Shown here: piece by piece, positions 1 through 32,440 of the stretch | Layout of the letters: each line of letters starts with the position of its first letter | Numbering within the stretch: position 1 is the stretch's first letter | NCBI GenBank assembly: GCA_021826315.1 | Contig: JAKAZZ010000030.1 | Location: 1-32,440, forward strand | Direction of reading: 5' to 3' | DNA length: 32,440 bases | DNA from: Actinomycetes bacterium | Lineage (GTDB): Bacteria > Actinomycetota > Acidimicrobiia > Acidimicrobiales > Acidimicrobiaceae | The notes under the pieces: generated by a model | What the model was told of the DNA's origin: nothing | The model's input: only the letters and a program-made list of their open reading frames with translations | Databases searched by the model: none | Translations under genes and position numbers: made by a program

Positions 1-297
1 TCCCTAGCGGACTTCTTCACCTTCGGCGGGTACGGCTCTGACGCCTTTGAGCGTGTTGACTTGACGCAAAACGCAATCGATCGATGCCGCAACATCCACG
101 GTTTCGATCTCCCATTAGAAGACTTCGTTGCCATTGGCGATACGCCAAATGATATAAAAGCCGCCCACGGTTGTGCAATACAGTGCGTTGGAGTAGGAAC
201 ACATAAGTACAAACGCGAAGAGTTAGCAGCTGCAGGCGCTGACTTTGCCATTGAAAATCTAAAAGATGGCCTTCCGATGTTTGGAATCGATCTGTAA
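1..297 (+). CDS. HAD-family phosphatase, C-terminal part (5' end outside window)
   Basis: The reading frame is open from base 1 and ends at 297, so only about the last 98 residues are present. The segment VAIGDTPNDIKAA is the HAD motif IV (GDTxxD), whose two Asp residues bind Mg2+. It is followed by a typical HAD C-terminal strand-helix (VGVGTHKYKREELAAAGADF), in which hydrophobic strands alternate with an Ala-rich helix. The protein therefore belongs to the phosphoglycolate phosphatase/beta-phosphoglucomutase-like HAD group of cytoplasmic hydrolases. The nucleophile Asp motif and the cap domain lie upstream of the window, so the substrate cannot be judged. The next gene starts 8 bases after the stop on the same strand, which suggests co-transcription with the ROK gene; a sugar-phosphate role for the pair is only inference. 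Confidence 0.85.
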   Translation, partial: SLADFFTFGGYGSDAFERVDLTQNAIDRCRNIHGFDLPLEDFVAIGDTPNDIKAAHGCAIQCVGVGTHKYKREELAAAGADFAIENLKDGLPMFGIDL

Positions 298-305
298 ACA
301 GATAG

Positions 306-1208
306 ATGAGTAAAGGGGATCAGTTGCAAAGCGAATTACTCGGAGTTGACATTGGAGGCACCCAATTTCGCATGGGATTCGTCTCGCAAGATGGGAGCGT
401 AACGGGCCACAAGTCTCTTCCAACGCCATCATTTTCGACGTCATTCGAGGCGTTTACGGATCTACGTCAGCTGATTGACCCTGAGCGAAGGGCAAAGAGG
501 CTGGTGGTAGGTGTTCCAGGTGTAGTCGACTACAAAGAACAGCGACTCATCTACGCCCCCAACATCCCACAGAACTTCGTTCCAGAGCTAAATTCAAATG
601 CAATAAGCGAGACCTTGCAAGTTGAGACTCTCGTGGTAAACGATGCGGACCTAGCAGCCATCGGTGAGGCGAACTTCGGCGCTGGTCGCAATAGCGAGTC
701 GATGGCCTACATTACAATTTCAACTGGCGTTGGAGCTGCAGTCGTGGTCGACAAGCACCTCCTTCGCTCACGTCACTCCATCGCCGAACTGGGCCACAGC
801 TTTATTGACGCAGAGTCGGCAAACGTTCATGGTGCTGGTTCAGTAGAGCTAATGGCAAGTGGTACTGCACTTGGTATGATTGCAAAAGATTCAAATGTAG
901 CGCTATCCAACGCCGAAATCGTCAAAAGGGCTACTGCCGGCGACGGTGAATGCGCTCGATTAGTTGAGCGCCTTGCGCATAACGCCGCGGTCTCAATGGC
1001 GAATATGGTTCATCTCTTCTCCGTTGACACAATCGTCCTCGGTGGAGGCGTCTCGCTCTCTGGCGAATACTTCTTCAACCTTGCAGTCGAAGGTTTTTCG
1101 CGACTCTGCCCACCATACTTTTCAGTTCAAGTAAAGCGTGCCGAACTCGGTGACGAAGCCGGCCTCTCAGGCGCTGGTGCAGCCTTCGACGCCTTCGAGA
1201 TGAACTGA
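306..1208 (+). CDS. ROK-family protein (glucokinase-like), zinc cysteines absent
   Basis: This is a 300-residue protein of the ROK (repressor/ORF/kinase) fold. The N-terminal phosphate-binding motif LGVDIGGTQFRMGF, the strand GVPGVVDY, the catalytic-type Asp in VVNDADLAAIGE and the second phosphate loop YITISTGVGAAVV are all present. The sugar-binding ELGH is present too. After it, most ROK kinases carry a CxCGxxGCxE zinc motif; here the matching stretch is ANVHGAGSVELMASG, with no cysteine. The ATP and sugar loops argue for a kinase rather than a repressor, and there is no N-terminal HTH. The ATG at 306 has no clear ribosome site, whereas a TTG at 324 is preceded by AAAGGGG at 312-318 and would remove six residues. 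It follows the HAD gene by 8 bases and precedes the GH114-like gene by 17 bases, so the three may form one operon. Substrate unknown. Confidence 0.85.
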   Translation: MSKGDQLQSELLGVDIGGTQFRMGFVSQDGSVTGHKSLPTPSFSTSFEAFTDLRQLIDPERRAKRLVVGVPGVVDYKEQRLIYAPNIPQNFVPELNSNAISETLQVETLVVNDADLAAIGEANFGAGRNSESMAYITISTGVGAAVVVDKHLLRSRHSIAELGHSFIDAESANVHGAGSVELMASGTALGMIAKDSNVALSNAEIVKRATAGDGECARLVERLAHNAAVSMANMVHLFSVDTIVLGGGVSLSGEYFFNLAVEGFSRLCPPYFSVQVKRAELGDEAGLSGAGAAFDAFEMN

Positions 1209-1225
1209 CAAAGTACCCCTCGAAG

Positions 1226-2161
1226 GTGGCCGAGGGTCTCGGACCGAATCTAAGGGTACGGCGATGGCTTGTCATCGCCTTACCTCTTTTAGTAGCCGTA
1301 TTGATAGCGGTAACCCTAATACTCCACCTAAGTAGCAGTGGTTCGGATAACAGCGACAAATGGCCTAACTTTGGCAACCCAACTTGTAGCAATTGCGCCA
1401 AATTCGCTTCGATGTCATCTTTTCAACTCTTTCTCGGCGGGGTTCCTGCATCGATTCCTTCACACCTCAGCTACGTTGAGGCAGACCTTTTCGACATCTC
1501 AAAGGCTCAGATAAATAGGTTGAAGACCCTCGCTTCCCAGGGAACCGTTATCGGGTGCTATATCGACGCTGGCACTTATGAGTCATGGCGCCCCGACGCC
1601 AAATCGTATCCTCCGTCGCTCTTAGGTAAGGGCGACATCGGCTGGATTGGAGAGAGGTGGGTAGATATCGCCGATCCAAATGCCACCATTGCACAGATCC
1701 TTGAGAAGAGAGTCAAGCTCTGCAAAGAGCGCGGCTTTCAGGCGGTGGACTTCGATAATGTCGATGGATACCAAAACAACACTGGTTTCAAAATTTCTCC
1801 GACACAACAGTTGTCTTTCAATACCTTCTTGGCCAATCTCGCCCACCACTACGGACTTCTCGTCGCCCTCAAAAACGATCTAGATCAAATCAAGCAACTC
1901 GCACCGAAGTTCGACTTTGCTGTCGAAGAGAGCTGCATTCAGTATCAGGCCTGTCAAAATCAGCAAAATCTCGCCGACGGAGAGAGTAAGTTCACAGCTA
2001 CAAAAGCGATCTTTGACGTTGAATATCAAGATCCAAGTGCCACGGTCTGTCGCGTGGCAAAGAACAGCAATGTTACGGTGAATTTCACAAGGTTACAACT
2101 ATCCACAGTTGAGGTCAGCTGCCAGTCGGTCCTTCAAGACTCAATGCCAGCTCCTCAATAG
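1226..2161 (+). CDS. Membrane-anchored GH114-like glycoside hydrolase
   Basis: The 311-residue product starts with a basic segment and one hydrophobic helix (about residues 13-34), so it is a secreted protein held at the membrane or cleaved. The body matches the GH114 (endo-alpha-1,4-polygalactosaminidase-type) TIM barrel: GCYIDAGTYESWRPDA early on, WVDIADP in the middle, GFQAVDFDNVDGYQN, then VALKNDLDQ and DFAVEESC near the end. Acidic residues at the ends of these strands are the expected active site. Members cut galactosamine-containing polysaccharides or are of unknown specificity; one plausible role is processing exopolysaccharide at the cell surface. The GTG at 1226 is the first start after the ROK stop and has no good ribosome site. 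The last 47 bases overlap the 3' end of the convergent arsR gene. Family assignment is fairly firm, substrate is not. Confidence 0.75.
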   Translation: MAEGLGPNLRVRRWLVIALPLLVAVLIAVTLILHLSSSGSDNSDKWPNFGNPTCSNCAKFASMSSFQLFLGGVPASIPSHLSYVEADLFDISKAQINRLKTLASQGTVIGCYIDAGTYESWRPDAKSYPPSLLGKGDIGWIGERWVDIADPNATIAQILEKRVKLCKERGFQAVDFDNVDGYQNNTGFKISPTQQLSFNTFLANLAHHYGLLVALKNDLDQIKQLAPKFDFAVEESCIQYQACQNQQNLADGESKFTATKAIFDVEYQDPSATVCRVAKNSNVTVNFTRLQLSTVEVSCQSVLQDSMPAPQ

Positions 2162-2543
2162 CCTTAAAGAGTGCGACACGGGATGGGGCAAATCTATACC
2201 AGATCCACTTTCCTCGCCGCTCAGAGGTCAACCAACCCGAGCTCACCAGCATTGCAAGGTGGTGGCTTACCGTCGACTGGGACCTGCCAACATTCGCTAC
2301 CAAAGCACAAGCGCAGAGGGGTTGAGGGTAAGCATTTTTGTGAAAGGCAAGAAGCTTGAGTCTTACCGGATCAGAGGTCGCGGCTAAGATCTCAGCCACT
2401 TCCTTAGAGTTAGCGGCCACATGGTTATTCACCGATCCGAGATCTTCAAAGCCGCAGCCTTCCGATGTGGACTCATCTGCTGCTAGGAGTTTAATTTCTT
2501 CCACCACTTTGAGTCTAAAAGCACATTGGTAACTGAACTTCAT
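2115..2543 (-). CDS. arsR: ArsR-family metalloid-responsive repressor
   Basis: The protein has 142 residues, longer than the usual ~110, because of an N-terminal extension of about 45 residues. The core is a winged helix: DPVRLKLL (helix 2), LCACALVANVGRSQSTVSHHL (sensor and recognition helices) and LTSERRGKWIWYRF (wing). Cys77 and Cys79 in PLCACALV sit where classical ArsR proteins carry the ELCVCDL As(III)/Sb(III) site. Cys7 or Cys30 in the extension could supply a third thiol. It is divergent from the channel-arsC pair, and its ATG lies inside the palindromic operator, so it should repress both itself and the resistance genes and release DNA on binding arsenite. The start is uncertain: the ATG at 2543 lies within the operator, and a downstream start is possible. 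Confidence 0.85.
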   Translation of the reverse strand: MKFSYQCAFRLKVVEEIKLLAADESTSEGCGFEDLGSVNNHVAANSKEVAEILAATSDPVRLKLLAFHKNAYPQPLCACALVANVGRSQSTVSHHLAMLVSSGWLTSERRGKWIWYRFAPSRVALFKAIEELALSLEGPTGS

Positions 2544-2563
2544 ATCGACAGCTGTCGATATGA
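2540..2563. promoter_or_regulatory. ArsR operator: perfect 24-bp palindrome between arsR and the channel gene
   Basis: The core ATATCGACAGCTGTCGATAT (2542-2561) is its own reverse complement, and the symmetry extends two more bases on each side to 2540-2563. It covers the arsR start codon (2541-2543, minus strand). A TATGAT -10-like box for the divergent gene (2559-2564) overlaps its right arm. Binding of an ArsR dimer here would block both promoters. The symmetry is seen directly; the role follows from the position between arsR and arsenic genes. Confidence 0.8.
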
Positions 2564-2572
2564 TATTTATTC

Positions 2573-3274
2573 ATGGATAGCAAACAAGAGGCAGCCCAAG
2601 GCGACATCGGGACTCCACAACGGCGGCTAGCGAGCGAATTTATAGGGACCGCAATTCTCCTTTTAGCAGTTGTGGGTTCTGGAATTCAGGCAACTCTCCT
2701 GTCACCACACGACGTTGGACTCGAGCTCCTTGAAAATGCTCTAGCCACCGCTGCTATCCTTTTGGTAATCATCACAATCTTCGCTAAGGAGTCTGGAGCC
2801 CACTTCAATCCCTTGGTAACCGCCTTGTCAGCGGTAAAAGATGAGCTGACGTGGGGCCAGGCCACCATCCAAATTATGGTCCAATTTGCTGGCGCTATAG
2901 CCGGCACACTCGTAGCAAATTTGATCTTTGGCGTTCCTAACATTCACTTCTCAACCCACGTTCGTCAATCTTCACCTCACTTCGTATCTGAAGTAGTCGC
3001 CACTTTTCTTCTCATTATGGTCATCGAACTCTCTGGAAAGACCTACGACTCTAAGGCAACCCCGGCCCTGATAGCGGCTCTAATTGGTGCGGCTTACTTC
3101 TTCACCTCTTCCACCTCCTTTGCCAATCCGGCAGCCACCATAGGGAGGATGTTTACCACTTCGTTTGCCGGAATTAGCCCCTCATCAATCACCTCTTTCA
3201 TAGCAGCCCAAATAATTGGTACAGCGGGCGCATATCTATTTTCAAAACTCTTCACAAGCAAAGGACAAATCTAA
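2573..3274 (+). CDS. MIP-family channel (AqpS-like aquaglyceroporin) of the arsenic unit
   Basis: This 233-residue membrane protein has six hydrophobic helices and the two MIP half-helix loops. The first NPA box reads HFNPLVTA and the second FANPAATIGR. The Arg that normally follows the second NPA (NPAR) and narrows the pore is replaced by Ala, which would give a wider pore. Channels of this kind in ars operons, such as AqpS of Sinorhizobium, let arsenite formed by ArsC leave the cell down its gradient, taking the place of an ArsB/Acr3 pump. That role is inferred from context. arsC starts 2 bases after the stop. No ribosome site precedes the ATG, and a -10-like box ends 8 bases before it, so the mRNA is probably leaderless. 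Induction by arsenite through ArsR is expected. Confidence 0.82.
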   Translation: MDSKQEAAQGDIGTPQRRLASEFIGTAILLLAVVGSGIQATLLSPHDVGLELLENALATAAILLVIITIFAKESGAHFNPLVTALSAVKDELTWGQATIQIMVQFAGAIAGTLVANLIFGVPNIHFSTHVRQSSPHFVSEVVATFLLIMVIELSGKTYDSKATPALIAALIGAAYFFTSSTSFANPAATIGRMFTTSFAGISPSSITSFIAAQIIGTAGAYLFSKLFTSKGQI

Positions 3275-3276
3275 AA

Positions 3277-3684
3277 ATGGACAAAAAAGAGGTTCTATTC
3301 GTCTGCGTCCACAACGCTGGCAGATCTCAAATGGCCGCAGGCCTCATGCGCGAACTCGCCGGTGACGTAGCTGATGTCAAGTCCGCGGGTAGCGAACCGG
3401 CCAATACTCTAAACCCCGCAGTCGTAGCTGCCATGGCGGAGATAGGTATCGACATTTCAAAGGCGGTGCCTCGTAAACTCACCTTCGATGACGCCAAGGC
3501 AACGGATGTAGCAATCACTATGGGTTGCGGGGACGCTTGCCCCGTCTTTCCCGGAAAGACCTACCTCGATTGGCAGCTTGATGACCCAGCAGGCAAGTCT
3601 ATCGAAGAGGTCCGTATAATCCGAGATCAGATCAAAGACCTCGTTGAGGGACTCGCAAGTGAAATCAGGTCCGGCAAGATCTAG
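3277..3684 (+). CDS. arsC: Arsenate reductase, low-molecular-weight phosphatase type
   Basis: The 135-residue cytoplasmic enzyme reduces arsenate to arsenite. It has the PTP loop CVHNAGRS with Cys10 as nucleophile and Arg16, and the general-acid loop DWQLDDPAG near residues 98-106. Cys84 and Cys88 in GCGDACP sit where the thioredoxin-coupled (Staphylococcus-type) ArsC carries its redox cysteines Cys82 and Cys89. This points to an intramolecular disulfide cascade reset by thioredoxin rather than to the mycothiol-only type, although a mycothiol link cannot be excluded in an actinobacterium. It sits 2 bases after the channel gene and would be co-expressed with it under ArsR. AAAGGA some 11 bases upstream of the ATG may serve as ribosome site. 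Length and motifs are normal for the family. Confidence 0.93.
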   Translation: MDKKEVLFVCVHNAGRSQMAAGLMRELAGDVADVKSAGSEPANTLNPAVVAAMAEIGIDISKAVPRKLTFDDAKATDVAITMGCGDACPVFPGKTYLDWQLDDPAGKSIEEVRIIRDQIKDLVEGLASEIRSGKI

Positions 3685-3737
3685 GTGAAAGTTGCCGAAG
3701 GTGGTCAGGTACTGCGTAGGAATTGACCCGCCATCGC

Positions 3738-3751
3738 TAAATTGATGACCA
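3738..3751 (+). promoter_or_regulatory. Leaderless -10 box of the aminotransferase gene
   Basis: TAAATT at 3738-3743 is followed by 7 bases and then the ATG at 3751. The same CGCTAAATTGA string occurs just before the 3-hydroxyacyl-CoA dehydrogenase gene. No Shine-Dalgarno sequence is seen. A TTGACC at 3723 is too close (9-base spacer) to be its -35 box. Confidence 0.4.
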
Positions 3752-4917
3752 TGCGGAGCAGGCAACGGTATCTTTCTTCACGACTTCAAGGCTTTGGCAC
3801 AACGATATTTGCCACGATGTCCCAACTAGCCATCGAAACCAACTCGGTAAATCTTGGTCAAGGATTTCCAGACTACGACGGTCCATCCATAATCGCAGAT
3901 GCGGCGATTGAGGCGATTCGAAGTGGCCACAATCAGTATCCCCCGGGACCTGGGATTGAGCCACTGCGACGGGCTGTAGCACAACATAACTTGAACCACT
4001 ACGGCGTAAATTACGATCCATCCTCAGAGGTCCTTATCACCGCTGGGGCCACAGAGGCGCTCGCATCTACCCTCATATCTCTGCTCGAGGTGGGAGATGA
4101 GGTCATCGTCTTCGAGCCTTGCTACGACTCATATGTTGCATCGATTGCTATGGCTGGAGCTAGAGCGGTACCGATTCGACTCCATGGCCCAAATTGGGAC
4201 TTCGACTTTGCACAACTATCTGCCTCGGTCGGGCCAAGGACTCGCGCCATCCTTGTAAACACTCCTCACAATCCAACCGGAAAGGTATTTACCCACGAGG
4301 AGCTCTCGGCAATTGCAAAGTTGGCGATCGACAACGAACTCCTGGTCATAACCGACGAAGTCTATGAGCACCTGGTGTTCGAAGGGACACACCACTTTTT
4401 GGCATCCTTCGATGGCATGAGAGAACGAACCATATCCATCTCGTCAGCTGCTAAGACGTTTTCATTTACCGGTTGGAAGATAGGTTGGGTTGCAGCCCAA
4501 CCCGAACTCTTAGCTGCCATCCGAACCTCGAAGCAGTTTTTAACCTACGTAAATGGTGCACCATTTCAACACGCAATCGCTAAGGGGCTAGATCCAGAGC
4601 TGAACTTAACTGCAGAGGCCAAGGAGGCACTAGGGCCATCTAGGGATCTCCTCATCGATGCCTTGGGGCGACTCGGGCTAAATCCCCTTCCAACCTCCGG
4701 TACCTATTTTGTCAACTGCGACATATCATCTGTCACAAAAGAAGACGCTCTGAACTTTTGCATGCGCATGGCAAATGAAGGCGGCGTCGTAGCGATTCCT
4801 AGCTCCGTCTTCTATCTCGATCGCGAAGGAAGCGAACACTACGTTCGCTTTGCATTCTGCAAGAGAACATCCGTCATCGAGGAAGCAGTCTCTCGCCTCG
4901 ACGCTTGGTTAGATTGA
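3751..4917 (+). CDS. PLP-dependent class I/II aminotransferase (DapC/KAT-like)
   Basis: This fold-type I aminotransferase of about 388 residues is cytoplasmic. Visible landmarks are VNLGQGFPDYDGP at the N-terminus, TAGATEAL for phosphate binding, the NTPHNPTGKV loop, VITDEVYEHLVF (Asp to the PLP ring nitrogen, Tyr to O3'), the Schiff-base lysine in SSAAKTFSFTGWKIGW, and a C-terminal VRFAFCK whose Arg should hold the substrate carboxylate. The pattern is that of the N-succinyldiaminopimelate aminotransferase/kynurenine-oxoglutarate transaminase group, common in actinobacteria. A role in lysine and diaminopimelate synthesis is possible because lysC and asd lie 6 kb away, but substrate cannot be read from sequence. 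TTG 3742 and ATG 3745 are alternative starts; ATG 3751 fits a leaderless transcript best. Confidence 0.87.
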   Translation: MRSRQRYLSSRLQGFGTTIFATMSQLAIETNSVNLGQGFPDYDGPSIIADAAIEAIRSGHNQYPPGPGIEPLRRAVAQHNLNHYGVNYDPSSEVLITAGATEALASTLISLLEVGDEVIVFEPCYDSYVASIAMAGARAVPIRLHGPNWDFDFAQLSASVGPRTRAILVNTPHNPTGKVFTHEELSAIAKLAIDNELLVITDEVYEHLVFEGTHHFLASFDGMRERTISISSAAKTFSFTGWKIGWVAAQPELLAAIRTSKQFLTYVNGAPFQHAIAKGLDPELNLTAEAKEALGPSRDLLIDALGRLGLNPLPTSGTYFVNCDISSVTKEDALNFCMRMANEGGVVAIPSSVFYLDREGSEHYVRFAFCKRTSVIEEAVSRLDAWLD

Positions 4918-5733
4918 TTTTGCCCTCGGAGATCCATCAAAGCGACTAATGGTAGCCCTCTCTCAAACCTGCTCATTTTTCCAGGAGCGTGAAGCGGGGA
5001 AGGCTCCATTTGTCACCAAATGGAAGTGACCTTACTTCTAATCCGATCCTACCTTTCCATGAAGAGCTCACAAAAACCCGATCACTTCCGAACGAGATCG
5101 CCACTGCAAGATCCAACCGCTAAGGTCACACGTGCATAATAATTCAAAAGAAACGCAATATCGCTCCGAGCCCAGATAACAGCTTTGTACTAATAAGTTG
5201 CGTCACCGCGAGAAGGAGCAGCGGCAATAGAGTGCAAGCCATATTAGATGAGGCGAGGATCAGGTATTTCTTAAAGTACTTTGAAGTTAATTGAGAATTG
5301 AACTTCTGTAATTTCACAGAAATCATTAAGTTAATTAACAGCGCTGAAATCGAACCACCCTTATTGGGTAATGTAAAAATATCGATGAAACCAGATTTGC
5401 CCGGAGTAGTAAAGCCTATTCAAATCCTCCCAAATCACCTTTGTTAACGGTCATCCAAAATGATTATGAGTCATTAAATCCCTTATGGAAGTGCCATTTT
5501 TAAAAATCATTGGTCCCTTACGTAATTCCAATCAGAACAGATTTGAACCAAGTAAGCGTTATCCTCTAGTCAATTTGATAGAGAGGCAAAGTTGTGAACC
5601 TCAACTATCTAAGATGGGCATCTAAACCATTTCCTTTGCTCCACCGTCGATCTAAATTGCCTTCCTCGCCCCTAACTTCAGTAAGGATTCATTTAATTTC
5701 GCTATTGTTTTGGTCAGAGAGGCGGATTTTGTA
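4918..5733. other. Gene-poor, A+T-richer intergenic region
   Basis: About 800 bases without a convincing gene. It holds a hairpin at 5005-5024, a short inverted repeat TTCTGT-N6-ACAGAA near 5304-5321, TTAATTAA near 5330, and probably the promoter of the flavin operon at its right end. A 60-codon minus-strand frame (5144-5326) encodes one hydrophobic segment but has no family match I recognise and no clear ribosome site. Confidence 0.6.
5005..5024 (+). terminator. Hairpin downstream of the aminotransferase gene
   Basis: TCCATTTG and CAAATGGA form a perfect 8-bp stem with the 4-base loop TCAC, about 90 bases after the aminotransferase stop. No T-run follows, so it may be a weak terminator or an mRNA 3' end stabiliser. 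Confidence 0.3.
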
Positions 5734-7128
5734 ATGAAAAGCACGACTTTTTTCCCTGACACTTCACAAATTGGCAATGTTGGAAACGTTTCAGCAGGCT
5801 ATAAAGATAGTGTGCCTAGACCCCCATCTCGCTTGGCATTCAATGCGATGGTGGTAATTCTCGGCCTTGGCTTTGGGGTTTTTGTAGCTCTGCCAATCGT
5901 CGATGGCACCCAAAGCGAATTACACATCACCGGCGGCCTCGCTATGTTCATCGGATCGGTCACCGGGATAGTTGGAACGTACTTAGCGTTGATAATGGTA
6001 ATCCTCGCTAGCAGGATGCCAGCTCTAGAACGAGTACTAGGACAGGGTGGTGTAATACATTGGCACCGGAAGTTAGCCCCGTGGCCAATCTTACTAATTA
6101 TTGCGCATGCAATCTTTCTCACGTTGTCCTATGCCGAGGCAGCAAAGACAGGCATCTTATCTGAAGTTGGGGTCGTAGTAGATACATTTCCCCACTTGGT
6201 AACTGCGACTTTCGGACTTGGGATCATGGTTCTAATCGGCATTGTATCGGTCCCGCAGATACGCCGAAACATCTCACGTGAGAACTGGTGGATCCTCCAC
6301 CTACTCATGTACGTTGCCCTTGCCATCTCGTTTGCCCACGAGATCGCCCTAGGGCCCTCTTTTGTAAAACATCCCCTAACTCAAATTGCATGGATTGGAG
6401 GGTGGCTCTTTGCCTTAGCTCTTATTGTGATATTTCGTATTGGAGTACCAATCGCTAGATCACTGCGCTACAAGTTACGCGTCGCCGAAGTACATCGCGA
6501 GAGCGAAGGCGTCGTCTCGATCGTGCTCGAGGGCAGGGGGCTGGAGCGACTGAAGATCTCAGGCGGACAATTCTTCGAGTGGCGGTTTTTAACGAAGGGA
6601 ATGTGGTGGCAGGCACACCCATTTACGGTATCAGCCTTGCCTAAACCTCCTTTTTTACGCCTTACCGTCAAGGCTCTCGGAGACTTCTCATCATCACTCG
6701 CAGAGATCAAAGTTGGAACATCTGTGGCAATAGAAGGACCGTATGGTTCATTTACAGTTGAGGCATCTAAAAGACCGTTGGCACTTTTGATAGCTGGTGG
6801 AATTGGCGTCACCGCCGTTCGATCCCTATTGGAGGAGATCTCCCCAAAGGCTCGTCCAGTAGTTGTATTGCGCGCTAATAAAGAGTCCGAACTCGCTCTA
6901 CTGGACGAAATTGTAGAGCTCGTAAGAGTTCGTAAGGGAGTGGTTCACAAATTAATCGGTAGTCGTGAAGCAGTCAACTTGGCCTCAATTATAAAACTCG
7001 TCCCAGACATGAAGCGTCGCGACGTATTTATCTGCGGTCCTGAGGGTTTTGTAAATCAAGTTGAATCGATAGTAAAGAGAAGCGGCGTCCCGACGGAGGC
7101 CATCCACCACGAAGCGTACAGTATCTAG
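5734..7128 (+). CDS. Ferric-reductase-like transmembrane flavocytochrome (bis-heme b, FAD, NAD(P)H)
   Basis: This 464-residue protein carries electrons from cytoplasmic NAD(P)H through FAD and two b hemes to the outer membrane face. The N-terminal half has about six helices with the two heme-ligand pairs of the ferric reductase/NOX family: His111-x13-His125 and His189-x12-His202. The C-terminal half is an FNR module: GGQFFEW and HPFTVSA (FAD), GPYGSF, LIAGGIGVTAVRSLLEEI (NAD(P)H pyrophosphate) and DVFICGPEGF. There is no 2Fe-2S domain. ATG 5734 is preceded by GAGAGG at about 11 bases; a TTG at 5710 is an alternative. The FMN-binding protein starts 16 bases downstream and apbE overlaps that gene, so the three form one operon. 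The FMN protein is the likely direct acceptor; the final acceptor (Fe(III), quinone or other) is not visible. Confidence 0.88.
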   Translation: MKSTTFFPDTSQIGNVGNVSAGYKDSVPRPPSRLAFNAMVVILGLGFGVFVALPIVDGTQSELHITGGLAMFIGSVTGIVGTYLALIMVILASRMPALERVLGQGGVIHWHRKLAPWPILLIIAHAIFLTLSYAEAAKTGILSEVGVVVDTFPHLVTATFGLGIMVLIGIVSVPQIRRNISRENWWILHLLMYVALAISFAHEIALGPSFVKHPLTQIAWIGGWLFALALIVIFRIGVPIARSLRYKLRVAEVHRESEGVVSIVLEGRGLERLKISGGQFFEWRFLTKGMWWQAHPFTVSALPKPPFLRLTVKALGDFSSSLAEIKVGTSVAIEGPYGSFTVEASKRPLALLIAGGIGVTAVRSLLEEISPKARPVVVLRANKESELALLDEIVELVRVRKGVVHKLIGSREAVNLASIIKLVPDMKRRDVFICGPEGFVNQVESIVKRSGVPTEAIHHEAYSI

Positions 7129-7144
7129 TTAGGAATATAACCAA

Positions 7145-7717
7145 GTGAAACCATCCCTAAAATTAATAGGCGCTGCCTCGGTCGGCTTTGTTGGAGTGAT
7201 TGTAATTCACGGGCCAGCACCGTCGACTCAAAACACCTCTTTAGTAAAGGCAAGCGCCCCATCCCAATCCCCGACGACTACTTCGGTCTCAGCTAACTCT
7301 GGGTCGACAACGACTACCGCGGCCTCAGCTAACTCTGGATCGACAACGACTACTGTCGCACCGGCTAATTCAGCATCAACCACAACGACAGTCGTTAATG
7401 CAACCACGACAACTACCGCTGCTCCTCAATCGATTTCAAATGCAACGATGATCGGTACCTTGGAAAATTACGGATACGGGCAGATGGCCGTAAAGGTGAC
7501 GATCACAAATAACAAAATCACCGATGTAAGCGTAGCTTCGCTTCAGACCGCCGAATCCTACTCTTTGCAGTTAGAGCAACAGGTAGTGCCTATCTTGAAG
7601 TCCGAGGTCCTCAAGGCCCAGAGCGCACAAATCATGGGGATCACCGGAGCCACCTACACCAGTGAGGCGTACGCCTATTCGCTCCAAAACGCCTTGACTA
7701 AACTCAAATTTAAATGA
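7145..7717 (+). CDS. Membrane-anchored extracytoplasmic FMN-binding domain protein
   Basis: The 190-residue protein has an N-terminal hydrophobic anchor or signal (about residues 5-22), a Ser/Thr-rich linker (about 33-95) built from repeats, and an FMN_bind domain (about 100-190). GITGATYTS near residues 165-173 matches the [S/T]GAT-x-[S/T] site to which ApbE attaches FMN through a phosphoester, here probably on Thr172. It would be a one-domain electron shuttle outside the cytoplasmic membrane, fed by the flavocytochrome encoded just upstream. The GTG start at 7145 has AGGA about 11 bases upstream. The apbE start overlaps this stop by 4 bases (ATGA), indicating translational coupling. Related domains occur in NqrC, RnfG and many flavinylated redox proteins; the short stand-alone form with a long linker is notable. 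Confidence 0.85.
   Translation: MKPSLKLIGAASVGFVGVIVIHGPAPSTQNTSLVKASAPSQSPTTTSVSANSGSTTTTAASANSGSTTTTVAPANSASTTTTVVNATTTTTAAPQSISNATMIGTLENYGYGQMAVKVTITNNKITDVSVASLQTAESYSLQLEQQVVPILKSEVLKAQSAQIMGITGATYTSEAYAYSLQNALTKLKFK
7289..7396 (+). repeat. Three imperfect 36-bp tandem repeats encoding the Ser/Thr linker
   Basis: Units at 7289-7324 and 7325-7360 differ at only a few positions, and a third, more diverged unit runs 7361-7396. Each encodes a 12-residue block of the type SANSGSTTTT plus two residues. They form a flexible, possibly glycosylated spacer that may vary in length between strains. Confidence 0.8.
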
Positions 7718-8460
7718 TCTCCTACGTTCACCATGCAATGGGTACCGCTTTTTCATTCTCAATCACGGATGACAAGGCTGCTAAGTCAAAGGTAGATAAA
7801 GCACTGTCGATGGCATGCTCGGAGATCGACTCCCAAGACAACCGATTCAGCCCATGGAAAAAGGAGAGCGAACTAAGCCTTTACAACCGGGGGGAGGTAA
7901 AAAACCCCTCGAAACTCTTCGTAGAGGTAATGGAGGAGTGCGAAAGAGCAAAGGCGATCACCGCTGGCTACTTTGACCCCTGGGCTTTGGGAGAGAAGTT
8001 CGATCCGACGGGATTAGTCAAGGGGTGGGCTGCGCAACGCGCCCTATCGATTCTACTTGAAGCCGGAATTGAGGGTGGGGTTGTGAACGCTGGCGGAGAC
8101 ATATGCGTCGTCCCGGGCCGCTCTTACCTAATCGGGGTACAAGACCCATTTAATTCGGGAGAAATCCTCGGGGCGATAGAAGTGACCGACGCGGTAGCCA
8201 CCTCCGGAAGCTACGAACGGGGCGACCACATCGTCAACGTTAAAGGTGACGCCATTACGACGGTAGCAGCAACCGTAAAGGGTAAGGACCTAACCCTCCT
8301 AGACGCACTCGCCACTGCACTCATAGCTGGTGGTCATGAGGTTCTCACCCTAATTTCAAAGATGGAAGATGTAGCAGCGATGATGGTAAAAATCGATGGA
8401 TCTATGCTCGCTACATCCAATTTTTCCTTCTCAAAAGGAGAAAGCACCCCGTCTGAATAA
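7714..8460 (+). CDS. apbE: FAD:protein FMN transferase (ApbE family)
   Basis: This 248-residue ApbE protein uses FAD to attach FMN covalently to a Thr/Ser of a target protein. Landmarks are the N-terminal MGTAFSFSI, SQDNRFSPW, the FAD/Mg-binding DPTGLVKGWAAQRA, VNAGGDICV, and ATSGSYERG with DGDHIV-like residues after it; the C-terminal DALATALIAGG carries the usual late Mg2+ Asp. It is shorter than the ~320-residue exported lipoprotein forms and has no signal peptide, so it appears to act in the cytoplasm, or is exported by an unrecognised route; this matters because its target acts outside. The ATG overlaps the stop of the FMN-binding gene by 4 bases, which makes that protein the obvious substrate. 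Confidence 0.9.
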   Translation: MISYVHHAMGTAFSFSITDDKAAKSKVDKALSMACSEIDSQDNRFSPWKKESELSLYNRGEVKNPSKLFVEVMEECERAKAITAGYFDPWALGEKFDPTGLVKGWAAQRALSILLEAGIEGGVVNAGGDICVVPGRSYLIGVQDPFNSGEILGAIEVTDAVATSGSYERGDHIVNVKGDAITTVAATVKGKDLTLLDALATALIAGGHEVLTLISKMEDVAAMMVKIDGSMLATSNFSFSKGESTPSE

Positions 8461-8800
8461 CATCTGCCCAATGGCGTTTACCGTTTAGGATCGAGCCCAA
8501 TTCAGCGACTGGCGCGACATGTGGTAGGTCAATAGTCACCACCAAATTCCTAATAATCCAAACCATCCAAGTACATACCCTTTGTCGTTACAGCCACAGA
8601 TATAAGCACTAAAATTTAACGATATAAGTCTGCGATGCGACCACTGGGGCAATTACGTTTGATCAGAACGAAGTTGACCCACGGAAAAATTTAATACCAA
8701 CCCCTACCACCACGATCATTACAGCAATATCATCCCTAACCTAATGCCAATTCCCTTTCAACGATGATAGGAAGTTGAGATCTCTTCGAGGTAAAGGGAG

Positions 8801-8838
8801 GTGGGAGAAGTCTAGAAGCAAGACCCACTTTTTACTTT
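8801..8838 (+). terminator. Candidate rho-independent terminator
   Basis: GTGG (8801-8804) pairs with CCAC (8825-8828) and GTCT (8810-8813) with AGAC (8821-8824), leaving a 5-base bulge and the loop AGAAGCA. TTTTTACTTTT follows directly. It lies 340 bases after apbE, so it may end a long 3' UTR or an unannotated small transcript. Confidence 0.4.
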
Positions 8839-8961
8839 TCGACACGATTTATTACTTTTTAAAGGCGGCAACTGTTCAAGTTGATCGAGATCGCATTGAC
8901 TAAAGAAGGTGACCCAATTGCGACCCTGTCCCATTCGTCAGCGTGGAGCAGTGCCTTCTTT

Positions 8962-8967
8962 TATAAT
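8962..8967 (+). promoter_or_regulatory. TATAAT box upstream of marC
   Basis: A perfect -10 consensus lies about 92 bases before the marC start. No convincing -35 box is seen at 17 bases. Confidence 0.35.
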
Positions 8968-9038
8968 TGTACTTCTGATTCACTTTTGCACTTATGCTGT
9001 TCGCGCCCTGAGCGCGTTTAGTGGCTGCATAACGACCC

Positions 9039-9058
9039 AGACTGGATGACCGCAGTCT
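9039..9058 (+). promoter_or_regulatory. Hairpin abutting the marC start codon
   Basis: AGACTG (9039-9044) and CAGTCT (9053-9058) form a 6-bp stem with an 8-base loop that ends exactly one base before the TTG start codon. No Shine-Dalgarno motif is present, so the hairpin occupies the ribosome-binding area and could hold translation low. Confidence 0.4.
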
Positions 9059-9658
9059 TTGGACATTAAATTCTTTACACAGGTTTTTGTAACCCTATTG
9101 GTGATCATGGACCCGCTCGGGAATGTCCCGATATTTCTGTCGCTAACCAAAAATGTCGCCCCAAAAGCTCAACGTCACCTAGCGCTACAGGCGGTTCTCG
9201 TTGCGGGTGCAGTAATTGCATCGTTTGCTCTGTTTGGCCAAGAGATCCTCTCATATTTAGGTATCTCGATTCCAGCGTTGCAAGGTTCAGGGGGGCTACT
9301 TCTTCTGTTGGTATCGCTAAAACTTCTAACCGGAGGTAGCGAAGAGCACGCTCAAGTAGACGATGTGTCCGTGGCTCTCGTACCTCTAGGTACGCCATTA
9401 ATAGCGGGTCCGGGTGCAATTGCTGCGACGATCGTCTTCGCCAAACAATCACATACCTTCGATCGATACTCTGCCATTGCGGCGGCACTTGTCCTCGTAC
9501 TTATTCTTCTATGGGTGACGCTTAGGTATTCATTAGCCTTAATACGCCTCCTCAAAGAGGGAGGAATAACATTGCTAACTAGGGTATTTGGGCTTCTACT
9601 CGCGGCGATTTCAGTTCAGCTAATCGCCCAATCGGTGCAAGGATTCGTCAAGGGCTAG
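9059..9658 (+). CDS. MarC-family integral membrane protein
   Basis: The 199-residue, six-helix membrane protein matches the MarC (UPF0056) family. The conserved N-terminal FVTLLVIMDPLGNVPIFLSLT, the central ALVPLGTPLIAGPGAIA and a C-terminal TRVFGLLLAAISVQLI are all in place, and the length is normal. The biochemical role of the family is not established; the name from multiple antibiotic resistance was later questioned. The TTG at 9059 is the likely start because the family's first helix begins right after it; the next ATG (at FVTLLVIMD) would cut that helix. It appears to be a single-gene unit, preceded by a leader with a TATAAT box and a hairpin touching the start codon. No partner gene is adjacent. 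Confidence 0.87.
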   Translation: MDIKFFTQVFVTLLVIMDPLGNVPIFLSLTKNVAPKAQRHLALQAVLVAGAVIASFALFGQEILSYLGISIPALQGSGGLLLLLVSLKLLTGGSEEHAQVDDVSVALVPLGTPLIAGPGAIAATIVFAKQSHTFDRYSAIAAALVLVLILLWVTLRYSLALIRLLKEGGITLLTRVFGLLLAAISVQLIAQSVQGFVKG

Positions 9659-9928
9659 ATCAACGTGCTATCGAATTTTGACCGTTGAGCGGACCCGAGA
9701 GATCAAAGTTAAGCTGAGTCGAAAAGATCAGTTAATGCCTAATTACCGAATTTACTCAAAGAACTAAGTGGCCCAAAATATTCCATGTAGCAAAGAGACT
9801 GGGCAAAGGTACTTAAACGAGAACCCCTCTAGCCCCAAGGGACCATACATAACGACGAGAGCGAACCTACCATTTTCAATATGACGCACTTTAATCGCTA
9901 CTGAAGTGGTGATTAGCTAGGTGGTGAC
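9659..9928. other. Intergenic region between marC and asd
   Basis: No gene is supported in this stretch. A weak CAACG/CGTTG pair lies just after the marC stop. Apart from the asd terminator at its right end I see nothing structured. Confidence 0.5.
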
Positions 9929-9967
9929 AAAAGATAGCGGTAGGCGAAGCAATCGCCTACCGCTATC
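9929..9967 (-). terminator. Rho-independent terminator of the lysC-asd operon
   Basis: GATAGCGGTAGGCGA (9933-9947) and its exact complement (9953-9967) form a 15-bp stem with the loop AGCAA. On the minus strand the stem starts 3 bases after the asd stop and is followed by TTTTGT. Confidence 0.9.
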
Positions 9968-9970
9968 TGC

Positions 9971-10996
9971 CTATCGTGCTACGATGCCCATCTCAATCAG
10001 GGCTTCGGCGATCTGAATCGTATTCAGAGCAGCACCTTTTCGTAAGTTATCCCCTGAGATAAAGAGGGCTAGCCCGTTTTCGACGCTCTCATCTCTACGA
10101 ATTCGTCCAACGATCGATGGGTCAATTCCAGCTGCCTTGAGTGGCGTCGGGATGTTATCAATAATCACTGACGGAGCTTCAGCAATTACTTGACGGAGCT
10201 TTTCGATCTCAAATGGCCTCTCGAGCTCTAAGTTCAAAGCGATAGAGTGACCTGTAAATACGGGGACTCTTACGCAAGTGGTCGCGACTCTTAACTCAGG
10301 TAGCTCGAGAATCTTTCTGCTCTCATCACGGAATTTATGCTCTTCATTGGTTTCATCGTCGACCAATGATCCTGCAAGGGGGATAACGTTTCCTGCTATC
10401 GGCTCGAGAAAGGCCTTTGGATCACCCAAGTCAACGCTAGATCCGTCAAACGTTAGCTTGGAGATCGCATCGCCAGCACGCTGAATTTGGCCTGCCAACT
10501 CCTCAACTCCTGCGATGCCAGCACCTGAGACAGCTTGGTATGTGGAGGCGACCACTCGCTTTAGGCCATAAGCCATAGCGATCGCCTTCATCGGGGACAT
10601 GCATACCATCGTGGTGCAATTTGGGTTAGCTACAATCCCCAGAGGTATGTTTGTGAGGGCGTGGCTATTTACTTCAGGAACGACGAGAGGTACTTGATCG
10701 TTCATTCGCCATGCCGACGAGTTATCGATCACGATTGCGCCAGCGGCAGCCACCTTCGGTGCGAGCACCTTGGAGGCCGTAGCCCCATTAGAAAAGAGAG
10801 CTACATCGATTCCAGAGAAGTCCGCTATCTCAGAGTCCTCAACTACGACGTCTCGACCCATGAAAGTAAGGGTCTTTCCAGCAGATCGAGCTGTTGCGAA
10901 GAAACGGACTTGATCGATTGGGAACGACCTCTGCTCGAGGATGGCCCTCATTACAACTCCAACTTGGCCCGTGGCACCAAAGATTCCTAGGTTCAC
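9971..10996 (-). CDS. asd: Aspartate-semialdehyde dehydrogenase
   Basis: The 341-residue cytoplasmic enzyme reduces L-aspartyl-4-phosphate to aspartate semialdehyde with NADPH, the step after aspartate kinase on the way to lysine/diaminopimelate, threonine and methionine. It shows the Rossmann loop GIFGATGQVG at the N-terminus, the active-site Cys127 in NPNCTT, the substrate-binding VSGAGIAGVEEL, the catalytic-His region RVPVFTGHS, and a C-terminal GAALNTIQIAEAL. Length is typical of the Gram-positive type. The GTG at 10996 has a GGAG about 10 bases upstream. It follows lysC by 32 bases on the minus strand, and a strong terminator lies right behind its stop, so the two genes are one transcription unit. 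Confidence 0.96.
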   Translation of the reverse strand: MNLGIFGATGQVGVVMRAILEQRSFPIDQVRFFATARSAGKTLTFMGRDVVVEDSEIADFSGIDVALFSNGATASKVLAPKVAAAGAIVIDNSSAWRMNDQVPLVVPEVNSHALTNIPLGIVANPNCTTMVCMSPMKAIAMAYGLKRVVASTYQAVSGAGIAGVEELAGQIQRAGDAISKLTFDGSSVDLGDPKAFLEPIAGNVIPLAGSLVDDETNEEHKFRDESRKILELPELRVATTCVRVPVFTGHSIALNLELERPFEIEKLRQVIAEAPSVIIDNIPTPLKAAGIDPSIVGRIRRDESVENGLALFISGDNLRKGAALNTIQIAEALIEMGIVAR

Positions 10997-11028
10997 GACT
11001 TAGAACTCCATTCAAAATAAAAATTTAT

Positions 11029-12237
11029 CTAAAGCTCAAAGGCTTCATGCAAGAGTCGAACGGCATCTTCTACGTCTTCTTGACGAACCACACAAGAGAT
11101 TCGAATTGCAGAGGTCGAGATCATCTCGATGTTGATTCCACCCTTTGCCATCGTCTCAAACATCGTTGCGGTTATTCCGGGGTGGCTCTTCATACCAGCA
11201 CCGATCAACGATACGCGTCCAATCCCTGAATCCGCATAGGCAGTTCCAGCACCGACCTCACTAGCGATCTCTTGAGTAACTGAAAGAGCCGCGCTTAGAT
11301 CGATCTGGGGGACTGTAAAGGAGATGTCTGTTGTACCACCGTGAGATACATTTTGAACGATCATGTCGACATTGACGTTACGATTGGCGATCTCACGAAA
11401 GACTCGGGCTGCGATGCCTGGTTTGTCTGGAACACCTGTAATAGTGACCTTGGCCTCGCTTGTGTCATGACTGATAGCAGAGACTACTGCCTGCTCCATC
11501 GTTTCATCCTCCTCTTGAACGGAAGTTCCGGGCTCCCAAGTAAAACTCGACCTAACTTGTAGTGGCACCGAAAAGTTCCGGGCAAACTCAACTGAACGAA
11601 GAGCAAGGACCCTTCCGCCTGAGGCAGCAAGCTCAAGCATCTCCTCGAAAGAGATCTTCGATATCTTTCGCGCATTCGGTACGACTCGTGGATCCGCGGT
11701 AAATACCCCAGGTACGTCGGTATAGATCTCGCAGAGCTGGGCCTTCAAGGCTGCAGCTAACGCCACCGCTGTAGTGTCAGAGCCGCCCCTGCCCAATGTG
11801 GTAACGTCGCGCTCAGTTGACACACCTTGGAATCCAGCAACCACCGGAACCTTGCCGGCTTCGAGGGCTTCGAAGAGTCGATCGGGGCGAATGTCAAGGA
11901 TCTTCGCTTTGGTGTGATCGGTGTCTGTGATAATGCCAGCCTGCGAGCCAGTAAATGATGCCGCAGCGACACCGCGATCGGCAAGTGCCATACAAAGGAG
12001 GGCCATGGAGATACGCTCACCTGCTGTGAGTAGCATGTCCATTTCGCGGCCGGGATGCGTCTTTGAAACATCGTTGGCAAGACGGATAAGGTTATCGGTA
12101 GTCTTTCCCATCGCCGATACCACCGCCACAACTTGATCGCCCTTTCGCACAGTACGTGCGATATGGTCGGCGACAGCTTGTATGCGATCGGCGTCGCCGA
12201 CTGAGGTTCCACCAAACTTTTGAACAATTAAAGCCAC
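11029..12237 (-). CDS. lysC: Aspartate kinase with two ACT domains
   Basis: The 402-residue enzyme phosphorylates L-aspartate, the entry reaction of the aspartate family pathway. The kinase domain (about 1-245) shows KFGGTS at residues 7-12, VVSAMGKTTD, the aspartate-site LLTAGERISMALL, FQGVSTERDVTTLGRGGSDTTA and the nucleotide-site EIYTDVPGVFTADPR. Two ACT domains follow (about 260-400), with TGVPDKPGIAARVF and GAGMKSHPGITATMF, the effector sites through which lysine and threonine usually inhibit the enzyme. Actinobacterial genes of this type often also make a beta subunit from an internal start; whether this happens here is not visible. The GTG start has no ribosome site, but TAGTTT ends 6 bases upstream, in line with a leaderless transcript. 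asd follows in the same operon. Confidence 0.96.
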   Translation of the reverse strand: MALIVQKFGGTSVGDADRIQAVADHIARTVRKGDQVVAVVSAMGKTTDNLIRLANDVSKTHPGREMDMLLTAGERISMALLCMALADRGVAAASFTGSQAGIITDTDHTKAKILDIRPDRLFEALEAGKVPVVAGFQGVSTERDVTTLGRGGSDTTAVALAAALKAQLCEIYTDVPGVFTADPRVVPNARKISKISFEEMLELAASGGRVLALRSVEFARNFSVPLQVRSSFTWEPGTSVQEEDETMEQAVVSAISHDTSEAKVTITGVPDKPGIAARVFREIANRNVNVDMIVQNVSHGGTTDISFTVPQIDLSAALSVTQEIASEVGAGTAYADSGIGRVSLIGAGMKSHPGITATMFETMAKGGINIEMISTSAIRISCVVRQEDVEDAVRLLHEAFEL

Positions 12238-12243
12238 GTTAAC

Positions 12244-12249
12244 AAACTA
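12244..12249 (-). promoter_or_regulatory. Possible leaderless -10 box of lysC
   Basis: On the minus strand TAGTTT is followed by exactly 6 bases and the GTG start codon. The box is A+T-rich and imperfect, so it supports the leaderless layout only weakly. Confidence 0.3.
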
Positions 12250-12392
12250 ATAGTCGAGACCACCTATACCCACGTGACGATGGGGTGACAGGCGTCGATA
12301 TTTTCCAACTCGACCCAGCCAAAATCGACAATTACGTGCGTTTGAGGACAACTTTGACACTTTAATTTCAAAGTCGACTATTTTAGTTCTTT

Positions 12393-13205
12393 GTGCCAAG
12401 TGCTAAAAGAGAACGAATTAGGGCTAATCAAGCCAAGAAGCGAGCGGCAGAGATGGCCGTCGTGAAGAAGAAAAATAGAGTCAAGAAGTCGATCTACGGT
12501 GCCGTTGGAGCCGTGCTCGTCGTTGGCGCCATCTACCTCGTGTCGAGGCCGAGTTCGACCAAATCGTCGTCTACCTCGGCCACGTCTACGACATCGGGGG
12601 CCGCAGCAGCTACAACCACTACTGCCGCAGCGACTACGACTACTGCAGCAGCTCAAGCCCTTCCCTGTCCCCCGGCTACGGGTTCAACGACTCGAGTAAC
12701 AAAGTTTCCTGCAGCGCCACCGATGTGTATCACGCCATCTGCTACGTACACTGCGACCGTTACAACAGACGTTGGAGCCTTCACAATATCGCTGAACTCC
12801 TCAATTGAGCCAAAGACAGTTAACAACTTTGTCTACCTAGCTCGGTATCACTACTTCGACGGAATTACCTTCCACAGAGTTATACCCGGGTTCGTAGTCC
12901 AAGGTGGAGATCCTACCGGCACCGGAACTGGCGGACCAGGTTACGAATTTGCTGACGAGCTACCAGCAGGACAAAGCTACAAGATCGGCACCGTTGCTAT
13001 GGCAAATTCCGGACCTAACACGAACGGAAGCCAGTTCTTCATCGTGGTCGGTCAAAGCGGCACTAGCTTGCCATATCAGTACTCGATCTTCGGTACAGTC
13101 ACATCGGGAATGAACGTCGTACAAAAGATTGCAGCAGATGGTAGCCAATCGGGTACTCCGACCGTCTTACACAAGATGCTCTCGGTAACAATCACTGGTC
13201 CGTAG
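12393..13205 (+). CDS. Membrane-anchored cyclophilin-type peptidyl-prolyl isomerase
   Basis: This 270-residue protein has a very basic cytoplasmic start (residues 1-32), one transmembrane helix (about 33-50), a Ser/Thr/Ala-rich linker (about 52-90) and an extracytoplasmic cyclophilin domain (about 110-270). The domain carries TFHRVIPGFVVQGGDPTGTGTGGPGYEF, GTVAMANSGPNTNGSQFFI and YSIFGTVTSGMNVV: the catalytic Arg in FHR, the Gln of VQGGD and the GSQFF Phe are intact, so it should be active in folding exported proteins. The start is a GTG with no ribosome site; TATTTT ends 8 bases upstream. A second, soluble cyclophilin gene follows after 63 bases and shares long nearly identical DNA stretches with it, so the pair arose by tandem duplication. 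Confidence 0.92.
   Translation: MPSAKRERIRANQAKKRAAEMAVVKKKNRVKKSIYGAVGAVLVVGAIYLVSRPSSTKSSSTSATSTTSGAAAATTTTAAATTTTAAAQALPCPPATGSTTRVTKFPAAPPMCITPSATYTATVTTDVGAFTISLNSSIEPKTVNNFVYLARYHYFDGITFHRVIPGFVVQGGDPTGTGTGGPGYEFADELPAGQSYKIGTVAMANSGPNTNGSQFFIVVGQSGTSLPYQYSIFGTVTSGMNVVQKIAADGSQSGTPTVLHKMLSVTITGP
12819..12855 (+). repeat. 37-bp segment identical in both cyclophilin genes (copy 1)
   Basis: Bases 12819-12855 and 13458-13494 are identical over 37 positions, third codon positions included, and the match extends 8 more bases leftward with one mismatch. It encodes the VNNFVYLARYHY part of the cyclophilin fold. A second identical run covers AACGGAAGCCAGTTCTTCAT in each gene. Confidence 0.85.
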
Positions 13206-13268
13206 CATCTCGACCACTGACATCGTGGAAATTCAAACACAAGCTCATAGTATTGAGGTTAGACAAAA

Positions 13269-13844
13269 ATGTTGGGAAAGAAGGGGAAGCGTAATCCCAT
13301 GGAATGTCCAAAAGTAGACGGCTCAAGCCCTAAAATACAAAGCTTTCCGGCCGAACCACCAATGTGTATCGACCCAGAGAAGAGATATTCGGCCAAGTTC
13401 TCTACATCTAAGGGAGAGTTCGTAATAGCACTCGATGCTATCAAAGCCCCAAAGACGGTTAACAACTTTGTCTACCTAGCTCGGTATCACTACTATGAGG
13501 GCGTAGTCTTCCACAGAATCATCCCTGGTTTCGTTGCACAAGGTGGAGATCCAACTGGGACTGGCGCAGGTGGTCCAGGTTATCGATTTGAAGACGAACT
13601 ACCCAGGACTGGTCAATACCAACTTGGATCTATCGCGATGGCAAATGCTGGCCCAAACACCAACGGAAGCCAGTTCTTCATCATCACGGGCCCAAATGGC
13701 GTAGCGCTTCCACCTCTCTATAGTCTCTTTGGTCAAGTTGTAACTGGCATGAATGTCGTTACCGAAATCGAATCGGTCGGTACCAGTAACGGAAAACCCC
13801 GCGAACAGGTAACCATCGACTCTGTAACAATCACCGAAGAGTAG
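13269..13844 (+). CDS. Cyclophilin-type peptidyl-prolyl isomerase, short paralogue
   Basis: This 191-residue cyclophilin lies 63 bases downstream of the anchored paralogue. It lacks the transmembrane helix and linker and begins with a short basic tail, so it should act in the cytoplasm. The active-site strings VFHRIIPGFVAQGGDPTG, GSIAMANAGPNTNGSQFFI and YSLFGQVVTGMNVV are complete. Both paralogues share the motif FPAxPPMCI before the domain, which suggests that the duplicated unit began there. The ATG has GAGG about 11 bases upstream, and a strong hairpin terminator follows the stop by 18 bases. Unlike the first gene it uses a normal ribosome site and could be translated from a shared mRNA. 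Confidence 0.92.
   Translation: MLGKKGKRNPMECPKVDGSSPKIQSFPAEPPMCIDPEKRYSAKFSTSKGEFVIALDAIKAPKTVNNFVYLARYHYYEGVVFHRIIPGFVAQGGDPTGTGAGGPGYRFEDELPRTGQYQLGSIAMANAGPNTNGSQFFIITGPNGVALPPLYSLFGQVVTGMNVVTEIESVGTSNGKPREQVTIDSVTITEE
13458..13494 (+). repeat. 37-bp segment identical in both cyclophilin genes (copy 2)
   Basis: Partner of the identical segment at 12819-12855. Identity at synonymous sites within an otherwise diverged pair points to recent duplication or gene conversion. Confidence 0.85.
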
Positions 13845-13862
13845 AAGTTATAAGAATTAAAG

Positions 13863-13899
13863 AAATACCCCCGCACGAATCACGAGCGGGGGTATTTTT
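13863..13899. terminator. Bidirectional terminator between cyclophilin and peptidase genes
   Basis: AAATACCCCCGC (13863-13874) and GCGGGGGTATTT (13886-13897) form a perfect 12-bp stem around an 11-base loop. The plus strand continues with T residues and the minus strand has a matching A/T end. It sits between two convergent genes and can serve both. Confidence 0.9.
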
Positions 13900-13901
13900 A
13901 T

Positions 13902-14591
13902 TTAAACCTCTACGTGAAACTCGAGATCGTCGATTCCTACTGGAGATCCATCAAAGTATGCCTCGAACTCGCCACTTCCAACCAACTCAAACTTTCCGTT
14001 TGGGGTTCGATAAAGGAGATTCGCTTCGTCGACACCGACGGTAACAAATTGAGCACCCTCAAGGTAGTGTGTCCGCTCACGCTTCTCGCTCGACCATTGA
14101 GAGTAGTGGGGGATAAATGCGACCTTTTTCAATAGCCCAAGGCCAACCGTAAAAGCTCCGCCACGTGGATCTACCATCGGATCTGTGAGAACCATGCCAC
14201 CCGCACTCGAACCTACGATCGTAGCACCGTCTTTCCAAGCAGAAACGATGGCATCAAGAGCTGGTGACTGCCACAGAACGGACCTTAGGTGGTGAGGCGA
14301 ACCTCCACCTAAGTAGATAAAACGAGAGGCTGCGAGCTTAGATAACCACTTTTCGTCGGATGCGTCACTACGACTCAAGATCATGATCGGATCGACCTTG
14401 GCGTCCAACTTCTCGAAGTGGCCCCTTGCGGTTTCAATCGCCATATCCGGATACTCATAGGCTGCCGCGGTGGGAAGCACAGATACTACATCCGTCTTTG
14501 AAGCCTCTAAGAGCATCCCGTCGAAGGTGCAACTAGGTGTCCACTCGGCACCTCCAACTAAACCTATTAGACCTCTCAAGGGCTGTGTCAT
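13902..14591 (-). CDS. Peptidase S51-like serine peptidase (dipeptidase E/cyanophycinase fold)
   Basis: The 229-residue cytoplasmic protein shows the class I glutamine-amidotransferase-like fold of the S51 family. The nucleophile elbow is GSSAGGMVL near residue 130, preceded by FIYLGGGSPHHLRSVL, a strand-turn typical of the family, and followed by a conserved AFIPHYSQW. S51 enzymes include aspartyl dipeptidase (PepE) and cyanophycinase; the length suits the PepE-like group, and substrate is not predictable. It is convergent with the second cyclophilin gene and shares a terminator with it. The ATG at 14591 lies about 70 bases from the start of the divergent ABM gene, so the two promoters share a short region. 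Confidence 0.8.
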   Translation of the reverse strand: MTQPLRGLIGLVGGAEWTPSCTFDGMLLEASKTDVVSVLPTAAAYEYPDMAIETARGHFEKLDAKVDPIMILSRSDASDEKWLSKLAASRFIYLGGGSPHHLRSVLWQSPALDAIVSAWKDGATIVGSSAGGMVLTDPMVDPRGGAFTVGLGLLKKVAFIPHYSQWSSEKRERTHYLEGAQFVTVGVDEANLLYRTPNGKFELVGSGEFEAYFDGSPVGIDDLEFHVEV

Positions 14592-14647
14592 GCTTACCTT
14601 TCCGCACTCGCTTACCCTTCAATCATAGGTCGGCCGTCATTGCTCTA

Positions 14648-14653
14648 TATAAA
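14648..14653 (+). promoter_or_regulatory. -10 box of the ABM-domain gene
   Basis: TATAAA (within TATATAAAAT) ends 9 bases before the ATG at 14663, and no ribosome-binding motif lies between. A leaderless or near-leaderless mRNA is likely. Confidence 0.45.
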
Positions 14654-14662
14654 ATCACAACT

Positions 14663-14968
14663 ATGTTTGCTCAAACTCCAAAGCCACCGTATACCGCGGT
14701 CATCTTTACCTCTACTCTCTCTGATGACATCGAGGGGTATGGCGAAGCCGCCCACGAGATGGAGAGACTCGCCCAACTCCAAGATGGATACTTGGGGATC
14801 GAGAGCGCTCGCGATGAGCTCGGCATTACAGTTTCATATTGGAGGGACGAAAGGTGCGCACAGAAGTGGAAGCTTCAGCTCGAGCATGCGGCTGTTCAAC
14901 GCATCGGAGCCAAGAGGTGGTATGGCGGATATCGAGTCCGAATCGCAACCGTTGAACGCGACTACTGA
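14663..14968 (+). CDS. Antibiotic-biosynthesis-monooxygenase (ABM) domain protein
   Basis: The 101-residue protein is a single ferredoxin-like alpha/beta ABM domain. It has strand 1 YTAVIFTSTL, a helix with EMERLAQLQDGYLGIESAR, strands with ITVSYWRDE, a helix containing WKLQLEHAAVQRIGAKRWY, and the final strand YRVRIATVERDY. The pattern of GYLG followed by SYW is typical of small cofactor-free monooxygenases and the YdhR-like/EthD-like relatives. Heme-degrading members also exist, but no heme-binding signature can be fixed here. An in-frame extension upstream to 14537 overlaps the divergent peptidase and lacks support; the ATG at 14663 directly after a -10 box is preferred. Single-gene unit; function unknown. 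Confidence 0.75.
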   Translation: MFAQTPKPPYTAVIFTSTLSDDIEGYGEAAHEMERLAQLQDGYLGIESARDELGITVSYWRDERCAQKWKLQLEHAAVQRIGAKRWYGGYRVRIATVERDY

Positions 14969-15102
14969 ACTTTGTAGAAATACCTTTCGACAAATTGCAA
15001 TGTTTGACGCCGTTCCTCAATTCATATTCAGTCGATAGGTCTCAAAGTCGAATTTTTGAATGATTTTCCACAAAGCGAAACTAACTTTGCCTGTTATCGC
15101 AG

Positions 15103-15114
15103 TTCACGTGTGAA
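15103..15114. promoter_or_regulatory. Inverted repeat TTCAC-GT-GTGAA upstream of the dehydrogenase
   Basis: A 5-2-5 perfect inverted repeat about 80 bases before the gene start. It is a possible repressor site together with the palindrome at 15124. Bound protein unknown. Confidence 0.3.
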
Positions 15115-15123
15115 ATTTGGCAC

Positions 15124-15135
15124 AATTGATCAATT
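15124..15135. promoter_or_regulatory. 12-bp palindrome AATTGATCAATT upstream of the dehydrogenase
   Basis: A perfect palindrome 25 bases upstream of the presumed -35 box. It may be an operator for a fatty-acid-type regulator; this is inference from position only. Confidence 0.3.
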
Positions 15136-15159
15136 TTGACCTATCACATATGGCGAACA

Positions 15160-15195
15160 TTGATATCGATTACACAATAACGCTAAATTGAGTGG
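15160..15195 (+). promoter_or_regulatory. Promoter of the 3-hydroxyacyl-CoA dehydrogenase gene
   Basis: TTGATA (15160-15165), an 18-base spacer, TAAATT (15184-15189), then 6 bases and the ATG at 15196. Transcription would begin at or beside the start codon, giving a leaderless mRNA. Confidence 0.55.
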
Positions 15196-16044
15196 ATGGA
15201 AATTCGCAAGGTGGGGGTCCTAGGATCCGGAATAATGGGCTCTGGAATAGCTGAGGTAGCAGCAGAGGCCGGTTACGAAGTCGTACTTCGCTCAAGGAAG
15301 CAAGAGACTGCAGATCACATGCGAACTAGCGTTGAGAGATCGCTTTTGCGCAAGATCGAAAAGGGTCGTTTAACTGAAGATACCGCAAGGGAGATCTTGG
15401 GGCGCATCCAAACAACTTCGGATATCGATGCTCTTGGATCTTGTAACCTAGTTATCGAATCGGTAGTTGAAGACTTAGCTGTAAAGAAGCACCTCTTCGC
15501 CGAGCTTGCCATCATCGTCGATGAGTCAACGATCATCGCCACAAACACATCTACCCTTCCGGTGGTGGAGTTAGCTGCTGTAACTAAGCACCCAGAGAGG
15601 GTCTGCGGGATTCACTTTTTCAATCCTGCGACCTTAATGAAGTTGGTAGAGATCGTCGCTCCGATTACGGCGTCCGAAGAGACCGTCACAGCCGCGGTTG
15701 CGTTTGCGAAGTCTTTGCACAAAGACGTAGTCACCGTAAAAGATCAAGCAGGGTTCATCGTAAACGCCCTTCTATTTCCATACTTAAATAACGCAATTAG
15801 GATGGCAGATAGCGCTATGGCGTCGATGGAAGAGATCGATATCGCCATGAAGGGTGGCTGCGGCTTTCCAATGGGGCCATTCGCCCTCCTCGATCTCGTG
15901 GGGCTAGACACGTCGTTAGCGATCTTGGATGCACTCTACGATGAATTTAGAGACGCCAACTTCGCTCCAGCGCCCCTCCTAAAGAGGATGGTTGCCGCTG
16001 GCTTTTTAGGAAGAAAGACCAAAAAGGGCTTCTATAGCTATTGA
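15196..16044 (+). CDS. 3-hydroxybutyryl-CoA (3-hydroxyacyl-CoA) dehydrogenase
   Basis: This 282-residue cytoplasmic enzyme interconverts 3-hydroxybutyryl-CoA and acetoacetyl-CoA with NAD(P). The Rossmann fold begins with VGVLGSGIMGSGIAEVAAEAGYEV, followed by NLVIESVVEDLAVKKHLF and NTSTLPV. The catalytic His is in GIHFFNPATLMKLVEI, with the paired Glu in VIESVVE. The C-terminal domain has DQAGFIVNALLFPYLN, GCGFPMGPFALLDLVGLD and a closing FLGRKTKKGFYSY, all typical. Length matches the short stand-alone Hbd/PaaH type. It is followed after 33-60 bases by the B12 mutase gene on the same strand, so both probably serve one route from acetoacetyl-CoA through C4 and C5 CoA esters. Promoter elements are well placed and suggest a leaderless mRNA. 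Confidence 0.92.
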   Translation: MEIRKVGVLGSGIMGSGIAEVAAEAGYEVVLRSRKQETADHMRTSVERSLLRKIEKGRLTEDTAREILGRIQTTSDIDALGSCNLVIESVVEDLAVKKHLFAELAIIVDESTIIATNTSTLPVVELAAVTKHPERVCGIHFFNPATLMKLVEIVAPITASEETVTAAVAFAKSLHKDVVTVKDQAGFIVNALLFPYLNNAIRMADSAMASMEEIDIAMKGGCGFPMGPFALLDLVGLDTSLAILDALYDEFRDANFAPAPLLKRMVAAGFLGRKTKKGFYSY

Positions 16045-16104
16045 TCGAGCCGGGTTCGTTACACCTCTGGTAGGCAATTGAAGTCGCAGGAAAGGTTACG
16101 TCAA

Positions 16105-18078
16105 GTGGAAAATCCTAAGTTGAACGAGAGAGATAAGCCGTGGGTATTTCGTACCTACAGCGGCCACTCCACCGCCCAAAAGTCAAATGAGCTCTACCGT
16201 ACAAACCTAGCCAAGGGCCAGACAGGCCTTTCCATTGCCTTCGATCTTCCGACCCAGATCGGTTATGACCCCGACGATCCATCGGCTAGCGGCGAGGTCG
16301 GTAAGGTCGGGGTTCCAGTTAGCCACATTGGCGACATGGAGACTCTTCTAGAGGGCATCCCCCTTGCGAATATGAATACGTCGATGACCATCAATGCAAC
16401 GGCGGCCTACCTCTTAGCTATGTACATCGCCGTAGCCCGCAAAAAGGGTGTCGATCAAAATCTCATATCGGGAACAACCCAGAACGATATCGTGAAGGAG
16501 TACCTCTCCCGAGGCACCTTCATCTTTCCCCCTGAACACTCAAGACGTCTCATCGTGGATATGATCGCCTACACCGTAGCCGAAGCGCCAAAGTGGAACC
16601 CTATCAACATCTGCAGCTACCACCTTCAAGAGGCGGGGGCCACCGTCGTCCAGGAAGTCGCCTACTCGCTCGCCAACGCGATCGCCATTTTGGATGCGGT
16701 TAGGGACTCGGGCCAAGTACCTGAGAGTGAATTTCCTCAAGTCGTAGGTCGTATTTCGTTCTTCGTAAACTCAGGAATCCGCTTCATCGAAGAGATCGCA
16801 AAGATGCGGGCCTTCACCAAGATGTGGGAGAAGATAACTGAAGAGCGCTATGGCGTAAGCGACCCCAAACTTAGACGCTTTCGCTACGGAGTCCAGGTCA
16901 ATTCGCTTGGCCTAACTGAACAGCAGCCAGAAAATAACGTAACTCGAATCGTCCTAGAGGCCCTCGGGGTAACACTTTCCAAAGACGCTAGGGCACGTGC
17001 CCTTCAACTTCCAGCGTGGAACGAAGCCCTTGGACTACCCCGACCATGGGACCAACAATGGTCGCTTCGTATTCAGCAGATCCTCGCGTACGAGACCGAT
17101 ATCTTAGAGTATCCCGATATCTTCGAGGGATCTAAGGTCGTCGAAGGAATGACGAACAGCATCATCGACGCTGCCAATCGTGAACTAACGGAGATCCTTG
17201 AGCTCGGCGGCGCCTTCGAAGCTATTGAGGAGCTAAAGAGCAGACTGGTGCAGTCTCAAGCAGATAGAACGCGGCGCATCGAAGATAAGAGCCAAGTAGT
17301 AGTTGGCGTGAATCGCTTCACCGAGACTGAAGAGTCTCCCCTTACCTCGGGTAGTGGAGCAGCGCACTTGGTAGTTGATCCAACTGTTGAACGCGAAACC
17401 ATCGCAAAGATTCAACTTTGGCGCGAAGAGCGCGACAACGGTCGCGTGGCTACCGCACTTGAACGGTTGAGAGACGCAGCAAAGACAGACACCAACATCA
17501 TGGAGCCTTCGATCGAACTCGCACTCGCAGGAGGAACAGTTGGCGAATGGGCGGGCGTCCTTCGCGAAGCCTTCGGTGAGTTTCGAGCACCGACAGGCAT
17601 TCTTAGAGTAAAGGCCAGTGTCAACGAGCGATCAGCTCAAACTCGAGAGGCAGCAAGATCACTGGTAGGTGGACCGCCGCGACTCCTTGTTGCAAAGCCG
17701 GGGCTAGACGGCCACTCCAATGGTGCGGAACAGATAGCTGTGGCCGCCCGCGACGCTGGATTTGAAGTCATCTACCAAGGAATCCGCCTTACCCCCAAAG
17801 AGATAGCTGCCGCTGCAGTCGATGAAGACGTCGACTGCGTTGGTATATCTATCCTCTCGGGATCTCATCTTGAGTTGGTGCCAGAGGTTATCAGCGAACT
17901 TAGAAGAGCCGGAAGCGATGCACTAGTGATAGTCGGTGGCATTATCCCAGAGGTCGACCACGATCGACTCTTGGGCGCGGGGGTATCTGCGATATACACT
18001 CCCAAAGACTATGAGTTGAGTGAGATCATAATGTCGATCTTTAACTTGATCGCAAAGGCTCGCCAACAGTCAAATTAG
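16105..18078 (+). CDS. Ethylmalonyl-CoA mutase-like B12-dependent acyl-CoA mutase (MeaA/Ecm)
   Basis: The protein of about 657 residues holds a mutase TIM barrel and a C-terminal B12 domain in one chain. It begins with DKPWVFRTYSGHSTAQKSN and continues with GLSIAFDLPTQIGYD, MNTSMTINATAAYLLAMY, CSYHLQEAGATVVQE, VQVNSLGLTEQQPENNV and LPAWNEALGLPRPWDQQWSL. These strings resemble ethylmalonyl-CoA mutase/MeaA more closely than methylmalonyl-CoA mutase. The cobalamin-binding DGHSNGAEQ carries the axial His (residue 546 counted from 16078), and GISILSGSHLELVPEV follows. Ecm turns ethylmalonyl-CoA into methylsuccinyl-CoA in the ethylmalonyl-CoA pathway for acetate-unit assimilation. A GTG at 16105 with AGGAAAGG 9 bases upstream is preferred; a TTG at 16078 is the longer alternative. 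The neighbouring dehydrogenase fits the same pathway. Methylmalonyl- or isobutyryl-CoA mutase activity is less likely. Confidence 0.88.
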   Translation: MENPKLNERDKPWVFRTYSGHSTAQKSNELYRTNLAKGQTGLSIAFDLPTQIGYDPDDPSASGEVGKVGVPVSHIGDMETLLEGIPLANMNTSMTINATAAYLLAMYIAVARKKGVDQNLISGTTQNDIVKEYLSRGTFIFPPEHSRRLIVDMIAYTVAEAPKWNPINICSYHLQEAGATVVQEVAYSLANAIAILDAVRDSGQVPESEFPQVVGRISFFVNSGIRFIEEIAKMRAFTKMWEKITEERYGVSDPKLRRFRYGVQVNSLGLTEQQPENNVTRIVLEALGVTLSKDARARALQLPAWNEALGLPRPWDQQWSLRIQQILAYETDILEYPDIFEGSKVVEGMTNSIIDAANRELTEILELGGAFEAIEELKSRLVQSQADRTRRIEDKSQVVVGVNRFTETEESPLTSGSGAAHLVVDPTVERETIAKIQLWREERDNGRVATALERLRDAAKTDTNIMEPSIELALAGGTVGEWAGVLREAFGEFRAPTGILRVKASVNERSAQTREAARSLVGGPPRLLVAKPGLDGHSNGAEQIAVAARDAGFEVIYQGIRLTPKEIAAAAVDEDVDCVGISILSGSHLELVPEVISELRRAGSDALVIVGGIIPEVDHDRLLGAGVSAIYTPKDYELSEIIMSIFNLIAKARQQSN

Positions 18079-18207
18079 CGGCAATGACTAGCGATTTATT
18101 GAAAATTCAAGGAATCGTTCGTCGTACCCGCGATACCCATGTGGAACAAATTCGATGGCCAATTTCGAAAAAAACGTTAAATACCTAAAAAATGGCTCAT
18201 TTTTGCC

Positions 18208-18219
18208 GATAATTAAAGA
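18208..18219 (+). promoter_or_regulatory. -10 box of the GGDEF-like gene, leaderless layout
   Basis: GATAAT at 18208-18213 is followed by 6 bases and the GTG start at 18220. No Shine-Dalgarno sequence fits, so the transcript probably starts at the GTG. Confidence 0.5.
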
Positions 18220-18981
18220 GTGAAATCTACTCGCCCACTCCTTGTGCTGTCGGTCGTCGCTACAGCTCTCGCAGGTGTTGCATATTTTTCGAAGTATGCA
18301 GCCATCGGAGCAGCCGTAGTTGGGATCATTGCTATTACATCCGTTGTCGCCATTGGCCGCAAAGTTGACCGCCTCGAAAGCGAGCACAGCGATGCGTCAC
18401 TGTTAAAACTAACCCCACAAGAGTTCGAGGCATCGAACCTAGATTCAAAGTCGCAGGCATCCGAAATTCAAGAATCACACACTGGTTCCGATCCTGAGAC
18501 GGGACTTGCAACCTATCCCGTATTTAGAGCAATTCTCGAGTCCAAAGTTGCCACCGCACGCAGGCGCCTTTGGCCAGTCACTATCGTACAGATTCAGCTT
18601 TCGTTTCTCGATCAAATCGCTCCTACTCACGATGAGATATCCGCTGCCGTTGTCTCCTTCTCTTCTCTGCTAAAGCTAACCCTTAGAGAGGCCGACGTGA
18701 TTGCTCGCATCGGCAATGCACGCTTTGCTTTGATACTTGAAGACACCGACGAAGAGGGATCGGCGTGGGTAGCTGAGAGAATCCAAGTCGCGCAAGTAAA
18801 GGCTGGAAGTACCGTTATTCACAAGATCTCCGCCGGCGTTGCTGGATATCCATCAAATGGATCAGTCCCATCCGAGCTCTTCACCCGCTCGACGATGGCT
18901 CTCGAACACGCTCTCGCTGCTGCATCAGACGCTGGAATAGGAAAAGTCGTGGTGGCACCCTCTGTGCCTTACAGGGCCTAA
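18220..18981 (+). CDS. Membrane protein with degenerate GGDEF domain
   Basis: The 253-residue protein has two N-terminal hydrophobic helices (about residues 6-22 and 26-46), a polar linker, and a GGDEF-like domain (about 90-250). The domain opens with DPETGLATYPVFRAILE, the usual D-x-x-TGL start, and contains LREADVIARIGNARFALILEDTDEEGSAWVAERI and ISAGVAGYPSNGS. The catalytic GG[D/E]EF is replaced by GNARF at residues 165-169, so diguanylate cyclase activity is very unlikely. The RxxD inhibitory-site spacing is also not preserved. Such proteins may bind GTP or c-di-GMP or act as structural partners; none of these can be shown here. It lies alone between the mutase gene and the convergent carboxylase unit. 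Confidence 0.75.
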   Translation: MKSTRPLLVLSVVATALAGVAYFSKYAAIGAAVVGIIAITSVVAIGRKVDRLESEHSDASLLKLTPQEFEASNLDSKSQASEIQESHTGSDPETGLATYPVFRAILESKVATARRRLWPVTIVQIQLSFLDQIAPTHDEISAAVVSFSSLLKLTLREADVIARIGNARFALILEDTDEEGSAWVAERIQVAQVKAGSTVIHKISAGVAGYPSNGSVPSELFTRSTMALEHALAAASDAGIGKVVVAPSVPYRA

Positions 18982-19084
18982 CGAGGATAGTCAAAATCTC
19001 GAAGATCCACTTTTCGAAAACGTTAAGGTAAACAACAAAGTTATTCGTGTCTTTGTGTTCGACAGAATTTTCTAATTTGCACTT

Positions 19085-19125
19085 AAAAGAAAACTGCGCT
19101 AAGCCACTCTCGACTAAGCGCAGTT
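19085..19125 (-). terminator. Rho-independent terminator of the acyl-CoA carboxylase unit
   Basis: AACTGCGCT (19092-19100) pairs with AGCGCAGTT (19117-19125) over 9 bp with a 16-base loop. Read on the minus strand it is followed by TTTTCTTTT and lies 20 bases after the small gene's stop. Confidence 0.75.
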
Positions 19126-19146
19126 CTTATAAATAAAAAGGACAAA

Positions 19147-19332
19147 CTACCAGGGACGAGCGCGACGGGCTACGACGGGCGCCGACCACCATCGACCGGA
19201 GAAGCGCCAATCTATAATCGATGGCCTTGCGTTCGCCTCCGATGGATGGGCTACTTGGTTCATAACCAATGCTCGATAGGCGCTCACCACTACTGCGATC
19301 GCCTCTTCGTCGGTAATTTGAACTTCATCCAT
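19147..19332 (-). CDS. Small acyl-CoA carboxylase epsilon-like subunit (candidate)
   Basis: This 61-residue protein starts 44 bases after the carboxylase beta gene on the same strand and ends before a shared terminator. Its N-terminal half, VQITDEEAIAVVVSAYRAL, resembles the PTxEELAALVAVL helix of actinobacterial AccE/PccE epsilon subunits. Its C-terminus, WRFSGRWWSAPVVARRARPW, is very rich in Trp and Arg, like the conserved tails of small proteins found beside biotin-dependent carboxylases. Epsilon subunits help assemble alpha and beta subunits in actinobacterial propionyl-/acetyl-CoA carboxylases. Assignment rests on position, size and partial similarity. The ATG at 19332 has only a weak purine-rich site before it. 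A separate function cannot be excluded. Confidence 0.6.
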   Translation of the reverse strand: MDEVQITDEEAIAVVVSAYRALVMNQVAHPSEANARPSIIDWRFSGRWWSAPVVARRARPW

Positions 19333-19376
19333 TAGTTTAAACCATCTTTCACTTACAACGACAAAACAACCAACCT

Positions 19377-20936
19377 CTAAAGAGGAACGTTCCCATGCTT
19401 TCTACGAGGAAGTTCTTCGCGCTTGGTTGCTAGGACGGCCAGTGACTTGATCAAGACTTTGCGAGTCTCTGCTGGATCGATGACGTCATCGACAAAACCA
19501 CGCTCGGCAGCCACGTAAGGGTTGGCATACCGCTCGATGTACTCCTCAACCAACTCCTTGCGGCGACCAGCTGGGTCGTCTGACTCAGCCAACTCTCGCT
19601 TGTGCACAACTTCAACTGCACCTTGGGGTCCCATTACGGCCAACTCTGCCGATGGCCATGCGAATGCGAAGTCGGCTCCTACACTCTTGGAGTTCATAAC
19701 AACGTATGCACCGCCGTAGGCCTTACGGGTGATCACTTGGATTCTTGGAACTGTTGCTTCACAGTATGCATAAAGGAGTTTGGCTCCGTGACGGATAATT
19801 CCGCCGTACTCTTGGTCCACGCCTGGCATAAATCCAGGGACATCGACGAAGGTGACGATCGGAATATTAAATGAGTCACAGGTGCGGACGAATCGTGCAG
19901 CCTTCTCGGAAGAGTCGATATCGAGGACGCCTGCTAGTACAGCTGGCTGATTTCCGACGATTCCAACGACGTTTCCATTTAGACGACCAAAGCCACAGGT
20001 AATGTTCTGTGCCCAATATGGGAAGTATTCAAAGTAATCCCCGTCATCGAGGATGGTGGAGATCACCTTCTTCATGTCATATGGTTGATTCGGGCTCGCT
20101 GGGAGCATATCTGCCAGCTCAGAGGTCAAGCGCTCTGGGTCGTCTGTTGGCTCAACCGATGGTGGCATCTCGAGGTTGTTCGATGGAAGAAGTGAGAGAA
20201 GGTACTTGACCTCATCCAAACAGCCCTTCTCATCGTCGAAGACGAAAGTTGCCACTCCGCTCTTGGTGGCGTGGCTCATCGCCCCACCTAGCTCTTCTAG
20301 GGTAACCTCTTCGCCAGTGACCGTCTTTACTACATCTGGTCCCGTTATAAACATATGGGAGGTCTCTTTGACCATGAAGATGAAGTCGGTCATAGCCGGT
20401 GAATAAACCGCTCCACCAGCGCATGGCCCCAAAATCACTGAGATTTGCGGTATCACGCCAGAGGATGCAACGTTGCGGTAGAAGATTCCTCCATAGGAGT
20501 GAAGGGCGACAACGCCCTCTTGAATCCTCGCGCCAGCGCCGTCATTAAGGCCGATCATTGGAACGCCAACCGAATTGGCCAAATCCATAACCTTGTGGAT
20601 CTTTTCAGCGAAGACTTCGCCCAACGCTCCGCCAAAGACGGTGAAGTCTTGAGAGAAGATGCAGACCCGACGCCCGTTTATGGTTCCAAAACCGGTGACA
20701 ACACCGTCGGTGTAGGGACGATTCTCTTCTAGTCCCATCCCATGCGCGCGGTGTCGAGCCAGCATATCGAGCTCTTGGAAGGAGTTCTCATCGAGAAGGT
20801 ATTCGATTCTCTCACGAGCGGTCATCTTACCCTTCGAGTGGTGGCGCTCAACGGCGCGCTGCGAGCCTGCATTCAATGCTTGCGTTCTTCGCAGCCCTAA
20901 CTCTTCAATCTTTTCTGCCATGGATCCTTGAGACAT
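19377..20936 (-). CDS. pccB: Propionyl-/acyl-CoA carboxylase beta (carboxyltransferase) subunit
   Basis: The 519-residue subunit transfers CO2 from carboxybiotin to propionyl-CoA or a related acyl-CoA. Both crotonase-like halves are present: the N-terminal acyl-CoA half has KMTARERIEYLLDENSF, TDGVVTGFGTINGRRV, GLNDGAGARIQEGV and GPCAGGAVYSPA; the C-terminal half has VGIVGNQPAVLAGVLDI, FVDVPGFMPGVDQEYGGIIRHGAK, TRKAYGGAYVVM and MGPQGAVEVVHKRE. The Asp in the DIDSSEKAARF region favours propionyl-CoA-type substrates, but acetyl-CoA is possible. The first ATG (20936) lacks a ribosome site; the ATG at 20921 has AAGGA 5 bases upstream and may be the true start. The biotin carboxylase/BCCP subunit is not in the window. 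A small epsilon-like gene follows, and the biotin transporter gene bioY lies about 740 bases beyond its start. Confidence 0.94.
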   Translation of the reverse strand: MSQGSMAEKIEELGLRRTQALNAGSQRAVERHHSKGKMTARERIEYLLDENSFQELDMLARHRAHGMGLEENRPYTDGVVTGFGTINGRRVCIFSQDFTVFGGALGEVFAEKIHKVMDLANSVGVPMIGLNDGAGARIQEGVVALHSYGGIFYRNVASSGVIPQISVILGPCAGGAVYSPAMTDFIFMVKETSHMFITGPDVVKTVTGEEVTLEELGGAMSHATKSGVATFVFDDEKGCLDEVKYLLSLLPSNNLEMPPSVEPTDDPERLTSELADMLPASPNQPYDMKKVISTILDDGDYFEYFPYWAQNITCGFGRLNGNVVGIVGNQPAVLAGVLDIDSSEKAARFVRTCDSFNIPIVTFVDVPGFMPGVDQEYGGIIRHGAKLLYAYCEATVPRIQVITRKAYGGAYVVMNSKSVGADFAFAWPSAELAVMGPQGAVEVVHKRELAESDDPAGRRKELVEEYIERYANPYVAAERGFVDDVIDPAETRKVLIKSLAVLATKREELPRRKHGNVPL

Positions 20937-20983
20937 ATAAGATAAGGATAATCGCTACAACTATCAGAAATTACGAAAACAAC

Positions 20984-21673
20984 ATGGCGTTCGAAACTGA
21001 GGTAGGCATTACAGAGGAAAACTTCTTATCCCTCGGCCTCGATGATATAGAAAAGATGGGGCTAGAGCGCTCCGGAGATCTCATTTTGCTTTCGGGAAGA
21101 CCCACCAGAGAGATGTTTCTCCATGGATACTCCATAGGGGTATTTGCGATGCCCATAGAAGATGAACTCCTACCACAAGACGTCTACGGCTGGTTTATGC
21201 CAAAGGAACGGGGAGTGATCCCCATCCCTCCACTTGCCGATTCAGTACTTGCCGATCCCCCACGTTCGCTTCGACAGTCGATGAAGCGTTACAGGGCCAA
21301 GGTGGATAGAGACTTCGAAGGGGTAATTAGCAACTGTCGAAGAACTCCTCGACCAGGGGGTTGGATCGACGACCACATTGAAGAGATCTTCAGGCAATTG
21401 CATCGCGACGGGATCGCCCACTCGGTAGAGGTCTACGAAGGAAGAGAGCTCGTAGGCGGCCTCTATGGAGTTGAGGTAAATGGGATATTCAGCGGCGAAT
21501 CTATGTTCCACATAAAGCGCGATGCCTCCAAGGTAGCCCTAGTTGAGCTCGTTAAGTTCTGCAAGGAGAACGACTTCGTGCTCATAGAGACCCAGTGGAA
21601 TACACCGCACCTCAAAAGCTTGGGTGCGGTGACACTTCCATGGTTAACTTACTTAGACATCCTCAGGGGATAG
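20984..21673 (+). CDS. aat: Leucyl/phenylalanyl-tRNA-protein transferase
   Basis: The 229-residue cytoplasmic enzyme adds Leu or Phe from tRNA to proteins with N-terminal Arg or Lys, marking them for ClpS/ClpAP-type degradation. Visible family strings are EMFLHGYSIGVFAMP, WFMPKERGVIPI, SLRQSMKRYRAKVDRDFEGVI, GWIDDHIEEIFRQLHRDGIAHSVEVYEGRELVGGLYGV, the highly conserved FSGESMFH and SKVALVELV, and the closing ETQWNTPHLKSLGA. The ATG at 20984 begins the normal N-terminus; an in-frame extension back to 20876 would overlap pccB and is not supported. GATAAT at 20947-20952 may be its -10 box. It is divergent from pccB and ends 6 bases before the convergent bioY stop. Confidence 0.93.
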   Translation: MAFETEVGITEENFLSLGLDDIEKMGLERSGDLILLSGRPTREMFLHGYSIGVFAMPIEDELLPQDVYGWFMPKERGVIPIPPLADSVLADPPRSLRQSMKRYRAKVDRDFEGVISNCRRTPRPGGWIDDHIEEIFRQLHRDGIAHSVEVYEGRELVGGLYGVEVNGIFSGESMFHIKRDASKVALVELVKFCKENDFVLIETQWNTPHLKSLGAVTLPWLTYLDILRG

Positions 21674-21679
21674 ATATCC

Positions 21680-22267
21680 CTACTTGGAGGAGCGCTCGAC
21701 GAACTTCCAAGCCGATGGTAGCGCGACTGATGCAAGTACGATCTTTACAGCATCGCCGATCAAGAAGGGCACAACACCTAGGGCGATCGCCTTTGCTGGG
21801 CTAAGTCCAAGAGAGAGAGCCAAGAACCCGGCTCCGAAGATGTAGATAACAACATTTCCGATGATCATTTCGGTCGTGGTTCCGAGAACCTTTCGATCAA
21901 AGCCACGGGCGGCAAGGACACCAATTACGGCAGCCGAGACGATGAAGCCGATGATATAACCGAAGGTTGGCTCACTAAAGATGGCAATCCCACCGGTTCC
22001 GCCAGCGAACCACGGAACGCCTGCGGCCCCGACAAGAAGAAAAATCGAGGTACCGATGATAGATCTGATCGAGCCAAGTGCACTTGCACCAAGCAAGACT
22101 ACAAAGGTCTGTGCCGTGACTGGAACTGGCGTAAATGGCAGATGAAACGAAAACTGACCCGAAATTCCGATCAATATTGCATACGAAACAACGAGAGCAA
22201 CGTCGGCCAAGACAGTTGTACCTACATAATCCGATAGGACTCGGATTGGTTTAGCGACGGTGTTCAT
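21680..22267 (-). CDS. bioY: Biotin transporter S component
   Basis: This 195-residue protein has six transmembrane helices and is the biotin-binding S component of an ECF transporter. BioY hallmarks are QFSFHLPFTPVPVTAQTFVVLLGASALGS near residues 40-70, and GGTGGIAIFSEPTFGYIIGF, followed by the late FLIGDAVKIVLA. The ATG at 22267 has AGGGAG about 11 bases upstream and gives the usual N-terminus; an extension of 20 residues upstream is in frame but lacks that site. No ECF A or T component lies in the window, so it would act alone or use a shared energising module elsewhere. Its closeness to the biotin-dependent carboxylase gene pccB fits a joint role. It follows the lipoprotein gene by 95 bases. 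Confidence 0.92.
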   Translation of the reverse strand: MNTVAKPIRVLSDYVGTTVLADVALVVSYAILIGISGQFSFHLPFTPVPVTAQTFVVLLGASALGSIRSIIGTSIFLLVGAAGVPWFAGGTGGIAIFSEPTFGYIIGFIVSAAVIGVLAARGFDRKVLGTTTEMIIGNVVIYIFGAGFLALSLGLSPAKAIALGVVPFLIGDAVKIVLASVALPSAWKFVERSSK

Positions 22268-22362
22268 GTTGATGATTCTCCCTCTAGCTACTTTGAAACA
22301 TCGCGATAGATAACCTAGTTTGACCATTCAAGTACGAAGGCCACTTCGGTGGAGCTCGTTAG

Positions 22363-23217
22363 TTATGGATTTGCTAGAGGACCATTGGGATCGATGGCGC
22401 TTGCCAGATCGGTGAGGGGTACGTTGACCGTTACCGCACCTATTGACGATGGGACCGCTTGGCCTTGCGAGAAGCCAACCATGATGGAATTGGGGGTGAC
22501 GTTGAATGCAGCGAAGTTCGAAGGCAGCGCAGAGGTACCACTTTGGTTGACAGATGATGCCGCAACGCCTTGTGCGGTCAACTGTTGCGACAACTGACTT
22601 CTTGAGTCGCGGGAAAGAATCGACAGAAAGTCGCTCCCGGCTTTGAAGAGTCCCGGAAGCGAAAGCAGGGTTCCCGACGAAAGGTTGAAGTTCAGCGACG
22701 AGATCGTCGTACCTGCCGTAGCAGAGTTGGCGGTCGAAGTTTGAAGAACGAATTGGACCGAAAAGATCTTGCTATCAGCGAGAATAACCTTGAAGGCTCC
22801 ATTTAGTGTCGATGAAGATGTGGACTGTGCATTACTTGAGTTGAGATTTAGATTTTGAGTAAACGACTGGGCCCAACTATTTACCGCATTTGTTATTTGC
22901 GAGTTGATATTGGTCTCATCCACCGACGAGAGAAGGCCACTTACGACTGGGTAACTGATGTTGATTGAGTAGTTGGGAGAGGAACCGCTCTTTACGTACG
23001 TTGCCGTAGCAACTTTGGGAGTCACCTCGACGACAGTAGTCGTCGGTGCCGCTGTGCTACCAGGTGCTGCAGTAACCGTTGGAGGGACGAGCGTCGTAGA
23101 TGATATCGGAGCGGTACTAGTAGTAGTGGCGGTAGTCGCAGTGGCACCGCAACTAGCTAAGAGGAGCGGGGCTACGATCGACCAGACCTTCGATGACCTC
23201 TGAATTGGTACTCTCAA
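22363..23217 (-). CDS. Exported lipoprotein with RsiV/DUF3298-like domain
   Basis: The 284-residue protein starts with a basic segment and a lipobox, LLLASC, placing the lipidated Cys at residue 23. A Thr/Ala/Pro-rich linker (about 25-65) follows, then a domain of about 200 residues. The stretch ISYPVVSGLLSSVDETNINSQITNAVNSW followed by SVQFVLQTSTA, LSSGTLLSLPGLFKAGSDFL and NSIMVGFSQGQAVPSS resembles the RsiV/DUF3298-DUF4163 fold, an extracytoplasmic domain that in some proteins binds lysozyme; such a role here is not shown. The TTG start has GAGGAG 7 bases upstream, a strong ribosome site that settles the start. bioY follows downstream on the same strand but the two need not be related in function. 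Confidence 0.7.
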   Translation of the reverse strand: MRVPIQRSSKVWSIVAPLLLASCGATATTATTTSTAPISSTTLVPPTVTAAPGSTAAPTTTVVEVTPKVATATYVKSGSSPNYSINISYPVVSGLLSSVDETNINSQITNAVNSWAQSFTQNLNLNSSNAQSTSSSTLNGAFKVILADSKIFSVQFVLQTSTANSATAGTTISSLNFNLSSGTLLSLPGLFKAGSDFLSILSRDSRSQLSQQLTAQGVAASSVNQSGTSALPSNFAAFNVTPNSIMVGFSQGQAVPSSIGAVTVNVPLTDLASAIDPNGPLANP

Positions 23218-23352
23218 CTACAAACTCCTCGGATTCGAACGACGCTAGATTGGACTTCGACTTATTATCGGAATTTCGAAACTTGATATCAAATTAATTT
23301 TCAAGCACTTCAAGACTACCTTTTTAAAGCTGAAAGCAATGAGCAGAGATTT

Positions 23353-24267
23353 ATGGCGAAAGAGAGGATGTCACTTGGATACGTTCAGGCGACGCTAGCA
23401 ACGCTGCTCGTCGGAAGCGGCATAACCACAGCATCACTTCTGAAGAACGCCTCGCCGTTTCTAACCCAGGGCATGCGATACCTCATAGGCGCAATCTTGC
23501 TAATTCCGCTAGTCCTGAGAGAAGAGAAGGTAGAGGCCAAACTTACAAAGGTGGACTACCTCCACCTCCTGTTAGTAGCTGGCCTTGGTGTCGTCGCATT
23601 CTCAACCCTAGGCATAGTTGCCTTACGCCACATCGATCCACCCGGATTAGCGATCATCATCGGAGCAGCACCCATTGCAATTGGGATCTTTGGACCCATC
23701 ATCGATAAACGTCGACCAACTCTACGCCCGGTTATAGGTGCAGTCGTCGTCTTGATCGGCACTGTGATCGTCGAGGGAAACTCTACGGCCTCACTCTTTG
23801 GATACCTCTTAGCTCTAATCGTTATGGCGTGTGACGCTTCGTTTTCGATCTTTTCGGTAGGGGTCGTAAAGAAGATTGGCCCCTATCGCTTGAGCCTCAT
23901 AACCATTTCATTTGGCGCAATAGTGCTACTTGGCTACGAAGCTATAACCTCAAATTTAAACTTCGCCTCCCTGAGCAATAAGGAGTACCTAATCATCGCC
24001 TATCAGGGAATCTTTTCTACCTTCGGCGCCTTTGCACTTTGGTATCAGGGCATGTCAAAGGTAAAGATCGAATCGATAGGCCTCTTTCCTGGACTGATTC
24101 CAGTCGGCGCTTTGATAACGACCTTTTTCGTCGGCCTTTCGCCCAAGAGGGGCATCGTCGACGTGATTGGAGTCGCAATCTCGGTTGCAGGAATTGCAAC
24201 GGGCCTTACTATTGGCAAAAGGGGCAAAGCCGCGGACACTGTCGCGCACGAAGGCTTCACCCCCTAG
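23353..24267 (+). CDS. EamA/DMT-family transporter
   Basis: The 304-residue protein has about ten hydrophobic helices in two EamA repeats. The first repeat includes LVGSGITTASLLKN, QGMRYLIGAILLIPLVL and GLAIIIGAAPIAIGIFGPIID; the second contains LLALIVMACDASFSIFSVGVVKKIG, YQGIFSTFGAFALWYQGMSKVKIESIGLFPGLIPVGALITTFFV and a final GVAISVAGIATGLTIG. EamA proteins export amino acids or other metabolites; the substrate cannot be read from sequence. The ATG at 23353 has only a weak purine-rich site before it. It is divergent from the lipoprotein gene, and its stop lies 9 bases from the convergent ridA stop, with no terminator between them. Confidence 0.88.
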   Translation: MAKERMSLGYVQATLATLLVGSGITTASLLKNASPFLTQGMRYLIGAILLIPLVLREEKVEAKLTKVDYLHLLLVAGLGVVAFSTLGIVALRHIDPPGLAIIIGAAPIAIGIFGPIIDKRRPTLRPVIGAVVVLIGTVIVEGNSTASLFGYLLALIVMACDASFSIFSVGVVKKIGPYRLSLITISFGAIVLLGYEAITSNLNFASLSNKEYLIIAYQGIFSTFGAFALWYQGMSKVKIESIGLFPGLIPVGALITTFFVGLSPKRGIVDVIGVAISVAGIATGLTIGKRGKAADTVAHEGFTP

Positions 24268-24276
24268 TTACTTCCC

Positions 24277-24744
24277 TTACTTCAATAGAAAGATTGCCTC
24301 AACCTCAACGGCCACGCCACGGGGTAACGCCGCTACACCTACCGCTGTGCGCGCGTGTCGCCCATCTTCACCAAATGCGACAATCATTAGATCGCTTGCG
24401 GCATTTATTACCTCTGGTTGATCGGTAAAGTCGGGACTCGATGCCACAAAGCCACCCACCCGTGCTACTCGAGCAACTTTATCTAGGTCTCCAATGGCTG
24501 CTTTGAGATTCGCTAAAAGCCCCAAAACTGCAAGTTCAGCCCCTTTTCGAGCTTCATCGATCGAAATATCTACCCCAAGGCGCCCCTTTACTCCCGGCGC
24601 GCCATCTTGCATTGGAATAACTCCAGAGCAGTAAGCGACCGAGCCGGCGATAACTACTGGAACATAGCTTCCTTGAGGAACGGGCGCTGCTGGAAGGACA
24701 AAGCCCGCTTCATTTAATCTTTCTTCTACCTTTGAGTTAGTCAT
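24277..24744 (-). CDS. RidA/YjgF-family enamine-imine deaminase-like protein
   Basis: The 155-residue protein is slightly longer than classical RidA (~130). It shows PVPQGSYVPVVIAGSVAYCSGVIP, GRLGVDISIDEARKGAELAVLGLLANLKAAIGDLDKV and HARTAVGVAALPRGVAVEVEAIFLL; the Arg of the HART motif and the PRG-VAVEVEAI ending correspond to the carboxylate-binding Arg and the C-terminal active-site strand of the family. RidA hydrolyses reactive 2-aminoacrylate and related imines; the longer YjgF subgroups may have other substrates. The ATG follows TAGTAT by 6 bases on the minus strand, so its mRNA is likely leaderless. It is divergent from the LLM gene and converges with the EamA gene. Confidence 0.85.
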   Translation of the reverse strand: MTNSKVEERLNEAGFVLPAAPVPQGSYVPVVIAGSVAYCSGVIPMQDGAPGVKGRLGVDISIDEARKGAELAVLGLLANLKAAIGDLDKVARVARVGGFVASSPDFTDQPEVINAASDLMIVAFGEDGRHARTAVGVAALPRGVAVEVEAIFLLK

Positions 24745-24750
24745 ACCTAG

Positions 24751-24756
24751 ATACTA
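24751..24756 (-). promoter_or_regulatory. -10 box of ridA, leaderless layout
   Basis: TAGTAT on the minus strand is followed by 6 bases and the ATG at 24744. No ribosome-binding motif is present. Confidence 0.5.
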
Positions 24757-24781
24757 AGAGCGTAAATCAATGGACAAAGGT

Positions 24782-24831
24782 AAAGATCGAAGGAGGTGGC
24801 TTCGTATTTTCACCAAAGCTACGATCTTTTT
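24782..24831 (+). terminator. Terminator-like hairpin in the ridA-LLM intergenic region
   Basis: AAAGATCG (24782-24789) and CGATCTTT (24822-24829) form an 8-bp stem around a 32-base loop, followed by TTTA and a further T-run at 24837-24843. The loop contains AAGGAGGT, and CGAAG/CTTCG offers an alternative small hairpin. On the plus strand it could end read-through from the EamA gene that runs antisense to ridA. Confidence 0.4.
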
Positions 24832-24863
24832 AGTAATTTTTTTATAGACAGATATCCATCGAG

Positions 24864-24869
24864 TAAGAT
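24864..24869 (+). promoter_or_regulatory. -10 box of the LLM gene, leaderless layout
   Basis: TAAGAT ends 6 bases before the ATG at 24876, with no ribosome-binding motif between. The -35 region is A+T-rich without a clear hexamer. Confidence 0.5.
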
Positions 24870-24875
24870 CGCCCC

Positions 24876-25724
24876 ATGGACTTCGGCGCGATAATCTTCC
24901 CAACTGAGTATTCGATTTCACCAATTGAGGTCGCCCAAGAGGTGGAGGCACGGGGCTTTCGCTCGCTCTACTTCCCCGAACACACCCACATCCCGGCTGC
25001 TCGTACTACCCCTTATCCAGGCGGTGGCGACCTACCCCTTGAGTACTACTCCACTTATGATCCCTTCGTTGCCCTCTCCTTTGCGGCAGCTGCAACTAAG
25101 AACCTCATAGTTGGCACCGGCATTACCCTCGTGGTCGAGCGCGATCCGATCGTGCTAGCCAAAGAGATCGCCTCTTTAGATCGCCTCTCCAATGGAAGGT
25201 TTGAATTTGGAGTCGGCGCCGGCTGGAACCGGGAAGAGATGGAGAACCACGGAACCGATCCCAAGACCAGATTTAGCCTCCTTCGCGAACGCATTCTCGC
25301 AATGAAGGAGATCTGGGCGAATAAAGAGGCCTCTTTTTCCGGAAAGTTTGTCAACTTCGACCGGATCATCAGTGATCCAAAACCCATAACCAAACCACAT
25401 CCACCCATCTTGGTCGGCGGCAACGGCGAATCAGCCTTTGAACGTTGCCTCGACTACGGGGACGTGTGGATGCCTATCGTTAGAGCCAATGCCGACGACT
25501 TCTCGCAGCGACTTACCGAATTTGACGCCTTTTGCCTTGACCGAGGGGTAAAGCGTCCCCCGGTCTACATATTTGGTGCACCCGTCGATGGGAAATCTCT
25601 CGTACGTTACGCCGAACTCGGCGTAGAGAGAGCCATCTTTTGGCTACCAAGCGACTCTAGAGAAAAGGCACTCTCAAAGCTCGATCACATTCAAAAGACG
25701 ATTAGCGAATTCAACCTCGGCTAG
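24876..25724 (+). CDS. LLM-class (probably F420-dependent) oxidoreductase
   Basis: This 282-residue protein is a luciferase-like monooxygenase TIM barrel. It shows MDFGAIIFPTEYSISP, EARGFRSLYFPEHTHIP (the His-Ile/Thr pair near the cofactor), LIVGTGITLVVERDPIVLAKEIASLDRLSNGRFEFGVGAGWNREEMENHG, the most recognisable LLM signature, and KPHPPILVGGNGESAFERCLDYGDVWMPI. The pattern matches actinobacterial F420-dependent LLM families, which reduce or oxidise a broad range of small molecules. FMN as cofactor cannot be excluded. The ATG sits 6 bases after a -10 box. The stop is 17 bases from the convergent ATPase gene. Substrate unknown. Confidence 0.88.
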   Translation: MDFGAIIFPTEYSISPIEVAQEVEARGFRSLYFPEHTHIPAARTTPYPGGGDLPLEYYSTYDPFVALSFAAAATKNLIVGTGITLVVERDPIVLAKEIASLDRLSNGRFEFGVGAGWNREEMENHGTDPKTRFSLLRERILAMKEIWANKEASFSGKFVNFDRIISDPKPITKPHPPILVGGNGESAFERCLDYGDVWMPIVRANADDFSQRLTEFDAFCLDRGVKRPPVYIFGAPVDGKSLVRYAELGVERAIFWLPSDSREKALSKLDHIQKTISEFNLG

Positions 25725-25741
25725 GGCCAGCTCTAAAAGCA

Positions 25742-26863
25742 CTAAAGCGAATCGAAGAGGCGATTGACATACATCTTGCGAATGTCTTTGTCGAAGCGCA
25801 GCTCCGAAATCTCAGCTAACGAAGTGATCGAACGGTTATCGCCACTACCACCAGTTAAAACCAGTTGATCGCGCCTAAAGAAACCTTGATCAAAGAAGAC
25901 CGTATCCTTCATAACGAGAACAATCGACATCAATCCACCAACTTTGACACCTTCAGCAATTTTTCCGAGAAGAAATCTCGTAATTCTAAAATCCAAGAGG
26001 GCATCAAAGTTATCAATCAAGACGATTCCACTCTTCAAATCATCGATCTGTCCCACAAGAAGGGATGAAATGGCAACTAGGGCTCCTTCAGATGTAGAGA
26101 GTTCCCTGAGGGACAACGTTGTGGTCGAACCTTCATTCGCTTCTACCTGATCATTGCTAGCTCTTTCGTCTTCGTCCATCCCACCTGTCATAATACTTTT
26201 TAGCAAAGATGAAGGATTATCCGAAATAATCTCTAAAAAATCAGAGATAGTTACCAAAGTTGATTTTTTTACGACAATTTCACGATTATCTAAGAGTTCC
26301 AAGGCATCCACGCAGATCGCTCCACCGAGGGCTCGCACTATCGCATCGATGTCGTTTGCTCTCATCTCATCGAAGCGTCGAAGGAGGTGGCTCGCGGTTA
26401 CTATCGATGGAACGACTACCGGCGTTGGGCCATCACCCTCGACGAGAAACAAGACCTCATCGCTACTACTTCTAGCGCTGATCAAGGCTTCTTTGACAAC
26501 TCTGGCACCCTGGAGGGCCACAACATACTCGTAGAGGCGATCATCGACTGCGATGACCATTGAAAGAGACAATGTTTCAACGTCGCTACGGGCGCTAAGA
26601 GATAGCAAAGGGGAGAAAGATGCCTCTCGTACCATCTCAATAATGGCTCCAAAAGCCCCAACTAGGGTGGACTTTCCCGACGCGGCTTCGCCGTAAATAG
26701 CAACTAATGGAAGCAGCGACATTCGAAACCGAGGGATCGCATATAAAAGATCCCGATCGGCTCGCTCCTTAGACGCCACAAAAGAGAGCGTCGCCCCATC
26801 CTCAAATGGAGCGACGCCACCCAATCGCATCGAAACTAATCTAACTTTCAGAGAGTTTTCCAC
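25742..26863 (-). CDS. AAA_15-like ATPase with altered catalytic motifs
   Basis: The 373-residue cytoplasmic protein has the ABC-type ATPase layout of the AAA_15/AAA_21 (AbiLii/RloC-like) group. The opening RLVSMRLGGVAPFEDGATLSFVASKE is the family's typical start, and Walker A is GEAASGKST at residues 58-66. Near the end, FFRRDQLVLTGG matches the family's RRDQI strand. However, the signature reads LSTSEGALVAI rather than SxGT, Walker B reads GIVLIDNFDALLD with Asn where the catalytic Glu is expected, and the switch THD is replaced by VMKD. ATP binding looks possible, but hydrolysis should be weak. Relatives often act in phage defence, but no partner gene lies next to it. Start is a GTG without a ribosome site. 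Confidence 0.7.
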   Translation of the reverse strand: MENSLKVRLVSMRLGGVAPFEDGATLSFVASKERADRDLLYAIPRFRMSLLPLVAIYGEAASGKSTLVGAFGAIIEMVREASFSPLLSLSARSDVETLSLSMVIAVDDRLYEYVVALQGARVVKEALISARSSSDEVLFLVEGDGPTPVVVPSIVTASHLLRRFDEMRANDIDAIVRALGGAICVDALELLDNREIVVKKSTLVTISDFLEIISDNPSSLLKSIMTGGMDEDERASNDQVEANEGSTTTLSLRELSTSEGALVAISSLLVGQIDDLKSGIVLIDNFDALLDFRITRFLLGKIAEGVKVGGLMSIVLVMKDTVFFDQGFFRRDQLVLTGGSGDNRSITSLAEISELRFDKDIRKMYVNRLFDSL

Positions 26864-26891
26864 TAAAACATAACTTTAGCACCCTTCTCCG

Positions 26892-26915
26892 AAAAAAATA
26901 GAGAGAATATCTCTA
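26892..26915 (-). terminator. Terminator of the iron-type transporter operon
   Basis: TAGAGA (26899-26904) and TCTCTA (26910-26915) form a 6-bp stem with a 5-base loop. On the minus strand a run of seven T residues (26898-26892) follows. The stem overlaps the stop codon of the last gene. The stem is short, so efficiency is uncertain. Confidence 0.5.
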
Positions 26916-27137
26916 CTTATCTGCCTTGGCTTTACGCGCCTTCTTGATGACTTCAACGAAAAAGGCCATAGTAAAGGTTGCGATGACGCCAATCACCAGG
27001 ATCGGAGCCTGGTAACGATTGCCCTTCCCGATAAAATACACGACGCCGAGAATGACCACAATCGCTGCAGTTATTTCAGGGGTGTCACCGATAAGAAAGT
27101 CGTACCAGAACTTAAAGAACCCAACGACATACTTCAT
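26913..27137 (-). CDS. Small two-helix membrane protein, last gene of the iron-type operon
   Basis: This 74-residue protein has an amphipathic start KYVVGFFKFWYDFLIGD, two hydrophobic helices (about residues 21-38 and 44-62) and a basic tail, EVIKKARKAKADK. I do not recognise a named family. Its ATG overlaps the stop of the preceding membrane-protein gene by 4 bases (ATGA), so it is translated with that gene and is likely its partner or a small accessory subunit. A terminator overlaps its own stop codon. Topology by the positive-inside rule puts the tail in the cytoplasm. The tight coupling argues that it is real in spite of its size. Confidence 0.8.
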   Translation of the reverse strand: MKYVVGFFKFWYDFLIGDTPEITAAIVVILGVVYFIGKGNRYQAPILVIGVIATFTMAFFVEVIKKARKAKADK

Positions 27138-27892
27138 CCAATGGCTCCTCTGTGCGATTTGGCATAGTTGGTCTTTACCGAGGTAAATGCCTTCACTATC
27201 AACATCATGAACATGGCGTAGACGAGGATCAAAAAGACGATTGCACCGTCAGAGCCGGGCCACTTGATACCCAATCCTTCTCCAGCCCAAAAGGTACCAA
27301 AGCTAATGAGCATGATACCAACGGTCGTCTTCATTAGGTTTTCGGGGACCTTGGAGAGTTGCTTAGCTACTATCGCGCCGATAATGCCGACGATGACAAC
27401 TGCTGCAAGCGCGGAGACCGAGGCGATCAGCAATTTGTGGGCCGACAGGCCAAGTGTCAACACAACGATTACGACCTCTAATCCTTCAAGGAAGACTCCC
27501 TTGAAGGCCACGACAAAGGCAGTCGAGTCACGAGAGTCACTCACCGTCGGGATCGCCTTTAACCTCGCAACCTCTTTATCGAAGATCTCATCTTCATTGT
27601 GGAGGGCCTTTAGACCTGCGAAACGCAACATTGCCTTTCGTAACCACTGCAATCCAAAGATCAACAGGAGTGCTCCAATGATAAATCGCAGCGACGATAT
27701 AGGGACGTACTTCACCAACGATGGACCAATCCCAAGGATCAGTGCAGCTAGTGCTAGTACTGCGACCGCAGTTCCTTCAAATGCGGAGCGCCAGCTCCTT
27801 GAAGAACCAGCAGCCAATACTATCGTCAGGGCCTCAACCATCTCTACGGCAGAGGCCAGGAAGACTGCGATGATCAGTACTGTAGTGCTCAT
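27134..27892 (-). CDS. Multi-helix membrane protein with two ExxE motifs (COG4280-like, putative metal permease)
   Basis: The 252-residue protein has about seven hydrophobic helices in two halves joined by a charged loop (about 95-125). Each half starts with a helix containing an acidic pair: ASAVEMVEALTIVLA (Glu17, Glu20) and FKGVFLEGLEVVIVVLTLG (Glu136, Glu139). The second, EGLE, resembles the RExxE motif by which FTR1/EfeU permeases move iron. It resembles an uncharacterised membrane family I know as COG4280, which I recall only from pattern. The ATG overlaps the stop of the ABC ATPase gene by 4 bases, and its own stop overlaps the next gene, so it belongs to the iron-type ABC operon. A metal permease or exporter role is inference. 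Confidence 0.72.
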   Translation of the reverse strand: MSTTVLIIAVFLASAVEMVEALTIVLAAGSSRSWRSAFEGTAVAVLALAALILGIGPSLVKYVPISSLRFIIGALLLIFGLQWLRKAMLRFAGLKALHNEDEIFDKEVARLKAIPTVSDSRDSTAFVVAFKGVFLEGLEVVIVVLTLGLSAHKLLIASVSALAAVVIVGIIGAIVAKQLSKVPENLMKTTVGIMLISFGTFWAGEGLGIKWPGSDGAIVFLILVYAMFMMLIVKAFTSVKTNYAKSHRGAIG

Positions 27893-29046
27893 CTATTCAC
27901 CTCTTCACTAACTTCAGATGTAAATGCTAGGTGACTCATCGACGGCTCATGGCCGCCAGTGCCCTTTTCGCTCAAGTACGCTAAGGCGCCGGCAGGATCG
28001 ATGGTAACAATCACCGAAGTTCCTCGCTCATATCGCCTGTGACTCGAGACTCCGTGAAGGTGAAAGGTTCCATGTACTAGGGCATGGTCGTAACTTTTTC
28101 CGCGATAGGCGACGTCTACTACTGTTCCACCAATTGAACCATCACCATGGTCCTCGACGACCTTTATCGATCCCGGGCGAACCAAGACAGTCACCCTGTC
28201 TCCCGCATCTGCGGAGTCCATGGCGGTGGCGATTACCGCCCCGTTGCTCCCATCGATCAAAACCTCTACGAGATCCCCACCGAGGCGCGAGCGAACTACA
28301 CCAGATATCTCTCCACTTACTCCAGTGAAGCGTGCGACAAATGGCGTGGCGGGACGTAGGTATATATCTTCTGGCGAGCCGATTTGAACGAGCTTACCTT
28401 CGGAAAGGACTCCGATTCGATCGGCGAGAGCAAAGGCCTCGCCCTGATCGTGAGTGATATAAACCGCAGTAGCACCCGACTCCCGGACTAGCGAAGCGAT
28501 CTCAACGCGAAGTCGCTCTCTTAGATCCACGTCCAAGTTGGAGAGCGGCTCATCGAAAAGAACTAGCGCGCTTTCGCCTACGAGTGCACGAGCTAGGGCT
28601 ACGCGTTGTTGCTCGCCTCCGCTCAACTCAGATGGATAGCGATTTGCCTTATGCGAAAGACCTACTTTGGTAAGCATCTCGAGGGCCTTGGGACTGCGAT
28701 CTTTCTTCTGGTCCGAACCACGTCGAAGGGCAAAGGCAACATTCTCGAGGGCTGTCATGTGCGGCCAAAGAGCGTAGTCCTGAAAGACCATAGACACCTT
28801 ACGCTCTTCGGGTGGTAGGGCAAAGTTGTCGTGGCACACTTTCGTATCGCCGATGAGGATCTGGCCCTTCTCGATCTTTTCGATACCAGCAATCGTCCGC
28901 AAGATCGTCGTCTTACCCGAACCGCTAGGTCCGAGAAGAACCAAAAGTTCGCCTTTGACGACCTCAAAGCTAACGTTGTCGATAACGACTCTGCGCTTGA
29001 CGTAGCTCTTTGTTACGCCCTTATAGGTGAGTGCAATTTCGCTCAT
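27889..29046 (-). CDS. fbpC: Iron(III)-type ABC transporter ATP-binding protein
   Basis: The 385-residue ATPase energises import of the substrate bound by the lipoprotein encoded upstream. The nucleotide domain has Walker A GPSGSGKTT at residues 39-47, the Q-loop VFQDYALWPHMTALENV, signature LSGGEQQRVALARAL, Walker B LVLFDEPLSNLD and switch ITHDQGEA. A C-terminal TOBE-like region (about 240-385) follows, as in FbpC/FutC/PotA-type proteins. It ends with an unusual tail of about 30 residues. The start codon overlaps the permease stop by one base (TAATG), and its stop overlaps the next start by four. Iron as substrate is inferred from the operon; spermidine, thiamine or phosphonate relatives share the architecture. 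Confidence 0.9.
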   Translation of the reverse strand: MSEIALTYKGVTKSYVKRRVVIDNVSFEVVKGELLVLLGPSGSGKTTILRTIAGIEKIEKGQILIGDTKVCHDNFALPPEERKVSMVFQDYALWPHMTALENVAFALRRGSDQKKDRSPKALEMLTKVGLSHKANRYPSELSGGEQQRVALARALVGESALVLFDEPLSNLDVDLRERLRVEIASLVRESGATAVYITHDQGEAFALADRIGVLSEGKLVQIGSPEDIYLRPATPFVARFTGVSGEISGVVRSRLGGDLVEVLIDGSNGAVIATAMDSADAGDRVTVLVRPGSIKVVEDHGDGSIGGTVVDVAYRGKSYDHALVHGTFHLHGVSSHRRYERGTSVIVTIDPAGALAYLSEKGTGGHEPSMSHLAFTSEVSEEVNR

Positions 29047-30824
29047 TAAAAACCTTCATTCTTCGACGCTTCGAGATTCAATAACGCCTTCCAACCCTTA
29101 GGTATAACTAGACGATAGATCAAAGAAGCGACACCAACAATAACTAGCGCATATAGGAGAGCGACGATCGACATCGCACTTCCTCCACCGTAGTCATAAC
29201 CAGCTACGAGCCTATTAATCGCTACAGAAAGAGGGTAGAGACCAGGCGGATAAAGGAGCTGAGACATCGGCAACTCGAACAGCGTCTTTGCAAATGTCAA
29301 CAGCCACGCCGAAAGGAGGGCGCGAGCGACGAAGGGCAAGACTGCATGGCGCCACGCCCTCGACGGATTCGACCCATAGACCCTCGATGCCATAGCCATA
29401 TTCGACTGTACCTGCGAAATAGGACCGACCAAAAGACGTGATGCTCCTGGAATTGCTGATGCGACATAGCCCAAGAGGAGGAGCTTCGAGGTGCCGTAGA
29501 TCGCAAATCCAAGGTGGTCAAAGATCGGTTGGTTGTAACTGAAAATATAGCCAGCACCAAGGACGATTCCCGGAAGAGCAACCGAGCCAAGAAGGACAAA
29601 GTCAAGGGCTTTGACCCCCCACGAAGAACCCCTTCGCACAAGGACCGATGCGAGGTAGCCACCAACAGCAACGGTTATCGTCGCCGTCATCAACGAAAGT
29701 AGCGTCGAGTACCAGAGGGGAGACCCTGAGAGGGTAGAGGAGAAGACTCTCGTATAGTTAGATATCGTCAACGACGAAAACGAGATTGAACCGCCAAAGC
29801 CAGACAAAAGCGAGGAGGTTAGAATTCCAACCAGAGGCACCAGGATAGCAAGGAAGAAGATTGCTGCAAGGAACGCATAGACCCCAACTTTAGCCTTGCC
29901 CTCGAGCTTCACCATGGTCGCACGCCTTCTACGACCACCGGCGATGGCATAGCTCTTTGATTTGGTGAGCCTTCGCTGAATTATAAGAGGAACCAACGCC
30001 GAAAGAATCAAGATCCAGCTGATCGCTGCTGCGCCCGAGAAGTTTAACGGAATCGAATCGATCGCCGTATACAGACTGTAGGTCGCCATCGGGAAGTGGG
30101 CGCCTGCGGCCAAGGAGTATGCGACACCAAAGTCTGACATCGACTCAGCGAAGACGATCGCGAAGGCTGAAAGGATCGCCGGCATAAAGATGGGAGCGAT
30201 GATCAAGAGCGACTTCATGCGACTAGCAGCGTGTACTCGCGCAGCATCTTCTAGCTCGGCACCAAGATTTTCAACCGTTGCCCCAATAGTTAGATAGGCA
30301 AAGGGAATACCCGAGAAACCAAGGACGACGATCACGCCCAAAGGTCCGAAGAAGGGATGAAAGAGGGCGAGCGATCCAATGTGAAGCCTTACAAGGATTC
30401 CACCTGGCTCTAGGAGCCTCTGCCAACCCGCCGTTGTGAGATATGTCGGGACTAGCAGCAAGAACCACACTGAGGCCGAAATCAGCTTCTTGAAGCGGAC
30501 GTTTGTTCGTTTTGTGATCCAAGCGAGCGCTAGGCCGATAGATGTTGCTATCGCTCCTGAAGCTATCGAGACCCCAAGCGAATCGAGCAATCCACGCAGT
30601 GCATCTCCGGCAAAGGCGTATTTGAAACCCGTAAGCGAAAATATAGGTGCGCCAGGAGTCGACAACCTGGGAAAGAATGCAAGTGCCAAAAAGTAGATGA
30701 CAGGTACGACGATGAGTACTACGACCACGATACCTAAGAGAGTCGAGAGGTTTAGCTTCTTCAAAGAAAAGTTTGAAGGCGCCTTCGACTCTACATCATT
30801 TGGCCTATCAAGTAAGAGTGCCAT
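29046..30824 (-). CDS. fbpB: Iron(III)-type ABC transporter permease, two fused permease domains
   Basis: The 592-residue membrane protein has about twelve helices in two BPD_transp_1 domains (about 70-280 and 370-570), the fused form typical of FbpB/FutB-type iron permeases. The EAA loops, which dock on the ATPase, are ELEDAARVHAASRMKSLLIIAPIFMPAIL in the first half and MAMASRVYGSNPSRAWRHAVLPFVARALLS in the second; the second EAA is less regular (MASRVYG). ATG at 30824 has AAGGA about 5 bases upstream, a good ribosome site. The binding-protein gene ends 87 bases upstream with a strong hairpin in the gap; the ATPase gene overlaps the stop by one base. Confidence 0.9.
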   Translation of the reverse strand: MALLLDRPNDVESKAPSNFSLKKLNLSTLLGIVVVVLIVVPVIYFLALAFFPRLSTPGAPIFSLTGFKYAFAGDALRGLLDSLGVSIASGAIATSIGLALAWITKRTNVRFKKLISASVWFLLLVPTYLTTAGWQRLLEPGGILVRLHIGSLALFHPFFGPLGVIVVLGFSGIPFAYLTIGATVENLGAELEDAARVHAASRMKSLLIIAPIFMPAILSAFAIVFAESMSDFGVAYSLAAGAHFPMATYSLYTAIDSIPLNFSGAAAISWILILSALVPLIIQRRLTKSKSYAIAGGRRRRATMVKLEGKAKVGVYAFLAAIFFLAILVPLVGILTSSLLSGFGGSISFSSLTISNYTRVFSSTLSGSPLWYSTLLSLMTATITVAVGGYLASVLVRRGSSWGVKALDFVLLGSVALPGIVLGAGYIFSYNQPIFDHLGFAIYGTSKLLLLGYVASAIPGASRLLVGPISQVQSNMAMASRVYGSNPSRAWRHAVLPFVARALLSAWLLTFAKTLFELPMSQLLYPPGLYPLSVAINRLVAGYDYGGGSAMSIVALLYALVIVGVASLIYRLVIPKGWKALLNLEASKNEGF

Positions 30825-30852
30825 AAATTCCTTATGTTCTCAGAAATGGGTT

Positions 30853-30886
30853 AAGGGCTTTCACCAAATATATGGTGAAAGCCCTT
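30853..30886 (-). terminator. Intercistronic 14-bp hairpin between binding-protein and permease genes
   Basis: AAGGGCTTTCACCA (30853-30866) pairs with TGGTGAAAGCCCTT (30873-30886) around the 6-base loop AATATA. No T-run follows on the minus strand, so it is more likely a 3' stabiliser or partial terminator that raises binding-protein mRNA over the permease mRNA. Confidence 0.75.
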
Positions 30887-30911
30887 GCCATTCAACTACG
30901 AAAATATCAGA

Positions 30912-32000
30912 TCAGTTGACGATATTCGAGGTGAACCAAGAGTTGACTGAGTTCTCTTGAGGACCCCACTTGTATGGGTCAACGGTCTGGTACTGAATCG
31001 AGGAGAGCGAAGGCACTGCCGACTCAGGTGAAACACCTTGGATGACTGGCCAGTATAGGGAGTCACCAGTTGGGTCACCGGAGAGTTGAACCTTTTGACC
31101 TGCTGGAGACAGAACGAAATTCACGAACTGCTTAGCTTCGGCGATCTCTTGGGCTGGCGCCTTGGCGTCAATTCCAATTACTCCTGGAAGCAGAGTCGAT
31201 GGAGACAAGAAGGCAACCTTGATCGTTGGATCCTTGAAACCTGCGCCAATTCCGGCTGAGCTCTGGATAAGTGCAAGCTTGATCTGACCGGTTGAGAGGG
31301 CATGGAGTGTGTCTCCGTTGGTCTGGAAGACCTGAAGGCCATTGGCCTTAAGGTTGGTGTAGAAAGCCTCACCTTGGTTTACGCCACCGAGGTAGTTCAT
31401 CATTCCGGCTACGAAGGGGTAGGTAGGACCTGAAACCGCTGGGTCGTTCATACCGACCTGGCCCTTGTACTGTGCGGAGAGAAGATCAGTCCAGCTAGTT
31501 GGAGGCGTGGAAACGGTCTTGGTCGAGTAGACCAGAGTTCCGGCCATCGTAAGACCAGTTGGGATGTAGCTACCATCGCTTGGAAGTACGCTCTTGGCAG
31601 CTGCTGTCCAGCTTACAGAAGGCTCCCAATTCTTGAGAAGATAGTTTTGTTGATCGAGAGCGGCGAATGCTTCATCACCGTCAACCCAGAGAACGCCCCA
31701 CTTGGGGTTAGATGCCTCAGCCTGTACTCTTGTTAGTAGTGGACCAGTTGAATCATCAACAAGAGTGGTTGGAATACCGGTCGCCTTTTGGAAGGCGGTG
31801 GTCATAGCTGAGTCATAACCCTGAGCTGAATAAACGACCAACGGTACTTTGGCACTGCTGCTCGAAGAAGATGCTGCTGTTGTACCAGTTGAAGAGGAGC
31901 TGCCGCTACCGCAAGCTGCTGCGAGCAACGATACGGCGCCAACCCCTAGCGCAACCGCGCCACGACGATTTAATTTTGATGCATAACCCATGGCGACCAT
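30912..32000 (-). CDS. fbpA: Iron(III)-type ABC transporter substrate-binding lipoprotein
   Basis: The 362-residue protein has an N-terminal RR pair (NRRGAVALG, residues 11-19) and a lipobox LLAAAC with the lipidated Cys at residue 30; the RR suggests possible Tat export. A Ser/Thr-rich linker (31-50) follows, then a type 2 periplasmic-binding fold opening with VPLVVYSAQGYDSAMTTAFQKATGI, which is the common start of FbpA/FutA iron-binding proteins (VVYSA...). YKGQVGMNDPAVSGPTYPFVAGMM and LALIQSSAGIG also fit. The paired Tyr ligands of iron-binding FbpA proteins cannot be placed with certainty; QYQTVDPYKWG near the end offers a candidate. ATG 32000 or the in-frame ATG three codons on may be used. 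It is the first gene of the operon; an AAAGG-ACAA-CCTTT inverted repeat lies at 32022-32035 before it. Confidence 0.87.
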   Translation of the reverse strand: MVAMGYASKLNRRGAVALGVGAVSLLAAACGSGSSSSTGTTAASSSSSSAKVPLVVYSAQGYDSAMTTAFQKATGIPTTLVDDSTGPLLTRVQAEASNPKWGVLWVDGDEAFAALDQQNYLLKNWEPSVSWTAAAKSVLPSDGSYIPTGLTMAGTLVYSTKTVSTPPTSWTDLLSAQYKGQVGMNDPAVSGPTYPFVAGMMNYLGGVNQGEAFYTNLKANGLQVFQTNGDTLHALSTGQIKLALIQSSAGIGAGFKDPTIKVAFLSPSTLLPGVIGIDAKAPAQEIAEAKQFVNFVLSPAGQKVQLSGDPTGDSLYWPVIQGVSPESAVPSLSSIQYQTVDPYKWGPQENSVNSWFTSNIVN

Positions 32001-32280
32001 CTTCGCGGGTCAATATTTCGCAAAGGACAACCTTTAGTAAACAAAGATTGAATTTTTCTTATCATTTACGGATAAATTCCCGAAATCAAAGATAGATCAA
32101 ACCTGCCTTCGAGCTTCGCTTCGACGCGCCTTGAATCAGCGCATTCGTGGCGATGGGAAAGGCTAGGACCTTGCGCACTATCTTTAGGATTCCGATGAAA
32201 CAGTTCTTCACAAAAGTCGAAAGATTACCAGCCATTGTTTCGTGATCAAATTGATTGGGCATTTAACAAAATGGAGTGCA
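32001..32280. other. Intergenic region before the binding-protein gene
   Basis: About 280 bases without a supported gene; it separates the binding-protein gene from the end of a minus-strand gene at the window edge. A short inverted repeat AAAGG-ACAA-CCTTT (32022-32035) just before the binding-protein gene could be an operator. A clear IdeR or Fur box is not seen. Confidence 0.45.
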
Positions 32281-32440
32281 TTAGCCAAGCTGTGAGATTC
32301 GCCAAATTGCAGTTGCCTGATCCGCCATCCACTTTTGACGTGATGCGATGCGCTCCGGTGTCCAATCTACATTTTCCTCGCCAAGCTTCCTAGTAATTAC
32401 GAAGCCACTTTGCCGATATGTGGCGCGCTTCTGGGAGTAT
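32281..32440 (-). CDS. DUF1524/GmrSD-like HNH nuclease family protein, C-terminal end (partial)
   Basis: On the minus strand the frame is open from the window edge to a TAA at 32281-32283 and gives 52 residues. They include KRATYRQSGFVITRKLGE and WTPERIASRQKWMADQATAIW. This is the usual end of DUF1524 HNH-domain proteins, where a Y-x-x-S-x-F-x-x-T strand is followed by DWTPxxIxxRQ and a final A-x-x-IW helix. Such proteins, often fused to a DUF262 ParB-like domain, act in GmrSD/type IV-like restriction of modified phage DNA. The catalytic HNH lies outside the window, so activity cannot be judged. The gene ends 280 bases from the transporter operon's first gene. Confidence 0.65.
   Translation of the reverse strand, partial: YSQKRATYRQSGFVITRKLGEENVDWTPERIASRQKWMADQATAIWRISQLG

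Follow-up and report, generated by a model that had tools for sequence, protein, structure and literature searches.

A three-gene flavin electron-transfer operon with a signal-less ApbE in an Acidimicrobiaceae genome, and a possible further class of ApbE substrates

The window analyzed here, a stretch of 32,440 nucleotides from an actinobacterium of the Acidimicrobiaceae, carries a real three-gene flavin electron-transfer operon at positions 5734-8460, an ordinary representative of the known MsrQ-like flavinylation systems. On the reading that we consider fairly probable, electrons would pass from NAD(P)H to FAD and through two hemes to an outer FMN, which a cytosolic ApbE would attach to its target before export. 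The electron path is suggested by family knowledge together with conserved residues.

The coordinates and domains given for the three genes in the initial annotation were correct, and the Pfam matches lay above their cut-offs. Gene 1 (5734..7128, + strand; an alternative TTG start at 5710 is possible) encodes an MsrQ-like membrane reductase, recognized by the domains Ferric_reduct (PF01794, 48.8 bits vs. a Pfam cut-off of 28), FAD_binding_8 (PF08022, 33.1 vs. 22) and, by a narrow pass, NAD_binding_1 (PF00175, 23.1 vs. 22), as well as by conservation and hydropathy. Its membrane part has six predicted hydrophobic segments, while a seventh hydrophobic stretch falls inside the NAD domain. Two pairs of heme ligands are predicted from alignment conservation, H111 with H125 (H-x13-H, 6064..6108, + strand) and H189 with H202 (H-x12-H, 6298..6339, + strand). 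In an alignment of 104 rows, comprising gene 1 and 103 others, these histidines were conserved in 91/91, 91/99, 92/92, and 92/100 non-gap rows, respectively. The four histidines, the FAD and NAD domains and the six predicted segments all speak for the bis-heme/FAD membrane reductase that had been proposed. Gene 2 starts sixteen bases after the end of gene 1, genes 2 and 3 overlap by 4 nt at ATGA (7714-7717), and all three genes lie on the + strand. A scan for promoters and terminators gave fewer sites than shuffled sequences did, and a plasmid search returned 38 records, all with an identity below 60%.

Gene 2 (7145..7717, + strand) has a GTG start and encodes a target protein of 190 residues, composed of an N-terminal membrane anchor, a Ser/Thr-rich linker and a single FMN_bind domain (PF04205, 7472..7696, + strand; 39.7 bits vs. 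a cut-off of 22). The hydrophobic anchor or signal segment comprises residues 5-21 (7157..7207, + strand), without a twin arginine, and the best N-terminal 12-mer reached a hydropathy of 2.55, used as a proxy for an export segment. This is the anchored one-domain FMN-binding protein that had been described, although its flavinylated residue had been placed at Thr172, two positions off. According to the motif rule [S/T]GA[S/T], with FMN on the acceptor Ser/Thr (excerpts of PMC8238504), the TGAT at residues 167-170, numbered from the GTG at 7145, makes Thr170 (codon 7652..7654, + strand) the predicted FMN acceptor.

Gene 3 (7714..8460, + strand) encodes a short ApbE, or FAD:protein FMN transferase, of 248 aa (PF02424, 106.3 bits vs. 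a cut-off of 25.6, E 2.5e-30). A UPF0280-like non-transferase was rejected as its identity, since NCBIfam PRK04334 gave an E of only 1.8e-4. An in-frame TAA (7711..7713, + strand) directly precedes the ATG, which rules out an overlooked upstream start, and the conserved MGT motif begins after only 8 codons. A signal peptide is therefore impossible, as the initial annotation had suspected, and the export signal described for most ApbEs was absent from the window ApbE both by the in-frame stop and by hydropathy; as far as the sequence leaves a signal no room, the enzyme would be cytosolic. The structural model had a mean pLDDT of 95.1 and matched solved ApbE structures, with a top listed TMq of 0.86 (4ifu, 4ig1) and an E of 4.6e-14 for 6nxj_B. 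In the alignment to 6nxi/6nxj, His172 (codon 8227..8229, + strand) fell on the site of the H257G change in V. cholerae ApbE. K103, H172, D197, and T201 were invariant in a 33-row ApbE alignment, and H172 was kept in at least 90% of another, 34-row set. Since the ApbE fold and these four residues are kept, the window ApbE should be an active transferase despite an internal deletion.

MsrQ-like flavinylation systems were described in 2021 by Meheust et al. (PMC8238504), with NAD(P)H as the proposed donor. Going by the accessible text of that paper, they resemble the window in clustering a PF01794 protein with an NAD-binding C-terminus, an FMN-binding protein and apbE, and they occur mainly in Actinobacteria; the same text does not mention that the ApbE of this type is signal-less and internally deleted. 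The six predicted transmembrane segments, two predicted heme sites, NAD domain, FMN_bind domain with TGAT, and apbE of the window all fit such a system. A named counterpart is the operon PET44_RS32520-32530 of Streptomyces goshikiensis, whose gene order (ferredoxin reductase family protein, FMN-binding protein, FAD:protein FMN transferase) matches that of the window. Its last two genes likewise overlap, and its ApbE starts 14 residues before the MGT; in contrast to the window, it is adjoined by a divergent two-component system and its target begins with MRR.

With 33 short ApbEs aligned as the query, a search of named genomes confirmed at least 587 relatives, including members of Streptomyces, Actinomadura, Pseudonocardia, Kribbella, Saccharopolyspora, Acidimicrobiaceae, Thermoleophilia, and Patescibacteria, and the best 80 of these were used. 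In 69 of the 80 loci the end of an FMN_bind gene fell within a range from 400 nt upstream to 60 nt downstream of the MGT codon of apbE, and in 69 an MsrQ + FAD/NAD profile match lay within the locus on either strand, so the operon arrangement is not due to chance. A response regulator (29/80) and a histidine kinase (27/80), both related to their counterparts at L186, accompanied some of these loci and are absent from the window. Closer to home, where the initial annotation had proposed a survey of the neighborhood, a short ApbE with an upstream FMN_bind gene was found in 15 of 24 genomes of the same family and 4 of 16 others of the same order, many of these genomes being incomplete.

The path from NAD(P)H to the outside face that had been proposed for the operon is implied by its anatomy and by the known family, whereas Fe(III) as the acceptor at the end of that path gained no support and remains a guess. 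An Fe(III) reductase, whether assimilatory or dissimilatory, is an unlikely identity for the operon. VIT1 occurred in 153 of 1797 MsrQ-like clusters of the 2021 survey (excerpts of PMC8238504), and the window itself carries, at 27134-32000, an OFeT_1 permease together with a transporter set that by eye resembles a ferric ABC system. However, some 20 kb separate these iron transport genes from the operon, and no iron gene was recognized by eye among the 25 largest neighbor clusters of 112 loci, one cluster consisting of ABC ATPases of unspecified substrate (14 loci, including one of the window's own). A supply of electrons for the repair of oxidized envelope proteins, as by MsrPQ, would be very improbable, for MsrQ is a homologue of the membrane part of the reductase but the FAD/NAD fusion and the FMN partner are unlike MsrQ.

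The question of where flavinylation occurs had been raised from the window alone, and the mismatch between a signal-less ApbE and a signal-like target proved to be real and common across the operon type. We surveyed 143 ApbE loci, drawn from relatives and from a sample of 149 genomes of the phylum, using 12-residue Kyte-Doolittle hydropathy between any possible start and the MGT as a proxy for signal prediction, with a threshold of 1.9 that was set after a gap between the groups had been seen. Eight ApbE genes (G002:C99, G003:C63, G004:C33, G009:C56, G022:C14, G027:C30, G032:C135, and G036:C149) were left out of the survey of relatives, all those detected in the phylum sample were covered, the N-terminus of L072 was absent, and L073 (2.12) was reassigned to the signal-less loci because its homologues L010 and L074 scored 0.86 and 1.03. 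All 32 ApbEs partnered with FMN_bind were signal-less, the highest value being 1.38. Signals were borne by 32 loci (1.92-3.68), all from the phylum sample and several with a lipobox by eye, whose genomes we take to be Coriobacteriia and kin. The other 79 had neither an FMN_bind partner nor a signal by this measure. In the named set, which shares at least 4 of its 80 loci with the survey contigs, 79 of 80 ApbEs stayed below 1.9 (exception L214, 2.07). No more than 25 codons separated the in-frame stop from the MGT in 11 of the survey's 32 loci and in 19 of the 75 named loci that were usable (8 codons in the window), so that in those loci the absence of a signal does not depend on the choice of start codon. 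Their targets were of the opposite kind, with a hydrophobic N-terminus of at least 1.69 in 30 of the 31 survey targets read whole (exception L041, 0.97) and of 1.51-2.92 in all 70 readable named-set targets.

The FMN_bind-partnered ApbEs also stand apart in internal length and in phylogeny. The spacing between MGT and DPTGxVKG was 84-95 residues in all 30 that were measured, whereas the two other ApbE groups had 122-152 (59 of 60 members) and 128-148 (31 of 31), and the partnered enzymes had a median of 47 residues fewer inside. They made up one side of a branch with an SH-aLRT of 97 in a quick-method, unrooted tree that left out L072, L131, and L132. Twelve rows called signal-less sat among the 32 signal-bearing ones in this tree, and hence signal absence is not restricted to the groups discussed here. 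Within the 149-genome sample, every ApbE found at E ≤ 0.001 was signal-less in nine of the nine genomes with the partnered type (G000, G017, G048, G063, G120, G126, G127, G128, and G161, of which G017 and G063 are single contigs). Of the four ApbEs in the window's own genome, none carries a signal, though at 89.9% completeness an exported ApbE could be missing from the data. A literature search that covered few subscription journals recognized no paper on a signal-less actinobacterial ApbE.

Attachment of FMN inside the cell before export would be the simplest reading of a signal-less ApbE next to an exported target. The short ApbE would load FMN onto the target in the cytoplasm, the site of FAD synthesis, with translational coupling of genes 2 and 3 as an aid, and the flavinylated target would then be exported by the general route and not by Tat, because a twin arginine is missing from it in the window. 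With the target outside, NAD(P)H would reduce the FAD on the cytosolic side of the MsrQ-like protein, and electrons would cross the membrane via the two hemes to the FMN bound covalently to Thr170. Short unfolded motifs can serve as ApbE substrates, and bulky adducts are compatible with passage through the Sec pore.

Tat carries folded proteins and could hence carry a folded flavoprotein, but it was rejected as the exporter of the window target, whose N-region VKPSLK contains no RR, KR, or KK. In 105 target ORFs that had a start, the residues ahead of the hydrophobic core, which may have been scanned beyond the chosen start, contained RR in 47, KR or RK in 34, KK in 11 and none of these in 13; 5 more ORFs without a start were left out, and some contigs are present twice. 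The strict Tat pattern used for scanning was found in 1 of the 105. TatC is present, and the Tat route may thus be open, more so to relatives with RR.

It is distinctly unlikely, in our judgment, that FMN is loaded outside, as in the characterized systems, by an ApbE that is exported without a classical signal or in company with its target. The literature describes the ApbEs that serve exported targets as secreted or membrane-bound (excerpts of PMC12052999 and PMC10339131). Secretion apparently holds for most ApbEs, with cytosolic ones on record for intracellular targets, and an early study in which ApbE needed a periplasmic location to support growth counts against cytosolic loading (both from excerpts of PMC12052999). 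A three-FMN protein of Streptomyces azureus was likewise discussed with an extracellular transferase in mind (excerpts of PMC10339131), and three Streptomyces loci of our set with three-FMN targets (L213, L215, and L230) had signal-less ApbEs. Against loading outside, the window ApbE has no hydrophobic N-terminus, its model is a compact soluble ApbE fold, and the arrangement would require the export of FAD as well. An FMN domain that faces the cytosol, so that the electron line would not reach the outside, would dissolve the compartment mismatch by keeping enzyme and target together; we nevertheless regard it as highly unlikely, since the lysines ahead of the gene 2 anchor (positive inside) suggest an N-in/C-out orientation, a long Ser/Thr linker follows the anchor, and the published model has the FMN-binding domains extracytosolic (accessible parts of PMC8238504).

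Two further known systems come close to that of the window. In the FmnB/PplA system of Listeria the membrane partner is a protein other than an MsrQ-like one. Its ApbE-type enzyme puts FMN on an exported protein during extracellular electron transfer, as in the window, but acts extracytosolically, unlike the putatively cytosolic window ApbE (excerpts of PMC12052999). The ApbE of the Klebsiella fumarate reductase is cytosolic and without a signal, as the window ApbE appears to be, but its target is a soluble intracellular enzyme, whereas the window target has an export segment (same source, in excerpt).

Two of the four ApbEs in the window's genome have no FMN_bind partner, C38 (L010) and C89 (L009), both located elsewhere in that genome. 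At C38, a 112-residue anchored peptide ending in ATATGGS is clustered with ApbE and with one MsrQ-like and one NuoF-like protein. In the C89 cluster, a looser relative with an internal motif, ApbE is accompanied by two anchored low-complexity proteins and by a small MsrQ-like protein whose 25.9 bits fall just under the Pfam cut-off of 28. Near the C-terminus, C89-type proteins of three genomes from other genera (L018, L019, and L022) carry TTGAS or STGAS, the classical motif, whereas TTRAS, TTRPS, TTTAS, and similar sequences stand at the same place in the window's genus, so the motif glycine is not kept there.

Across the orphan ApbE loci, an anchored low-complexity ORF lay just upstream in 62 of 79, and 29 of these 62 ended in [S/T]xxS, compared with a mean of 3.0 and a maximum of 10 in 2000 shuffles; the pattern was picked after this discovery set had been viewed, which leaves a fresh set as the sole test. 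As a control, 33 of 1381 other anchored low-complexity ORFs of the surveyed loci, many of them probably not genes, had this ending (about 2%). The fresh set comprised 23 new loci scoring 163-201 bits among the matches listed in a 396-genome search, with G250 left out. Every one of them had the upstream ORF, and 18 of 23 ended in [S/T]xxS, as against a mean of 1.33 and a maximum of 6 in 5000 shuffles; across the shuffles of both sets this ending arose in about 5%. Three of the 18 (L244, L246, and L252) belong to one genus and share an identical ending, and three genomes gave two loci each. L259-L261 (family f60) fell in the same score range and had been excluded in advance as relatives of the signal-bearing L101; all three carry a signal and lack the upstream ORF, and including them gives 18/26. 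Within the retrieved stretch, a same-strand MsrQ-like gene was present in 55 of 66 discovery loci and 20 of 23 fresh loci.

These upstream peptides may represent an undescribed class of ApbE substrates, and their position, motif, and neighbors suggest that the terminal Ser of [S/T]xxS is the residue that would be flavinylated. Tentatively, and with somewhat less than an even chance of being right as a whole, we propose that Actinobacteria outside the Coriobacteriia-like lineages load FMN in the cytoplasm and then export the product, and that related signal-less ApbEs flavinylate the last Ser of [S/T]xxS on disordered peptides with a single anchor, so that a bare flavin would swing on a leash beside an MsrQ-like heme protein.

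The literature has the ApbE of exported targets outside the cytosol (excerpts of PMC8238504, PMC12052999, and PMC10339131), which implies an external supply of FAD. If a large share of Actinobacteria do attach the flavin before export, this picture fails there, and their export machinery has to let a bulky covalent cofactor through. The 2021 survey filtered for a signal on an ApbE, FMN-binding, DUF3570, or DUF2271 gene (accessible parts of PMC8238504). Such a filter would drop clusters that combine a signal-less ApbE with a substrate lacking a known domain, and this may explain why the C-terminal-Ser peptides are absent from that survey, as far as its accessible text goes. The transferase of this operon type raises the question of location, and the survey that resulted from it hints at a possible new class of ApbE substrates.

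The window carries an OFeT_1-type iron permease and, adjoining it, a putative ferric ABC transporter assigned by eye (both within 27134-32000), roughly 20 kb away from the flavin operon. Three genes at 2115-3684 possibly form an arsenic set: a regulator resembling ArsR and a channel resembling an aquaporin, both likewise assigned by eye, and a Pfam LMWPc protein that may be ArsC-like.

Among the best 80 of at least 587 short-ApbE relatives, records from Patescibacteria, Wirthbacteria, Amesbacteria and Nomurabacteria (L209, L221, L227, L229, L231, and L232) had the gene order FMN_bind, apbE, MsrQ-like gene, unlike that of the window. In these records, the end of the MsrQ-like gene lies some 2.2 kb beyond the codons of the conserved apbE MGT motif. 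The window's own genome contains a second pair of FMN_bind and short ApbE genes (contig C19, 3-1010), the FMN_bind gene of which is truncated by the contig start.

A further ApbE cluster of this genome (contig C89, 6008-8884) comprises two anchored low-complexity proteins, ApbE, and a small MsrQ-like protein. The two anchored proteins carry TTRAS and TTRPS close to their C-termini, and their counterparts in sister genera (L018, L019, and L022) carry TTGAS or STGAS. The cluster on contig C38 (6474-10298) encodes a tiny anchored peptide ending in ATATGGS, a signal-less ApbE, an MsrQ-like protein, and a NuoF-like protein, while no FMN_bind domain was found within it.

Directly upstream of orphan ApbEs, which are signal-less and have no FMN_bind partner, the ORF ended in [S/T]xxS at 29 of the 62 discovery loci (range L009-L132) and at 18 of the 23 fresh loci among the matches listed (L236-L258). 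At two orphan loci, L013 and L107, the last residue was Cys instead. The C38 peptide with its C-terminal Ser is a candidate new ApbE substrate.
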